Positions 1 through 42,910 of a DNA stretch of 42,910 nt are shown in pieces. The translations under genes were made by a program, and so were the position numbers. The stretch lies in the IMG/VR virus record IMGVR_UViG_3300002104_000077, positions 1-42,910 of that record. One strand, 5' to 3'. The DNA comes from a virus. Below the pieces are notes generated by a model that ran no database searches, was not told the DNA's origin, and was given only the letters and a program-made list of their open reading frames with translations. The stretch's first letter is position 1. The number at the start of each line of letters is the position of its first letter.

Positions 1-513
1 TCACCCACCACCCAAAGAATCAAACGATCGCTCGCACGTCTGGCCGGCTATTCGGCTTTCGTCGGCGGCACCAGCATAGAGTTTAGCGAGCGCTCCAAGC
101 CGGCCGAGCAGCTCGGCACGCACTCGGGAATCAGCTTCGGCTGCCTGGCTGAGCTGGGCAGTGATGGTATTGCCGGCTGCTCGACTGCGCTGCTCAGCTG
201 CGGCGAGGCGCTGCTGCAACCGTTCAAGAGCACTGCCAGCGCCAGCAGCATCAGCCCGCGCAGCTTCCAGTTGTTCATCCGCATGCTTCTGTTCCTTATC
301 GAATGCCGCAATGCGGCGTTTGCTTTCCTGCAGGGCGGCCAGGTTGGCGCGCCGGTCGCGGTCACTCACCTCGGTCTTGTAGCCGGCCAGGCTGGCAACA
401 GCGGTGGCCGCGTCCACTTGCGCGCCAGAAACCCGCAGCTGCTGGCCGGCACCAACAATCAGCAGCGCCAGCACCCACCACGCCCAGGCCGGGGCCAGCT
501 TGAGCCAGGCCAT
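1..513 (-). CDS. Rz: Rz-like inner-membrane spanin (i-spanin, DUF2514-like)
   Basis: A 170-aa protein with one N-terminal membrane anchor (about residues 5-24, rich in W, A, L and V) followed by a long periplasmic stretch that is Ala/Glu/Gln/Arg-rich and coiled-coil-like (about residues 40-130). This is the architecture of i-spanins, which together with the outer-membrane lipoprotein Rz1 disrupt the outer membrane at the end of the lytic cycle. The start chosen is the ATG at 513, which overlaps the TGA of the endolysin gene as ATGA. The ORF is open further upstream, but that segment is the endolysin in another frame. The Rz1 gene is nested inside it in another frame, which strongly supports the call. 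The stop codon is the first three bases of the window. Confidence 0.85.
   Translation of the reverse strand: MAWLKLAPAWAWWVLALLIVGAGQQLRVSGAQVDAATAVASLAGYKTEVSDRDRRANLAALQESKRRIAAFDKEQKHADEQLEAARADAAGAGSALERLQQRLAAAEQRSRAAGNTITAQLSQAAEADSRVRAELLGRLGALAKLYAGAADESRIAGQTCERSFDSLGGG
48..284 (-). CDS. Rz1: Rz1-like outer-membrane spanin lipoprotein, nested inside Rz
   Basis: A 78-aa ORF lying wholly inside the Rz-like gene in another frame. It has a short basic N-terminus, a hydrophobic segment and a lipobox (L-N-G-C, Cys at residue 23), giving a mature lipoprotein of about 56 residues that is rich in Ser and Pro. This is the classic o-spanin design: SPase II processing, outer-membrane anchoring and a short Pro-containing periplasmic segment. 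The start at 284 is preceded by an AAGGA ribosome-binding site at suitable spacing; a second ATG at 278 is an alternative. Complete nesting, as in lambda Rz/Rz1, makes this easy to miss in automatic annotation. Confidence 0.85.
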   Translation of the reverse strand: MRMNNWKLRGLMLLALAVLLNGCSSASPQLSSAVEQPAIPSLPSSARQPKLIPECVPSCSAGLERSLNSMLVPPTKAE

Positions 514-947
514 CACGGCACATCCTTGAAGAAGATGTGCCGCCCGATCTTGGTCGTGCGGCGCGCCGGGTGGCCAGTCCACTTAGGCGGGCTGGCCATG
601 GTCGTGCTGTAGTAGTGGGTCGCGCCGCCGGTTGGGTCGGGGTCTTTGCTGGTCATGGCCGTCACCGCTGCTTCGCGGGCGCGGGCGTACTCGGTTTCCG
701 GAATGGCCTTGGCACCAGTCAGGTAGGGGCGGTTCGGGTCGTTCTTGTTCCAGCAGGAGAACTGCCAGGGCGCCTGGCACACGCCGACATAGCCCTCGCC
801 CCACCAGTCCGGCTTGCCGTCACTCCCCAAGTCAGCCTCCACCCGGTTGCGGATGCAGCGGCCAACCGCCACTTGCCCGGCAACCCCCTCCCCCCGCGCC
901 TCGGCCCAGATAGTCCGGGCCAGCACGTCAACGTCTCGCTCTTGCAT
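513..947 (-). CDS. Endolysin, SleB/Hydrolase_2-type cell wall hydrolase
   Basis: A 144-aa protein with the SleB-type hydrolase signature near the N-terminus (RTIWAEARGEG, where the Glu residues lie in the likely active site) and the family pattern ending in HYYST followed by W-x-x-HP. Such proteins cleave peptidoglycan glycan strands. There is no signal peptide, so export would need the holin. The start is the ATG at 947, preceded by GGAGA and lying directly after a terminator-like hairpin. The gene is followed by Rz with an ATGA overlap, giving an endolysin-Rz-Rz1 cassette. The holin is not next to it; the best candidate is at 20.6-21.0 kb. Confidence 0.85.
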   Translation of the reverse strand: MQERDVDVLARTIWAEARGEGVAGQVAVGRCIRNRVEADLGSDGKPDWWGEGYVGVCQAPWQFSCWNKNDPNRPYLTGAKAIPETEYARAREAAVTAMTSKDPDPTGGATHYYSTTMASPPKWTGHPARRTTKIGRHIFFKDVP

Positions 948-963
948 ACTTTTCTCCAGGCAA

Positions 964-986
964 TAAAAAGCCCGCACAGGGCGGGC
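964..986 (-). terminator. Hairpin plus U-run just upstream of the endolysin
   Basis: A 6-bp GC stem (GCCCGC/GCGGGC) with a 5-nt loop, followed on the minus strand by five T and then directly by the GGAGA of the endolysin gene. It has the form of an intrinsic terminator but sits inside the late transcript, so it is probably read through by an antiterminated polymerase or acts as an mRNA-stability/processing element. It belongs to a series of similar hairpins in the late region. Confidence 0.65.
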
Positions 987-1012
987 AGGGTTCTTCGGGT
1001 GGCGTTATGCGC

Positions 1013-1129
1013 CTAGCGCGGCGGGAAGGGTACGTATTGCTGGTATTGCCATCGTGGTTGCCACCACGGCGCTCGATACGTTGGTCGTGTGGTCCATACG
1101 GTCCAGAGTCTCCGAGCTGCTAATTCCAT
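1013..1129 (-). CDS. Possible small W/P-rich protein (hypothetical)
   Basis: In the stretch between the LamG-like gene and the endolysin the clearest candidate is a 38-aa ORF starting at 1129 with an AGGA box five bases upstream. It is unusually rich in Trp, Pro, Arg and Tyr and has no recognisable domain. An alternative overlapping ORF in another frame (1005-1097, 30 aa) encodes a mildly hydrophobic peptide that could be a holin remnant. Neither can be confirmed from sequence alone; apart from these I see nothing in the gap. Confidence 0.3.
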   Translation of the reverse strand: MELAARRLWTVWTTRPTYRAPWWQPRWQYQQYVPFPPR

Positions 1130-1212
1130 GTGTGTCCTGGGACTGAATCCCAGCAGCTCGAAGTTGGCGTTTCACCCTTTTATTGCTTTGTCAACTATTG
1201 GTGGAAAGCGAA

Positions 1213-1947
1213 TCAGTAGTTCGGGAATTGTACGATTGCGGGGGTATAAGGTGCGGTATTCCTAGCATACCCCTTGGTTACGCGTAACTCGTCGATATGC
1301 CCGTCAAGTGAGTTTGTCGTCAGGTGATCTGACATATCGCCTATTGTCCCAACCAGAAGACCTGTCCAGTAAGACGAGCGCGAAGAGTAATCAAACGCGC
1401 TTAGAGATACCTCGCTGCCGTCTACGAAGACCCGAACTGTCGTCCCGTCAGAAGACGCCTGAAACGTCATAAACTGCCCATCGACGTGGGTGTAAGTGCC
1501 GTACCAGGCCGTTGCTGATCCTTCCTCGACAATGTAGATGTATGTTGACGAGGCGTAACGCTGGAGGTAAAACCTGAAATCGTCAGACCCACCCAATGGC
1601 GAGTACGAGAATAGCCCGGCGTTACGGTCACCAGCCCATGTAACCTTAGCCCGCACCTCGACTGACCAGGCTGAACCTTGGACCATCCCCCCTATAGCTG
1701 GGATCACCCCTCCGCTCAGGTATGATCCAGCAGTGAGGTTGCCGCACGCACCACCGAACCCATCCGATGCGCTGATGGCCGCCGAGCCGTTGCTGGTTAT
1801 CGCGCTGCCTTTCTCATCGGTGAAGAGCGTGGCCCCGTCGACCCCGTTGAAGCGCATATACAGGCCAACATTTGACCAGTAGGGGTCGTTACCCGCAGGT
1901 GGACTTGCGGCCACCGGACGACCGCCTGCCACGATCCCGGCGATCAT
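1213..1947 (-). CDS. LamG/concanavalin-A-like lectin domain protein of the tail fibre region
   Basis: A 244-aa protein. After a short N-terminal segment it shows a LamG-like jelly-roll pattern: 'LYMRFNG' near the start, 'WSVEVRAKV' mid-domain, 'VFVDGSEV', and a terminal 'GHIDELRVTKGYAR', which is the typical C-terminal strand of LamG_3 domains. Such modules bind carbohydrates and in phages usually serve in host recognition as tail-fibre-associated domains. The start is the ATG at 1947, overlapping the TGA of the 66-aa gene as ATGA, so the four genes from the fibre to here are translationally coupled or nearly so. The specific ligand is unknown. Confidence 0.75.
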   Translation of the reverse strand: MIAGIVAGGRPVAASPPAGNDPYWSNVGLYMRFNGVDGATLFTDEKGSAITSNGSAAISASDGFGGACGNLTAGSYLSGGVIPAIGGMVQGSAWSVEVRAKVTWAGDRNAGLFSYSPLGGSDDFRFYLQRYASSTYIYIVEEGSATAWYGTYTHVDGQFMTFQASSDGTTVRVFVDGSEVSLSAFDYSSRSSYWTGLLVGTIGDMSDHLTTNSLDGHIDELRVTKGYARNTAPYTPAIVQFPNY

Positions 1948-2144
1948 GCTGGCCAGCCCGCCAAGGCGGCATATTGTGGCGCGCCCGTATCCGCCACGAA
2001 CTCGGCGCGCTGCGCAGCGCTGTAGCTCTGACACTTGGCGCGCTCATAGCCTAGCGGGTTACCGTCAGCGTCGGTTTTCAACTCAAGCCACACGGCTTCT
2101 AGGGTGTTCGATTCGATATGGTGCGTTACGCCGGATAGGATCAT
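1944..2144 (-). CDS. Small tail-fibre-associated protein (hypothetical, chaperone-position)
   Basis: A 66-aa protein between the tail fibre and the LamG-like gene, joined to both by ATGA overlaps. It contains 'LEAVWLELKTDADGNPLGYERAKCQSYSA', which resembles small phage proteins often encoded directly after tail fibres. A role in fibre assembly is inferred from position only. The start at 2144 was chosen because of the four-base overlap; the upstream extension of the frame is the fibre C-terminus in another frame. Confidence 0.6.
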   Translation of the reverse strand: MILSGVTHHIESNTLEAVWLELKTDADGNPLGYERAKCQSYSAAQRAEFVADTGAPQYAALAGWPA

Positions 2145-4432
2145 GCTGTAGCCCCTTTTTCGATGTTGAATTGCAATACGAGCGTTTCGGATAGCGAGCC
2201 TGCCGTCATGTTGCGGATCGAGATACGGCACGACCCCGCAGCAACTGCGTCGACAGTCACTACATATGCTCCGGCCGTTGCTCCGCTTTTAATAACGACC
2301 TTTGGAATGTCGTTGGCTGCAATTTTGTTGTTTGTCAGCACGAAGCTGACAGCCGTGTTAGCAGTTAGCGCGGCGGATGCCGTAGTTATCTGCCCGGATG
2401 GTTTGTTTAGAGTTACCCCTGTTGTCTTACTGGTTGCCTGCGCTACTGTGCCGCCAGAACCGGTGCCGAATCCGATGGAGCCGGTGTCTGTAACTAGGGA
2501 GTTGACCCCGTAGGATGACCACATCTCTACCCATCCACCCCATACTCCATTAACCCCCATACGCATCCAAGATTGCGCAGGCAGTGGGGCACCTGAGCTG
2601 TATGTGTAGGCCACCTGAGTCTGATTGGTGGCGTAGGCCGTCACGAACAAATAGACGTAGTTGATCTGCCCTGTCTGCCCTGTGGGGAAGTTAGCGGGTC
2701 GTGAACCAGGCGCGCCGCCTAGTAGTTTACCGTACCACCCAGCCGTTGTGATGGTGTTAAGGTCAGTGACGCCATCAGTGTTGCCGGGCTTAGGTAATGC
2801 TAGATAGTCGCTATTTAAAGGCAGCGCAAAGTCGCCAACTTTGAGGACTCGGCCTACTGTCACGTCGGTACCCGACGCAGTGAGGTCGGCTAGTGCCGCA
2901 GTTCCAAGCCCGAGCGCCGTCCGCTGCTCGGCGGTCGTACCGACCACGCCACCTAGCCACCACGAATCTGCACCCGTGCGCTTTAGCGATGCCGCGCCGT
3001 TCTGTGTGCTCAACGTGAGCGATCCGGCCACAACCCCATTGAGCGATACGCCAGAAGCGGCTGTAACCGTTATGTCGCCGGTGTTCGATGGAAGAAAGTG
3101 CAGTTCGGCGTCAGCAGTCCAAGCCACGGTCGCCTGCGCCGGTATCGTCGAGGTATAGTTGCTGACGGTGCTGTTGACGCCGAACGTGTTGATGCTTGTC
3201 AGGCCGAGCGTTTCATTGCCCGTGATGGAGCGGATTACAGGTAGCGATGCACCTCCGCCTGCAATGGATAGATCACCAGCCCCGAGCAGGCTGGAGCCGT
3301 TCACCGTTTTGAGGGTCGTGCCGCTGACCAGCGTGTCCTGCTTGCCGGCCACAGTAGTCACAAGGCTGGTGACCTGCGCCTGCAGCTTGCCGAGGAACAC
3401 CAGCAGACTGTCCGTTGCAAGGCCTGCGGTGGCAGTCACGAAGCTGACGCCGGTCATGACCACGCCGCGCACTGCTGCGGCCAGATCGCTGATAGTGCTG
3501 GCGGCCTGGGTGCCGCTGTGGGTCGAGCGGTCGCGCAGCTGGGCGTCGGTGGCGTTGGCCGTGGCGCCGGCAGCGATGGCGCCCAGCTTGGCCTGCTCGG
3601 TATCACTGAAAGCGTTGGTGTCCGGGTTCGATTCGTAGGCCGTTTTAATTTGCGCGGCCGTCATGCTGCCGCTGGCGCCAGACTGGATGATCCAGGCACT
3701 GTCGCTTACGTCCCAGATGTAGCGGGCCACATCAGCGCCTGCGCCGCTATCCACGTCCGCATAGTCACCGGCAACTGCAGACGGGTGGGCCGCCTGGAGG
3801 GCTGCAAGGCTGGCATGCAGGCCCTTGAAGTGCGCAGCCTCCAGGCCGGCCAGCTTGGCCTTTTCGGCGGCGGTGTAGTTCTGATCGCTCAGTACCTTGG
3901 CGCCATCCTTATCCACCTTGCCGGCCAGGCTACTTGCCAGAGCAGCAGGCTGCACAGCGGTGTCGGCTTTTGCGCCCTGGGCGGCAGTGGCCGCACCAAT
4001 GTCGGCGGCGGTTGGCTTGGCGTGCACATGGTCCTCGCGCGATGCGGTCGAGGCGATGCCGGCGGCAGGCGGGCCGAGCGGTTGCGGTGCAGCATTGCCA
4101 ACAATCGCGCCGCTTCCAGCGCGCAAGGCCTCAAGCGTGCCCTTGGTGGCGCGCGCAGAGATAACCGATGCAGACACCCAGTCACGTGCGGCAGTGCCCT
4201 CCTGGCCACGCTGCACAGTCAGCACGCCGGACGCACTGGCGGTAACCTTAACGATTTCCCAGGCGGTTTCGATACCGGCACCATCCAGGGCGGCCAGGGT
4301 CAGCAGGTAGTAATCGCCCGCGCCAAGGCCGGTCAGCTTGGCAGCATCAGCCAGTGGCACGGAAAGCGAGACAGCCGAAGCTGTGGCCGGAGCAGTGAGC
4401 ACTGCGAACCAGTTGTTGATGAACAGTTGCAT
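2141..4432 (-). CDS. Tail fibre protein
   Basis: A 763-aa Ala/Thr/Ser/Gly-rich fibrous protein. The N-terminal part (about 1-130) resembles phage fibre attachment domains. The central part contains repeats of the 'AADIGAATAAQGAKADTAVQ' and 'AEKAKLAGLEA' type seen in trimeric tail fibres. The C-terminal third has a pyocin-knob-like segment ('TAGWYGKLLG...NQTQVAYTYSS...SWMRMGVNGVWGGWVEMW') and a final beta-rich domain. It would mediate receptor binding at the tail tip. The ATG at 4432 is preferred over the GTG at 4438 because an AAGGGG box lies at proper spacing. No DGR variable repeat is present here, although phage fibres are common DGR targets. Confidence 0.85.
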   Translation of the reverse strand: MQLFINNWFAVLTAPATASAVSLSVPLADAAKLTGLGAGDYYLLTLAALDGAGIETAWEIVKVTASASGVLTVQRGQEGTAARDWVSASVISARATKGTLEALRAGSGAIVGNAAPQPLGPPAAGIASTASREDHVHAKPTAADIGAATAAQGAKADTAVQPAALASSLAGKVDKDGAKVLSDQNYTAAEKAKLAGLEAAHFKGLHASLAALQAAHPSAVAGDYADVDSGAGADVARYIWDVSDSAWIIQSGASGSMTAAQIKTAYESNPDTNAFSDTEQAKLGAIAAGATANATDAQLRDRSTHSGTQAASTISDLAAAVRGVVMTGVSFVTATAGLATDSLLVFLGKLQAQVTSLVTTVAGKQDTLVSGTTLKTVNGSSLLGAGDLSIAGGGASLPVIRSITGNETLGLTSINTFGVNSTVSNYTSTIPAQATVAWTADAELHFLPSNTGDITVTAASGVSLNGVVAGSLTLSTQNGAASLKRTGADSWWLGGVVGTTAEQRTALGLGTAALADLTASGTDVTVGRVLKVGDFALPLNSDYLALPKPGNTDGVTDLNTITTAGWYGKLLGGAPGSRPANFPTGQTGQINYVYLFVTAYATNQTQVAYTYSSGAPLPAQSWMRMGVNGVWGGWVEMWSSYGVNSLVTDTGSIGFGTGSGGTVAQATSKTTGVTLNKPSGQITTASAALTANTAVSFVLTNNKIAANDIPKVVIKSGATAGAYVVTVDAVAAGSCRISIRNMTAGSLSETLVLQFNIEKGATA

Positions 4433-4441
4433 AGCCACCCC

Positions 4442-6037
4442 TTAGACCCATGATTGTCGCCGGTTCGCAGAGCCGCGCAGCACCTCCCCAGTGACGGGGT
4501 TGTAGCTGCCGGTGGCACCGGCGTTGAAGTAATAAAAAGATCGCGTGAAGCGCGTGCCCCCATCGCCAGGGTGAGGTTCCTGACTTCGCAGGTTGCGGGC
4601 ATCCACGCCATGCGGATGAGCGGCGGGCCGATAATGGCAATGGGTGATGTAAGACGCGGCGCCCGGCTCATAGTCGTAGGGCTCAACGGCCGTGCAGATG
4701 CCGCCGAGCTTGTTGCTAAGCGCGCACACCCACACAGCCCTCAAATCCTGCTCGCGCAGCAGGTTTTGCTGGGCGGCGCCATCGAGGGTGTAGATGTAGG
4801 CAACTGAAGTGGCAACGCCGTGCAGGCCTGGCCCATATACAGCCAATGGCTCGGGCCAACTGACGTTTGTCGTCGGCAGATCGCCAGAATCGGCGACATC
4901 ATCGTCGTCATCCGTGAGCTGGATTGTGCGAATCACCTGCAGAGACGTGCCGTCCGTATGGACTACCTGTAACCGCTCAAGCAAGTCCACCTCGTCGAAC
5001 TGGATGCCCGCCCGATACATCTTCAAGGCCGTTGTGCGCTGCGCGTTGCACTCCTCGACCTGAGTTCCGCCATCCGTGCGGATCTCGCGCGTGTGCTTTG
5101 ACTCCTGAGTGCGACTGCAGCGCACGCTGACGATGCCGCCGCCCTGGGCATACCATGCAGTGACCAGATAACGGGTCTGCACCCAGGTCTGCAGGCGCGT
5201 TCGCACACCATTGGCAGTCTCGTCACTCTGGCTAAAAGACGGGTCGCCAAGGGCTGAGCGGCGATCCTCTATCAGCCTGATGGCTATGCCTGATGCTCCA
5301 TCGCTGTCAAAGAAGTCGGCCGTTAGCTCTATCTCAACCAGGGCACAGTAGGTGCGTGGCCCGTGCTTACCTGTGGCAGGCGGTGGGGCAGCCTCGCCGG
5401 TATTGTTGGCCGACGTGTATCCGGTGATACCAAGCAGAACCTTGCAGTCCTTGACGTCGAGGATCGATGAAAAATACCGGCCTGGCTCGGCATCGGTGAT
5501 CATCATCGGGGAGGCATAACCGCTCGCGAAAGAGCCGTCATGAGCAGCAAAAGCTGGCTGGCCTTCGCCCTGGCCCAGTTGATCCGGCGTAACGGCGCGA
5601 GTGGCGACGATAGTTCGCCCCTGATGCTTCGCGGTGATCTGCAGCATGCCGAACTGAATTACCATGCTGCAGATGAAAACGCGCCCAGGCTGGTCGGCCA
5701 GTGGCGGTCGATAAAGTGGCAGCCCGTTGTGCTTTAGACGGTTGGCGCCATAGGCCGCCACCTGGTAGTCGGCGAGGTCTTCGTAGGCGGCCGCGGTGTA
5801 GCGCAAAATGGCCTTGCCCCACCATGCGCCACCGGCGTCGGCAATAGTTTCCGATGCAATATCTGGGCGGCCTATGTCCCACAGCAGCGTATCACTCCCG
5901 CCAAATGCAGCGATGGCCACCTCGCGGCCCGTTGGCAAGGTCACCTTGTGCAGGCCGCCGCCCGCCCAGGTAATCGGCCCATGCCAAGGCCACCCGGCGG
6001 CCACACACTGCGATGGCGACTCGTAAGACAGACTCAT
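4442..6037 (-). CDS. Tail-tip/virion structural protein (hypothetical)
   Basis: A 531-aa soluble protein with no signal peptide or membrane segment. It lies between the hub-like protein and the tail fibre, with an ATGA overlap to the preceding gene and nine bases to the fibre. I do not recognise a named domain. Content (many W, Y, T; long beta-prone segments) and position point to a tail-tip or adaptor component. The start at 6037 is fixed by the overlap. Confidence 0.65.
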   Translation of the reverse strand: MSLSYESPSQCVAAGWPWHGPITWAGGGLHKVTLPTGREVAIAAFGGSDTLLWDIGRPDIASETIADAGGAWWGKAILRYTAAAYEDLADYQVAAYGANRLKHNGLPLYRPPLADQPGRVFICSMVIQFGMLQITAKHQGRTIVATRAVTPDQLGQGEGQPAFAAHDGSFASGYASPMMITDAEPGRYFSSILDVKDCKVLLGITGYTSANNTGEAAPPPATGKHGPRTYCALVEIELTADFFDSDGASGIAIRLIEDRRSALGDPSFSQSDETANGVRTRLQTWVQTRYLVTAWYAQGGGIVSVRCSRTQESKHTREIRTDGGTQVEECNAQRTTALKMYRAGIQFDEVDLLERLQVVHTDGTSLQVIRTIQLTDDDDDVADSGDLPTTNVSWPEPLAVYGPGLHGVATSVAYIYTLDGAAQQNLLREQDLRAVWVCALSNKLGGICTAVEPYDYEPGAASYITHCHYRPAAHPHGVDARNLRSQEPHPGDGGTRFTRSFYYFNAGATGSYNPVTGEVLRGSANRRQSWV

Positions 6038-6489
6038 TGGACTGCCGGCTTCGCAATGTTCAACACCACCGAATTTCCTTCAGCATCCAGAAACTTCCAT
6101 TTTTTAATGGGCCGGACTTCGAAGGTGAGCAGCCCGTCAGTGGTTTCCTGGATCATCGCCGGCCAGAATTCGCGATCACCGACATCCCCGACAGCAACCT
6201 CTGTCAGCGGGCTGGCAATCCCGCCGCCGGTGCTGGTGGTGGCAGGCGCCTTGTAGGTGCCGGTGCCCACCGTGGCCGGACGGTTGCCTTTGGCCTCGCG
6301 GCTGCGCAGAGATACCTGCTTGCGTGGGGATGTCTCCAGGGTGTTGAGGTCGGCCTTGAAGGTCGACGCCCGTGCGGCCTCGATGCCGGCGCGGATGGCT
6401 TGGCGATCCTTGATCATGCGATCGCCAATGGCGCGGCGAGAGTCCTGCATGCGGTAGCCGCTGTCGCGGCGGTCATCCTGTGCGCTCAC
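6034..6489 (-). CDS. Tail-associated protein (hypothetical)
   Basis: A 151-aa protein with a charged helical N-terminal half ('DRMIKDRQAIRAGIEAARAS') and a C-terminal beta-prone segment ending 'RPIKKWKFLDAEGNSVV'. It is located between the hub-like protein and the 531-aa tail-tip protein. The GTG at 6489 has GGAG eight bases upstream and is preferred; a TTG at 6495 would give a TTGA overlap. I assign no function beyond likely virion component or assembly factor. Confidence 0.55.
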   Translation of the reverse strand: MSAQDDRRDSGYRMQDSRRAIGDRMIKDRQAIRAGIEAARASTFKADLNTLETSPRKQVSLRSREAKGNRPATVGTGTYKAPATTSTGGGIASPLTEVAVGDVGDREFWPAMIQETTDGLLTFEVRPIKKWKFLDAEGNSVVLNIAKPAVQ

Positions 6490-6491
6490 GG

Positions 6492-8249
6492 TCAAAGCTC
6501 CAGCAGGTCGGTGGGGATGGCCACCCGGTAGGTGGCGGCCTGGGTGGCCTGGTATTCGTCTTGGTGGGCGGCCGGTATCTCTGGGGCTTCCAGCTTCAAC
6601 TCACGCGGGAACAGCACAAGCCCGGCGTTGATATCCAGGTCGTTCTGCGTGTAGTTGCCGCTGAAGCCCAGGCGCTCCGGGTCGTAAACCGGCGACAGGT
6701 TGCGCCCGCCCAACTGGCTCGGCAGGCTGATTGACAGCCCCGGCGTGCCGGCGGGCGTGCTGTTTGGCTTGGCCGGGATGGTCAGCGCGTCATCAACCGT
6801 ACCGCCGCCCTGGCTGACGGCCAGCAGCAGCGTGGTGATGGCCTCGCCTGAGTCAAAGTCCCACTCATCAATCAGGCTGGCCAGCTTGGCCTGGCAGGCA
6901 ATGTCGCGGCCGGCCACGTGGTCATTGACCTGCAACGTGTGCTCCAGCTGCACGCCGAGAGTGTCGGCGGTCGGCAACTGAAAGCTCAGGCGGTTGGCGC
7001 GGTGGGCGGCCAGCACCTGGGTCTTGGCGATGGCGGTGCCTACCGAAAAGACCCCGGCAAGGCGCGTGTCATCGCGCACGTCCACCACCCAATCGCCCAG
7101 CGCGTCCTGCACAGCATCAGTCTCTGGCGCCTTGAAGGTGGCGCTCTCAAACTCGGCCTCGCGATCGCTTTCGGTGTCCGCGCCAAAGCGATCCCGGCGG
7201 ATCACTTCGCCGGCCTGGGCGATGCTGGCCGGCGCCTCGATGCGGATGCGGTATTGCTCGGTCACCGGCTGGCCCCAGCGCCGTGCGGCCGTCCAGTTGC
7301 CGCCCAGCAGCAAGTCCGGAAAGCGGTTGGTCCAGCCAGCGGGCGGGTCGCAGTACACGCCGCTGGGCGGCAGCTTGTGCCACACCGCGCCATCGAGCAC
7401 CACCTGATACCCGGCGCCACTGCAGGCCGACTCGACCATTGCGATGTCGGGCAACTCGGTGTCATCGCGGCGCCACACGCAAAACCCGTTATCGATGCTG
7501 TTGCCGGCGATGTTCGGGTGCGACCAGGTGAATTGCTGGTGACGTTCGCGCAGGCGGATGAAGCGATAATCCAGCTCCAGCTCCACCACGTTGACGCGCT
7601 CGCTCAGCTCGACGGGTATCCAGTCCATCGACTGGTCCAGCACGCTGCCGGCCGGGTAGATAAACGCCGGGGCGGTGGCGACCCAGGGGGTCACCTGCAG
7701 CACGCCGTTGACGGACTTCTGCAGGCTGGCGGCCTGGGTGCTCATGCGCTCTTGGGCGTAGTCCCAGCGCGAGCGGCCATCGGGGGATTCAAACACGTCC
7801 GCCGACCACTGGCCGCCGGCCAGCGCGTCAACCTGGGCAACGGTCAGCGCCTCAATGGCATCCTGCAGGCGGTCGCTGCAATCGCAGCTCAGCAGGCGCT
7901 CCTGCATGCTGTACTGCGGGCGGATCACCTGGCCGGCGAAGCGCAGGTGCTCGACCCAGGCAGAGCCTGACCAGTGCTGGTAATAGACCTCAACCGACTT
8001 GCCGATGTACGCCGCCGGGTTGACGGCGCCCGCGTCGAGGCTCAGTACGAAGTCGGCCAGGGTGGCGGCGCCCTCTTCCCGCTCGATGCGCAGGGAGCCG
8101 GTCAGGTTGGCGCTAATATCCACGCCGCCCAGCAGCACCCGCGCGCCCCACAGCACCGAGATAATCGGCTCGACGGTGACGGCAGGCTGGCCCAGGGCCG
8201 CAGCGCCGTTGAGCGGTACCGCGTTGAGTTCGGCGCCATTGATTTGCAT
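6492..8249 (-). CDS. Large tail-tip / baseplate-hub-like protein
   Basis: A 585-aa protein encoded two genes after the tape measure, where siphophages place the distal-tail and hub proteins. An early segment ('GSLRIEREEGAATLADFVLSL') resembles the beta-rich start of hub/gp27-like domains, followed by 'FAGQVIRPQYSMQERLLSCDC', again typical of such proteins. The remainder has no obvious enzymatic motif. The ATG at 8249 overlaps the preceding TGA as ATGA; the open frame upstream is a shadow. The hub assignment is inferred from order and weak sequence resemblance. Confidence 0.6.
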   Translation of the reverse strand: MQINGAELNAVPLNGAAALGQPAVTVEPIISVLWGARVLLGGVDISANLTGSLRIEREEGAATLADFVLSLDAGAVNPAAYIGKSVEVYYQHWSGSAWVEHLRFAGQVIRPQYSMQERLLSCDCSDRLQDAIEALTVAQVDALAGGQWSADVFESPDGRSRWDYAQERMSTQAASLQKSVNGVLQVTPWVATAPAFIYPAGSVLDQSMDWIPVELSERVNVVELELDYRFIRLRERHQQFTWSHPNIAGNSIDNGFCVWRRDDTELPDIAMVESACSGAGYQVVLDGAVWHKLPPSGVYCDPPAGWTNRFPDLLLGGNWTAARRWGQPVTEQYRIRIEAPASIAQAGEVIRRDRFGADTESDREAEFESATFKAPETDAVQDALGDWVVDVRDDTRLAGVFSVGTAIAKTQVLAAHRANRLSFQLPTADTLGVQLEHTLQVNDHVAGRDIACQAKLASLIDEWDFDSGEAITTLLLAVSQGGGTVDDALTIPAKPNSTPAGTPGLSISLPSQLGGRNLSPVYDPERLGFSGNYTQNDLDINAGLVLFPRELKLEAPEIPAAHQDEYQATQAATYRVAIPTDLLEL

Positions 8250-8752
8250 CAGACTTCCTCGGCAGTAAACGACCAGCTGTAGGCAGCGTTGCCGCTGTCC
8301 AGCCCTTCGGCCGGCGGCTCGCACATCACGGCGTACATCGGCAGCCAGCGCACGTGGTATTCGGCGGCGCCCGGCACGGCGGTGAGGGTGAAGGCATTGC
8401 CGACCATGGCCACCGGCGCCGGCACCCAATCCCCCGCCACATAGGCGTGGGCCCAGGGCGCAACATCGGGCCGGATGGCGCCCGGCAAGGTGCCAGTAAG
8501 CCCCGTGGTGGCCAGCGACAGCGGCTGGGTGCAGCGCAGCTCAAGCGGGCCGTCGAAGTTCAGGCCGGCAAAGCCGGGCCCCATCCACCCGGCGCCGCTG
8601 ATGGTGATGGCCGTCTTGCGCCAGTTGCGCATCTTGACCAGGGCGCCACCCGAGCGGCGCCGGCTGGTTACGCCGCCAATCGGGCTGTACTCGCATACGG
8701 GCGCGCCGGCATGCAGCCGGATCGGCACGCCGCCAAGGGTTACTTCGGTCAT
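8249..8752 (-). CDS. Minor tail protein (hypothetical)
   Basis: A 167-aa protein, first gene after the tape measure. It contains 'CEYSPIGGVTSRRRSGGALVKMRNWRKTAITISGAGWMGPGF', a basic linker then a compact beta-prone domain. The position fits a distal-tail or tape-measure-adjacent component. GGAG precedes the ATG at 8752, and a terminator-like hairpin lies between this gene and the tape measure. The family is not recognised. Confidence 0.6.
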   Translation of the reverse strand: MTEVTLGGVPIRLHAGAPVCEYSPIGGVTSRRRSGGALVKMRNWRKTAITISGAGWMGPGFAGLNFDGPLELRCTQPLSLATTGLTGTLPGAIRPDVAPWAHAYVAGDWVPAPVAMVGNAFTLTAVPGAAEYHVRWLPMYAVMCEPPAEGLDSGNAAYSWSFTAEEV

Positions 8753-8768
8753 GCAAATCTCCGGACAA

Positions 8769-8794
8769 TAAAAAGCCCGGCGCTGGGCCGGGCT
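8769..8794 (-). terminator. Hairpin plus U-run between tape measure and next tail gene
   Basis: An 8-bp perfect stem (AGCCCGGC/GCCGGGCT) followed on the minus strand by TTTTT and then the ribosome-binding site of the next gene. It has intrinsic-terminator form and the same layout as the hairpins near 970, 12200, 13375 and 21320. Confidence 0.7.
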
Positions 8795-8806
8795 ATTGGG
8801 TGGCGG

Positions 8807-10843
8807 TTAGGCCTTGCGGGTGCTGCCGCGCTTCCACTTCTGGCGCTGCACCAGGTCGGTGAAGTTCTGCTGATCAGCCAGCAGGCTGATCGTTTCGCCG
8901 CCTGGCAGGTTGAGGTCAACGCGGCCGAGGTCGCGGCCTGACTGGCCAACGGGCGCAGACATGGCGGCGCCGACAAGGCCGCCGTCAGCGAACTTTGGAA
9001 TGCGCAGCCCGTTCATTTTCTCCAGTAGGGCTGGGCCATAGGCGCGAACAGCGGCGGCCCGCATGACGAACTCACCATTGGAGAGCCGGGCCAAAATGCT
9101 ATCGCTGGTACCGGTTCCCTTCCCACGTATGCGGCCACCGCCAGCAAACCCCGGCACATCCGGATCGCCTGGCACGGTGTTAGTCGCAAGGCCAGCAGGA
9201 GCCACCGCAACCATCTGCACAGGAATGGTGAGCGTCTGGCCAAGCGCGGTGGCCAGGGCCTGGAGTTTCGCTGTCAGATCGGTCGCGGCGCCCTCATCAA
9301 GTACCGGGGTCAGCTTCAGCGAGTCGTTTATGTCCTTAACCAGCGCCTTCAGGTCGGAAAGTTGCGCAGTTAGAACGGTTGCCTCGACCGCCTTTTGATT
9401 GATCTCAATATCGGCAGCAGCCTGTTCGATGCCCATGAGTTCATCTTTAAAGCCGCGCAATCCGTAGGTATTCCCGCCAGCAGCCTCTAAAGCCTCAAGA
9501 ACCTTTAGCGCCTGGTCGGCTGCACTTTTTGCACCATCAACATCGTCAGACCGAAGAGCATTACGGGCATTAATTTTTAACTGTTGTGCGTTGGCATAGG
9601 TAGGGTCAATCGCGCCGCCGGAGCCAGCTTTTGAAGCAGCGTACTTAGCTTCAATGGCCAGCTTTTCGTCTTGTAGCTGTTTAAGTTCGCTTTGGGCTTT
9701 TTCCTGCAGCGCCTGATTTTTCTTGATTGCTGTCTCAGCATCCTTGAGCAGCTTGTCACTATTTGCCTTGGTCTGATCGACGTAGCTCTTCTGATCCGCC
9801 AAATTCGCGGCGAACTGTTTTTTCTGCTCAACCGCGGCGCGCATGGCTGCATCGCCAGCGCCAGACCACAGGTCATCAATGCGCTTTACCGAATCTAGCG
9901 TGGTCTTTTCATAATCGGTTGCGGTTTGCTTCAGGATGTCACCAGCAGCTCCAAAATTCCCTTTTGCAGCTTCAAAAGCAGCGGCGGCTGCACCACCTAT
10001 GGCCTGGCCGACGGTGACAAATGTGGCGCCCACAATTATCGCGATAGTCGCCAGCAGCTTGAGCGCGCCACCAAGGACGTCGGAGAAAATGCCGCTGGCA
10101 TCCGTGTTCTTGTTCAGGTCGAGCATCAGCTCTGACAGATCAACCAGTGCAGGGAGCAGATCGGCGGCAATTTTGTTCGCGGCGCCGTCTGAGGCCTGGC
10201 CGATCTTGGTTAAGTTGTCATTGAATACCTCTGCCCGCGCGACCTGCTCGGGGCCGATTACCACCCCAAGGGCTTCAGCCTCCTTGCGCATTTCTGCAAG
10301 TCCTGAAGACCCTGCATTAAGCAACGGGATCATGGCGGTACCGGACTTGCCGAACAGTTCCATGGCCAGCGCTGATTTCTGCACGCCATCCGGCAGCTGC
10401 TGAAACTTATCAGCCACCTCGGCCAGCAGTACGCCGCTGGATTTGATGTTGCCCTCAGCGTCACGAACAGAAATACCCAGGCGAGCAAAGGTCTCGGCCT
10501 GAGACTTCCCGCCCTGGCCGGCCTTGTCGATGGTCTTGTTGAACTTGCCGAGCGCCCCGTCGAGCTTTTCGGTCCCAACGCCAGCTAGCTCCGCCGCGTA
10601 CTTAAGAGCCGTGTACTCATCGACCATCAAGCCAGTTGCCTGGGCTGACTTACCGGCAGCGTCTGCGGCATCTACGCTGCTGCGCACAAAGTCTGCAAGG
10701 GCGTTTACCGACAGCGCCGCAGCAAGCGCTGCTCCGGCAGCCTTGGCCTGGCTCTTGAGGCTGCCAAGCTGCTTGTCCGCCTCTTTGAGCGCCGGCCCGG
10801 CCTTGTTCTTGCCGTCGATTACGATCTCAACTTTATTGGCCAT
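8807..10843 (-). CDS. Tail tape measure protein
   Basis: A 678-aa protein with the features of TP901-type tape measures: an Ala-rich helical N-terminus ('GPALKEADKQLGSLKSQAKAAG'), a conserved 'FGKSG...MIPLLN' segment, a hydrophobic stretch (about 265-300), a long coiled coil (about 340-470) and a Gly-rich region ('FAGGGRIRGKGTGTSDSI') near the end. It sets tail length and is threaded through the tail tube; its modest size implies a short-to-medium flexible tail. The ATG at 10843 overlaps the preceding stop as ATGA (a GTG codon sits just upstream). It follows the G/GT chaperone genes as expected. Confidence 0.9.
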   Translation of the reverse strand: MANKVEIVIDGKNKAGPALKEADKQLGSLKSQAKAAGAALAAALSVNALADFVRSSVDAADAAGKSAQATGLMVDEYTALKYAAELAGVGTEKLDGALGKFNKTIDKAGQGGKSQAETFARLGISVRDAEGNIKSSGVLLAEVADKFQQLPDGVQKSALAMELFGKSGTAMIPLLNAGSSGLAEMRKEAEALGVVIGPEQVARAEVFNDNLTKIGQASDGAANKIAADLLPALVDLSELMLDLNKNTDASGIFSDVLGGALKLLATIAIIVGATFVTVGQAIGGAAAAAFEAAKGNFGAAGDILKQTATDYEKTTLDSVKRIDDLWSGAGDAAMRAAVEQKKQFAANLADQKSYVDQTKANSDKLLKDAETAIKKNQALQEKAQSELKQLQDEKLAIEAKYAASKAGSGGAIDPTYANAQQLKINARNALRSDDVDGAKSAADQALKVLEALEAAGGNTYGLRGFKDELMGIEQAAADIEINQKAVEATVLTAQLSDLKALVKDINDSLKLTPVLDEGAATDLTAKLQALATALGQTLTIPVQMVAVAPAGLATNTVPGDPDVPGFAGGGRIRGKGTGTSDSILARLSNGEFVMRAAAVRAYGPALLEKMNGLRIPKFADGGLVGAAMSAPVGQSGRDLGRVDLNLPGGETISLLADQQNFTDLVQRQKWKRGSTRKA

Positions 10844-11079
10844 CACTCAAGCTCCTTCAGGGCTTTTTTGTATGCGTCCGGAGATGCCTGAGCAGCGCGA
10901 GCAGCGATCATGGCCTGACACATTGCTCGCCGTTCAATGCGCGCAGCAGCTGTCGAAAAGGCCTCAATCTGGCCAAGGGTGTAGTCCTGCACGGCGGCCC
11001 ACTGGTGGCCGGCCCCAATCAGTTGCTGGGCGGTGTCTGACCATCCAGCGCGGTCACCAGACCGATCAGGGCTTGGTCG
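10843..11079 (-). CDS. T-extension of tail assembly chaperone, made by -1 frameshift (GT fusion)
   Basis: This frame has no convincing independent start and overlaps the 3' end of the upstream chaperone gene. At 11079-11085 (minus strand) the upstream gene reads GGT TTT TTC, giving the slippery heptamer T TTT TTC. A -1 slip there leads into this frame (R-P-S-P-D...), adding 78 residues to the first 105 residues of the upstream protein for a product of about 183 aa. This matches the lambda gpG/gpGT arrangement directly upstream of the tape measure gene. The added part contains 'AYKKALKELE' at its C-terminus. It is not an independent protein. Confidence 0.8.
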   Translation of the reverse strand, partial: RPSPDRSGDRAGWSDTAQQLIGAGHQWAAVQDYTLGQIEAFSTAAARIERRAMCQAMIAARAAQASPDAYKKALKELE

Positions 11080-11393
11080 AAAAAACCAGAGTTGAGCCGC
11101 ACCACGTGCACCATCAGCTCGACAACAGTCACTGCTGGCAGGCGCGAGGCACGCCAAACAGACAGGCTGGTCGCACGGCCAATGATGGCTTTCAGGTTTT
11201 TGGTTTTGCTTGCGTAGGCCATGACGGCGGCGTCAGTCGGCTCAGCAAGTAGAGCGATAAGGTCAGCAGCCGCAGCGCCAAAAACCTCGAAATCACGCAG
11301 GCGCACCGGGCGAATCTCGACACGGCGGCCCTGGACAAAAACAATTTCCCGCTCAGGGAACAGAATGCGTAAATCAGACACAGCAGCACCCAC
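11019..11393 (-). CDS. Tail assembly chaperone (gpG-like)
   Basis: A 124-aa protein between the major tail protein and the tape measure, the standard place for the gpG-type chaperone that coats the tape measure during tail assembly. The frame begins at a GTG (11393); a second GTG at 11381 ('VSDLRILFPER') is an alternative start, and neither has a strong ribosome-binding site. Near its end it carries the T TTT TTC slip site (11085-11079) that produces the GT fusion. Without frameshifting the protein ends 'TALDGQTPPSN'. Confidence 0.8.
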   Translation of the reverse strand: MGAAVSDLRILFPEREIVFVQGRRVEIRPVRLRDFEVFGAAAADLIALLAEPTDAAVMAYASKTKNLKAIIGRATSLSVWRASRLPAVTVVELMVHVVRLNSGFFDQALIGLVTALDGQTPPSN

Positions 11394-11399
11394 ACGGCA

Positions 11400-11425
11400 G
11401 AAGGCCCGCGCAGTGGCGGGCCTTC
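11400..11425. other. Strong intergenic hairpin after the major tail protein gene
   Basis: A perfect 10-bp inverted repeat (GAAGGCCCGC/GCGGGCCTTC) with a 6-nt loop. It lacks the T-run seen in its relatives, so it is more likely an mRNA-stability or processing element between the abundant major tail protein message and the chaperone gene than a terminator. Confidence 0.55.
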
Positions 11426-11431
11426 GCTCAG

Positions 11432-12172
11432 TTAGTCAACGTCTTGGATTTGCAGGTACTGCGAGATCAGCGCGCCGGTCTTGGTCACGTCCTTCTGCGC
11501 CTTACCGGTGAACTCCATTGCACCGAAGTCATCGCCGATCAGGCCGAGGCTCGACGGGCTGTGCGACAGCTTGTAGACCTCAACGATCTGCGGCTTGCCG
11601 CTACGGGCTTCGTTGAGGCCTTTGAACACCATGCGGTAGTTCTTGTTGCTGGCAACCAGGGCCTGGATGTTGGCGTGCGCCGGGTATGTGTAGCTGACCT
11701 TGATGCTGGCGGCGTCGGCGATGGCGCTGCCTTCGGTGATTTCAATACCGGCTTCGTTGATGGTGTAGTCGGTGTTGAGCACGTAGGTCGGCGCGCCGCT
11801 GGAGTGCTTGACGGTAACGGCGCTCGGGTTCGGGAAGTCGAGCTTTACCAAGGCACCCTTGTGGGCAGTTCGTACTTCATCAACAACGGAAGCCCCCACC
11901 ACGTCAGTTGCATTGCCGAAAAGGGCGCGGGCGATGTTGGCCTTGTTGAAGCCGTGACCGGTGTAGGAAATGTCCACCGAGGTGATACGCAATACGCTGG
12001 CGTCAGTGCCGCCACCTGGATTGGAGTAGTCGGTGAGGGTTTTTTCCTCGGTCTGCGCTTCAAAGTTCAGTGCCGAGCAGTTGCCGATGTAAAGCAACTT
12101 GTCCGGGGTGGCCAGGTCAGCCAGGTAAATTTTGCCGCTACCGAGGAAGGCGCCGCGGGTATCTTGTGCCAT
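11432..12172 (-). CDS. Major tail (tube) protein
   Basis: A 246-aa protein beginning 'MAQDTRGAFLGSGKIYLADL', with the phage tail-tube pattern of repeated beta strands, 'DVSIS/DISYTGHGFNKANIARALFG' in the middle and 'GAMEFTGKAQKDVTKTG' near the end. It would form the tail tube. It sits between the tail-terminator-like protein and the chaperones. The ATG at 12172 has GGAGAA upstream and directly follows a hairpin with an eight-T run; the in-frame upstream start is within that hairpin and was rejected. Confidence 0.85.
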   Translation of the reverse strand: MAQDTRGAFLGSGKIYLADLATPDKLLYIGNCSALNFEAQTEEKTLTDYSNPGGGTDASVLRITSVDISYTGHGFNKANIARALFGNATDVVGASVVDEVRTAHKGALVKLDFPNPSAVTVKHSSGAPTYVLNTDYTINEAGIEITEGSAIADAASIKVSYTYPAHANIQALVASNKNYRMVFKGLNEARSGKPQIVEVYKLSHSPSSLGLIGDDFGAMEFTGKAQKDVTKTGALISQYLQIQDVD

Positions 12173-12190
12173 GTGGGTTTTCTCCAGGCG

Positions 12191-12214
12191 AAAAAAAACC
12201 CGCACAGGGCGGGC
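12191..12214 (-). terminator. Hairpin plus U8 run upstream of the major tail protein
   Basis: A 5-bp GC stem (CCCGC/GCGGG) followed on the minus strand by eight T, then the GGAGAA ribosome-binding site of the major tail gene. It is intrinsic-terminator-like but internal to the late operon. Its loop and stem are nearly identical to those of the hairpin before the endolysin. Confidence 0.65.
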
Positions 12215-12238
12215 TTGGGGTTTTGTTTTGCCGGTGCG

Positions 12239-12703
12239 CTACGCGAGCGCGGCCGGCAGTTGTACGGTTAGCTCAACCACCAGCAGCACGCAGGCCGCCG
12301 ACAGGCCATCACCCGGCGGGGCTTGCTCGGGAGCGCTGAGCGTGACGCCGCCCATGTCGGCAGAGCGCCACACCACGCCGGCGCCAGGCACCGGGCACAG
12401 GCAGCGCACGAGATCGCAAGTGAGGCTGTCGATGGCCTCTTCGAAATCGGTGCCGGCCTGCACCGCTCCAACCACGTTGAACGCCAGCGGCACACGGGTG
12501 GCGATGCCGTTGCTGACTGAGTCCGTGGCGGCCTTGGCGGGCTGCACGATAATCAGCGGGAACGACACGTCCGCCTCTTTCAGCACCTCATTAACCCAGC
12601 CTGTGCGCACGTTGGCGCCTGCGGCGGTGAGGTAGCCGGCGGCGGGGCTGATCGTGCCGAGGCGCGCTTCCAGAGCCTTGCGCGCGGCGGTGATCTGATT
12701 CAT
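12239..12703 (-). CDS. Tail terminator / minor tail protein U-like
   Basis: A 154-aa protein beginning 'MNQITAARKALEARLGTI', with 'VPLAFNVVGAVQAG' and a C-terminal strand 'LLVVELTVQLPAAL'. Gene order (head-tail joining protein, this gene, then the major tail protein) matches lambda gpU-type tail terminators, which cap the growing tail tube. The ATG at 12703 overlaps the previous TGA. The family assignment comes from position and size, not from an identified signature. Confidence 0.6.
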   Translation of the reverse strand: MNQITAARKALEARLGTISPAAGYLTAAGANVRTGWVNEVLKEADVSFPLIIVQPAKAATDSVSNGIATRVPLAFNVVGAVQAGTDFEEAIDSLTCDLVRCLCPVPGAGVVWRSADMGGVTLSAPEQAPPGDGLSAACVLLVVELTVQLPAALA

Positions 12704-13020
12704 GGGGTCACCGTGCAGGCCGCCGTGATGGCGTGCCCGTCATCTGCAATCAGCTCGTCAACCATGTATCGACGGCCGTCAATTTCAAACAGCGCACCAC
12801 GCTTTGCTGTTGCCAGCTGCGTGGTGAGCCAAGTAATTCCCACCTGGTCAGTCATGAACAGGCCTTCAGGCCCTTCGCGCTGCAGGTTGTGCTCAACGAT
12901 CAAGGGCAGGCCCGGAACTGCGGGCTGCCCAGGCTCGATGTAACTGCCCAGCGCATCGGCCAGCCGGGCTGTGGCGACACTGTGTAGGCGCGCCATCATT
13001 CGCCCGAACTGGCCCGCCAT
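12700..13020 (-). CDS. Head-tail joining protein (lambda gpFII-like position)
   Basis: A 106-aa protein starting 'MAGQFGRMMARLHSVATARLADALG'. The later part, 'GITWLTTQLATAKRGALFEIDGRRYMVDELIADDG', has the compact beta-sandwich pattern of phage head-tail joining proteins that attach to the connector. The start at 13020 overlaps the TGA of the decoration-protein gene as ATGA; the longer frame upstream is a shadow. The context between capsid decoration and tail terminator supports the role. Confidence 0.65.
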   Translation of the reverse strand: MAGQFGRMMARLHSVATARLADALGSYIEPGQPAVPGLPLIVEHNLQREGPEGLFMTDQVGITWLTTQLATAKRGALFEIDGRRYMVDELIADDGHAITAACTVTP

Positions 13021-13334
13021 CAGTTGCTCAGGCGCACTTGTGCGATGCCGTTGACGGTGCCCTTGACGAGCTTGCCGCATGGAATCGACAGCGCAGTGCC
13101 GTCAGCGACCAGGGCGTTGGTCAAGTGGCTTACCTTGGCGCCGGCCAACAGGCCCGCGGTTGCTGGCAGGGACCAGACGCCATCGGTAGCACCTTCGAAG
13201 TTGGCACCAGCAGCGGCGTTCGCCAAAGCAACAACAACCAGCTGGCCAATGGCGTAAAGGCCGCCAGATACCACGCCGCCCGCAGGCGCCACGCAGGTGA
13301 CGACTTTGCCGTCTTGAATAAAATTCGTAGCCAT
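13020..13334 (-). CDS. Capsid decoration/cement protein (DUF2190-like)
   Basis: A 104-aa Gly/Ala/Val-rich protein ('MATNFIQDGKVVTCVAPAG', 'VVSGGLYAIGQLVVVALANAA'), the pattern of DUF2190-type head decoration proteins. It is encoded immediately after the capsid gene, where lambda has gpD. It probably stabilises the expanded capsid. A perfect 10-bp hairpin separates it from the capsid gene. Confidence 0.75.
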   Translation of the reverse strand: MATNFIQDGKVVTCVAPAGGVVSGGLYAIGQLVVVALANAAAGANFEGATDGVWSLPATAGLLAGAKVSHLTNALVADGTALSIPCGKLVKGTVNGIAQVRLSN

Positions 13335-13361
13335 GGGGGTAACCCTCGATATTCAGGAATG

Positions 13362-13388
13362 AAAAACCCCGCACCAGGCGGGGTTTTG
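13362..13388 (-). terminator. Hairpin between capsid and decoration genes
   Basis: A perfect 10-bp stem (AAAACCCCGC/GCGGGGTTTT) with a 5-nt loop. A-runs and T-runs flank the GC core on both strands, so it could act in either direction. It resembles the other intercistronic late hairpins and may attenuate expression after the highly expressed capsid gene. Confidence 0.65.
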
Positions 13389-13400
13389 ATCAGGCAGCGA

Positions 13401-15443
13401 TTAGGCGCCTGGGAGCTTCTGCATGGTGCGCCACGACAGCGGAGCAACACCGGCATCGAGGCGCACCTTGAAGGTAGCGCCGTCGACAGTGAAACCCTGC
13501 TGCTGCTCAAGGTATGGCTTGTCGTTGCCATCCAGATACGCCACCTCAATGGTGTCGTACATACCTGGTGCCGCAGTCATGTAGGTGGTGGTGGCAGAGG
13601 CATCATCGAGGCGCGGATCAGAAATCACCTCAACCAGGCCGCGGATCGGGTTAGGAATCTGCGCGCCAGGTTGGGCCGGGTCAAACTCAGCGGCCAGCAA
13701 GGCAATGGCAGTGGACTCCAGTGCAACCGGGGTCAGCAGGAACGCTGGGCGGATGTTCAGGTTTGCCTTGCCGTCCTTCTGCAGGCGCATGGCCGACTTG
13801 GCAGCATCAATGCGCGCAACCGATAGGGCCGCAGCAGCCAGCAGGTTTTTGTGGTCAGCATGGAACAGGGCCTTGGTGTCGCTCATGGCCGGGTTGCCCG
13901 TCAGAACTGCATAGACCAAGTCAGCCACGGTGCGAATTGCAGCGCGACCCATGATCCGAGGCACGCGAGTCATCGCCGACAGGTCGTCGTTGATTACCGC
14001 CTGGCGAGTGATGCTGAACATCTTGCCGTAGGTACCAAGGATGATCTGCTCACCACGGTCGCCAACGGTGCCATAGGTGTACTCAGCCCCCTCAGCCACT
14101 TTATCGAGGGTCGGGAAGCTGGCCAGATCCACGCGCTTGGCGGCGCGGAAGTCCGTCAGGGTGCCTTTGGAGGTCCATTTCTGGAAGGTTTCCTCGGCCT
14201 CGTCCAGGCCTTTGAGCATGGACTTGTTCGCCACGTCGCTCAGCAAGTTGCCGAAATCGCTGGAGCTGTGAGTGAACGCCAGGCCGACGATGCTGTTGCG
14301 GTCCATGCCCGCAATACCAACACCGCGGTGCTGAAGGCTGGCGCGAGCCAACTCCATCAGGCTCATGCCGACGAATTGGTTGCTCGCCTCAACGATCACC
14401 AGGCCGGCACGGGCCTCTACTGCGTTACGCACCGAGTCGCCAACGATATTGCCGTTGCCAGCGTGGGCGTGCACGTCAGCGCGGGCGGCTGGTGCGGACG
14501 GTTGCGTGGATTCACCGAGCTTGGCCAGCAGCTTGTCCTTGGCCTGATCGGCGGTGATGCTGGAGTCCAGCAGGCAGGCGTTCAGCAGCTCGCCGTGAGC
14601 GGTGGCAAAACCACCAAACGCGGAGGTAATGCCGGCGCGGCGGGTTTGCTCGGCAGCCTGAACCTGGGCGGTGACTTCGGCCAGGGTCGGCGCTTGCGGC
14701 TGCACAGCGGCGGCAGGCGTTGCAGCAGGGGCTGGAGTCTGCACCGGGGCTTGAACCTGGGCGCGCGGCTGCATCAGTTGTTTCAGTGCTTCTGGCATGT
14801 TGTCGAATTCCTTCATGCGTTGAGAGTTGAGCTGGGCTGCAGCTGCGAGCGGCTCGGTAAGTTGGTCGGCAAAGCCGGCCTCGACAGCCTCGCGGCCTGT
14901 CATCCAGGTTTCCTCCTTCAGGAGGTCTTTGATTTCGTCCTCGCTCTTGCCGGTCTTGGCGACATAGGCCATGACCAACGAGCTCTCTACCTTGTCCAGC
15001 AGCTCGGCATAGCGGCGCATTGCGTCCGCATCACCGCCCTGCATGCCCCAAGGCTTGTGGATCATCATCATTGCGTTTTCGGGGATGTAGATGGTGTTGC
15101 CGGCCATGGCGATAACCGAGCCCATCGAGGCGGCAAGGCCGTCGATGTATACGTCCACATTGGCCGGGTGATTGCGCAGGAAGTTGTAGATCGCCATGCC
15201 TTCAAACACGTCGCCACCGGGCGAGTGAATGCGCAGGTCGATCTGACCAACGTCGCCAAGTGCCTTGAGGTCGGTGGCGAACTGCCGCGCACTGATGCCC
15301 CAGCCGCCAATCTCGTCATAGAGCAAGACTTCGGCGCGCCCCTTCGACAGCGCCTTAATGCTGTACCAACTCTGACCGGGCTTGTTGCTATCAGTCAGTG
15401 CTGCCATCGGCGCCATCAGCGCCTTCTTTCTACGGTTGCGCAT
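13401..15443 (-). CDS. ClpP-like prohead protease fused to major capsid protein
   Basis: A 680-aa two-domain protein. Residues about 20-200 form a ClpP-type serine protease: 'RIHSPGGDVFEGMAIYNFL', the nucleophile motif 'GLAASMGS' (Ser about 106) and the His motif 'MMMIHKPWG' (His about 129). A Pro/Ala/Gln-rich linker (about 240-275) follows. The C-terminal part (about 330-680) has the length and features of a major capsid protein ('SIVGLAFTHSSSDFGNLL', 'VGDRGEQIILGTYGKMFSITRQ'). In lambda-like phages the protease and capsid are usually separate; here they are one frame, so self-cleavage must free the capsid subunit. The start at 15443 has AGGAGG six bases upstream and overlaps the portal gene by 14 bases. 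Confidence 0.9.
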   Translation of the reverse strand: MRNRRKKALMAPMAALTDSNKPGQSWYSIKALSKGRAEVLLYDEIGGWGISARQFATDLKALGDVGQIDLRIHSPGGDVFEGMAIYNFLRNHPANVDVYIDGLAASMGSVIAMAGNTIYIPENAMMMIHKPWGMQGGDADAMRRYAELLDKVESSLVMAYVAKTGKSEDEIKDLLKEETWMTGREAVEAGFADQLTEPLAAAAQLNSQRMKEFDNMPEALKQLMQPRAQVQAPVQTPAPAATPAAAVQPQAPTLAEVTAQVQAAEQTRRAGITSAFGGFATAHGELLNACLLDSSITADQAKDKLLAKLGESTQPSAPAARADVHAHAGNGNIVGDSVRNAVEARAGLVIVEASNQFVGMSLMELARASLQHRGVGIAGMDRNSIVGLAFTHSSSDFGNLLSDVANKSMLKGLDEAEETFQKWTSKGTLTDFRAAKRVDLASFPTLDKVAEGAEYTYGTVGDRGEQIILGTYGKMFSITRQAVINDDLSAMTRVPRIMGRAAIRTVADLVYAVLTGNPAMSDTKALFHADHKNLLAAAALSVARIDAAKSAMRLQKDGKANLNIRPAFLLTPVALESTAIALLAAEFDPAQPGAQIPNPIRGLVEVISDPRLDDASATTTYMTAAPGMYDTIEVAYLDGNDKPYLEQQQGFTVDGATFKVRLDAGVAPLSWRTMQKLPGA

Positions 15444-17058
15444 CTGGCGCCTCCTGTTTTGATTCCTGAAAGTCAGGCCCTGGGACGGCAAGGTCTGCGC
15501 CGGTTGTTGCGTTGACCATCGCGCGCGCCTCGTCAGCAGTGATTAGCTTCCCAACGCCTAGGTAAACCTTCTGGATAGCCTCGACGGCGCTTAGTCCGTC
15601 TGACTTGGCAAGGCTGTGGAAAGAGTCAGAGCTGAACACCAGCCCCTTCTCACGGTTGGTTTTAATCTCAGCCTCTCGGGACTTTTTCAGTTCTTGCGGG
15701 TTGCGGCCACGTGCGCGAGCGACTTCTGCCTCGTCTGCAAAGCCGGACTGAACGAGAGAGTTCCAGGCTTCTGCCTCGTGCACCGGGTTGATCCACGGCA
15801 TCACCGGGCCCTGGTAGACAGCGGCGTAAATCGTCCGCTGATCAACATCAGCCGGTACCTTGATGGCGCCAGAAGCAATGGCCATGGCTAGCCACTCCCG
15901 GTAAACCGGGCGGCACCAGTAGTCGATGAACTCGTGTTGCAGCAGGTCATAGCCAAGCTGTGACTCAACCAGCTCCTGGCGCTGGGCGCTGTAGGTGCCG
16001 TCGTAGCTGCGCGAAAGGGTGGAGTAACCAAGCCGCGTGCCGGCGGCGACCGCGCGCAGTTGGCCGTTGCGGAAGCCTTCAAGGAAGGGGTTTGGCCGGT
16101 TGCTCTCGATCATCCCCACGTCTTCGCCAGGCTGCAGGTCGTCAAAGACCATGCCGGGGGCGAATGGGAACGAGCGCGACCCGCCAGGCTCAGTCGGCGC
16201 GGTGTAAATGTCCGGGTTGCCCTTCTTGATGTACATGCATAGGGCGGCGCTGATGCGTGCCGCCACCCGCTCGCTTTCTTCGTAGTCCTTGATTTCGGCC
16301 AGGCGAATCAGCACGGAATGCAGGATGGGAACGCCACGGTTTTGGCCGATGCGCTTGCGGTGCGCAATGTGGATCATGTTTTCAGCCGGTACCGGCTTGG
16401 TGTTCTGGTAGTAACCCTGCATGTCGCCGGGGTGCGACTTGTGCAGGTGGTAGTTCCGGACGCGGCGCCAGGCGTCACGCTCTACGCCTTGCAGGATGCC
16501 CTTGGCGGGGTCGTTGTAATCCAGCGGCAGATAGTCTGGCTCCAGCAACTCCAGGGCGAACGGCACTTCGGTCTTGTAGGCGAAGTTGGCCACTCGGCCG
16601 CGCAGCTTTTGGGCCAAGGCCTCACCGTCGCGCATCCAGGTGCGGCAAACCATGCGTTCGACCTGCGGCCGAGTCAGCTCACCGGAAGTTTCCGGACTGA
16701 GCGACCACTCCGACCAGGCTGATTTGATAGCGGCGGCAAACCCAAGGTGAACGTCGCCAGCAATGTCCAGCGGCAGCGGCTCGACGCCAATACCCTGGCC
16801 ACCAACTACGCGCTCTTCCAGGCGGTCAAACAGGCCAGTCACCAGGTCGTGGTTTTCATCTAGCCAGCGGGCCTGCTCGCGCAGGGACTTGCCGGCCAGG
16901 CTGATGGCCAGATTGGCGCTGTGTGGCTCGCCCTTGGCTTTGTGGGTGCGGCTTGGCTTGGCGGCCTCGTAGGCCTGGATCAGCCGGCGGGCAGCAAGCC
17001 GCTGAGCAACCATGCCAGGGGCAAATGGCGCGAGCGCTCTGTCGATGATGTTCATCAT
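15430..17058 (-). CDS. Portal protein (lambda gpB family)
   Basis: A 542-aa portal of the lambda type. Recognisable features include the 'LDENHDLVTGLFDRLEERVVG' region, 'VCRTWMRDGEALAQ', 'GVERDAWRRVRNYHLHKSHPGD', 'PAENMIHIAHRKRIGQNRGVP' and 'RLGYSTLSRSYDGTYSAQRQELVES'. Twelve copies form the ring through which DNA is packaged and to which the tail attaches. The gene begins with two consecutive ATG codons (17058, 17055) right after the gpW-like gene and overlaps the protease/capsid gene at its end. Confidence 0.93.
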   Translation of the reverse strand: MMNIIDRALAPFAPGMVAQRLAARRLIQAYEAAKPSRTHKAKGEPHSANLAISLAGKSLREQARWLDENHDLVTGLFDRLEERVVGGQGIGVEPLPLDIAGDVHLGFAAAIKSAWSEWSLSPETSGELTRPQVERMVCRTWMRDGEALAQKLRGRVANFAYKTEVPFALELLEPDYLPLDYNDPAKGILQGVERDAWRRVRNYHLHKSHPGDMQGYYQNTKPVPAENMIHIAHRKRIGQNRGVPILHSVLIRLAEIKDYEESERVAARISAALCMYIKKGNPDIYTAPTEPGGSRSFPFAPGMVFDDLQPGEDVGMIESNRPNPFLEGFRNGQLRAVAAGTRLGYSTLSRSYDGTYSAQRQELVESQLGYDLLQHEFIDYWCRPVYREWLAMAIASGAIKVPADVDQRTIYAAVYQGPVMPWINPVHEAEAWNSLVQSGFADEAEVARARGRNPQELKKSREAEIKTNREKGLVFSSDSFHSLAKSDGLSAVEAIQKVYLGVGKLITADEARAMVNATTGADLAVPGPDFQESKQEAPDAQP

Positions 17059-17268
17059 TTAGAAAGTCGCCAATGAGTGACCGGAACGGCCGCCCATGGC
17101 TGCCTGCGTTTCTGCGTTGACGCGGCGCTCCCACTCCAGCCGACCGGTGCGAATCTGCGCCAGGTCGACCAGGGTCAGGGTGCGGCCGTTGAAGGTGATT
17201 GAGCGCCCATCCAGCACAGCCAGCTCGGCCTCCATGTACTTTTCGAGCATCTGCTGTGCAGTGTTCAT
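17059..17268 (-). CDS. Head-tail connector protein, gpW-like
   Basis: A 69-aa helical protein ('MNTAQQMLEKYMEAELAVLDGRSITFNGRTLTLVDLAQIRTG') of the size and pattern of lambda gpW, which binds the portal after packaging. It lies between terminase large subunit and portal exactly as in lambda. The start at 17268 overlaps the terminase TGA as ATGA and has GGAGAG upstream. The frame extends further upstream only as a shadow of the terminase. Confidence 0.85.
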   Translation of the reverse strand: MNTAQQMLEKYMEAELAVLDGRSITFNGRTLTLVDLAQIRTGRLEWERRVNAETQAAMGGRSGHSLATF

Positions 17269-19214
17269 AGCCAGGACTCTCCGGGGCCGAGTTGTAGCCA
17301 TCCGCCGGCGGCGGGGGCATGTTCTGTTGGTTGCTTGCTGATGACCTGGGCATCTACCGGCTTGGCTTCTGCCAGGCGGTCAAGGTCAAGACCGAAGCGC
17401 TGCTGGCTGATGCGCAGCGCGGCGAGCGCGTAGACAAAGCAGTCGAGAGCCTCGTTACGGCGCCCGCCCGCATCCCACCGATAGACCCGCGCGCCCTTCT
17501 CAATTTTCAGACGCTTGGTTTCGGCGGTGAGCTGCTTCAGCTCGGCCTCATCGCATATCTCGTCGTTGGCAGGCAGGTGGACGCATCCGGGAACCGGAAC
17601 ACCAGGCTGCGGCTGCAACTTCAGGCGGTTGTAAATCAGCTCCTTGGCGTTGTCGGTGCCGACTTCTGTCAGGTACACGCGGCTGCCTTTCGTGCGCTGG
17701 CGCGGGAAGTTCGCAATCGGCTTGCCGTAGAGGTTGGCGCCCTTGATGGGCACGACCCACTGCACGCCATGTTTGCGGCTTTCGGCGTACACCTCGTCGG
17801 TGTAGTGGCCGCCGGAGTCCCAGCACCACCGCTCGACCTTGAACTGCAGCGCATCCGACCGGGTGTAGAGCATGTGCAGCTTGAGCCCAACCTTGCGGCG
17901 TAGCTCTTCGCTGGCGGGGTCGCCGTTGAGTATCCAGCGATCCACGAGCCAGCACTCTTCGCCCTGGCCAAACGCCCAGACGCGACCCTCATAGCGGTCG
18001 TCCTGGGTATCGATGCCACCAACCAGCACAAGGGCCCTGTCCGGCACTTGCGGGTATACCTCGCGGCGGCCGTAGAGCGTTTCCCACTCCACTTTCTCGC
18101 CCTGGTCTTCTTCCCAGGTTTCGCCAAGCGTGGTGTTGGTAAAGGTCTTGAGCTTGCTGATGTCGCCCTTGGCTTTGTAGAAGTCGAGGACGATCCGGCC
18201 CCACGTCGTGAATGGGCTGTATGCCGTCCAGATGTGGAAGGTCATCGAGTCCGGAGTTGGGATCGGCTGATCATCAGCATCAAAGAAGTCGAGCCCGTCA
18301 CGGGTCCAGATGCCTGTTTTCTCGCAGATCCAGCGACCTTTTACGTGCTGGTCCTGCATTTCGTGCTGCTGAACAACGCAGGCGTTGTGCTCGCACAAGT
18401 ACCAAGCAGTACCAGGGCTTTCCGGGTCCCACTTGATGCCGTAGGCACAGTCCTTGCCACCCCATTTGAGGTACTGCTCGGCCTGGCAGTGCGGGCACGG
18501 CACATGCAGCCGGAACAGGTGCGGTGACTCGCTGGCCGCGGCCTCGATCTGACAAGTGCCCTTGATCTTTGGCGTGCTACCCCGGATCGACTTCGGGAAG
18601 GTCGAGCCTTCAATCCGCTTATCGCCCAGGAATGTCGGGCTACCTTCCTTCTCGACGTCGGGCTCAAACGCAGCCAATTCGTCATAGATGATGGTGTCGA
18701 CCGACTTCTCGCGGTAGTTCTTCGCGGCCGCGCCACCGAGGCACCAAAGCTGTTTGGAGTGACTGAAGCGCTTTGTGTCGAGCGTGTTGTCGCGGTGCTT
18801 CTTGCCGTACCACGGCGCCAGGGCGTAGATGCTCGGCACATCGCGGATCATGGTTTCGACGTGGGCTTTCATGAAGCCCTGCGCCGCCCCGTCAGTCGGC
18901 AACAGCAGCAGGATGTTCCGGCGCTTGTGCTCGATCTGGTAAGCCGAGGCAGCCAGCAGCATCTTGGAGTAGCCGACCCGCGCCGACTTGATCACGTTGA
19001 CGGTGCGGATCTCGTCATTGCCCATCGCGTTGAGGATGGCGACCTGAAAAGCCAGCGTTTCCCAACGGCCTTCCTGGTAGCTCGACTCGCTGGACAGGTA
19101 GAAGTTTTCGTCCGCCCACTCAACCGGCGTCATGGGTAGCGGGCGAGAAAGTGGAACAAGACCTACACGGACAGCACCCGCCAGCTCACTCAGTTGCAGC
19201 GTCGAGATAGTCAT
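17265..19214 (-). CDS. Terminase large subunit (gpA-like)
   Basis: A 649-aa protein close in length to lambda gpA. The ATPase part has a Walker A-like segment ('VIKSARVGYSKMLLAAS'), a Walker B-like segment ('VDTIIYDELAAFEPDVE') and 'LGDKRIEGSTFPKSIRGSTPKIKGTCQIE', typical of GpA-type terminases. A zinc-binding-type cluster ('CPHCQAEQYLKWGGKDC') follows. The C-terminal nuclease domain contains 'GGIDTQDDRYEGRVWAFG' and 'CWDSGGHYTDEVY'. It cleaves at cos and translocates DNA into proheads. The ATG at 19214 gives a 29-base overlap with the small subunit; an upstream ATG at 19238 is also possible because neither has a good ribosome-binding site. Confidence 0.93.
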   Translation of the reverse strand: MTISTLQLSELAGAVRVGLVPLSRPLPMTPVEWADENFYLSSESSYQEGRWETLAFQVAILNAMGNDEIRTVNVIKSARVGYSKMLLAASAYQIEHKRRNILLLLPTDGAAQGFMKAHVETMIRDVPSIYALAPWYGKKHRDNTLDTKRFSHSKQLWCLGGAAAKNYREKSVDTIIYDELAAFEPDVEKEGSPTFLGDKRIEGSTFPKSIRGSTPKIKGTCQIEAAASESPHLFRLHVPCPHCQAEQYLKWGGKDCAYGIKWDPESPGTAWYLCEHNACVVQQHEMQDQHVKGRWICEKTGIWTRDGLDFFDADDQPIPTPDSMTFHIWTAYSPFTTWGRIVLDFYKAKGDISKLKTFTNTTLGETWEEDQGEKVEWETLYGRREVYPQVPDRALVLVGGIDTQDDRYEGRVWAFGQGEECWLVDRWILNGDPASEELRRKVGLKLHMLYTRSDALQFKVERWCWDSGGHYTDEVYAESRKHGVQWVVPIKGANLYGKPIANFPRQRTKGSRVYLTEVGTDNAKELIYNRLKLQPQPGVPVPGCVHLPANDEICDEAELKQLTAETKRLKIEKGARVYRWDAGGRRNEALDCFVYALAALRISQQRFGLDLDRLAEAKPVDAQVISKQPTEHAPAAGGWLQLGPGESWL

Positions 19215-19716
19215 CGAGTAACCCAGGCAGACGGTCATCAAGGCCCGCCGCCCGGTTGCGCGCCTTGGCCAGCTCGCGCTGAACCGATTCAATGTGCCTG
19301 ACCTCAAGGTCAGGGTGGCGGCGCTTTAAGGTCATCGGAAGGGTGTCGAGGATCGACCCGATCTCAGCGGCCAAACGGGACAGCACATAGGTCGCAAAAC
19401 CAGTCGGGACGGACTTGCGCTTGGTGATGTCGTTCTTGAGTTCTTGCCCTTCGGCCTGGGCGGACGTTAGGCGCAGCCGCTCCTGCGTGAGCTTCGCCTC
19501 AGCATCTGGGTCAAGGCCCTCACTGAGCGGCGGCACTTCCGGTCGCACCTGGCCGCTATTCATGCCGCGCAAATAACGGATGTACGCCAATCGGCAGGCG
19601 TCAAGATCAAGGCCGCCAGCACCCTTAGAGGCAGGCAGGACGCCGTCTGTAACCAGGGTGCGTATCTGCCTGTCGCTCAAATCAATGTGAGCAGCGACTT
19701 CAATCTGCGTGGCCAT
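19186..19716 (-). CDS. Terminase small subunit (Nu1-like)
   Basis: A 176-aa protein starting with a winged-helix-type DNA-binding segment ('MATQIEVAAHIDLSDRQIRTLVTDGVLPAS'), followed by a charged helical region and a C-terminal helix, the layout of Nu1/DUF1441 small terminases. It recognises the cos region and recruits the large subunit. It is the last gene before a roughly 160-bp non-coding gap that may hold cos. Confidence 0.87.
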   Translation of the reverse strand: MATQIEVAAHIDLSDRQIRTLVTDGVLPASKGAGGLDLDACRLAYIRYLRGMNSGQVRPEVPPLSEGLDPDAEAKLTQERLRLTSAQAEGQELKNDITKRKSVPTGFATYVLSRLAAEIGSILDTLPMTLKRRHPDLEVRHIESVQRELAKARNRAAGLDDRLPGLLDDYLDAATE

Positions 19717-19875
19717 GGCTTCGCCCAGGCGGAACCGGAAGCGGTCGCCCTGTAAAAAGTTCGTATGTAGTTCGGCGGCGGGGCGCGAATTACCCGCAGG
19801 GCCCCGGTGGGTCCGGGAGTACCTTTTGGGATTTCAAAGGCGCCTCATTGGGCGCTTTTGCACCAGGGCGGCGCA
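19717..19875. other. Non-coding gap, candidate cos region
   Basis: This gap directly upstream of the small terminase gene is the only sizeable gap in the packaging part of the late operon. It holds GC-rich dyad-like sequence around 19800-19816 (GGCCCCGGTGGGTCC) and a GCGCC/GGCGC hairpin with a short T-run near 19840-19860. In lambda and HK97-type phages cos lies just upstream of the small terminase gene, so this is a reasonable candidate. The cut positions cannot be read from the sequence. Confidence 0.35.
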
Positions 19876-20610
19876 TCACCGCGCCGTCGCGATGGCTCGG
19901 TCTAGGGCTTTCGAGAACTCTTTCGAGTAGTTCGCCTTGATGATGTTGTCCGCGATCTTGAAGAACGGAACGATCACCTTGTACTTGGGTGCTGAGTCAG
20001 TGAACAAGAACACTGGCCGCACACCTGTTGAGCTACCGATGCGCTTGCGTTCCCACACACCCTGCGAGCCATCTACATCCCCGACGAAGTACCGACCAGC
20101 ATTGCCCTTCTTGCGGCTGCGCCTGCTGTTCGTTGCGTTGGCGCTGTACCCGCTCACTGTTTCTGCGGCACCAAGCCCCGACAATATGCGGATGGCCAAC
20201 TGCCCTTTGATGTTGCCGTTCTGATCAAGGAACGGCTTCTGAGGTATCGCGTATTGGTTCGGGCTCATCAGCCCGCGGGCCAGTAACGCCATCTCAAACC
20301 GCTTACGACGGCGCACGCCACCATAGACGACGGCCTGCATATACCTGTCTGCAGGTATGCCGGCGTTGAACGTATCCTTGAGCCAGACCTTGGCCTGCAG
20401 CTTCTTGGGCTTGGCGGGCGCGATGAACAGGCTGTTGAGCGTGGTCTTGGTCGGATTATCGAGGCGCTTCTCCATCACTTCGAGAATGCCCTTCTTAACC
20501 AGTTGCGCGGTCTTGGTCAGTGCCAATGCAGTGGCGAACGGTATCTGCCGCTCAACACCCTTGAGCATCAGCGTGGCAGTGTCGAGGCCCTTGGCTGTGA
20601 CAGTAATCAC
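19876..20610 (-). CDS. Hypothetical protein, tail-completion (gpZ-like) candidate
   Basis: A 244-aa basic protein. The N-terminus ('MLKGVERQIPFATALALTKTAQLVKKGI') resembles gpZ-type minor tail/tail-completion proteins, and the rest has many Lys/Arg-rich turns ('GGVRRRKRFEMALLARG', 'NSRRSRKKGNAGRYFVGDVDG'). It lies between holin and small terminase, not in the head-tail block, so the role is tentative. It starts at a GTG (20610) with GAGGG upstream. Confidence 0.5.
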   Translation of the reverse strand: MITVTAKGLDTATLMLKGVERQIPFATALALTKTAQLVKKGILEVMEKRLDNPTKTTLNSLFIAPAKPKKLQAKVWLKDTFNAGIPADRYMQAVVYGGVRRRKRFEMALLARGLMSPNQYAIPQKPFLDQNGNIKGQLAIRILSGLGAAETVSGYSANATNSRRSRKKGNAGRYFVGDVDGSQGVWERKRIGSSTGVRPVFLFTDSAPKYKVIVPFFKIADNIIKANYSKEFSKALDRAIATAR

Positions 20611-20625
20611 TGGCTGACCCTCGAC

Positions 20626-21000
20626 TCACTCGCCCTTAGCTGCAGCACGCAGCTCCTTGATCATGCTCAGCAGGCTGCGGCCCTTGCTCGCCTCGGTATA
20701 GGCGAACCAGCCGCGCACCATCACCCAGGCAGGCAGGCCCGCGGCAAAGTGAAAGCCGCCCAAGGCCATCTGGCCATCAACGGTGGTACCCCAAGCAGCA
20801 ATGTCGAGCCACTGGATCAGGGCCGCGCCACCACACAGGGAGGCGACCACAGTGCAGATCAGGGCAACAAACCACTCGCGGCGGGTGGTTGGCATGGTCA
20901 TGGACATGACGACCACGACCACCAGGGCCAGGCCAATGGACGGGCCCAGCAGCTTGCCCAGGGCGTAACCGCCTACGGCAGTCGATGCTGGCTCGGTCAT
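20626..21000 (-). CDS. Holin candidate with several membrane segments
   Basis: A 124-aa protein with a hydrophobic segment about 15-35 ('LLGPSIGLALVVVVVMSM'), a second about 45-65 ('WFVALICTVVASLCGGAALI'), a third weaker one about 85-100, and a charged C-terminus ('MIKELRAAAKGE'). This fits phage holins, which form lesions that release or activate the endolysin. It lies before the terminase genes and far from the endolysin. The start at 21000 has AAGGA at good spacing; the longer frame starts further upstream but lacks such a site. Confidence 0.7.
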   Translation of the reverse strand: MTEPASTAVGGYALGKLLGPSIGLALVVVVVMSMTMPTTRREWFVALICTVVASLCGGAALIQWLDIAAWGTTVDGQMALGGFHFAAGLPAWVMVRGWFAYTEASKGRSLLSMIKELRAAAKGE

Positions 21001-21132
21001 AGAGTGAATCCTTGATGTTGGCATGGTCGTGGCCACTCCCGGCTTGCGCCCGGCGGTGTCGTGTAAGCCCAGCCCTGCAATGCGCAGCTATCCGCTTGAA
21101 GCAAAGACGCGAGCACGAGGGCCGGAAATTCG

Positions 21133-21291
21133 TTATTTGCTGGATACAGCGTCTTTGACGTCTTTCGCTACAGCATCAGCAGCGTCTGCCACCGGCTTGA
21201 CCGCGGCCGCGGTAAGCTCAACAGCGACAGCAACGGGGGCGAGCGCGAGTTTTGCCACGTCACCAACAAGGCCAAGAAGAGAGCCGAACAT
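21133..21291 (-). CDS. Small hydrophobic/amphipathic phage protein (hypothetical)
   Basis: A 52-aa protein, 'MFGSLLGLVGDVAKLALAPVAVAV' followed by an Ala/Val/Asp/Lys-rich amphipathic helix. A strong GGAGG lies at the right distance before the ATG at 21291, and a terminator-like hairpin lies just upstream. It is the first gene after the putative Q-responsive terminator, beside the holin. It could be a lysis-associated or membrane-active peptide; no family can be named. Confidence 0.65.
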   Translation of the reverse strand: MFGSLLGLVGDVAKLALAPVAVAVELTAAAVKPVADAADAVAKDVKDAVSSK

Positions 21292-21308
21292 AAATGCCTC
21301 CGGAAACG

Positions 21309-21333
21309 AAAAAGCCCCGCACATGGCGAGGCT
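21309..21333 (-). terminator. Hairpin plus U5 upstream of the 52-aa gene
   Basis: An 8-bp stem with one mismatch (AGCCCCGC/GCGAGGCT), followed on the minus strand by TTTTT and then CCGGAGG of the next gene. It has the same layout as the other late hairpins. It is the second terminator-like structure after the Q-position gene. Confidence 0.55.
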
Positions 21334-21399
21334 CTGGATGGGTTGGCGCTGGGTGGCGAGCCCTTTGACTGCTGTCGCACTCTGCCGAATCGCGCCCAT

Positions 21400-21429
21400 A
21401 AAAAAGCCCGACTCAGTGGCCGGGCTTTC
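21400..21429 (-). terminator. Intrinsic terminator after the Q-position gene (tR'-like)
   Basis: A perfect stem AAAGCCCG/CGGGCTTT with a 10-nt loop, followed on the minus strand by a T-run. It lies about 65 bases downstream of the Q-position gene and before the lysis and structural genes, which is where a lambda-type late terminator (tR') would be placed. Passage through it probably needs antitermination. Confidence 0.7.
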
Positions 21430-21495
21430 TGTTGTCATCCTCTAACACGCAGGAATGACACGATGGGCAAATAATCTATCACTCTATCAATGGAG

Positions 21496-22041
21496 TCAAG
21501 CGACCTCGCAACGAATCAGACCCTCCGCGTCGAGTATCTCCTGGGCAGCCGACAGCCCCTCATTCACCATCCGCTCCAAGTCCTTTCTGATCCCGCTGCG
21601 CCACCGGTAAAGGGTTGGCTCGGGGCGACCACCATCATCCCAATTTGCCATGTCATACCAGGCCGCCGGCAGGACATTGGTCGAGCGCTTACCGTCGATG
21701 CCTGGAAGGCGTGGCATTGCCCAGGTCACCGTGGCCGCATCACTGAACCGGCGCGGCGCGGGCGACTTCACCCGCTCGCACAGCAGCTCGATGGCAGCGT
21801 GCTTGCGCTCTACGTGGGTCGAATACTTGGCCACCAGGGCGCTCCACTGCTCCACCGACAGCTGGGTATGCAGGCGACTGAACACCATGCAGTCATAGAC
21901 AAAGGCTGCAGCCCGCCCGCCATTCTCGCCGGCAATCTTGGCTGCCTGTATTTTCGGCTCAAAGTCGCACCCGCCGGCACTGTTGATTGTTTCCGCCGCC
22001 AGGGCCCGCACCACCGCACTCAACACGCTTGTATAGATCAT
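21496..22041 (-). CDS. Putative late-gene antiterminator (Q position), otherwise hypothetical
   Basis: A 181-aa soluble protein ('MIYTSVLSAVVRALAAETINSAGG...') with a basic/aromatic central part ('FSDAATVTWAMPRLPGIDGKRSTN', 'WYDMANWDDGGRPEPTLYRWRSGIRKDLERM'). I recognise no clear signature. The assignment rests on position: last gene of the early operon after RusA, directly before an intrinsic terminator and the late genes. The ATG at 22041 was chosen because the longer frame overlaps the preceding gene and has non-protein-like sequence. Confidence 0.5.
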   Translation of the reverse strand: MIYTSVLSAVVRALAAETINSAGGCDFEPKIQAAKIAGENGGRAAAFVYDCMVFSRLHTQLSVEQWSALVAKYSTHVERKHAAIELLCERVKSPAPRRFSDAATVTWAMPRLPGIDGKRSTNVLPAAWYDMANWDDGGRPEPTLYRWRSGIRKDLERMVNEGLSAAQEILDAEGLIRCEVA

Positions 22042-22049
22042 GGTCGCCC

Positions 22050-22358
22050 TCAGTCCCCAGTGAAGTGCGCGCCGCCCGCACCCTTCTTGTTGTTGCCCTG
22101 GTAGTCCGCCGCCGGCCCCGTTACGGGGATCAAGCCAGCGCGCTCCAGCTGTTCTCTCTGCTGCTCTACCTGACGATTGGCCCGGTTCAACCTCACCCGC
22201 AGCTGTTGCACCATCCGCTCGCTGCTCAACGCCTGGCTGGTCACCCGATCGATCAACCCGGAGCCATTGCAGCCGGCGCAATCCATCACATGAAAAATGC
22301 CAGTGATGACGCCCTGGCCCTGGCACACCTCGCACCGAGCCAGAGGGATCACAGGCAC
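22050..22358 (-). CDS. Small zinc-finger protein with DnaJ-type CxxCxGxG motifs
   Basis: A protein of about 102 aa with two DnaJ-like zinc-binding motifs, 'CEVCQGQG' and 'CAGCNGSG', followed by a coiled coil ('MVQQLRVRLNRANRQVEQQREQLERAG') and a Gly-rich tail. It is probably a small metal-binding accessory protein of the early operon; phages often carry such proteins next to the antiterminator. The GTG at 22358 has GAGG six bases upstream; a TTG at 22370 overlapping the RusA stop is the alternative. Confidence 0.65.
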   Translation of the reverse strand: MPVIPLARCEVCQGQGVITGIFHVMDCAGCNGSGLIDRVTSQALSSERMVQQLRVRLNRANRQVEQQREQLERAGLIPVTGPAADYQGNNKKGAGGAHFTGD

Positions 22359-22366
22359 CTGCCGCC

Positions 22367-22744
22367 TCAAGGCCGCTGCGCCTGGTATGGCTTGAACGTC
22401 ACGCGCACAGCGCCGCCTGGCCGCACCTCATCGCTGAGCATGCACTGGGTCACGAACAGGCTGTCATCAACGCCAAGCGCATCGGCCAGCCCATCACGCC
22501 CGGACTTGAACGCAGCAATCAGGTTGTCGTCGTCACGCCGTGCGCGGTTCGGTGGCAGAAACTCAATCACCAGCAGCAGCCGACCTACTGGTGCAACCAG
22601 GCCGCCCAGCTTGGCGCCCATAAAGCAGCTGTAACGGTAAGCCTTCGCGGCCTTCGATCTGGCCCGCCAGTGCGCTCTGGCGTTCGGGCTGAGCACCTTC
22701 GGAGGCCAGGGCAGCAGCACCTGATTGCATGGCTTTTGCTCCAT
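22367..22744 (-). CDS. rusA: Holliday junction resolvase, RusA family
   Basis: A 125-aa protein with the RusA pattern: 'LPWPPKVLSPNARAHWRARSKAAKAYR' at the N-terminus and the acidic catalytic region 'RRDDDNLIAAFKSGRDGLADALGVDD', followed by 'GGAVRVTF'. RusA dimers cut four-way junctions, which in phages resolves recombination and replication intermediates before packaging. The ATG at 22744 has AGGAG at good spacing; a GTG at 22750 gives a GTGA overlap with the recombinase gene. Confidence 0.87.
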   Translation of the reverse strand: MEQKPCNQVLLPWPPKVLSPNARAHWRARSKAAKAYRYSCFMGAKLGGLVAPVGRLLLVIEFLPPNRARRDDDNLIAAFKSGRDGLADALGVDDSLFVTQCMLSDEVRPGGAVRVTFKPYQAQRP

Positions 22745-22746
22745 CT

Positions 22747-23787
22747 TCACCCTCTCCTAGTAGAAACGCAGGAATCAGCGGAAGCGCCCGACGCAGATGG
22801 CGCGCGGTCATCTTGTAGAAGTGCAGGAGCGGCCACTTTTGCGCCGTGCGCAGAGGCGAAACCACACGCATCCAGCCGCGAATGCCAGCGCTCCAACGCC
22901 TCGCGCCGACGCTCCATGGCATCCCGAGTCAGGTAAGTTTCGGCGGTAGTGCCCAGACTGTGATTGATCAGCAGCTCGCCCACCAGGTGATCGACACCAA
23001 TGTCGGCAAGGCTGCTGCGCATAAGTTTGCGCAAGTCATGGCTAGTCCAGCCGCGACCACTCACCTGACGCATCAGGGCATGCGCGCTGGTATCGGCCAG
23101 CCTGGCGCCGGCACGCACCGGGAACAGCCATTCAGACTTCAGTCGAGGATCGGGCAGCGCCTGGCGGTAACGCTCCAGCAGGGCCAGCACCTGAGGCGTC
23201 AGTGGCAACACATGCTGGCGCCGAGACTTGGTGTTGGCCTCGGGGATCACCCACACCCGATCATCAAGGGACACATGCGCCCAGCGCGCCAGCAAGGTCT
23301 CTGCGATACGCGTGCCATGAGCCAACATCATCAGCGGCAGCATGCCTTTGAGCGGATCAGCGTTGAACGCCTCCACCAGCTGCGGCACCAGCACCGGCAG
23401 ATCGACACGAGACAGCGCCGCCGGCTTGGGCCGCAACTTGCCCTTATAGAAGCTCTTGAAGGTTGCGCCGGCCATCGGGTTGCCTGCAATCCGGCCCTGC
23501 TCCTCGGCCATGGCGAACGCCTGGCGCATACCCTGCAGCGCCTTCTGCACGGTACGCGGCGCCAGCTCCTGGTGCATCGGCCACACCAGCTGGTCGTCCA
23601 GTGTCACCCGGTCGAGTTTCTTGATGGTCACCTTGCCCAAGCGCGGCAGCACATGCCGGCGCATCAGCGAGCCCATGCTCCCGCGATACTTGGCCGACCG
23701 GGCGCGGTCACCCTCAATCCGGCCAAGCCACCACAGCACCACATCGCCTGTGGTGCGCATCGGTGCCTTCGCCTTGGCAACACTCAT
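22747..23787 (-). CDS. Second tyrosine recombinase, embedded in the replication operon
   Basis: A 346-aa protein with an N-terminal SAM-like DNA-binding domain and a full tyrosine recombinase catalytic set: R160 (HGTRIAE), K188 (TKSRRQHVLPL), H250-x-x-R253 (SHDLRK), H276 (NHSLGTT) and Tyr285 (AETYLTR). The C-terminal tail is Ala/Ser-rich. It is transcribed with the replication genes and not with the integrase at the right end. The role could be genome-dimer resolution, circularisation or an alternative integration activity. The start at 23787 is fixed by the ATGA overlap with a preceding 34-aa ORF. Confidence 0.87.
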   Translation of the reverse strand: MSVAKAKAPMRTTGDVVLWWLGRIEGDRARSAKYRGSMGSLMRRHVLPRLGKVTIKKLDRVTLDDQLVWPMHQELAPRTVQKALQGMRQAFAMAEEQGRIAGNPMAGATFKSFYKGKLRPKPAALSRVDLPVLVPQLVEAFNADPLKGMLPLMMLAHGTRIAETLLARWAHVSLDDRVWVIPEANTKSRRQHVLPLTPQVLALLERYRQALPDPRLKSEWLFPVRAGARLADTSAHALMRQVSGRGWTSHDLRKLMRSSLADIGVDHLVGELLINHSLGTTAETYLTRDAMERRREALERWHSRLDACGFASAHGAKVAAPALLQDDRAPSASGASADSCVSTRRG

Positions 23788-23888
23788 GCCGCCACGCCCC
23801 GCACGTACACAAAGTAAAACCACACCACTGGCGCGCCAGGCAACGCCAGCACCGCCGCCACAGGTAAAGCCATCAGCGCCTTTTTCAT
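23784..23888 (-). CDS. 34-aa membrane micro-protein
   Basis: A 34-codon ORF ('MKKALMALPVAAVLALPGAP...') with one hydrophobic stretch rich in A, V, L, F and Y. It is joined at both ends by ATGA overlaps: its start overlaps the stop of the 28-aa ORF, and its stop overlaps the recombinase start. That coupling is the main reason to call it real. Function unknown; too short for the usual gene-finding cut-off. Confidence 0.5.
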   Translation of the reverse strand: MKKALMALPVAAVLALPGAPVVWFYFVYVRGVAA

Positions 23889-23971
23889 GCTTTGTCAGCC
23901 TCGTCTTGAATCAAACCCGCTTCACGCAAAATTGCCCACTGCTCCGCCAACCATTTCAGGCAGATGCTCAT
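23885..23971 (-). CDS. 28-aa micro-protein
   Basis: A 28-codon ORF ('MSICLKWLAEQWAILREAGL...') with a helical, amphipathic composition. Its start overlaps the TGA of the preceding 75-aa gene and its stop overlaps the start of the 34-aa gene, both as ATGA. It is part of an unbroken chain of coupled reading frames from the O-like gene to RusA. Confidence 0.45.
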   Translation of the reverse strand: MSICLKWLAEQWAILREAGLIQDEADKA

Positions 23972-24195
23972 GCCGGTGCCGCGCTCGCCAGGCGGTCAGC
24001 CACGATCATCCGGCGCACATCTCCCTGAAGGCCGGTATACAAAAACGGCGCACGACCGCCAGGGCGGGTAATGGTCCAACGCTTTTCCGGGAGTCGGCAC
24101 AGCGCCACGGTGTAACCATCAGCAGTGACCCAGCAGCCCGGAATCGGCGAACCGTCCGCGTTTCTCTTGGCCAGCAACTCAACCTGATCACCCAC
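23968..24195 (-). CDS. Hypothetical early protein
   Basis: A 75-aa protein beginning 'MGDQVELLAKRNADGSPIPGCWVTADGYTVALCRLPEKRW', predicted as a small beta-rich domain with a basic C-terminal helix. It overlaps the P-like gene by eight bases and starts with GTG. No family recognised. Its place after the P-like gene matches the small accessory (nin-type) genes of lambda-like phages. Confidence 0.6.
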   Translation of the reverse strand: MGDQVELLAKRNADGSPIPGCWVTADGYTVALCRLPEKRWTITRPGGRAPFLYTGLQGDVRRMIVADRLASAAPA

Positions 24196-24859
24196 GGCGC
24201 ACCCCCAACTTCAAGCGCATGGCAGCCAACTCGGCGGCGGCCACTTCGGGCGACCCCTTGCGCTGCGGCGCCGGCAGGGCTGCCACTGGGGCCGGGGCCA
24301 GCTCCTCGCCGCGGGCCAGCTTCTTGCACTGCTCCAGGTACTTCGCGGCGAAGCGCTTCAAGCCGTAGGCAGGCTCCAGACGCTGCAGGCTGGAAAACCC
24401 AGCAGCCACCGCAGCGTGGAAGATGGCCGGATGGGACCAGCGGGCGCACGACAGCTGCGCCGGGTGGATGTTGCGCACAGCCTGGGTATAAGCGCGCTCG
24501 GCAGACGGCAAGCCGAAACCCTCCGGAGCAAAGCACCAGGCCACGAACTCACCAACCGGCGGCACGAAGGGCGAGGTATTGGCTGCGGCCATGCGAATGC
24601 CGTTCTGGATCTGCTCGATCCGGCAAATGTCGTTGCGCATGAACGCCGCAAGCCACTCCAGCTTGGCTGAGTCGAACTCGCGCTGGGTCGGCCAGCACTG
24701 GCGCCAAGCGGGCTTGATCCCCTTCATGGTTTCGAACAGATCGTTGATCACCTGCCGAGTGCCTTGGTCGACCTCGACCACCTTCGGCGCCTGCAGCGCG
24801 GCGATCTGCTGCGGCGTGATCGACGCGACCAAAGCGCTGGCCTTCACTGCGCCGCTCAC
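24188..24859 (-). CDS. Replication protein P-like (helicase loader)
   Basis: A 223-aa protein resembling the lambda P family: 'VINDLFETMKGIKPAWRQCWPTQREFDSAKLEWLAAF' is the characteristic core, followed by 'GIRMAAANTSPFVPPVGEFVAWC' and a helical C-terminal region. P proteins bring host DnaB to the phage origin bound by the O-type protein. It starts with a GTG overlapping the stop of the O-like gene (GTGA), as expected for an O-P pair. Confidence 0.85.
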   Translation of the reverse strand: MSGAVKASALVASITPQQIAALQAPKVVEVDQGTRQVINDLFETMKGIKPAWRQCWPTQREFDSAKLEWLAAFMRNDICRIEQIQNGIRMAAANTSPFVPPVGEFVAWCFAPEGFGLPSAERAYTQAVRNIHPAQLSCARWSHPAIFHAAVAAGFSSLQRLEPAYGLKRFAAKYLEQCKKLARGEELAPAPVAALPAPQRKGSPEVAAAELAAMRLKLGVRRG

Positions 24860-25674
24860 AGGCGCACCCCATTCGACGCCCAGTCGCTGTCACCGCTGGC
24901 AGTTGGCTCAGGGCTGGCTGCAGACTTCACGGCCAAGCGCTTGGCATTGGCCACAAGCCGGTTGCACCACCCGGCCTGCGTGTCGGCTGCCGAGCGGGTA
25001 ATCCAGAAGGCTACGAACTCAAGCACAGCACCAGGTGTGATGATCTCCGGCGCAAGGGCGGCCAGTCGGAGCTGGGTTCTCAGGGATACCTCGTCAGGCT
25101 GCCAACCCTCGTGCATCTCAAACCGCTGCCGCGCATCTACGGAAGCACCGGTAGGTGCTGTAGTAGTAGATGCAGATGAAGAAGAAGATGTAGAGCCGTC
25201 ACCTTGCCGGGGGCTTGGTGCGTCACCATTGCCTGCACCTAAGCCCCCCTTTGGTGATGGGTTTTGCGGGTTGTTCTCGTCACTAAAGCGCGTATTTTCA
25301 CCCCGCACGGTGCGCACATACTCATCACGGACCATTCGTGGGCTGAACCACAGCGGGCCTTGCTGCGCGGCCACCAGCTCTACTGGCTCACCGTTCTTAC
25401 GGCCACTGCGCGGGGTGTACACCAGGGCTTCGCAGGCGCCCTTTTCAACGCCATACAAAACACCGCACTCAACCAACTCATTCAACAGCTTCACTGGGCA
25501 GCCCAAAGCCTGCGCGATTTGCTTCAAAGGCCACCGCAAAAGGCCGTAATCATCGCTGTCATGCAGCAGGCCCAGCAGCTCAATCCATGCACCGCGCGCG
25601 CCCCAGCTGCAGCGGCGCAGCTTGGCGTTGTTGCGCCAATCAGCGGGGTAAAACTGGAAGGACGGACGCTTCAC
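24856..25674 (-). CDS. Replication initiator O-like (YdaU/DnaT-like domains)
   Basis: A 272-aa protein. The N-terminal domain ('FQFYPADWRNNAKLRRCSWGARGAWIELLGLLHDSDDYG') is of the DUF1376/YdaU type with a winged-helix-like part. A Ser/Thr-rich low-complexity linker follows (about 155-185). The C-terminal domain has a DnaT-like signature ('GWQPDEVSLRTQLRLAAL...FVAFWITRSAADTQAGWCNRLVANAK'). It would bind the origin and work with the P-like protein. In lambda the origin lies inside the O gene; the repetitive, locally AT-richer linker-coding stretch near 25.14-25.29 kb is the place to look here. It starts at GTG 25674. Confidence 0.8.
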   Translation of the reverse strand: MKRPSFQFYPADWRNNAKLRRCSWGARGAWIELLGLLHDSDDYGLLRWPLKQIAQALGCPVKLLNELVECGVLYGVEKGACEALVYTPRSGRKNGEPVELVAAQQGPLWFSPRMVRDEYVRTVRGENTRFSDENNPQNPSPKGGLGAGNGDAPSPRQGDGSTSSSSSASTTTAPTGASVDARQRFEMHEGWQPDEVSLRTQLRLAALAPEIITPGAVLEFVAFWITRSAADTQAGWCNRLVANAKRLAVKSAASPEPTASGDSDWASNGVRL

Positions 25675-26366
25675 AGAGCACCCCCTGCGATCTTCTGCGC
25701 CAGCAGGGCCAGGCCCTTCGGCGTAACGCGCACCTGCGAGGCCAGGCGGCTATCGCCCTGCTCGTCTTTGCCGAGCACCGTCACCTTATGGTCCAGCAGG
25801 CCACTGGCAATGCGCGGCTGATAGGCAACCCAGTGCGCAGAGCCTTCGCGGCGGTAGATCCAGCGATTGGCCTTCAGGTAGGCCAGCAGGTCTTTGCGCT
25901 GCACATGCAGGTGCTTAGCCGCATCAGTCATGCACATCGTGCCACCGGCATCAGTCAGCAGCTCCAGGGCCTGAACCTTGGGCGCCTGCTCGGCGATCAC
26001 CAGGCGCAGGTTTACGCCCTGCTCAGCCAAGTCAGCCGCAAGGCGCAGCGCCTCAGGCAGAGACTGGGGCAGGATTGGCGCTGACACGTTCTCCAGCTCG
26101 CGCAAACGTGTCACCACACGGAAGCGCAGCGGGATGCTGTAGCCGGTGATCAGGGTTTCAGTCAGGTCGCGGTCGAGGTTGAAGCACGGCAGCGAGCGCC
26201 CGGTGCTGTCTTGATAGCTGCACCCAAAACTGGGTTCAGTGATTTCCAGCTCGGCGAGCATGTTGCGGATGTCGCGCATCACATGGGCGTGACGCTTTCC
26301 GGTCAGCTCGGCAATCTCGCGACTGCTCATGGTCACCGGCTTGTCGATCTTCATCGGTTGATTCAT
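25671..26366 (-). CDS. Rha-type regulator with C-terminal KilAC (antirepressor-like)
   Basis: A 231-aa two-domain protein. The N-terminal part is pRha-like ('MSSREIAELTGKRHAHVMRDIRNMLAEL', 'GRSLPCFNLDRDLTETLITGYSIPLRFRVVTRLREL'). The C-terminal part is KilAC-like ('DAAKHLHVQRKDLLAYLKANRWIYRR', 'VTPKGLALLAQKI'). Such proteins regulate phage development, and some act as antirepressors. The ATG at 26366 has GGAG upstream; the longer frame includes the hairpin region and was rejected. Confidence 0.87.
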   Translation of the reverse strand: MNQPMKIDKPVTMSSREIAELTGKRHAHVMRDIRNMLAELEITEPSFGCSYQDSTGRSLPCFNLDRDLTETLITGYSIPLRFRVVTRLRELENVSAPILPQSLPEALRLAADLAEQGVNLRLVIAEQAPKVQALELLTDAGGTMCMTDAAKHLHVQRKDLLAYLKANRWIYRREGSAHWVAYQPRIASGLLDHKVTVLGKDEQGDSRLASQVRVTPKGLALLAQKIAGGAL

Positions 26367-26397
26367 AATCAGCTCCACATAGTTGTTGCTGTAGAAG

Positions 26398-26424
26398 AAG
26401 CCGGGCCGCAATCCCGGCTTTTTT
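26398..26424 (+). terminator. Intrinsic-terminator-like hairpin between CII-like and Rha genes
   Basis: A perfect 8-bp stem (AAGCCGGG/CCCGGCTT) with a T6 run on the plus strand. On the minus strand, the direction of the flanking genes, the stem is followed only by CTTCTTCT, a weaker signal. It may stop antisense transcription, or serve as a tR1-like early terminator. Confidence 0.6.
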
Positions 26425-26435
26425 GTGCCTGAAAT

Positions 26436-26867
26436 TCAGGCGGCCTTAAGCGACTCGCGCAGCACCAGCAGCGCGTCGATCGCTTCTTGGATGGCTTTAT
26501 CGCCTTGGGCCTTTTCGTGCTGGCTCAGGTGGCTGTCCGCCGTGGCGTCGAAGATCAAGCGGCTCACATCACCCGACTCAGCGGCAAGGCTGGCCAGGGC
26601 CGAAAGCAACGGCTTGGCCGCCGGGCGCTTACGCGACACCACATCGCACTCGAACTCATCAGCCAACGCAGCCAGCACCCGATAACGCCCGTCTTCAGAC
26701 AGATGCGTGAGTACCTGGCCGAACATCTCCAGGTTCATCCGGTGCGCTTCCCGATTCGGGTTGGCGCAATCGAGCAGCCGCGTTTCGTTCACGCCCATGC
26801 GCTTGGCCAAGGCGGTGCCGCCATCAGCCTTAACTTCGCGGTGCAGGGTTCGTTCAAAGTGTTCCAT
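26436..26867 (-). CDS. CII-like regulatory protein
   Basis: A 143-aa protein with an N-terminal helix-turn-helix-like part ('LHREVKADGGTALAKRMGVNETRLLDCANPNREAHRMNL') of the phage regulatory CII (CP76) type and a helical C-terminal half. It is the second gene of the rightward-early equivalent, after the Cro-like gene, where lambda places cII. It would activate establishment of lysogeny. The start at 26867 has GGAG upstream. Confidence 0.75.
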   Translation of the reverse strand: MEHFERTLHREVKADGGTALAKRMGVNETRLLDCANPNREAHRMNLEMFGQVLTHLSEDGRYRVLAALADEFECDVVSRKRPAAKPLLSALASLAAESGDVSRLIFDATADSHLSQHEKAQGDKAIQEAIDALLVLRESLKAA

Positions 26868-26942
26868 TGCGAAACTCCGTTATTTCTCGCGTGGCGCCCA
26901 GGCGGCGCGTGAGCGAATCTGGCGTTACTGATTCAGGCGGTC

Positions 26943-27155
26943 TCATGCTGCGGAGTCGCGGCGCAAGGCATGGCATAGGTCAATAGCTTTGAACGCCCCG
27001 GAAGTCTCAGACTCGGCGCGCAACGCAACAACCGCGCTAATGCGGGAAGAGCCGGAAATCCATTGGGAGACGGCGGATTGAGTAACCCCAAGGGCCTTGG
27101 CGGTTTTTACCTGGCCTCCGAAATGGTCAATAAGCTGCTGAATTAGGGCGGTCAT
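26943..27155 (-). CDS. cro: Cro-like repressor
   Basis: A 70-aa protein made mostly of one helix-turn-helix ('LIDHFGGQVKTAKALGVTQSAVSQWISGSSRI'), very similar in layout to YdaS/Cro-type phage repressors. It is divergent from the cI gene with three operator sites between them. The ATG at 27155 is preferred to an upstream TTG. It should bind the same operators as CI with a different order of preference and favour lytic growth. Confidence 0.87.
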   Translation of the reverse strand: MTALIQQLIDHFGGQVKTAKALGVTQSAVSQWISGSSRISAVVALRAESETSGAFKAIDLCHALRRDSAA

Positions 27156-27169
27156 GATAGCTACCAATG

Positions 27170-27231
27170 ATAAGCGTGCTTATACAGTATGCGAGAAGAA
27201 GCCTTATTTGCAACAGGATAAGCGCGCTAAT
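27170..27231. promoter_or_regulatory. OR-type operator triplet between cro and cI, with pR and pRM
   Basis: Three 14-bp pseudo-palindromes: ATAAGCGTGCTTAT (27170-27183), a weaker AGAAGAAGCCTTAT (27194-27207), and ATAAGCGCGCTAAT (27218-27231). Their centres are exactly 24 bp apart, close to lambda OR spacing. A minus-strand promoter for cro can be drawn from TTGCAA (27213-27208) and CATACT (27190-27185), 17 bp apart. A plus-strand promoter for cI would use the same TTGCAA, which is self-complementary, with a weak TACGCT at 27231-27236. The outer sites match the pL operators at 29.87-29.91 kb. Confidence 0.8.
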
Positions 27232-27243
27232 ACGCTCACCCGC

Positions 27244-27915
27244 ATGGACTTATCGGAACGAATAAAGGCCGCACGCGCGCACGCGGGCCTGACACAGCGC
27301 CAGCTCGCCGAAGCTGCCAAAGTAGAGCAACCCCTTATCTCGCAGCTTGAGAACAGGAAAACTCTTAAGACTGCGCACGTCGCGCAAATAGCAAAAGCTT
27401 GTCGGGTGAGTGCTATTTGGCTGTCCAGCGGCGAGGGCGAGATGCTTCAAGGCAAGGCGCCCGACCCGGCACCAGGAGCCCCAAGCGAAAAGGATTACGC
27501 CTTGATTCCGCAGTACACGGCGAAAGGATCAGCCGGTAACGGCCACCTAAATGAGCACGTTGAGGTTAAGGGCGGGCTCGCATTCAAGCGCGACTGGCTT
27601 GCGCGTCTTGGCGTCAAGGAGCAGCGCTGCAGCGTCATCTATGCCCAAGGCTCCAGCATGGAGCCCAGCATCGGGGATGGCGAGGTGGTGCTACTCGACC
27701 ATGACGCCACCGAGCCGCGCGACGGCAAGGTATACGTGCTCCAGCGCGCCGATGGCGAAATCATCATCAAGCGCCTGATCAAGCAGATGAGCGGGTGGGT
27801 CATTCGCTCCGACAACGAAGACAAACGCCGCTACCCAGACGAACCCATCAGCGCAGACAACCTACAGCACGTCGAGGTGGTGGGGCGCGTGGTTTGGCGC
27901 GGCGGCGGGATGTAA
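27244..27915 (+). CDS. cI: CI-type lysogeny repressor (HTH + S24 LexA-like peptidase)
   Basis: A 223-aa repressor. Residues about 1-60 form an XRE helix-turn-helix ('GLTQRQLAEAAKVEQPLISQLENRK'). A linker contains the Ala97-Gly98 autocleavage site ('KGSAGNG'). The C-terminal S24 domain has the Ser-Lys dyad: Ser138 in 'GSSMEPSIGDG' and Lys176 in 'GEIIIKRLIK'. RecA-stimulated self-cleavage would induce the prophage upon DNA damage. The ATG at 27244 has no Shine-Dalgarno sequence and lies very close to the presumed pRM start, so the message may be leaderless like lambda cI. The frame extends upstream only through the operators. Confidence 0.92.
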   Translation: MDLSERIKAARAHAGLTQRQLAEAAKVEQPLISQLENRKTLKTAHVAQIAKACRVSAIWLSSGEGEMLQGKAPDPAPGAPSEKDYALIPQYTAKGSAGNGHLNEHVEVKGGLAFKRDWLARLGVKEQRCSVIYAQGSSMEPSIGDGEVVLLDHDATEPRDGKVYVLQRADGEIIIKRLIKQMSGWVIRSDNEDKRRYPDEPISADNLQHVEVVGRVVWRGGGM

Positions 27916-27943
27916 CTCCTCACAAAACAGCAAGGAACGCACC

Positions 27944-28918
27944 ATGACAACGCTCGCTGACCGCAAAATCGCCACCACCCCGATTGCCATTCTTGACTTT
28001 GAGACAACAGGCCTCACGCCCGGCCATGACCGTGTCGTTGAGGTTTCTGTCGTGCGCCTTGAGCCCGGCAAAGAGCCTGAGCTGGTGTTCGACAGCCTGG
28101 TCAACCCGCGGCGGCGCATGGGCGGCACGGACATTCACGGCATTACCGCCGCGGATGTTGCTGGCGCGCCAGAGTTTGGCGACATTGCCGGCGACCTGGT
28201 GGACGCGGTTTCTGGTTGCGCCCTCGCCGCCTATAACGTCTATTTTGACATGAGCTTTCTGGACTTCGAGCTGAGCAACGCTGGCGTCCAGCACGAAATC
28301 CCCCACTTCTGCCTGATGTACATGCGCCCCATGCTGGATCTTGGCAAGCGCTGCCGCCTTGAGGTGGCCTGCCAGGAGATGGGCGTCGAGATGGAGGCCG
28401 CGCACGTTGCCGCCGCCGACGCCATGGCCTCGGCCCGGCTCATGCAGAAGTACCTGGGCAGCATGCGCGACATGGGGCTGAACACCTATGGCGACCTGAT
28501 GGACCTGAAGAGCTACAAGTTCCTGAACAGCTTCCATAACACCCCGCTGCCAGGCGCTGAAGATTTTGGCCTGGCCTCGCACGGCATCAACCAGTCGCGC
28601 GTTGGCTTCTCGCTTACCGCACAGCTTGCCGAGCGCGCCAGGAAGGCCGCGCTACGCAAGGGCCTGATCACCTATTGGGACGCCCTTAAGGCGGCCGTTT
28701 CAGACCTGTATATAGACCCTGGCGAACTGGCCGAGCTGTTGGAAATTCGGCAGCACTATGCCCTGAGTGATGAGCAAGTGCGCGCACTACACTCCAGAAT
28801 CTTTGCCGCCGTCATCGTTCGCTACTCAAGCGACAATGCCGTGGATGCTGGCGAGACGCTACGCCTGAAGCACCTGCGCGCCTGCCTGTCCACGCTTGGC
28901 TGGGCGCCGGGCGACTAA
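27944..28918 (+). CDS. DnaQ-like DEDDh 3'-5' exonuclease, cI-linked
   Basis: A 324-aa protein. The N-terminal DEDDh exonuclease fold has all motifs: ExoI D18-x-E20 (DFETTGL), ExoII N98...D102 (AYNVYFD), and ExoIII H154...D159 (HVAAADA). It resembles DNA polymerase III epsilon/RNase T-type nucleases, acting on DNA or RNA 3' ends. The C-terminal half (about 190-324) is helical and not recognised. It lies 28 bases after cI on the same strand with an AAGGAA site, so it is likely made in the lysogen. A role in host protection against other phages is possible but unproven. Confidence 0.82.
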   Translation: MTTLADRKIATTPIAILDFETTGLTPGHDRVVEVSVVRLEPGKEPELVFDSLVNPRRRMGGTDIHGITAADVAGAPEFGDIAGDLVDAVSGCALAAYNVYFDMSFLDFELSNAGVQHEIPHFCLMYMRPMLDLGKRCRLEVACQEMGVEMEAAHVAAADAMASARLMQKYLGSMRDMGLNTYGDLMDLKSYKFLNSFHNTPLPGAEDFGLASHGINQSRVGFSLTAQLAERARKAALRKGLITYWDALKAAVSDLYIDPGELAELLEIRQHYALSDEQVRALHSRIFAAVIVRYSSDNAVDAGETLRLKHLRACLSTLGWAPGD

Positions 28919-28951
28919 GGGCGAGCCACCTATTGCATGTGCGCAAGGCAA

Positions 28952-29002
28952 TTGACAAATCCCGATTGCCCTGTACCCTTCTGCAACCTATAAAAACTAT
29001 AG
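28952..29002 (+). promoter_or_regulatory. Promoter and inverted repeat before the toxin-antitoxin-like pair
   Basis: A consensus -35 TTGACA (28952-28957) is followed after 16 bp by TACCCT as a weak -10. Downstream, directly before the ATG at 29006, is an inverted repeat CTATA-AAAAC-TATAG (28988-29002). The placement suits autoregulation by the HTH protein encoded by the second gene. Confidence 0.6.
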
Positions 29003-29005
29003 ATA

Positions 29006-29314
29006 ATGAGCAACGTTCTCCCATTCCCGCTGTCGAAGAAACAAGCGCTCATTGAAATACGCGCAATGCCATCGGTGCGCGTGTTCTTTCCCAAGCATGC
29101 GCGGGAGCGAATGACCCAGCGCTCAATAACGCGCCCCGACGTGATGGGCTGCTTACAAAGCGGCAATATCACCGAAGGGCCTGGGTTAATGCCGGGCGGC
29201 CAGTGGCGCATGACCTTGTCATGGTTTCGCGCTGGCCACCCGCTGATTGTTGTCGTGGAGCTCGACGTGGATGACGATGGGTCATTTGCGGTTGTGGTGA
29301 CCACCATTGATTAA
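29006..29314 (+). CDS. DUF4258-like toxin candidate
   Basis: A 102-aa protein with the DUF4258 pattern: 'VFFPKHARERMTQRSITRPDVMGCLQSG' and, near the end, 'LIVVVELDVDDDGSFAVVVTTID', consistent with a small RelE-like fold. It is followed by an HTH protein ten bases later; DUF4258 proteins commonly occur in such two-gene units and are regarded as candidate toxins. There is no Shine-Dalgarno site; the start lies four bases after a palindrome. The toxic activity is inferred from genetic layout only. Confidence 0.7.
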   Translation: MSNVLPFPLSKKQALIEIRAMPSVRVFFPKHARERMTQRSITRPDVMGCLQSGNITEGPGLMPGGQWRMTLSWFRAGHPLIVVVELDVDDDGSFAVVVTTID

Positions 29315-29324
29315 GGAAGCAACC

Positions 29325-29765
29325 ATGTACCACTACGTAGAATGTGGCCTACCGAATGTGTGGCTTCGCAACGGCTTCGTGGTGAAAGACACCCCCTACG
29401 GCGAGGGCGTGGCGATCAAGGACGTCGACGGCTTGCAGCGGGCCATTGGCCAGATGCTGGCCGAGCAGGAGTCGCGCCTATCAGGCGCTGAGTTCCGTTT
29501 TTTGCGCAAGGAGCTTGAGCTCTCCCAGGAGAGCCTGGCGAGCATCATCGACAAATCGAGCCAGGCCGTCGCCCTGTGGGAGAAAAACGACAAGGTGCCA
29601 ATGATGGCCGATCGCTTTATTCGCGGCCTGTACCTGGAGGCAACTACTGGCAACGCCAAGCTGATGGAATCCATCAACCACATAAACCGCCTGGATCGCG
29701 AGATCCATGAGCTTAGCCTGTCGTTCGACGACGGCTGGCAACAAGAAAGCCAGTCCGTCGCCTGA
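29325..29765 (+). CDS. HTH antitoxin/regulator partner
   Basis: A 146-aa protein. The N-terminal segment 'MYHYVECGLPNVWLRNGFVV' is a recognisable start of MqsA-like HTH regulators that accompany DUF4258 genes. An XRE helix-turn-helix follows at about residues 63-90 ('LELSQESLASIIDKSSQAVALWEKND'). The start at 29325 has AAGGAA upstream, while the preceding gene ends at 29314. It probably represses its own promoter at the inverted repeat near 28995 and neutralises the partner. Two strong terminators follow. Confidence 0.75.
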   Translation: MYHYVECGLPNVWLRNGFVVKDTPYGEGVAIKDVDGLQRAIGQMLAEQESRLSGAEFRFLRKELELSQESLASIIDKSSQAVALWEKNDKVPMMADRFIRGLYLEATTGNAKLMESINHINRLDREIHELSLSFDDGWQQESQSVA

Positions 29766-29770
29766 CCAAG

Positions 29771-29796
29771 AGCCCCGCCACCGAGCGGGGCTTTTT
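29771..29796 (+). terminator. Intrinsic terminator after the toxin-antitoxin-like pair
   Basis: A perfect 8-bp stem AGCCCCGC/GCGGGGCT with a 6-nt loop and TTTTT on the plus strand, starting six bases after the stop codon. Confidence 0.9.
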
Positions 29797-29802
29797 CATC
29801 TC

Positions 29803-29827
29803 AAGCCCGCCAAGCGCGGGCTTTTTT
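29803..29827 (+). terminator. Second, tandem intrinsic terminator
   Basis: A perfect 8-bp stem AAGCCCGC/GCGGGCTT, 5-nt loop, T6 on the plus strand. With the preceding terminator it insulates the lysogenic genes from the pL region that starts some 40 bases downstream. Confidence 0.9.
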
Positions 29828-29868
29828 ACGCCCGCATTTCCATACAACGCAATCGCACAATAAAAAAT

Positions 29869-29911
29869 ATAAGCACCCTTATTGACCCGAAAGGATAAGC
29901 GCGCTTATATT
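29869..29911 (+). promoter_or_regulatory. pL-like early promoter with OL operator pair
   Basis: A plus-strand sigma70-type promoter, TTGACC (29882-29887) and TATATT (29906-29911) with an 18-bp spacer. Two CI-type operators overlap it: ATAAGCACCCTTAT (29869-29882) and the perfect palindrome ATAAGCGCGCTTAT (29895-29908), the latter filling the spacer and touching the -10. CI binding should block the promoter in the lysogen. Transcripts would run toward 30.7-42.9 kb. Confidence 0.8.
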
Positions 29912-30176
29912 TATCCCATCGAAGCAGCAACACCGCATCGACAGGCCGAGAGGCCTCGGGCAACCGAAACGCTCTTTCACAATTTGCGGAACACACCATC
30001 AGGTGGGAAAGGTCGTTAGCACACTTATAGGCAGGAGCCTCCCTAAGCGTCGCCGTATCAACCTCGGATCTTGGTGGGAACGCGATCAGCATGCGGCTCC
30101 GCTCGGTTTTCGGCGGCGCGGTGAGCTGATTGACATGTAGAGAAGTGAACCAGGCTGACGCCAGCTGCGTGCCTGG
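29912..30176. other. pL leader, no convincing gene
   Basis: I see no supported coding sequence here. Near the end is an 8-bp perfect stem AACCAGGC/GCCTGGTT (30148-30155 with 30171-30178) that includes the stop codon of the minus-strand gene at 30177. It lacks a proper T-run on either strand. An N-utilisation-type site may lie in this leader but I cannot identify one. Confidence 0.4.
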
Positions 30177-30545
30177 TTACTTGCGCTTTCCGAGACCCGG
30201 CGAACCACCCTTGAAGACAGTGATCTCCGAAAAGTCTTCGTGCTTGCAGGGGTGAATACCAAGGTCGATGTCATGGGCCTGGTCTTTACACCTCTGACAC
30301 ATCACTGGGTTCAAGAAGAACACCGGATCTGCCTTCGCCGGCTTTCCGCACTCCCGGCATGGTCTTGTCTTTTGAGCCTGCTCCCATTCGGCGGCGCTCT
30401 GAGCCGCTCTTTCGGCGGCCTTGGCGCGGTCTTTCGAGCTCAGCTTTCTCCGCTTCTTCTTTTTGCTCTGAGCATCTTTCTCCGCCTTGGCGTTGATCGT
30501 GATGAACGCCTTGCGCAGCTGCTCATTAACCAAATCGGTAGCCAT
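30177..30545 (-). CDS. Small zinc-ribbon-like protein, opposite to the pL transcript
   Basis: A 122-aa protein with a Lys/Arg-rich helical N-terminal half ('SKKKKRRKLSSKDRAKAAERAAQSAAEWEQ') and four Cys in two pairs ('CRECGKP', 'CQRC'), plus a His and Cys further on, suggesting zinc binding. A strong GGAGGGGA lies before the ATG at 30545. It is the only convincing minus-strand gene in the right arm and would be antisense to the pL transcript. Function unknown. Confidence 0.65.
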   Translation of the reverse strand: MATDLVNEQLRKAFITINAKAEKDAQSKKKKRRKLSSKDRAKAAERAAQSAAEWEQAQKTRPCRECGKPAKADPVFFLNPVMCQRCKDQAHDIDLGIHPCKHEDFSEITVFKGGSPGLGKRK

Positions 30546-30719
30546 TTAGTCCCCTCCATGGTGCCAGGGACTGATGTTACGCCGGCGCCACTGAATGCAC
30601 ACCAATCGCCGCAAGGCAGGCCAGCCCACAGTGCCGAATAACTGAGGCCGCAACACCAGTTTCGTTTTCCTCTGCCGGCACTTCGGAGCCGGCTTTGGAA
30701 AACACCCTGGAGCAAGCAG

Positions 30720-30980
30720 ATGGACATCTACGCAGCAATGGCCGACCAGAAAGCGGCCAAGCAAGGGTTGAAGGCTTCGCTCGGCAAGATCAGCCAGGCG
30801 GCGCCGAGAAAGCGCGCCAAGACCTACACCGAAAAGCAGCACCAGGCAGCGATAGACGCCGCAGTTAATGCCGCGCTTGAAGAGGCCGCCCGCCTCGTCT
30901 GGTCGAAAGTCGGCATTGCACTTGGTCGCCGACAGGAAGCCGACTGGGCAATGGTTCACATCAAGTCGCTAAGGCGGTAG
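30720..30980 (+). CDS. Small basic early protein (first plus-strand gene after pL)
   Basis: An 86-aa Ala/Lys/Arg-rich helical protein ('KISQAAPRKRAKTYTEKQHQAAIDAAVNAALEEAARLV'). GGAG lies eight bases before the ATG. It is the first plus-strand gene downstream of the pL-like promoter, the place of N in lambda, and has an Arg/Lys-rich patch, but it is not recognisably an N-type antiterminator. Confidence 0.6.
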   Translation: MDIYAAMADQKAAKQGLKASLGKISQAAPRKRAKTYTEKQHQAAIDAAVNAALEEAARLVWSKVGIALGRRQEADWAMVHIKSLRR

Positions 30981-30995
30981 CCGGAGGAAATCACC

Positions 30996-31229
30996 ATGTT
31001 TGAAGGCATCAAGCACAGCTTCAGCAGCGACGGCCTGACCGTTGCCAGTTACACCGCGGGCGCCGTGATGGGAGGCGTCAGCTTCAGCAGCGAGCCGAAT
31101 CGCACCGCCATTCGCAGCAGCATCGGCCCGGATGTGGCAGTGCGCGAATGCACATGGAGCCACTACTACAGCGGCATCCTGCGCCGCCACAAGGCGCGCG
31201 CCCATGAAGAGGTCAGTAACTACGCATGA
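30996..31229 (+). CDS. Hypothetical early protein
   Basis: A 77-aa protein with GGAGG before its ATG, 15 bases after the preceding gene. The sequence ('MFEGIKHSFSSDGLTVASYTAGAVMGGVSFSSEPN...') has no membrane segment or domain that I recognise. A weak hairpin (TGCACC/GGTGCA near 31247-31269) follows it. Confidence 0.55.
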   Translation: MFEGIKHSFSSDGLTVASYTAGAVMGGVSFSSEPNRTAIRSSIGPDVAVRECTWSHYYSGILRRHKARAHEEVSNYA

Positions 31230-31296
31230 CCGGCCCCTTTCACTGATGCACCTGGGTAGCCGGGTGCATTGGGAAATCAACCGGAGGAACAGCCCT

Positions 31297-32163
31297 ATGA
31301 AACAAGCCCTACTCGCAATTCCCCTGTGCCTGGCCATGTCCGGCGCATTCGCGGCACCCACTGACCTGGCCATCTGCACCGGCGGCCAAGGCGGCTTCTA
31401 CGAAGCCTTGGGTACCGACATCGGCCGCTCGGTGAACAAGGCCACCAACGTCAAGGTTGAAGTCCTGAACACCGGTGGCAGCGTCGAGAACGCCGCACTG
31501 ATGAAAGACGGCGACTGCGCCCTGGCCATCATCCAGGCCGACGCCGTTACCAGCCAGCCGCTGCCACCTGACTTGAAGGTCGTGGACGCCCACACCGAGG
31601 TGGTCTACTGGATCTTCGGCAAGTCCGGCGTCGACAACTTCAACGAGATGGAAAACGACTCGGTGGCCAAGAAGTACGCCTTTGCCACGGTCGCCGGCTC
31701 GGGCGCTGAGGTGACCCTGAAAAACTGGATCGACACCGACGACGACTACAAAGGAGCGGTGCCGGTTGAGTTTGACGACTGGTACCAGGCCGCTGAAGCC
31801 GTGTCGCAGGGCTTCGTGATGAAGGCCGGCGTCAAGGTCGAGATCGCCGGCATGCTGTACATCAGCCGCCCCGGCAAGATCAGCACCGACATCACCGAGG
31901 ACTTCGGCCCCAGCCTGACCATCGGCCAGGTCGAAGACAGTTCCTTTCAGAGCAGCAAGGACGCCAACGGCAACCCGCTGTACGTCCAATGCGAAATCGA
32001 CGGCAAACAAACGGGTGGCCTGGCCACCAGCACGATCAGTGACTCTGACACCTACTGCCTGAAAGCCCAGGTCGTTTACAACAACGACTGGCACCAGGGC
32101 GACCGCAAGATTCGCCGTGCGATCGACAAGAGCATCAACGGCGTAGTGAAGGCGGTTCGCTGA
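31297..32163 (+). CDS. Secreted TAXI-type (TRAP) solute-binding protein
   Basis: A 288-aa protein with a clear signal peptide (basic start, hydrophobic core, cleavage after about A-F-A at residue 19). The mature part begins with the TAXI-family pattern 'LAICTGGQGGFYEALGTDIGRSVNK', 'VEVLNTGGSVENAALMKDGDCALAIIQADA', and continues as a two-lobed periplasmic binding protein. TAXI proteins normally deliver small solutes to TRAP transporter membrane subunits, which are not encoded here. GGAGG precedes the ATG at 31297. In a phage early operon it may alter the host envelope, for example by ligand sequestration or superinfection exclusion; this is speculative. Confidence 0.8.
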   Translation: MKQALLAIPLCLAMSGAFAAPTDLAICTGGQGGFYEALGTDIGRSVNKATNVKVEVLNTGGSVENAALMKDGDCALAIIQADAVTSQPLPPDLKVVDAHTEVVYWIFGKSGVDNFNEMENDSVAKKYAFATVAGSGAEVTLKNWIDTDDDYKGAVPVEFDDWYQAAEAVSQGFVMKAGVKVEIAGMLYISRPGKISTDITEDFGPSLTIGQVEDSSFQSSKDANGNPLYVQCEIDGKQTGGLATSTISDSDTYCLKAQVVYNNDWHQGDRKIRRAIDKSINGVVKAVR

Positions 32164-32164
32164 T

Positions 32165-32260
32165 ATGGGTCTAAACCTGCTGATCTTTTCAGCGGCCATT
32201 GTTCCGTTCGCCACTGGCTGGATATTGGCCCGGTGGCGATACAAGCGGCCGAAGCAGTAA
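32165..32260 (+). CDS. 31-aa single-span membrane peptide coupled to the TAXI gene
   Basis: A 31-codon ORF ('MGLNLLIFSAAIVPFATGWI...') starting one base after the TGA of the TAXI gene. It has one transmembrane-like segment (about 4-22) and a short basic tail ('RWRYKRPKQ'), so an N-out, C-in orientation is likely. Translational coupling suggests that it works with the secreted protein. It is below usual gene-finding length. Confidence 0.55.
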   Translation: MGLNLLIFSAAIVPFATGWILARWRYKRPKQ

Positions 32261-32379
32261 CGAACAACCAGCGCCACGACTCGCCGCCGTTAGCGGCTAC
32301 CTGAGCACCAAGCGGCCGCTGTGTCCGCCCTCTCCCGCTGATTAGCTGACCCAGCCCTAAGCTGCTGGCGAGCGTCACG

Positions 32380-32814
32380 GGAGGAAACGCAGAAGCCGGG
32401 CAATAACGCCGTCAACGGCCCGTAGCCCCGCGGGTGGCATTAGGGGGGACCGATCACCTGGGCAACCAGGCTGCATCGGAGTGTGATCGGCGAGTCGCAG
32501 TGATAGCAGGGTGGCCACCTTGCCCCGAGCCGATAGGCAGCGCGAGCTGACTGGTGAAGACGGGCAACACCCGGCTCGATTCGATCACACCCCGATGCAG
32601 GCATTCCGCCGCATCAAAACCCCTGGGAAGGACGCGAGTCCATCACTGGGGTCAGATCGGGCACGATCAGCGGCCAACCCACGGCGCAAGACGCTCCAGT
32701 GGTTGGCAGAGGAAGCGTAAGCCTCTACCCGTGCGACGGGTAAGCGCTGCAAATAGTCGCGTCATCCAACACAGCGCCCCATTCAACACAGGCCCGGCAA
32801 CTGCTGGGCCTTTT
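32380..32814 (+). ncRNA. Candidate large structured non-coding RNA with terminator
   Basis: The gap between the 31-aa peptide and the gene at 32846 is packed with stable hairpins: CCTGG-GCAA-CCAGG (32457-32470) inside CCGATCA/TGATCGG (32450-32456/32484-32490); GCAGGGT/ACCTTGC (32506-32523); CAGC-GCGA-GCTG (32538-32549) and CGGG-CAACA-CCCG (32561-32573), both spanned by CGAGCCG/CGGCTCG (32526-32532/32572-32578, which would compete with the second hairpin's last two bases); GGAC-GCGA-GTCC (32630-32641) inside ACCCC/GGGGT; a 9-bp bulged stem (32673-32682/32699-32707); AGAGG/CCTCT; ACCCG-TGCGA-CGGGT. Several loops are GNRA tetraloops. A long-range 19-nt inverted repeat with one mismatch (32471-32489/32582-32600) competes with the first stem. 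An intrinsic terminator (stem 32791-32810, T4) closes it. No frame looks protein-coding. The family is not recognised. Confidence 0.6.
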
Positions 32815-32845
32815 CATGCGCGCAGCGCGCATCAAGGAGACCTAC

Positions 32846-33100
32846 ATGCACCAGCAAATTCAGCAGCACCGCGAAGTGCTCGATGCCCTGCGCACTCGCT
32901 CGATCATGGCCGCCGCCGAACTCCACCGCCTGACGGGCACCGAGCCGCAGCCGGCCGCCGCGCGCTTCAAAGTGCAACCGGTGAGCGCTGGCCTGTTCCG
33001 CATCACCGACACCACCACCGGCAAGGTCAAGGGCTGGAAGCGCACCCACGGCGCCGCATGCGGATTTGCCCAGGCCTTGGAGCGGGAGGCGCGCCAGTGA
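32846..33100 (+). CDS. Hypothetical early protein
   Basis: An 84-aa protein. An N-terminal helical part ('MHQQIQQHREVLDALRTRSIMAAAELHRL') is followed by a small beta-prone part ('FKVQPVSAGLFRITDTTTGKVKGWKRTHGAACGFAQALE'). AAGGAGA precedes the ATG at 32846, just after the candidate RNA's terminator. The gene ends in a GTGA overlap with the next gene. No family recognised. Confidence 0.65.
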   Translation: MHQQIQQHREVLDALRTRSIMAAAELHRLTGTEPQPAAARFKVQPVSAGLFRITDTTTGKVKGWKRTHGAACGFAQALEREARQ

Positions 33101-33657
33101 TCAGCCTTGAGCTTTCCAGCATCCAAGCCAAGAGCGCCGAGCGCGAGGTGATCGCCAGCGCCTGCGAGCGCTTTATCCGTGATGGCGGCAAGATCGTGGC
33201 CGTGCCGGGTATCGAGGGGCGCTCTGACAGCCCCCACGCCTGGAACCGCAACGATATGGCGCTGCCCGGCAGCAGCCAGACTACCCGCGACCACAACGCA
33301 GACGCGGCGCTGGCAGAGCGCATCAAAGAGATAGCTGCCAAGGGCGGTGGCATTTCCTCGATGCGCGTCACGCTGCAGGTAGACCCGAGCCGGATCAAGC
33401 GGGTAGCCAAAGCCTTCGGCATCGAGATACCAACGGCGCGGGCGCCCACCACCATCAGCCCGCGGGCGCGCCAAGCAATCAGCGAAAGCCGTGCCACAGT
33501 ACGCACGCCCAAGGTCGAGATCGTCGCCACCCTGGCCGCCAGCGGCAGCACCATCGACGTCATGGCTGCAGCCGTAAGCGTGAACCGTCAGACCATCATG
33601 CGTTGGCTCAAGCAGTACGACATTAAGCGCGGGCCAAAGATGGATCTGTCCGCATGA
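33097..33657 (+). CDS. DNA-binding protein with C-terminal helix-turn-helix
   Basis: A 186-aa protein starting at a GTG with GGGAGG upstream, overlapping the previous stop. The C-terminal region ('IVATLAASGSTIDVMAAAVSVNRQTIMRWLKQYDIKRGPK', about residues 143-183) reads as a helix-turn-helix. The N-terminal two thirds are unrecognised but include 'CERFIRDGGKIVAVPG' and 'LAERIKEIAAKGGGISSMRV'. It is probably a regulator of phage early genes; the target is unknown. Confidence 0.6.
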   Translation: MISLELSSIQAKSAEREVIASACERFIRDGGKIVAVPGIEGRSDSPHAWNRNDMALPGSSQTTRDHNADAALAERIKEIAAKGGGISSMRVTLQVDPSRIKRVAKAFGIEIPTARAPTTISPRARQAISESRATVRTPKVEIVATLAASGSTIDVMAAAVSVNRQTIMRWLKQYDIKRGPKMDLSA

Positions 33658-33785
33658 AGCGGCGCGTCACCCGGCAGATCGCCGCGCGGCGTATCGCACA
33701 CCTGGACCTTGGCTCAGCACCAGCACCTGCCGCCCATGAGCAGCACCAGCACGCTGGCCACGCCAAACCGAAGAGGAAGCCCTGA
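33654..33785 (+). CDS. 43-aa basic micro-protein
   Basis: A 43-codon ORF starting in an ATGA overlap with the preceding stop and ending in a TGATG overlap with the next start. It is Arg/His/Ala-rich ('MKRRVTRQIAARRIAHL', 'HEQHQHAGHAKPKRKP'). Coupling at both ends supports translation; possibly nucleic-acid binding. Confidence 0.5.
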   Translation: MKRRVTRQIAARRIAHLDLGSAPAPAAHEQHQHAGHAKPKRKP

Positions 33786-34093
33786 TGGCTGCAAGCAATG
33801 CACAGCGCCAGGCGACCAAGAACGAGCGCGAGAAGGCCGACCTCAAGCGCCTGGGTGGCCGCATCTGCCGCTTCCACCTGCCAGCCGCGCCCGACGCCGC
33901 ACTGGCCGAGCTGATGGAGTGGCACGGCGTGAGCGACTGGCGCGAAGCCATCCAGACCCTGCTGCTGCGCCTGCATGCGGCCGGGCCTGAAGCGTCGGCG
34001 CCCTTCCTCGCCGTGTCGCGTCACGAAATAACCATATCGCCGAAAGTGTCACGCATCCTCGCCGAGTTCGTGGCACCGGCAGAACCCGAGTAA
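33785..34093 (+). CDS. Hypothetical early protein (ribbon-helix-helix-like)
   Basis: A 102-aa protein: basic N-terminus, then 'GGRICRFHLPAAPDAALAELMEWHGVSDWREAIQTLLLRLH', a strand followed by two helices that could form a ribbon-helix-helix DNA-binding unit, then a C-terminal 'HEITISPKVSRILAEF' segment. The start overlaps the previous stop as TGATG. The regulatory role is inferred from this pattern only. Confidence 0.5.
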   Translation: MAASNAQRQATKNEREKADLKRLGGRICRFHLPAAPDAALAELMEWHGVSDWREAIQTLLLRLHAAGPEASAPFLAVSRHEITISPKVSRILAEFVAPAEPE

Positions 34094-34119
34094 CCCACAG
34101 CCACTGGCCAGGAGTCCCC

Positions 34120-34443
34120 ATGCGCCGCATCTACCTCGCCGGGCCTATGACCGGCCTCCCCGACTTCAACTACCCAGCCTTCCATGCGCAAGCAGCACGC
34201 CTGCGCCAGCTCGGCTACCACGTCGAGAACCCAGCCGAAGGCGCCGTGCCACCCTGCGGCACCTGGGTCGGCTACATGCGCAACGCCATCCAGCAGCTGA
34301 TGACCTGCGAAGCGGTTGCCCTGCTGCCCGACTGGCAGAAGTCCCGCGGCGCCCTCATCGAGCACGGCCTGGCCGTAAACCTGGGGCTGCCGGCCAGGCC
34401 GGTCGATGAGTTTCAGGGGCAGGCGCCCGCGCACCCGCTGTAA
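34120..34443 (+). CDS. DUF4406 protein (nucleoside 2-deoxyribosyltransferase-like)
   Basis: A 107-aa protein with the DUF4406 signature: 'MRRIYLAGPMTGLPDFNYPAFHAQAARLRQLGYHVENPAE' and 'LMTCEAVALLPDWQKSRGALIEHGLAVNLGL'. The fold is that of nucleoside 2-deoxyribosyltransferases. In phages these proteins are common and may act on modified nucleotides, but activity is unproven. It directly precedes the DNA methyltransferase gene. Confidence 0.8.
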   Translation: MRRIYLAGPMTGLPDFNYPAFHAQAARLRQLGYHVENPAEGAVPPCGTWVGYMRNAIQQLMTCEAVALLPDWQKSRGALIEHGLAVNLGLPARPVDEFQGQAPAHPL

Positions 34444-34503
34444 CAGCAACCACCTACCCACAACGCTGCAGCCGGTAACGGAGGGCGGCGCCTGGAGAAA
34501 GCC

Positions 34504-36135
34504 ATGACCACCTACGGCAGCGTATGCAGCGGCATCGAGGCAGCCAGCTGCGCCTGGCACCCACTTGGCTGGCGCGCAGAGTGGTTCGCCGAAATCGAAC
34601 CGTTCCCCAGCGCGGTGCTGGCTCATCACTACCCTGGCACGCCAAACCTCGGCGATATGACCCTGCTCGCCGCCCAGGTGCTGGCCGGCACCATCAAGGC
34701 CCCCGACGTTCTGGTCGGCGGCACCCCCTGCCAGGCATTCAGCGTGGCAGGTATGCGCGCCGGCCTGGACGATCCGCGCGGCGCCCTGACTATCAAGTAT
34801 GTGGAGCTTGCAGATGCAGTTGACCATGTTCGATCAACCCGCGGCGACGATGAATGCATTGTCGTCTGGGAAAACGTCCCCGGCGTCCTCTCGGACAAAG
34901 GCAATGCGTTCGGGTGTTTCCTCGGGGCCCTGGTGGGCGAATCCGATGCGCTACTCCCGGCAGGGGGAAAATGGACGGACGCTGGTTGTGTGTATGGCCC
35001 CCGTCGAACAGCCGCATGGCGGGTGCTGGATGCCCAATATTTCGGCCTGGCCCAACGCCGCCGCCGTGTGTTCGTTGTCGCAAGTGCTCGAGCGGGGTTC
35101 GATCCCGCAGCGGTACTTTTTGAGCGCGAAGGCGTGCGCCGGGATACTCCGCCGCGCCGCGGCCAGGGGCAAGACATTGCCGGACGCGCTCCATTCGGCC
35201 CTGCGCTCCAGTGCGGATGCGGTTATCTGTTCGGAGAATCCCTAGGCGAATACGGCTGCCCGAACTGTGAGGGCGACGAAGGCCCAGCGGTCAGCGTGAT
35301 AGCGGGCGTGCCTGCATTCGGCAGCGCAAAGCTGGACGGCTCGCTATTCCAGGCCGGCACGCTGACCGCGAACGGAGCGCGGGGCGACTTCGAGAGCGAG
35401 ACGTTCTGTGTGACACCGCTGCGCGCGCAGCACAACTCAAGCCTACGCCACGACACTGATGCCTATGTTGTCGGCACGCTACAGGCGGGCGGCAAAGCCG
35501 CAGGCAGCGCAACCCAGCAGGATGCCGAGTCCGGCCTACTGGCGGTTCACGGCACCCAAGACCCGGTTGTACAGGTTGACCAGGCTCACACGCTTGGTCG
35601 GAACCATGGCCAGGAGAATGCAATCTTCGCCATCCAGAATGCCACTCGCGGAAAGGATCAGAACGGCCTGGGCATTGCCGCCGACTCACCCATGTACACA
35701 CTGGACCAGGCCAGTCAGCACGCTGTCTGCGTAACCGGCGACATCACCCACACACTCAAAGCCGATGGCTTCGATGGTAGCGAGGACGGCACAGGGCACG
35801 GACAGTCAAGTGCTCCGGTCCTTTCCTTCAAAGCGGGGCAGTCAGAGGCGGCGGGCGGGGTATTCGTCACGGAGGAATACGCCCCGACGCTCCAGGCTCA
35901 GAACAACGGCAGCACTGCAACCCCATCTGTGATGGTTGGCTCAGCCGTCCGCCGCCTCACCCCGCGCGAGTGTGAGCGCCTACAGGGATTCCCAGACGAC
36001 TACACGCTGATCCCCTGGCGCGGTAAGCCCGAGGATGAATGCCCTGACGGCCCGCGCTACAAAGCCATCGGCAACAGTAAGGCTGTTCCTGTTGTGCGAT
36101 GGATAGGGCGCCGCATCCAGCAGGAAATTGCCTAA
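34504..36135 (+). CDS. DNA cytosine-5 methyltransferase with large target-recognition insert
   Basis: A 543-aa C5 methyltransferase. Motif I 'GSVCSGIEAASCAWHPLGW', motif IV 'GGTPCQAFSVAG' (catalytic Cys76), motif VI 'ENVPG' (Glu123), motif VIII 'QRRRRVF', motifs IX-X 'RRLTPRECERLQGFPDDY' and 'AIGNSKAVPVVRWIGRRI'. Between VIII and IX is a very long variable region (about 190-470) holding a four-Cys zinc-ribbon-like cluster (C237, C239, C252, C255) and repeated Gly/Thr-rich strands. No restriction partner is seen, so it is probably a solitary phage methyltransferase protecting against host restriction. Confidence 0.9.
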   Translation: MTTYGSVCSGIEAASCAWHPLGWRAEWFAEIEPFPSAVLAHHYPGTPNLGDMTLLAAQVLAGTIKAPDVLVGGTPCQAFSVAGMRAGLDDPRGALTIKYVELADAVDHVRSTRGDDECIVVWENVPGVLSDKGNAFGCFLGALVGESDALLPAGGKWTDAGCVYGPRRTAAWRVLDAQYFGLAQRRRRVFVVASARAGFDPAAVLFEREGVRRDTPPRRGQGQDIAGRAPFGPALQCGCGYLFGESLGEYGCPNCEGDEGPAVSVIAGVPAFGSAKLDGSLFQAGTLTANGARGDFESETFCVTPLRAQHNSSLRHDTDAYVVGTLQAGGKAAGSATQQDAESGLLAVHGTQDPVVQVDQAHTLGRNHGQENAIFAIQNATRGKDQNGLGIAADSPMYTLDQASQHAVCVTGDITHTLKADGFDGSEDGTGHGQSSAPVLSFKAGQSEAAGGVFVTEEYAPTLQAQNNGSTATPSVMVGSAVRRLTPRECERLQGFPDDYTLIPWRGKPEDECPDGPRYKAIGNSKAVPVVRWIGRRIQQEIA

Positions 36136-36237
36136 GCCCCACCCTACCCGGTCGTTCCTTGTCTGATGCACTGACCGGGCGGGCGGCGCCCGCGAATTAT
36201 CGACCTCAACACCCAATCACGCCACACGGAGATACCC
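36136..36237. other. Short gap with inverted repeat before the DGR
   Basis: It holds a 7-bp inverted repeat CCCGGTC/GACCGGG (36147-36153 and 36173-36179) without a T-run, then a GC-rich block and the CGGAGA ribosome-binding site of the first DGR target gene. Confidence 0.4.
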
Positions 36238-36849
36238 ATGAAGCCTGAAATGATCACCCTGAAAGCCGGCCAGGCCACTATCAAGATGCCGGCCACCGCG
36301 CTGGCGCAGCTTGCGCTGGCCAGCGTTTTCGGCCAGTTGGTGCCGCAGCAATCGGCACCAGCACTTCCTGCCGGCGCTGTTCCTGCGCTTGGCGCTTACT
36401 GGCCTGGCCAGGGCGGCGTGAATGCCGGCCTTATGCGCGGCCTCGACGGGGCACGCGATTACTACCTGATCGTGCCGACCGGTGATGACGCCGAGTTCGA
36501 AGAGCTGAAGTACGGCCCGCGCGACTTCGAAGTGCCTGGCGCCGACAGCGCCTGGGATGGCCTGGCCAACACCAAGGCCCTGCTCGCCTCTGGCAAGTCG
36601 CACCCAGCGGCCGAGGCCTGCAATGGCTTCACCCGTGACGGCCACAGCGACTTCTACCTGCCGGCCCGTCGTGAGCTGCAGACGGCCGAGGCGGTGTGCC
36701 CTGAGGTGTTCAGCAAGGGCTGGCACTGGAGCAGCACGCAGCGCTCCGCCGACACCGCATTCGGCGTGCACTTCGGTGATGGCGGTCAGAACAACCTCGT
36801 CAAGCACTACGAGCTCCGTGTCCGTCCCGTCCGCAGATTGTTCATTTAA
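36238..36849 (+). CDS. DGR target protein 1 (C-type-lectin/DUF1566-like fold)
   Basis: A 203-aa protein. An N-terminal helical part (about 10-45) is followed by a DUF1566/formylglycine-enzyme-like C-type-lectin domain: 'DYYLIVPTGDDAEFEELKYGPRD', 'GHSDFYLPARRELQTAEA', 'KGWHWSSTQRSADTAF', ending 'YELRVRPVRRLFI'. The last part (residues about 167-199) is variable repeat 1. Eleven codons there differ from the template repeat, all by changes at template adenines. There is no signal peptide. It is 92 bases from target 2, separated by a hairpin and a terminator. The ligand and location of the protein are unknown. Confidence 0.9.
   Translation: MKPEMITLKAGQATIKMPATALAQLALASVFGQLVPQQSAPALPAGAVPALGAYWPGQGGVNAGLMRGLDGARDYYLIVPTGDDAEFEELKYGPRDFEVPGADSAWDGLANTKALLASGKSHPAAEACNGFTRDGHSDFYLPARRELQTAEAVCPEVFSKGWHWSSTQRSADTAFGVHFGDGGQNNLVKHYELRVRPVRRLFI
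36737..36836 (+). repeat. DGR variable repeat VR1
   Basis: A 100-nt repeat matching the template at 38138-38237 with 14 differences, every one at a template A (A to G, C or T). The last 26 bases (from GAGCTCCGTG to CCGCAG) are identical in all three copies and form the likely initiation of mutagenic homing (IMH) segment. Confidence 0.95.
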
Positions 36850-36867
36850 TCATTCGTTAATTCATTC

Positions 36868-36883
36868 CTGGCCGACAGGCCAG
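36868..36883 (+). other. DGR target-recognition hairpin after VR1
   Basis: A perfect 6-bp stem CTGGCC/GGCCAG with a GACA tetraloop, 31 bases after the end of VR1. Hairpins or cruciforms with GRNA-type tetraloops downstream of the VR are known target-recognition elements in the Bordetella phage DGR; this one fits that description. Confidence 0.7.
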
Positions 36884-36895
36884 CAGTAACTCAGG

Positions 36896-36915
36896 GGCGC
36901 ATCAGCGCCTTTTTT
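36896..36915 (+). terminator. Intrinsic terminator between the DGR target genes
   Basis: Stem GGCGC/GCGCC with ATCA loop and T6 on the plus strand. It suggests that target 1 is expressed more than the genes downstream, or that target 2 has separate expression. Confidence 0.8.
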
Positions 36916-36940
36916 GTTGCCTTCAGAAAGAGGAAGCACC

Positions 36941-37558
36941 ATGCAATCAGTAGCCCTGGCAGCACCAGCATTCACCCTCCCTGAAATCGGCCAAGCCTAC
37001 GGCGGCGGCTTCTTCTCCGGGATCACCGTTCAGGACGGCAAGCGCTACATGCTCATCACCGCAGGCCGCGAGCATGAGCTTGAAGGCGAATGGGGCGAGT
37101 ACGGCACGAAGATCGAAGGCGCCGACAGCTTCACCGATGGCCGCGCCAACACCGAGGCCATGGCCGCCGCTGGCAGCGAGCTGGCCCAGCAGGTTCTGGC
37201 GCTGAGCATCGGCGGCCACAGCGACTGGGCGATCCCGGCGCGCGACCAGCAGGAGCTGCAGTACCGCAACCTCAAGCCCACCGCGCGGGAGAACTACTGC
37301 TGCGGCCGTGACGGTGACAACCCGAACAGCCTGCCGATCGGCCTGCTCTACACGCCTGAGTCACCAACCAAGACCACGGTCGGTGCCTTCCGCGAGGGCG
37401 GCAGCGAGGCCTTCCAGCCAGCCTGGTACTGGTCGAGTTCGCGGCGCTCCGCCTACGACGCATTCTTCATGTACTTCGTTGATGGCTGTCAGGACAACCT
37501 CGGCAAGGACATCGAGCTCCGTGTCCGTCCCGTCCGCAGCGAGTTGATCATTGATTAA
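36941..37558 (+). CDS. DGR target protein 2 (C-type-lectin/DUF1566-like fold)
   Basis: A 205-aa protein related in layout to target 1: 'KRYMLITAGREHELEGEWGEYG', 'GHSDWAIPARDQQELQYRNL', 'PAWYWSSSRRSAYDAFFMYF', ending 'IELRVRPVRSELIID'. VR2 covers residues about 167-199, the same residue numbers as in target 1, with twelve altered codons. The region between (about 115-155) is longer and carries Cys-Cys and Pro-rich loops not found in target 1. There is no signal peptide. The ATG at 36941 has an AAGAGGAA site. Confidence 0.9.
   Translation: MQSVALAAPAFTLPEIGQAYGGGFFSGITVQDGKRYMLITAGREHELEGEWGEYGTKIEGADSFTDGRANTEAMAAAGSELAQQVLALSIGGHSDWAIPARDQQELQYRNLKPTARENYCCGRDGDNPNSLPIGLLYTPESPTKTTVGAFREGGSEAFQPAWYWSSSRRSAYDAFFMYFVDGCQDNLGKDIELRVRPVRSELIID
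37440..37539 (+). repeat. DGR variable repeat VR2
   Basis: A 100-nt repeat aligned without gaps to the template at 38138-38237. It has 15 differences, all at template adenines. The 3' 26 bases are identical to VR1 and the template. Confidence 0.95.
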
Positions 37559-37570
37559 TTTGTTCATTCA

Positions 37571-37597
37571 GCCGGCCGCTTGCGGCCGGTGCTTTTG
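37571..37597 (+). terminator. Strong hairpin after VR2 (target-recognition hairpin and/or terminator)
   Basis: An 8-bp perfect stem CCGGCCGC/GCGGCCGG, extended by a G-T pair, with a minimal loop, followed by TTTT. It starts 31 bases after VR2, the same distance as the hairpin after VR1, so it is probably the cognate DGR hairpin. The T-run also allows terminator function. Confidence 0.7.
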
Positions 37598-37611
37598 GGG
37601 AACCTTGCCGA

Positions 37612-37965
37612 ATGGCTATGCACACGGATCTGCCGATACACAAAGCCGCCTTTGACCTGCTGAGCATGGCCACTGACATAACGCGGAACATCCCGCGCGA
37701 CTTTAAGGCTGGGCTCGGCGCCAAGGTCAGGGACGAGTGCATCGAGGTGATGGTGCTGATCGCCCGAGCAAACGCAGCAAAGGACAAGCGCCAGCACCTG
37801 GGCGAGCTGGTTGAGCGTATCCAGGTGGTTGAGTTCCTGCTGCGGCTGTTCAAAGAGAAGCGCTTCATCAGCATTCCGCAGCACGCCGCGGCGATCCTCG
37901 TCACGGCATCCATCGGCAAGCAGGCCAACGCCTGGAAGAAGTCCGCAACCGCGCCCGCCACCTGA
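37612..37965 (+). CDS. avd: DGR accessory protein Avd (four-helix bundle)
   Basis: A 117-aa, strongly helical basic protein ('HKAAFDLLSMATDITRNIPRDFKAGLGAKVRDECIEVMVLIARANAAKDK', 'LVERIQVVEFLLRLFKEKRFIS', 'ASIGKQANAWKKSA'). Length, composition and place between target gene and template repeat match Avd, which forms a positively charged pentamer that binds the reverse transcriptase and the template RNA and is needed for mutagenic cDNA synthesis. GGGGAA lies nine bases before the ATG. Confidence 0.88.
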   Translation: MAMHTDLPIHKAAFDLLSMATDITRNIPRDFKAGLGAKVRDECIEVMVLIARANAAKDKRQHLGELVERIQVVEFLLRLFKEKRFISIPQHAAAILVTASIGKQANAWKKSATAPAT

Positions 37966-38137
37966 AGGTCACGGCCTTCACGTCTGTGCGATTTGAATCT
38001 GGTCGTGCCGCTGGCCCCTGGGTCACCGCCATGCGCATCAGAGATACCGCCGGTCTAAAGCGTCCGCGTAGGTCTCGCGCAGTTTCCTTGCTGATCGGCA
38101 CTGCCTTCGGCTTGGCGACGTAGATAGCACGATAGGT

Positions 38138-38237
38138 CGCAGCGCTCCGCCAACAACGCATTCAACATGAACTTCGATGATGGCAATCAGAACAACAACG
38201 ACAAGAACAACGAGCTCCGTGTCCGTCCCGTCCGCAG
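38138..38237 (+). repeat. DGR template repeat (TR)
   Basis: A 100-nt template between Avd and the reverse transcriptase. It holds 31 A, arranged largely as AAC/AAT codons in the frame of the VRs, so adenine mutagenesis can give many residues but not stop codons at these positions. It is the parent of VR1 and VR2 (14 and 15 changes, only at A). It lacks the downstream hairpin found after each VR, as expected for a template. The template RNA probably also includes the spacer from 37966. Confidence 0.95.
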
Positions 38238-39337
38238 ATTCGACTGTTGCACCTTACCCGTTCTGCGATTTGGTCCAGGCCTACTACGATTGCCGGCGCT
38301 CCAAGCGCAACAGCGCCAGCGCGCTGGCCTTCGAGGCGGACCTAGAGCGGAACCTTGTTCAGCTACACGACGACCTGCTCGCCGGCACCTACCGGCCTGG
38401 CCGCTCGATCTGCTTTGTGGTTACCCGACCCAAGGCGCGGGAGGTGTGGGCGGCGGCCTTTCGGGATCGCGTTGTCCACCACCTGCTATACAACCATGTG
38501 GCCCCGCGCTTCTACGCCAGCTTCATAGCGGACAGCTGCGCGTGCATCCCGGGGCGCGGCACGCTGTACGCCGCCGAGCGACTTGAGGCCAAGATACGCA
38601 GCGCCAGCCAGAACTGGGCGCAGCCTCTGTTCTATCTCAAGCTGGACCTGGCCAACTTCTTCGTGGCAATCGATAAGCAGGTGCTGCGCCAGCAGCTGGC
38701 CAAGCGCATCACCGAGCCTTGGTGGCTGGCCCTGGCCACGCATATCCTGATGCACGACCCACGCAGCGACTATGAAATCCGCAGCCCGCGCCACCTGTTC
38801 AACCTGGTGCCGCAGCACAAGCGCCTCACCGCGCAGCCTGCGCACCTGGGGCTGCCCATTGGCAACCTGTCGTCGCAGTTCTTCGCCAACGTCTATCTGG
38901 ACGGCCTGGACCAGTTCGTAAAGCACCGTCTGCGCTGCAAGCACTACGTGCGCTACGTCGACGACTTCGTGCTGCTGCATGAGTCGCCCCAGCAGCTGAA
39001 CGCCTGGCGTGAACAGATCGAGCAGCACCTGGCCACGCTGGGTGCCCGGCTCAACCCGAGCAAGACCATCCTGCAGCCAGTGGCCCGCGGCGTCGACTTC
39101 GTGGGCCACGTCATCAAGCCCTGGCGGCGTACCACCCGGAAGCGATCAGTTGCCCAGGCGCTGACCCGCACCGCTACAGCGCCAGCAGCTGACCTGCGTG
39201 AAACCGCCAACAGCTACTTCGGCCTGCTCAGCCAGGCCAGTCACAGCGAGAAAGACCGCGCCAAGCTGGCGCGCCTGATCCTCAAGCGGGGCCACAGCGT
39301 CAACGCGGGCCTGACCAAGACCTATCCAAACCGATAA
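38177..39337 (+). CDS. DGR reverse transcriptase
   Basis: A reverse transcriptase of the DGR clade, up to 386 aa. Motifs (numbered from 38177): N-terminal 'YRPGRSICFVVTRPKAREVWAAAFRDRVVHHLL', 'SCACIPGRGT', catalytic Asp158 in 'LKLDLANFF', the DGR-typical 'GLPIGNLSSQ' (225-234), the active site Y260-V-D-D, and 'LNPSKT' plus 'FVGHVIKP'. With Avd it copies the template RNA with adenine-directed errors. No ATG lies between the template and the first conserved helix: the only ATGs (38177, 38180) are inside the template, with a GTG at 38219 (also in the template) and a TTG at 38270. The true start is therefore uncertain. Confidence 0.93.
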   Translation: MMAIRTTTTRTTSSVSVPSADSTVAPYPFCDLVQAYYDCRRSKRNSASALAFEADLERNLVQLHDDLLAGTYRPGRSICFVVTRPKAREVWAAAFRDRVVHHLLYNHVAPRFYASFIADSCACIPGRGTLYAAERLEAKIRSASQNWAQPLFYLKLDLANFFVAIDKQVLRQQLAKRITEPWWLALATHILMHDPRSDYEIRSPRHLFNLVPQHKRLTAQPAHLGLPIGNLSSQFFANVYLDGLDQFVKHRLRCKHYVRYVDDFVLLHESPQQLNAWREQIEQHLATLGARLNPSKTILQPVARGVDFVGHVIKPWRRTTRKRSVAQALTRTATAPAADLRETANSYFGLLSQASHSEKDRAKLARLILKRGHSVNAGLTKTYPNR

Positions 39338-39364
39338 CCGCGCCACTGGCGCCTGGGGGAAGTC

Positions 39365-40357
39365 ATGCCCGAAGAAAATCAACGCATCACCCGCGAACAC
39401 CTGCCAGGCCTGCTGCTGGCCCGAGCCATATGGGAGCGCGGCCCGAGCCTGTACTTCCCGCCCGCCCTGAAAACCGCCACCGACCAGGCCCGCGCATGCA
39501 GCCTTGAAATGAAAACCCATTGCGTCGAGCTATACCGCGATGCGCCAGAACTGCATGAAGTCGTGCTAGCCAGCGAAGCCCTGGCAGCCTGTGCGGCGCG
39601 GGATGCGCGGATTGTGGAACTGGAAAGCGGCCAGTCTGCCGATATGTTCCTGACGCTGACTGGCGAGATTACGCAGCTACGCGCCGAACTCGCCGCGATC
39701 AAGGCGCAGGAGCCGGTGGCTGTAATTCATCAGCAGCATGGGTTCTGCTGGTATGAGGGCAAGAAACCGCAAACAGGAACCAAGCTCTACGCCGCGCCAG
39801 TGTCCGAGGCCAAGGCGCAGGGAGGGGTGATGCCTGAGCTGTCAGCGGCAGAGCGTGAAGGCCTGCTTGAGTTTCACCAGTCCGTTTGCTGCGACGCCGG
39901 CCATCGTGTTGATAAGCCAGGCATGAATCGCCTTTCAGAGATTGGCGCTGTTCAGTCTTGCGGCTTTGGCAAGCACCGCCTAACTGAGTTTGGCGTCTAT
40001 CTGCTCGGCCTCAACGCCGCCCCTGTTCAGCAGGTGAGCGTGCCGGATGGGTGGCGGCTGGTTAAGGTCGGAATCGAGGGTGTTCAGTTCGGCAACGCAT
40101 GGTTCTCGCATGAGGGCATCACAGGATATACCGCCGATCAGTTGAACTCCGGTAACTGCCGGATCACTGGGCGGGCGTACATGGATTGGCTCGCCGCCGC
40201 CCCAGCAGCGCCGGCATCGGGCGCGGGGCTGGTTGAGGCGCTACGGGAGCTTGCTGATCAATTCCGCGAGGCGTGGCCAGAGCACACGGGGAAGTATCAC
40301 TTCCTGATCGGCGCCGGCCTGAGCATTGTCGCCCACCGCTCGAAGGGGGTGGTGTGA
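39365..40357 (+). CDS. Ea22-like early protein (hypothetical)
   Basis: A 330-aa protein. A helical N-terminal region is followed by 'EPVAVIHQQHGFCWYEGKKPQTGTKLYAAP', the repeated signature of Ead/Ea22-type phage proteins. The C-terminal part includes 'VPDGWRLVKVGIEG' and 'LVEALRELADQFREAWPEH'. Lambda ea22 lies in the same early region between int and N. Function unknown. It ends in a TGATG overlap. Confidence 0.7.
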   Translation: MPEENQRITREHLPGLLLARAIWERGPSLYFPPALKTATDQARACSLEMKTHCVELYRDAPELHEVVLASEALAACAARDARIVELESGQSADMFLTLTGEITQLRAELAAIKAQEPVAVIHQQHGFCWYEGKKPQTGTKLYAAPVSEAKAQGGVMPELSAAEREGLLEFHQSVCCDAGHRVDKPGMNRLSEIGAVQSCGFGKHRLTEFGVYLLGLNAAPVQQVSVPDGWRLVKVGIEGVQFGNAWFSHEGITGYTADQLNSGNCRITGRAYMDWLAAAPAAPASGAGLVEALRELADQFREAWPEHTGKYHFLIGAGLSIVAHRSKGVV

Positions 40358-40626
40358 TGCGCCATATCGAGCAGCTGGTTGAAGAAAGGCGCCGCATTAA
40401 TCGGCAAATAGCGGAGGCGATGAAAGCGACTTTCCTTGGGAAATCGGTGCTAGTAACCCACCACCGCGGAAGTTTTAAAGGCACTGTTGCGCATGTATCT
40501 AGCATCGGCGAAACATGGGTGATGGTCAAAAACGACAAAACTGGAAAGTCATCACAAAGATGGCCGCTTTGCACTTCTGACGGAATTCCTGATGTGCAGG
40601 TAATCGAGGAGCCAAACCATGACTAA
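40357..40626 (+). CDS. Hypothetical early protein
   Basis: An 89-aa protein starting in the TGATG overlap with the Ea22-like gene. An N-terminal helix ('MRHIEQLVEERRRINRQIAEAMKA') is followed by an SH3-like strand pattern ('GKSVLVTHHRGSFKGTVAHVSSIGETWVMVKND'). No family recognised. Confidence 0.6.
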   Translation: MRHIEQLVEERRRINRQIAEAMKATFLGKSVLVTHHRGSFKGTVAHVSSIGETWVMVKNDKTGKSSQRWPLCTSDGIPDVQVIEEPNHD

Positions 40627-41125
40627 CACCCTTAACAACGTGCCGCGCGAGCTGAAACCAGTGCTGGCGATGATATTGAACGCGCTTGATCGTGACGCCG
40701 CAGATGGCAAGCAGGCCCGCGCAGAAATGGCTGCCGAACTCCGCGCCCTCCTATCCGCCCCACCGCCTGCTGGCGTGGATGGGCTAACCAGATACCGCGT
40801 CGGAAAGCACACGCGCAATTTTAACGGATCAGATTACGAAACCTACGGTGCGCATGAGCACGCTTGCGGCGATTACGTCCGCCTATCAGACGCCCAGGCC
40901 ATCATCGACGGGCTGCGGGGTGAGGTTGCAACATTGACAGTCGAGTCTGAGCTTGGGCTTGGCCATTACGTCAATATGCAGAAAGAGCGCGACCAGCAGG
41001 CCCAGCGGATTGGCGAGCTGGAGGGGTTGTTGCGGGAGTCATACGAGGATGGCGAGTATTTCATGAAAAGAGGGCTTCTTGCTCGCATCGACGCCGCACT
41101 GTCCGCCCGCGGCGCGCCTAAGTAA
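40619..41125 (+). CDS. Ea22-like/coiled-coil early protein (hypothetical)
   Basis: A 168-aa protein with an N-terminal helix ('VPRELKPVLAMILNALDRDAADGKQARAEMAAELRALL'), a middle part ('YRVGKHTRNFNGSDYETYGAHEHACGDYVRLSDAQAIIDGL') and a C-terminal coiled coil ('KERDQQAQRIGELEGLLRE'). The 'GDYVRLSDAQ' segment recurs in phage early proteins of the Ea22 group. It overlaps the previous gene by eight bases. Confidence 0.6.
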   Translation: MTNTLNNVPRELKPVLAMILNALDRDAADGKQARAEMAAELRALLSAPPPAGVDGLTRYRVGKHTRNFNGSDYETYGAHEHACGDYVRLSDAQAIIDGLRGEVATLTVESELGLGHYVNMQKERDQQAQRIGELEGLLRESYEDGEYFMKRGLLARIDAALSARGAPK

Positions 41126-41559
41126 TGCACCTAACCAGCCGCCACCACGGCTTTTTGCGCTACCTGACCGAGTGGCAGGCCGCCGAGATATACCGTCGCC
41201 GCCGGCTGTGCTTGCGAGCGACACGCAAGGCCGCTGCCGTGTCTGACTCGGCAATCGCCCGGAAGTTTGAGCTGGATCGTTCAACCGTGGTGCGGCTTAT
41301 TGCCCGGCCTGGCACTGGCGGCGCAGACGGCGACCTGATCCGCGCCATGGTCGAGGGTCGCGACGGCCTGCGGGCCGAGGCAAAGCGACACTCGCTGGCC
41401 GCGCTGGCGGCTGAGTACGGCGTGCCAATCAGCCAGGTGCTGGCGGCGGCGCAGCCTGAAATCTGGGCAGCAGCTCCGAACACGGCGGCTTATACCGAGC
41501 CAAGCCATCCCCCACTAAATCACCCTGCCGGCCACGGCGGGATAGCGAGGTATCCATGA
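41125..41559 (+). CDS. HTH-containing early protein
   Basis: A 144-aa protein starting in a TAATG overlap. It has two segments that read like helix-turn-helices: 'SDSAIARKFELDRSTVVRLIARP' (about 40-62) and 'SLAALAAEYGVPISQVLAAAQ' (about 90-110). The N-terminus is very basic ('YRRRRLCLRATRKAAAV'). It is probably a DNA-binding regulator placed just before the excisionase. Confidence 0.6.
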   Translation: MHLTSRHHGFLRYLTEWQAAEIYRRRRLCLRATRKAAAVSDSAIARKFELDRSTVVRLIARPGTGGADGDLIRAMVEGRDGLRAEAKRHSLAALAAEYGVPISQVLAAAQPEIWAAAPNTAAYTEPSHPPLNHPAGHGGIARYP

Positions 41560-41894
41560 GCGCAGCAGAGCAGCTCCAGCAGTTGGGGCATGACAAGGTG
41601 CTTGAGGCTCGCATGGCCGAGATCATCGGCACCACAACAAAAGCCCTACAGCGCAAGCGAGAGCGAGGGGTGATCCCGCGCGGTGTGTGGGATGTACTCG
41701 ATGGGCGCGTCACCTACAGCATACGGAGATACGACGAATGGGCAGAAAGTCAGTGGCACTCCCCGAAGGCGTCGAAGTCGTCGGCAACGCCGTCCGCATC
41801 CGCTTCACCTGGAAGCATCGTCGCTGCGAAACCCTTGCTGTTTCGCCGACCGCCTCGGGCATCAGCCAGGCCGCAAGTCTTAGAACTCAGGTAA
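41556..41894 (+). CDS. xis: Excisionase-like protein, overlapping the integrase
   Basis: A 112-aa protein. The first 68 residues carry the pattern of phage excisionases ('VLEARMAEIIGTTTKALQRKRERGVIPRGVWDVLDGRVTYSIRRYDEWAESQW'), a winged-helix DNA-binding unit that directs the integrase to excision. The last 45 residues are Ser/Ala/Pro-rich, lie inside the integrase gene in another frame and do not look like a folded domain. It overlaps the preceding gene as ATGA and the integrase by 157 bases. Confidence 0.75.
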   Translation: MSAAEQLQQLGHDKVLEARMAEIIGTTTKALQRKRERGVIPRGVWDVLDGRVTYSIRRYDEWAESQWHSPKASKSSATPSASASPGSIVAAKPLLFRRPPRASARPQVLELR

Positions 41895-42910
41895 AGCAGC
41901 TGATCAAGCTCGGCGTCATGACAGATGACAAGTACGCCGAGCTGTTCCCCAGCTCAAGCTATGCCCTCTCCCGCCTCACGCCATCCTTCGGAGAGTTCGC
42001 GCAAATCTGGCTGAACAGCCGGGACATCGTTGATTCAACCCGAGCGAACTATAAAAGCACCCTGAACCTGTACTGGATGATCCACTTCGCCACGCGCCGG
42101 ATTGATGAAATCAGCTCGGCTGATGTGCGCAAGGTCGTGGCAGAGACTCCCTGGTCATCGCCAGGGGTGCGCCGCAACGCCTGCGACAAGCTGTCGGCAG
42201 TGTTCAAGGCCGCGGTGATGGACGCAGTTATTGCGCGTAATCCGGTGGCGTCAATCCAGCGGCCACGGGTGGCAAAGAAGGTGGTTGACCCGTTCACCCG
42301 AGAAGAGGCAGAGCAGATCATTGCGCACCTGTACGACAAGCTGTCGGGCCTGACGCGGATCTACGCCTGCTACTTTGAGTTCGCATTCTTTACCGGCATG
42401 CGGCCGGGCGAGCTGATGGGGTTGCGCTGGGAAGAGGTGGACTTTAACGCGAGAAGCGCACACGTCTGCCGGGTGGTGGTCGACGGCGTTATTCATGACC
42501 GCGTGAAGACCAAGAACAACCGGCACGTGCTGCTGAATGACAGGGCGCTGCATGCCCTTAAGGAAGCGAAGGTGCTGACCATGGCCAGAAGCGGGTTCGT
42601 TTTCGCGCCGGCCATCCTGGCCGATGGGGCTGACTGGATTCACACGGACACCACGCCGCGCAAGTATTTCAACCTGGCCTTGCGGGCGCTTGGCATCCGC
42701 ATTCGCAGGCAGTACGACGCCCGCCACACCTACGCCACGATGTGCCTGATGGCCGGCATGAACCCAGCATTTATTGCCAACCAGTTAGGCCACAGTGTAC
42801 AAATGCTCCTTTCCACCTATGCGCGGTGGCTCAATTCAACATCGGACTGGACTGAGCTGCAGAAGCTGGAAAACAGGCCAAATGGTACGAAATTGGCACA
42901 GGCCGAATAG
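41738..42910 (+). CDS. int: Phage integrase (tyrosine recombinase, DUF3596-type N-terminus)
   Basis: A 390-aa integrase. Residues about 1-70 form a DUF3596-like arm-binding domain ('VEVVGNAVRIRFTWKHRRCETLAVSPT'). A core-binding SAM-like domain (about 80-175) and the catalytic domain follow, with R222 (FFTGMRPGEL), K259 (VKTKNNRHVLL), R329 (QYDARHTYAT), H352 (LGHSVQ) and the nucleophile Tyr361 (LSTYARW). The first box-B residue is Tyr rather than His, common in this group. The ATG at 41738 has GGAG nine bases upstream. It is the last gene of the window; the attachment site should lie just beyond. Confidence 0.93.
   Translation: MGRKSVALPEGVEVVGNAVRIRFTWKHRRCETLAVSPTASGISQAASLRTQVKQLIKLGVMTDDKYAELFPSSSYALSRLTPSFGEFAQIWLNSRDIVDSTRANYKSTLNLYWMIHFATRRIDEISSADVRKVVAETPWSSPGVRRNACDKLSAVFKAAVMDAVIARNPVASIQRPRVAKKVVDPFTREEAEQIIAHLYDKLSGLTRIYACYFEFAFFTGMRPGELMGLRWEEVDFNARSAHVCRVVVDGVIHDRVKTKNNRHVLLNDRALHALKEAKVLTMARSGFVFAPAILADGADWIHTDTTPRKYFNLALRALGIRIRRQYDARHTYATMCLMAGMNPAFIANQLGHSVQMLLSTYARWLNSTSDWTELQKLENRPNGTKLAQAE

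Follow-up and report, generated by a model that had tools for sequence, protein, structure and literature searches.

GOLLD and ROOL form RNA cages. The put RNAs of phage HK022 are short, consist of two hairpins and represent phage RNA in transcription-control regions. GOLLD (RF02032) is a large ornate phage RNA with a conserved 3' part and a variable 5' part, and ROOL (RF03087) is likewise large and ornate and is present in phages and prophages (PMC12286853). Both of them occur near tRNA islands, and the linker of GOLLD may hold tRNAs (PMC12286853). A further entry, Proteo-phage-1 (RF03044, 82 nt), is, like the group described here, an RNA of Proteobacteria phages and prophages. In this study, we analyzed a viral record of 42,910 bases over its whole length (hereafter the window), in which the plus strand from about 32350 to 32814 encodes a genuine phage RNA that is folded, non-coding and about 430-465 nt long. 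It belongs to a modular group, with modules designated A, K and T, that is almost absent from RNA databases and appears to be unannotated save for the Proteo-phage-1 fragment. Searches of the open literature for Proteo-phage-1 and for RNAs of this type gave no description of the group.

The original prediction had regarded 32380-32814 as a large multi-stem RNA of no assigned class and without a plausible gene, and had proposed an Rfam search and a covariance analysis of homologues; both were carried out and both agree with it. None of the 4227 Rfam families, including ribozymes, introns and riboswitches, was assigned to the region at gathering scores, and up to E = 10 only chance-level matches were obtained, the top one being SorY at 19 bits, where the cut-off is 111. 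In homologues, on the other hand, covariation is strong, with compensatory changes beyond those of shuffled controls. No tRNA was detected in the region by a tRNA search, and no sigma-70-type promoter was found by a promoter scan. The only Rfam match that passed in the whole window was RT-15 (37949-38139). It is part of a full diversity-generating retroelement (36238-39337), which comprises two Lcl_C-type targets, bAvd, the RT-15 RNA and a reverse transcriptase.

The plus strand of 32380-32814 folds at -195.5 kcal/mol compared with a mean of -169.5 kcal/mol for 100 dinucleotide shuffles (z = -3.91), none of which folded as well. The z-score is only modest when folding is done in 160-nt windows, and the reverse strand is also stable (z = -3.1). 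As the DNA is GC-rich and its reverse strand folds well, folding energy alone proves little. A further comparison is that with L003, which has the same neighboring gene as the window and an RNA approximately 72% identical, with large indels. Over 224 nt aligned without gaps there are 18 differences, which would change the amino acid in 10-12 codons and be silent in 3-4 codons in all three plus frames; the protein-coding reading was rejected on this pattern. Several of the differences are compensatory, namely A-T to G-C at 32677/32703 and G-C to A-T at both 32684/32696 and 32686/32694, and no standard pair of the helices listed below is disrupted between the two sequences. Taken together, the codon changes and the compensatory pairs show that the region is a conserved structured RNA and not a protein gene. 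It is very improbable that the fold of this GC-rich intergenic DNA arose by chance or that a protein gene has gone unrecognized here, as the stability of the reverse strand and a 367-codon open frame spanning the 3' half might suggest, since both readings are contradicted by the compensatory changes and by the non-coding substitutions in all frames. The features of the RNA are as follows.

32350 to 32368, + strand: candidate 5' hairpin CCCAGC...GCTGG, inferred from comparison by eye and the weakest-supported part of the map
32449 to 32457, + strand: module A leader ACCGATCAC, from a pattern scan and its contexts
32457 to 32470, + strand: module A hairpin CCTGG-GCAA-CCAGG, from the predicted fold and comparison of homologues
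32471 to 32489, + strand: long arm, 5' strand CTGCATCGGAGTGTGATCG, from the inverted repeat and covariation
32490 to 32581, + strand: variable interior of the arm, where tRNA-like sequence is often found in relatives
32582 to 32600, + strand: long arm, 3' strand CGATCACACCCCGATGCAG, from the inverted repeat and covariation
32594 to 32615, + strand: alternative hairpin GATGCAGGCATTCCGCCGCATC (-10.4 kcal/mol), which would remove the arm base
32620 to 32651, + strand: helix CCCC/GGGG enclosing the hairpin GGAC-GCGA-GTCC (32630-32641), from the predicted fold
32655 to 32673, + strand: GATCGGGCACGATCAGCGG, whose GATCGG is predicted to pair with CCGATC of module A
32674 to 32706, + strand: hairpin CCAACC...GGTTGG, with the compensatory A-T to G-C and G-C to A-T changes in L003
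32708 to 32726, + strand: hairpin AGAGG...CCTCT, from the predicted fold and the comparison with L003
32727 to 32777, + strand: module T, a hairpin ACCCGT-GCG-ACGGGT followed by the stem GCGCTG/CAGCGC closing AATAGTCGCGTCATCCAA, from model R1 and covariation
32790 to 32814, + strand: terminator-like hairpin AGGCCCGGCA-AC-TGCTGGGCCT followed by TTTTC, a strong stem that received no terminator call

The left end of the RNA is probably nearer to 32350 than to 32380, and similar CCCAGC hairpins open the RNA in L010 and in relatives bearing Proteo-phage-1. In L003 the helix at 32620-32651 shows one wobble change with all pairs intact, and its CTGGGAAGGAC is common to the window and L010. The GATCGGGCACGATCAGCGG segment is identical in L003, where its GATCGG/CCGATC pairing is less certain.

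Several details of the original prediction could be followed at this level. The 19-nt inverted repeat 32471-32489/32582-32600, with one mismatch, is present as described. The local stem CCGATCAC/GTGATCGG (32450-32457/32483-32490), which was thought to compete with it, is also present in the window; however, it is missing in L003, L010 and L053, in which the arm has a different sequence at this place. The idea of two alternative pairings therefore holds in spirit but not as drawn, and the competition that recurs is between the long arm, with its 5' and 3' strands paired, and a downstream strand that is likewise complementary to the 3' strand of the arm. With regard to the four GNRA loops, three are present in the predicted fold (the third one in the hairpin CAGC-GCGA-GCTG), whereas the GTAA near 32716 sits within a 9-nt loop. 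In homologues the loops read TTTCGA, TTAC, GAAA and ACAC; such unconserved loops lend no support to a ribozyme or to GNRA tertiary contacts, and the reading of them as a sign of a ribozyme or ornate RNA was not kept. As for a terminator of its own, the stem at 32790-32811 is strong, but no more than four T come after it and a standard scan did not call it, so that a weak terminator belonging to the RNA is possible.

Module A consists of ACCGATCAC, a hairpin, CTGCATCGG and a long arm returning to CCGATGCAG. The conservation of the ACCGATCAC leader is partly built in, because the scan required that sequence. About a dozen other phage contigs share the module, which also occurs in Pseudomonas phage Jeremy; the pattern itself gave 16 matches, about half of which are chance matches in coding DNA. 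The window carries the hairpin and then the CTGCATCGG arm with covarying distal pairs. In homologues the hairpin stem covaries (CCTGT/ACAGG, CCTC/GAGG), and its loop is of the GNRA type only in some. Within the arm, the proximal nine pairs are near-constant and distal pairs 10-16 differ widely in sequence. These distal pairs were formed in 99 of 112 cells over 16 loci chosen in a way that favors pairing, compared with 54 on average and at most 69 in 500 partner shuffles. When the arm was anchored on the proximal 9 nt alone, 104 of 133 cells were paired against 65 (maximum 85) after shuffling, in a set whose contrast is reduced by a few reverse-complement and spurious entries. Shuffled controls are quoted throughout because both helix choice and locus selection favor pairing. 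The interior of the window arm contains no tRNA and no clear tRNA-like part.

Close relatives of the window version, full-length or partial, were limited to L003, L006 and L010 in the collections searched. L010 and the fragment L006 were located via a conserved 3' motif, and L010 carries both the RT-15 RNA of the window and the structured RNA. A search via neighboring proteins yielded only L003 and L006 plus contigs without the RNA, and the plasmid collection gave no match to it. A match in Erwinia Era103 was rejected, as only the terminator is shared. Upstream in L003 (approximately 6420-6542), the closest homologue, there is an extra inverted-repeat arm of similar style, GCATCGGGGTGTGATCTGG ... 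CCAGATCACACCCCGATGC, which has the look of an arm duplication.

Module T, at the 3' side, comprises the CCGTGCGACGG hairpin and then a stem closing AATAnTCGCGTCATCCAA, and its loop TCGCGTCATCCAA is almost invariant. It was identified in about 22 viral contigs and in Marinobacterium genomes, and is near-identical in Pseudomonas phages ZC03 and ZC08; several of about twenty further viral contigs with the module resemble P. aeruginosa phages. Among the pattern matches in genome contigs, only those of two Marinobacterium genomes (L037 and L040) look real and most others are due to chance. The module is rare in the genomes of Pseudomonadaceae species (2 of 398, with 15 candidates scored per genome). 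In P. aeruginosa contigs of the L018 type it follows a terminator, with no visible module A. Over 12 distinct sequences, in an alignment that was fitted to the model and hence somewhat favors structure, 93.5% of cells in the two helices were paired versus 82% after shuffling, and 11 double changes were observed versus 3.6 expected from shuffles. None of 500 shuffles matched the covariation score, and register slides abolished the signal. The window contains both helices and the loop AATAnTCGCGTCATCCAA, with 80.2 bits in model R1, although it is one of the six sequences from which R1 was built; R1 also matches L024, L029 and L055, which were absent from its building set, and this supports the model. 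UGCGA in loop 1 complements UCGCG in loop 2; as both loops are invariant, this possible loop-loop pairing is complementarity and not covariation. Compensatory changes maintain both module A and module T.

Module K follows module A directly in Jeremy, PS-1 (variant A), L061-L063, L068 and L069. Its form is GAATGCGC-AGGCTGAT-GCGC or something close to it, then approximately 10-170 nt of insert, then GCCGG-AGATCAGC-ACCGGC, all inside a closing stem. The GAATGCGCAGGCTGATGCGC ... CCGGAGATCAGCACCGG arrangement within a closing stem, which defines K, is not found in the window, although its homologue L003 has a K-like CCGGAGATCAGCACCGGCCA within the arm. An exact 21-base search of the viral collection revealed K in at least 120 viral stretches, and a 41-base enteric variant was present in 621 of 5,426 complete E. 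coli genomes (about 11%); such counts for K, like those for T, are lower bounds because exact patterns were used. No annotated feature lies under the E. coli matches, among the matches listed. In the K-bearing loci searched, no Rfam family passes except tRNA, and Proteo-phage-1 adjoining K in PS-1.

In the relatives, K has a covarying closing stem and two hairpin loops able to pair with each other. A run of at least five pairs was found in the closing stem of 94% of 110 loci compared with 39% after partner shuffling. GCUGAU in one loop is the exact complement of AUCAGC in the other; since the retrieval pattern fixed the loop, this pairing is a matter of complementarity only. The strand 5' of K also complements a strand 40-330 nt upstream, thereby making the arm; in a test whose helix choice favors pairing, 35 of 121 loci reached a helix score of 14 or more, and none of the shuffled DNA did. 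Complementarity in both directions gives the 3' strand of the arm two partners, and in relatives it can pair either upstream or downstream, the arm sometimes carrying a tRNA-like insert. In the window, the arm strand 32592-32600 can alternatively pair with 32611-32615 (-10.4 kcal/mol), and the L010 counterpart of this hairpin is GATGCAG-AATGGT-CTGCATC (-10.6 kcal/mol). Judging from sequence and predicted folds, the window carries a reduced form of the same two-partner design, and this competition is a recurring one in the group.

Many phages and prophages, from Pseudomonas as well as from E. coli and Klebsiella, carry these modules, in several genomic settings. In E. coli prophages, K copies are flanked by an antitermination gene and a holin gene and come just past a terminator hairpin, and in PAJU2 the element is downstream of Q. 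One E. coli prophage (L194, 2460-2680) offers an example of an unannotated K RNA between the antitermination and holin genes. In ZC03, Klebsiella phage KlebP_265 and Escherichia phage swi2, the element is within or beside tRNA genes. KlebP_265 has two tandem K modules upstream of three tRNA genes (L046, approximately 1300-1800). Between tRNA genes of ZC03 (L002, 2010-2330) we noticed another unannotated and apparently structured stretch, whose sequence is unlike A, K and T. The window copy is situated in an accessory block, away from Q and holin, and the next gene begins approximately 30 nt past the terminator-like hairpin. The gene adjoining the RNA (31294-32160) encodes an NMT1-like (periplasmic solute-binding) domain, an unusual phage cargo that falls in a PHROG of unknown function.

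Our preferred reading, which we put forward tentatively, is that the RNA encoded here, which is large, folded and non-coding, comes from an uncatalogued modular group of phage RNAs whose members would serve as a structural scaffold acting in trans. By analogy with GOLLD and ROOL, a conserved core would display exchangeable arms, and the base of the arm might re-pair during folding or assembly. Such an RNA would probably be made in lytic growth and might conceivably meet the translation or tRNA machinery of the host. Besides the covariation, the positions near late genes and tRNA genes and the T-loop enrichment given below count in favor of this reading. Against it stand the missing sigma-70 promoter, the weak terminator, the lack of a clear K module and of a recognizable tRNA-like insert in the window copy, the small number of close relatives and the location in an accessory block. 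A bolder formulation, possible though held with less confidence, would place these RNAs in a large, unrecognized gammaproteobacterial phage superfamily having a conserved three-strand re-pairing core, loop-loop locks and grafted, exchangeable arms, some of them tRNA-like, and forming an RNA-only particle or decoy platform late in infection.

The main alternative, which we consider unlikely, is a cis-acting leader (an attenuator, an antiterminator or a late-leader control) in which pairing at the arm base decides on transcription or translation into the downstream genes. In favor of such a leader, K sits between antitermination and lysis genes in E. coli prophages and in PAJU2, immediately behind one terminator and frequently ahead of a second; a conserved strand complements an upstream as well as a downstream partner, and the distance to the next gene in the window is short. 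However, the downstream genes vary among phages, several copies are in tandem or within tRNA clusters, and the competing strands lie outside any terminator or ribosome-binding site. In addition, the RNA is longer and more ornate than usual leaders.

Rather improbable is a precursor or sponge, with the core as a carrier only and the arms as decoys for host RNAs, tRNA-binding proteins or tRNA-cutting defense enzymes. Arms and K inserts are indeed extremely variable and are exchanged among phages, and T-loop or T-arm-like motifs are enriched in the elements (17 of 108, versus 9 of 372 flanking stretches), where they cluster toward the 3' side of the arm. A tRNA finder calls an incomplete tRNA within the ZC03 element. 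Nevertheless, a recognizable tRNA-like part is absent from most arms, that of the window included. We regard as slightly more doubtful still an element working at the DNA level, for instance a site of recombination or insertion with inverted and direct repeats acting as DNA, for which RNA structure would be incidental. K is flanked by near-direct repeats, namely the 5' strand of the arm and the 3' closing strand, and the modules are shuffled between phages, both of which would fit such an element. On the other hand, the G-U pairs, the bulges and the GC-rich hairpins of module T are better explained by RNA, the annotated cases have a single orientation relative to transcription, and no accompanying recombinase gene was seen.

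With this group, a common and previously uncatalogued kind of phage RNA becomes accessible to study. The group is found in easily handled hosts, such as E. coli, and in the cultured Pseudomonas phages ZC03, PAJU2, PS-1 and Jeremy, which makes the role of ornate phage RNAs directly testable.

Regarding known RNAs, Proteo-phage-1 immediately precedes A and K in PS-1 and L204, and in the Marinobacterium genome L040 it is located 5' of T, with model scores of 63.7 bits in PS-1 and 52.6 bits in L040. Judging by this placement, it appears to be another module of the same RNAs, whereas its Rfam model includes none of A, K and T. It was present in 19 of 198 Pseudomonadaceae genomes (16 above the cut-off), often without A, K or T, and had no match in the window up to E = 10. 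The HK022 put RNAs and phage antitermination leaders are likewise structured and located in transcription-control regions; the comparison with them was made through the Rfam library only.

Membership in GOLLD was rejected, as none of 12 records (the window and 11 relatives) matched its model at E <= 10, in a search whose controls responded, below the cut-off, in five genomes. The ROOL model matched none of the same 12 records, with the control genomes equally silent, which makes this a weak negative, and the whole-library scan was also without ROOL. Many GOLLD members are twice the size of the window RNA, and no common sequence was seen. What the group has in common with GOLLD and ROOL is a set of outward traits: they are ornate phage RNAs near tRNAs, with tRNA or tRNA-like inserts in a variable part, a conserved 3' part and late-gene positions. 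Trans action and scaffolding are suggested for the present group by this analogy, and the resemblance is a likeness of kind, not membership.

Follow-up and report, generated by a model that had tools for sequence, protein, structure and literature searches.

What kind of diversity-generating retroelement (DGR) does this phage carry, how is its template RNA organized, and what does it diversify? The window, i.e., the whole 42,910-nt stretch of viral DNA analyzed here, holds a system of a known kind whose template RNA is laid out opposite to that of Bordetella phage BPP-1. We consider it very likely that this is a complete and probably active DGR of a temperate Pseudomonas-type phage, with a structured RNA (Rfam RT-15) 5′ of the template repeat and a closing helix connecting the two. 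A preliminary description had proposed a full, probably active DGR with two targets at 36238–39337: this extent runs exactly from the start of target gene 1 to the stop of the reverse transcriptase (RT), and the reading is supported by adenine-only variable regions, RT, and Avd, with activity of this copy suggested by its relatives.

One template and two variable regions

The protein-coding and repeat elements of the cassette are as follows:

36238..36849, + strand: target gene 1, 203 aa, Lcl_C/DUF1566-like C-terminal domain (Pfam Lcl_C 1.3e-6, below gathering; phrog_4245 5e-31)
36737–36839, + strand: VR1, variable region of target gene 1 (14/32 template A changed, 0 non-A)
36941..37558, + strand: target gene 2, 205 aa, Lcl_C/DUF1566-like (Pfam Lcl_C 2.5e-5; phrog_4245 1.5e-35)
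37439–37539, + strand: VR2, variable region of target gene 2 (15/31 template A changed, 0 non-A)
37612..37965, + strand: avd (accessory variability determinant), 117 aa (PF22296 bAvd 1.3e-14; phrog_3206 “Avd protein of DGR” 1.1e-32)
38138–38240, + strand: TR, template repeat, 103 nt, gapless alignment
38177..39337, + strand: RT open reading frame (ORF), 386 aa (PF00078 RVT_1 6e-17; phrog_1423 7e-117; motifs GLPIGNLSSQ and YVDD)

The TR carries 32 A among its 103 positions, and gapless realignment returned the 14 (VR1) and 15 (VR2) differences reported before, all at template A. The chance of every difference falling on A is ~8e-8 for VR1 and ~2e-8 for VR2. The three copies, previously given as 100 nt each, are indeed gapless but have the extents listed above, with the match of VR2 to the TR stopping at 38237; the start of target gene 2 was corrected to 36941. 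Changed A occupied codon positions 1–2 in 29 of the 30 cases counted, mostly in AAY codons, the count taking in A38238, immediately beyond the VR2 core as bounded here. Where the preliminary description had 12 altered sites in codons common to both VRs, we count 10 codons and 11 single sites. Lcl_C paralogs are common in these phages, and ordinary recombination among them, without reverse transcription, could be invoked for the differences between the repeats. This is contradicted because the differences are A-only, i.e., recombination would not leave C, G, and T untouched, and the repeats are accompanied by RT, Avd, and a structured template RNA: we give this origin practically no weight.

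Both the Avd and the RT motifs noted earlier are present, although the match of Avd to NCBIfam NF033474 (2e-13) is below the cut-off of that model. ATG 38177, the sole RT start codon that is conserved, falls within the TR, and the conserved part of the RT sequence begins immediately 3′ of the TR. An anti-phage defense role was considered and rejected: the targets and Avd had no PADLOC match, and the RT matched generic RT models only.

In the mechanism we propose, RT-15 and then the TR would be transcribed together, the TR would be copied by RT and Avd with template adenines misread, and the mutated cDNA would replace VR1 or VR2 (VR3 in relatives). A single template could thereby rewrite two small Lcl_C-like binding proteins independently, at 11–13 codons apiece.

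Distribution and recent activity across relatives

Many beta- and gamma-proteobacteria have related cassettes in their phages and genomes. Two targets on one template, as first described for this phage, is the rule in the family and no peculiarity of the window: two tandem targets are the norm, and a third one, 3–10 kb upstream and usually near cI, is present in 17 of 40 relatives. Across 81 IMG/VR loci, template-A sites were changed in 2199 of 5028 cases vs 34 of 11645 for other sites, such that 98% of all VR changes were at A; the corresponding counts for 55 bacterial-genome loci were 1382/3259 and 21/7418. Within two near-identical pairs (L021/L022 and L026/L029), each VR displayed 13–19 A-site differences with flanks unchanged. 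These relatives have been recently active, because they diverge almost wholly at VR adenines, the pattern anticipated by the preliminary description. No second isolate of exactly this phage was found, and by extension from its relatives the window copy is probably active as well.

Decayed states also occur in the family: the TR of one locus (L004) has lost about one third of its adenines and is nearly equal to VR1, Medea1 retains two targets with avd and RT absent, and orf68 of phage D3 has an apparent frameshift in its VR. The window cassette could likewise be a relic that once diversified both VRs and is now inactive. We regard this as improbable, as all window ORFs are open, the RT motifs are intact, the TR retains its 32 A, neither VR shows any non-A drift, and close relatives are active.

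A structured RNA 5′ of the template

The preliminary inventory of TR, VRs, RT, and Avd stands, but it had overlooked the structured part of the template RNA:

37949..38139, + strand: Rfam RT-15 RNA (RF03018), 5′ structured domain of the DGR template RNA (178.1 bits, 2e-45; gathering 82)
37995..38001, + strand: closing helix, 5′ strand GAAUCUG, conserved and unpaired in the Rfam RT-15 consensus
38235..38241, + strand: closing helix, 3′ strand CAGAUUC at the TR 3′ end, pairing with GAAUCUG

The match covers the full RF03018 model. In Rfam, this RNA is named for the neighboring RT and carries no DGR label, and both the TR and the closing helix fall outside the model; a literature search, which missed several key DGR papers, found no report tying RT-15 to DGRs. 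RT-15, so far named only by its adjacent RT, thus gains a function. Its 3′ boundary falls no more than 3 nt from the TR start, both in the window and in the five distant phages LPPA56, phPA-G, Haboob, QDWS, and Magia, and this placement of the structured RNA ahead of the TR is kept in >100 relatives.

Across 128 loci, 96.7% of the cells of the closing helix were paired, vs 11–56% at slid registers; its strands were not located by motif search in 13 of 141 loci. When distinct combinations were considered, 227 of 252 cells were paired, while the maximum over 5000 swaps was 217. Pairs 4–6 show some mismatches, mostly A.C, and pair 7 was GC in 23 combinations, AU in 5, UA in 5, CG in 2, and GU in 1, with 0 mispairs. 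Base pairing between RT-15 and the TR is shown by this covariation, including the occurrence of pair 7 as all four Watson–Crick types. One could argue that the complementarity is incidental and kept since CAGATTC, which sits within the RT ORF when read from ATG 38177, also encodes Ala-Asp-Ser of the RT. However, the RT-15 strand is non-coding and yet covaries, with pair 7 matched in 36/36 combinations, and the observed pairing was reached by 0 of the 5000 swaps, making a coincidence of this kind very improbable.

A helix of 7–9 bp links a conserved single-stranded segment of RT-15 to the TR 3′ end; it would hold the start point of cDNA synthesis against the 5′ domain and may position or prime this synthesis. 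We also considered whether a 3′ RNA element overlaps the beginning of the RT coding sequence, and rejected this for lack of a clear drop in synonymous variation after the TR; strong codon constraint was likewise not seen there in the RT gene, and a weak overlapping element may exist.

Comparison with known systems

The start of DGR cDNA synthesis has been worked out mainly on BPP-1 (mtd-avd-TR-brt), in which the structured RNA lies 3′ of the template. BPP-1 and the window share an RT, an Avd, one TR, adenine-directed mutation, a VR at the 3′ end of the target gene, and the order target-avd-TR-RT. They differ in the structured RNA, which is Rfam Phage_DGR 3′ of the TR in BPP-1 and RT-15 5′ of the TR in the window, and in spacing: the avd–TR gap is 0 in BPP-1 and 172 nt in the window, while the 144-nt TR–brt spacer of BPP-1, which contains Phage_DGR, has no counterpart here. 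Phage_DGR (RF03022) had no match in the window, where the RT ORF opens within the TR, and the BPP-1 positive control scored 105 bits. Non-A differences between TR and VR occur near the 3′ end in BPP-1 (4/22), whereas the last 26 nt of TR and VR are identical in 169 of 178 pairs of the window family. Finally, BPP-1 has one target, in the tail region, and the window family two or three.

Close parallels are found in Pseudomonas phages Cruim01, phPA-G, Haboob, and LPPA56, Burkholderia phage Magia, and Shewanella phage QDWS. These six have two VRs (three in Cruim01), RT-15 adjoining the TR on its 5′ side, and an RT adjoining or overlapping the TR on its 3′ side; the window is a further member, identical in layout and different in sequence. 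Retrons also use a short closing helix (msr-msd, a1/a2 pairing), which links a structured RNA domain on the 5′ side to a template on the 3′ side. The window arrangement appears to resemble this organization by analogy, but differs through TR/VR mutagenic homing, Avd, and a DGR-type RT, the latter scoring 49 bits against the one retron model compared (Retron_St85, cut-off 235).

A conserved class with a 5′ structured RNA, a mapped helix, and no 3′ spacer offers a second system for direct comparison of priming. RT-15 might even define a separate mechanistic DGR class, with 5′-anchored, retron-like template priming and two or three early/lysogen non-virion proteins as targets, the helix bringing the 3′ end of the TR to the RT-15 domain, which would assume the priming role of the BPP-1 3′ spacer. 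We see this broader reading as rather unlikely.

Sequences 3′ of the variable regions

BPP-1-type target sites carry a GC-rich hairpin with a GRNA loop 3′ of the VR (PMC3240598). The corresponding window elements are:

36838..36877, + strand: A/T-rich tract adjoining the VR1 3′ end, 65% AT (genome 38% AT)
36868..36883, + strand: 6-bp stem 3′ of VR1, loop GACA, in line with the GRNA rule (PMC3240598); not conserved in the family
37541..37580, + strand: A/T-rich tract adjoining the VR2 3′ end, 57.5% AT
37572..37589, + strand: 7-bp GC-rich stem 3′ of VR2, loop CTTG; most relatives retain the stem, with a non-GRNA loop

As few as 0.14% of 40-nt windows are as AT-rich as the tract next to VR1, and an A/T-rich tract was found 3′ of every VR in the family. 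GRNA hairpins were poorly conserved (4/78 for VR1, 15/80 for VR2, 0/21 for VR3), and a BPP-1-like hairpin was rejected as a universal target mark.

Target proteins and their possible roles

The targets are free-standing Lcl_C-like proteins with the VR at their C-terminus. Target 1 has homologs in ~46 loci, of which 38/46 match Lcl_C at E ≤ 1e-3, and target 2 has 68 homologs. The “lectin-fold” label applied earlier holds insofar as the Lcl_C/DUF1566 match goes, yet that match is below the Pfam cut-off and was not accompanied by a PDB fold match: Foldseek against the PDB returned nothing for either target, and its matches elsewhere were limited to viral DUF1566 models and orf68 of phage D3. Single targets searched against the PDB by sequence alone also had no match, while a profile search gave a marginal match (0.0027) to the C-terminal domain of Legionella Lcl, 8q4e (PMC11162425). 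AlphaFold models were poor in the VR, the loop having pLDDT <50. The targets would bind a variable ligand, and two contrasting roles can be proposed.

First, they may be virion adhesins assembled on the tail and varying host recognition, like Mtd in BPP-1, a role to which we assign slightly less than an even chance. The Lcl_C/DUF1566 domain belongs to adhesins, as in Lcl of Legionella (PMC11162425), the same fold is also predicted at the ends of collagen-repeat and S74 tail proteins in other phages, and most phage DGR targets are tail proteins (PMC8144416). However, these proteins are just ~200 aa long with no recognized tail-attachment domain, and are encoded in the cI-to-integrase operon, i.e., the early/lysogeny region, on the strand opposite to the terminase and tail genes. 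A VR in the tail module was also rejected: when the TR was searched against 48 whole contigs, placed matches were the TR, VR1, VR2, and sometimes a third upstream VR, and no late-module VR was recognized, one contig (G022) having a fifth, unplaced match that could not be identified as an additional VR.

Alternatively, the targets may be non-virion proteins of the infected or lysogenic cell binding a variable partner, e.g., a competing phage, a host surface, or a host defense protein, a role to which we give the same, slightly less than even, chance. The early/lysogeny location fits this role, as do the target pairs persisting in phages without an adjoining RT, although no localization signal or partner was identified and DUF1566 relatives of known function are extracellular adhesins (PMC11162425). 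Two small proteins per template, sometimes three, are the usual targets in the family, and the default reading of phage DGRs as tail-fiber diversifiers is questioned because these targets usually lie away from the tail genes.

The position of the third target, usually 0.9–2.9 kb downstream of cI, argues in the same direction, i.e., against virion adhesins and for a role in the infected or lysogenic cell. Sharing of this slot also favors the cellular role: in the window, it is taken by an unrelated secreted-protein ORF (31297), which is preceded by the same leader as the third target of two relatives:

31238..31289, + strand: leader preceding the third DGR target in L044 and L098 (88–91% identity over 46–52 nt)

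Adenine-specific diversification of two targets

As an element, this is a further DGR, with the following parts:

Features of the DGR cassette
36238–36849, plus strand: target 1
36737–36839: VR1
36838–36877: A/T-rich, ATT-rich tract after VR1
36941–37558, plus strand: target 2
37439–37539: VR2
37541–37580: A/T-rich, ATT-rich tract after VR2
37612–37965, plus strand: avd
38138–38240: TR
38177–39337, plus strand: RT ORF

Avd matched the Pfam family bAvd (1.3e-14) and, in PHROG, the “Avd protein of DGR” (1.1e-32); the RT matched RVT_1 of Pfam as well as PHROG 1423 (7e-117). In gapless alignments to TR, all 14 differences in VR1 and all 15 in VR2 fall on template adenines, the same counts as in the preliminary description; its figure of 12 altered sites in codons changed in both VRs was slightly off, as we count 10 such codons and 11 sites common to both. 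In the target reading frame, TR contains runs of AAY codons, and 29 of the 30 changed adenines counted, a tally that takes in A38238 immediately beyond the VR2 core, occupy codon positions 1 or 2.

Next, we compared the window with 80 IMG/VR loci carrying a close RT. Two VRs were present in 73 of these 81 loci, with nearly constant spacing, three within reach in five, one in two, and none in one, so that the sharing of one template by two targets, as originally proposed, extends well beyond this phage. Pooled over the 81 loci, 2199 of 5028 template-A sites were changed versus 34 of 11,645 other sites, and a set of 55 bacterial-genome loci (RT identity down to ~45%, mostly beta- and gamma-proteobacteria; two or three VRs in 50) yielded 1382/3259 versus 21/7418, the loci being related to one another and the pooled counts thus not independent events. 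Such patterns show that a single TR supplies two or three VRs through mutagenic, adenine-specific transfer.

The preliminary description had predicted VR variation in relatives focused on TR adenines, and two pairs of loci bear this out. L021 and L022 have identical RT sequences (1080 nt) and 300-nt flanks, while VR1 differs at 17 A sites and one non-A site, and VR2 at 14 A sites; in the L026/L029 pair, 13 and 19 A sites distinguish the VRs, with all other VR sites equal. Judged from these sequences, the DGR has been recently active in relatives. At another IMG/VR locus (3300025621_001498; L004:5890–6000), TR has only 20 adenines versus the usual ~32 and is one base from VR1, as if a variable copy had been written over it, or else through misassembly.

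A conserved helix closes the template onto RT-15

An Rfam search identified RT-15 (RF03018, 178 bits) at 37949–38139, ending at the TR start. The two boundaries likewise coincide within 3 nt in phages LPPA56, phPA-G, Haboob, QDWS, and Magia; RT-15 is thus the RNA that flanks a DGR template on its 5′ side. Our literature search found no paper tying RT-15 to DGRs; since it did not reach key DGR papers, we do not claim priority.

RNAalifold (18 loci) paired an RT-15 segment, GAAUCUG (37995–38001), highly conserved and unpaired in Rfam’s own consensus, with CAGAUUC (38235–38241) at the TR 3′ end. Across 128 loci, 96.7% of cells in this closing helix were paired, compared to 11–56% at registers slid up to 4 nt; in the 36 combinations that are distinct, pairing holds for 227 of 252 cells, versus a maximum of 217 among 5000 partner swaps. 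The outermost of the seven pairs was GC in 23 combinations, AU in 5, UA in 5, CG in 2, and GU in 1, with 0 mispairs, and pair counts were repeated on a separate alignment. The chief blemish is mismatches, often A.C, at inner pairs 4–6. Overall, these data show that TR is closed onto the RT-15 domain by an RNA helix conserved among the loci. The helix would hold the template start beside an RT/Avd-binding RNA domain, and cDNA synthesis would begin there, primed either by RNA of the 5′ domain, as in retrons, or by target DNA.

Comparison with BPP-1

Relative to the Bordetella phage BPP-1 DGR (mtd-avd-TR-brt), our sole comparison, the 5′ RNA layout is a variant of the DGR arrangement. In BPP-1, avd and TR are separated by a gap of 0, and the 144-nt TR-brt spacer contains the Rfam Phage_DGR RNA, i.e., 3′ of TR, whereas in the window a 172-nt avd-TR gap holds RT-15 and the TR-RT spacer is absent, since the sole start codon common to all relatives (ATG 38177) falls within TR and conserved RT sequence starts 2–10 nt past it. 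Codon usage just past TR did not reveal the strong extra constraint expected from a hidden 3′ RNA element.

The last 26 nt of TR and VR are identical in 169 of 178 pairs of the window family, while those of BPP-1 differ at the 3′ end. BPP-1 also requires a GRNA-loop hairpin 3′ of VR (PMC3240598); one is present 3′ of VR1 in the window, and the family does not conserve it (4/78 VR1, 15/80 VR2, and 0/21 VR3). VR1, VR2, and VR3 are instead followed by an A/T-rich tract (63–67% A/T versus 38% for the GC-rich genome), absent 3′ of TR and found at the same position after VRs in L002–L081, which is possibly a homing mark. The target would then be marked by the common TR/VR 3′ end and this tract together.

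Target proteins

In both targets (~205 aa each), an Lcl_C/DUF1566-like domain fills nearly the whole protein, scoring below the Pfam cut-off and recurring in 38 of 46 target-1 homologues. The best solved structure in profile searches was 8q4e (E 0.0027), the C-terminal domain of a Legionella collagen-like adhesin (PMC11162425). AlphaFold models reached mean pLDDT of 79 and 73, with the variable loop <50; Foldseek matched neither to PDB. Its hits in a viral model library were to D3 orf68, to DUF1566 proteins, and to tail proteins of the collagen-repeat and S74 types, the latter at their ends. Given the sub-cut-off domain score, marginal 8q4e match, low-pLDDT loop, and empty PDB search, the lectin fold put forward earlier is likely rather than demonstrated. 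The targets may act either as virion adhesins or as cellular binding proteins.

Genomic setting and additional targets

By gene order, the window, a 42,910-base virus record of IMG/VR, belongs to a lambda-like temperate phage:

Gene order in the window
1–20 kb, minus strand: terminase gpA, minor tail/tape-measure protein, and other structural genes
After the structural genes: replication and Rha-type antirepressor genes
27154–27915, plus strand: S24/HTH repressor
Repressor to integrase, plus strand: early/lysogeny operon
41687–42910: tyrosine integrase, end of the operon

A second tyrosine-recombinase-like gene (Phage_integrase 1.7e-16) lies at 22747–23823, minus strand. The DGR cassette sits inside the early/lysogeny operon, between genes for a C5-cytosine DNA methylase and for the integrase. 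Phages and genomes of Pseudomonas hold the relatives closest to it, from which we infer a Pseudomonas host.

Of 40 relatives, 17 have a third VR that uses the same template and lies 3.3–9.5 kb upstream of TR, inside another small Lcl_C-like protein; loci with a third VR include L085, L087–L099, L108, L007, L044, L054, L072, and L082. Where a repressor gene was recognized, this target was downstream of it, at a distance of 0.9–2.9 kb with one exception, and often a little past cI. One relative contig (G022, from locus L036) gave five TR-search matches, one beyond what TR and three VRs account for. No third VR was found in the window; however, the 46–52 nt leader of the L044/L098 third target recurs at 31238–31289 (88–91% identity), ahead of a non-target ORF (31297–32163) predicted to be secreted, with an N-terminal NMT1-like match. 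A leader common to unrelated genes suggests that this slot holds exchangeable cargo.

Finally, Medea1 (L126:6002–7310) and Aurca01 (L131:3002–4310) carry target pairs without adjoining avd or RT, and thus targets may be useful on their own. D3 orf68 (L124:5857–6417) is an orphan target adjoining cI, with an apparent frameshift in its VR.

Follow-up and report, generated by a model that had tools for sequence, protein, structure and literature searches.

DGR targets in the early arm of a lambda-like Pseudomonas phage and its relatives

The DGR cassette and its target proteins

The DNA analysed here (the window), an IMG/VR virus record, is 42.9 kb long (42,910 nucleotides) and has a lambda-like plan; the phage is a lambda-like temperate phage of Pseudomonas. 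Its minus strand encodes the terminase, portal, head and tail genes, together with Ant, replication and P-like genes; cro and cI stand back to back, and a plus-strand left arm follows, at the end of which is a tyrosine integrase (41740–42910, plus strand; PF00589, E 6e-19; mechanical ORF start 41687). The replication arm has a tyrosine-recombinase gene of its own (22747–23823, minus strand; PHROG integrase, E 1e-42), and relatives such as SC_8_H2H8_2017 likewise have a replication-arm recombinase besides the terminal integrase.

The left arm contains a DGR cassette in the order T1, T2, Avd, RT-15 RNA, TR and RT, all on the plus strand. The first target gene, T1 (36238–36849), encodes 203 amino acids and has VR1 at its 3′ end (36737–36839), with 14 substitutions relative to the template repeat (TR), all at A; a hairpin with a 6-bp stem and a GACA loop follows (36868–36883). 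The second, T2 (36941–37558), encodes 205 amino acids, its start probably being the ATG at 36941 and the listed TTG at 36914 probably unused; VR2 at its 3′ end (37436–37539) carries 16 substitutions, 15 of them at A, and is followed by a hairpin with a 7-bp stem and a 4-nt loop (37572–37589). Then come the accessory protein Avd (37612–37965; bAvd, E 1e-14, above cut-off; PHROG Avd, E 1e-32), an RT-15 structured RNA (37949–38139; Rfam RF03018, 178 bits) leading into TR (38138–38240, placed by TR/VR comparison), and the ORF of the DGR reverse transcriptase (38177–39337; RVT_1, E 6e-17; PHROG RT, E 7e-117; BPP-1 brt among the matches). The first 20 codons of this ORF overlap TR, and the true start of the RT may lie further downstream.

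In the window as a whole, 29 of the 30 VR substitutions fall at TR adenines. Across 301 targets, 44% of TR-A sites were changed, compared with 0.27% of non-A sites, figures that derive from 147 fetched loci, with some contigs counted twice, and from an alignment score that penalises non-A mismatches. With its adenine-confined TR/VR differences, a DGR-type RT adjoining TR, Avd, and VR at the C-terminus of a C-type-lectin fold (in the T2 model), the element is a bona fide DGR. A search of the window for a hidden VR found none: the fibre-like gene of the late module (2141–4438, minus strand; PHROG tail-fibre matches) contains no TR-like match, as had been predicted originally, and away from the two VRs no place matches more than 54% of the TR non-A bases, which is background.

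The DGR of Bordetella phage BPP-1 is arranged as mtd-avd-TR-brt, with VR in the C-terminal C-type-lectin domain of a tail protein and a hairpin after VR. The window shares with it the location of VR in such a domain, the Avd, TR and RT, the adenine-specific changes and the hairpin, but has two or three short targets in a CI-controlled early arm, where the BPP-1 target is a tail protein, and an RT that is only ~32% identical. The two also differ between Avd and RT: at 37949–38240 of the window the RT-15 RNA lies 5′ of TR, and TR continues directly into the RT ORF, with no 3′ spacer such as BPP-1 has. To judge from this arrangement, cDNA priming may differ from that of BPP-1.

Both targets, at ~200 amino acids, have a C-type-lectin fold in AF2 models (pLDDT 79.8 for T1 and 88.9 for T2), and both match PF07603 (E 1e-6, below the Pfam cut-off, and E 3e-5, respectively). 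The T1 model consists of a β-hairpin and hydrophobic helix, a linker and a C-type-lectin (Lcl_C/DUF1566) domain. The best fold match of the T2 model is the C-terminal domain of Legionella Lcl (PDB 8q4e; Z 12.5 over 120 residues), and in a PDB sequence search with the targets only the Lcl domain fell below E 0.001, weakly; PADLOC and NCBIfam gave no matches for either target. Lcl is a surface adhesin and not a phage early protein. Because a structure search found long fibre proteins of other phages capped by the same fold, the fold alone cannot decide what the targets do. As to localization, both had been described as lacking signal peptides and membrane segments; sequence inspection and hydropathy revealed no evident export signal or membrane segment in T1 or T2, the values of both being below the usual TM range (some relatives are higher), but that description needs qualifying in that the N-terminal helix of T1 is hydrophobic, albeit unlike a signal peptide in appearance.

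Early-arm position and CI control

The Cro-like repressor (26943–27167, minus strand; PHROG transcriptional repressor, E 2e-15) adjoins a CI-like repressor ORF (27154–27915, plus strand; phrog_4 repressor, E 5e-54), and two CI operators, ATAAGCGNGCTTAT with 0–1 mismatch, lie between cro and cI (27170–27183 and 27218–27231). The real start of CI is probably the ATG at 27244, because the 5′ part of the ORF contains the operators and the family match covers it only from residue 25 onwards. A second pair of operators (29869–29882 and 29895–29908), matching the first, flanks and overlaps a plus-strand pL promoter, TTGACC-N18-TATATT (29882–29911; whole element 29869–29911). With one mismatch or none allowed, on either strand, the window has these four operator sites and no others. 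The cI transcript is set apart from pL by two terminators immediately 5′ of the promoter.

T1 starts 6.3 kb downstream of pL on the same strand, and both targets lie between a C5 cytosine DNA methyltransferase gene (34504–36135; PF00145, E 7e-35) and Avd, all on the plus strand. The targets are thus placed like genes of a lambda-like CI-controlled early operon, on the same strand as, and 3′ of, a promoter with CI operators. The original prediction had put them in the CI-controlled early arm and not in the tail module, between the methyltransferase and Avd and downstream of a pL-like promoter, and on each of these points it is borne out, by the operators at pL, the strand, 50 relatives and the Burkholderia phage Magia (see below). 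It had also appealed to a distance of 32–36 kb between the targets and the fibre gene; the linear distance is indeed 31.8–35.4 kb, but, provided that the record covers the prophage from end to end, shrinks to ~7.5 kb when measured through the junction of its ends, and we have therefore rejected distance as an argument. Since the ends meet in the circular form, it is strand and operon membership that carry the case for the early arm. We regard that position, and the control of the arm by CI, as practically certain.

When the targets are expressed is a matter that we infer from this arrangement. A consensus scan of 33.6–39.4 kb, which includes the interval 36.1–36.24 kb where a promoter for the targets had been thought worth seeking, found no sigma70-like site. 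Two terminator-like hairpins lie on the plus strand, one between pL and the targets (32790–32811; a 9-bp stem and T run, a consensus match only) and one between T1 and T2 (36893–36912; in one scan not above chance alone), so expression from pL would probably need antitermination; if pL drives the targets, read-through past the hairpin at 32790–32811 has to be assumed. Allowing for this, early expression of the targets is very likely.

Recurrence in relatives and persistence without RT

The RT query matched 218 IMG/VR stretches, in which the order T1-T2-Avd-RT or a close variant was repeatedly present. A target-profile search of 50 long records placed every listed target on one strand and in the same arm, and none near late genes, so that a target gene in a late tail module, as in the Mtd-like class, was seen neither in the window nor in these relatives. 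The terL gene was on the opposite strand to the targets, and at least 8.4 kb away, in all 16 records where it was found, and a same-strand integrase lay downstream of the targets in 34 of the 50, the absences perhaps partly reflecting circularly permuted or cut records. Frequent upstream neighbours of the cassette were phrog_5439, phrog_9129, an exonuclease, Erf and a CI repressor. In 35 loci an additional VR-bearing target occurs 3.7–10 kb 5′ of RT. The terminases found with the cassette belong to PF03354 (16), PF03237 (8) and PF05876 (4), besides that of the window; with at least three unrelated families represented, the cassette goes with more than a single kind of virion. The hosts of bacterial loci were mostly Pseudomonas, with Oxalobacteraceae, Acidovorax and Polaromonas also present.

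The early-arm arrangement was seen in more than 100 related loci and in the Burkholderia myophage Magia, in which lectin-fold targets follow the immunity repressor and stand beside Avd-RT, with an integrase downstream; the RT is 63% identical to that of the window, but the targets are shorter and diverged. The authors who described Magia flagged its genes 47 and 57 as possible targets and proposed adaptation or a change of host range, the early position of the targets being undiscussed in their paper (PMC7883833). Pseudomonas phage Cruim01 has the T1-T2-Avd-TR-RT cassette in the same arm, at 77.6% DNA identity, but carries a third target near the repressor and has the methyltransferase on the other side of the cassette. 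Magia and Cruim01 are therefore earlier sightings in database annotation; in the open-access literature we found neither this interpretation nor a discussion of early-arm phage DGR targets.

Diversification in this lineage appears to be active, because near-clonal pairs have identical target bodies and different VRs. Between loci L014 and L016, T1 differs at 0 of 487 positions outside VR and 13 of 113 inside, and T2 at 0 of 448 and 19 of 113; between L049 and L051 the figures are 0 of 331 for the target body and 18 of 113 for VR, and between the isolated phage Haboob and locus L121, 0 of 372 and 18 of 78. A hairpin of at least 6 bp follows T2 in 67 of 74 distinct relatives, compared with three in shuffled controls, and its 4-nt loop and its position, 14 nt past T2, are conserved, as expected of a DGR target site.

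The best evidence on the function of the targets comes from homologues that are free of a DGR. In a whole-record search a target was present and RT absent in D3, PMG1, phi_D3, FBPa42, U9, D14O, Medea1 and nine Wroclawvirus genomes, and an RT search gave no match in Aurca01, which retains its targets. On the pL side of cI, the first or second gene is orf68 in D3 and gp68 in PMG1. (As deposited, orf68 of D3 [L158 11787–12347] has a VR that is frameshifted relative to the matching phi_D3 and PMG1 genes.) In Aurca01, which shares its soil and host with Cruim01, and in Medea1, an HNH endonuclease gene replaces Avd-TR-RT directly after T2 (L180 13121–13632 and L160 14621–15132, respectively); both phages retain T1 and T2, and Aurca01 additionally T0. 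That targets are retained after loss of the DGR indicates that they are useful in their own right. The T1 bodies of the two phages differ at one of 484 positions, and VR1 at 15 TR-A sites and no others; but three extra differences just 5′ of VR suggest gene conversion between paralogues, and we do not claim trans-retrohoming here.

The nine Wroclawvirus genomes are those of lytic jumbo phages, and their proteins are ~79–85% identical to PMG1 gp68. An integral part of the tail would hardly be expected to be shared so closely by siphophages and jumbo myophages. The orphan target gene of these phages (L157 7962–8453; L163–L170) occurs with four VR types, each with nearly invariant amino acids within its own group. 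Paride and Deifobo differ at 0 of 78 VR positions and 18 of 372 in the flank, and the three VR changes between Paride and MIJ3 are all synonymous. As the VR amino acids stay the same, or nearly so, while the flanks differ, the jumbo sub-groups look to have a fixed binding face under selection. Continuous trans-diversification in these phages was considered and rejected, sub-groups sharing VRs while their flanks differ. The homologue in PA5oct, EST35_0104, lies in the terminal-repeat region and has no ESI-MS/MS virion note in the record, in one structural stretch of which 25 of 55 CDS, including portal, head and baseplate proteins, have such a note; for a single small protein the missing note is weak negative evidence against presence in the virion. 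Finally, PMBT3, in which no RT is present, has two distant relatives of the targets among its tail/lysis genes (L176 2968–3621 and L179 7922–8434), one adjoining a 495-aa fibre-like protein with lysis genes nearby, which shows that members of the fold family can reside in a late module.

Possible roles of the targets

The original prediction had left two options for the targets, action inside the cell or separate expression and addition to virions. We consider the former the likelier, given that D3-like phages (in their pL arm) and nine jumbo phages have homologues free of a DGR, and given the PA5oct record, while the PMBT3 relative in a late fibre/lysis region keeps the virion option alive. 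As we infer it, a cytosolic, non-virion mode of action is fairly likely, and the fuller reading, that the DGR diversifies proteins which a temperate phage makes early and which act in the cytosol and not in the virion, is favoured on balance. On this reading the arm would be silent in the prophage, where CI holds pL. Upon infection or induction, transcription from pL would pass the recombination genes and continue into T1, T2, Avd and RT. Copying of the DGR RNA, error-prone at its adenines, would yield cDNA that takes the place of the T1 and T2 VRs in the phage DNA as it replicates, giving progeny with differing C-type-lectin binding faces. Each variant would then be made early in the next host and bind some host-variable protein inside the cell, most probably a defence component or a factor of a resident prophage, which would amount to bet hedging at the level of the population. 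That the ligand is a defence or competitor protein is our guess, and a tentative one. There is a cellular parallel in Thiohalocapsa PB-PSB1, for which cytoplasmic C-type-lectin DGR targets have been proposed as antigen sensors (PMC10907252). If the window targets are indeed cytosolic, both cases involve diversified C-type-lectin domains inside the cell whose proposed ligands are foreign proteins, but the PB-PSB1 targets are cellular and fused or linked to conflict-system effectors, whereas those of the window are phage-encoded and stand alone.

The same proposal of antigen sensing in bacteria (PMC10907252) could also be read in favour of lysogenic conversion, in which targets made by the prophage would block or sense superinfecting phages, like the rexAB-type genes beside the repressor. 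The third target often adjoins the repressor, in Cruim01, Magia and D3-like phages, a place in which such genes are common. However, in the window CI operators cover the pL from which the arm starts, two terminators precede this promoter, no sigma70-like promoter of their own was found near the targets, and a role in the prophage does not explain their retention in lytic jumbo phages; we think this explanation unlikely.

Also improbable, in our view, is that T1 and T2 are stand-alone receptor-binding tips, made early and added to tails or fibres to alter host range as Mtd does. Mtd is an experimentally established phage DGR target and binds a receptor, the fibres of other phages are capped by the same fold, a PMBT3 relative adjoins a fibre-like gene, and host range was suggested by the authors of the Magia study (PMC7883833). 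Against this, the same targets occur across at least three packaging types, in a myophage, in D3-like siphophages and in jumbo phages; near-identical targets are found in unrelated virions; the PA5oct homologue has no virion MS note, and no target was found near late genes in the 50 records. That a near-neutral cassette merely inserted by chance into a tolerant early region, where accessory genes accumulate between the recombination genes and the integrase and where HNH replaced Avd-TR-RT in Aurca01 and Medea1, is very hard to believe when target frames of ~200 codons are intact in more than 100 loci, targets remain after DGR loss, and VR changes within the jumbo-phage sub-groups are almost only synonymous.

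The early, cytosolic reading bears on the accepted picture of phage DGRs, in which they serve to alter host range by way of tail proteins. A global survey of DGRs classed viral targets only as 'structural' or 'unknown' (PMC8144416). The element described here is of a known kind, a DGR, with an unusual class of target: a coherent 'unknown' class that is widespread and apparently in active diversification, with early-operon targets that outlast loss of the DGR. If these act in the cytoplasm, phages own a hypermutation system devoted to a contest fought inside the cell. It is conceivable, though doubtful as a whole, that temperate phages hold an evolving, antibody-like repertoire of cytosolic binders, remade in lytic cycles against variable host defences or rival prophages, and that RT-less phages, the lytic jumbo phages included, hold frozen versions of it, some with VRs that may still be rewritten in trans or by recombination. 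Haboob, Cruim01 and Aurca01 are isolated phages and hence accessible to ordinary experimental tools; in addition, L014 and L016, which have one shared IMG genome number and the same DGR, form a natural pair for studying diversification within an isolate.
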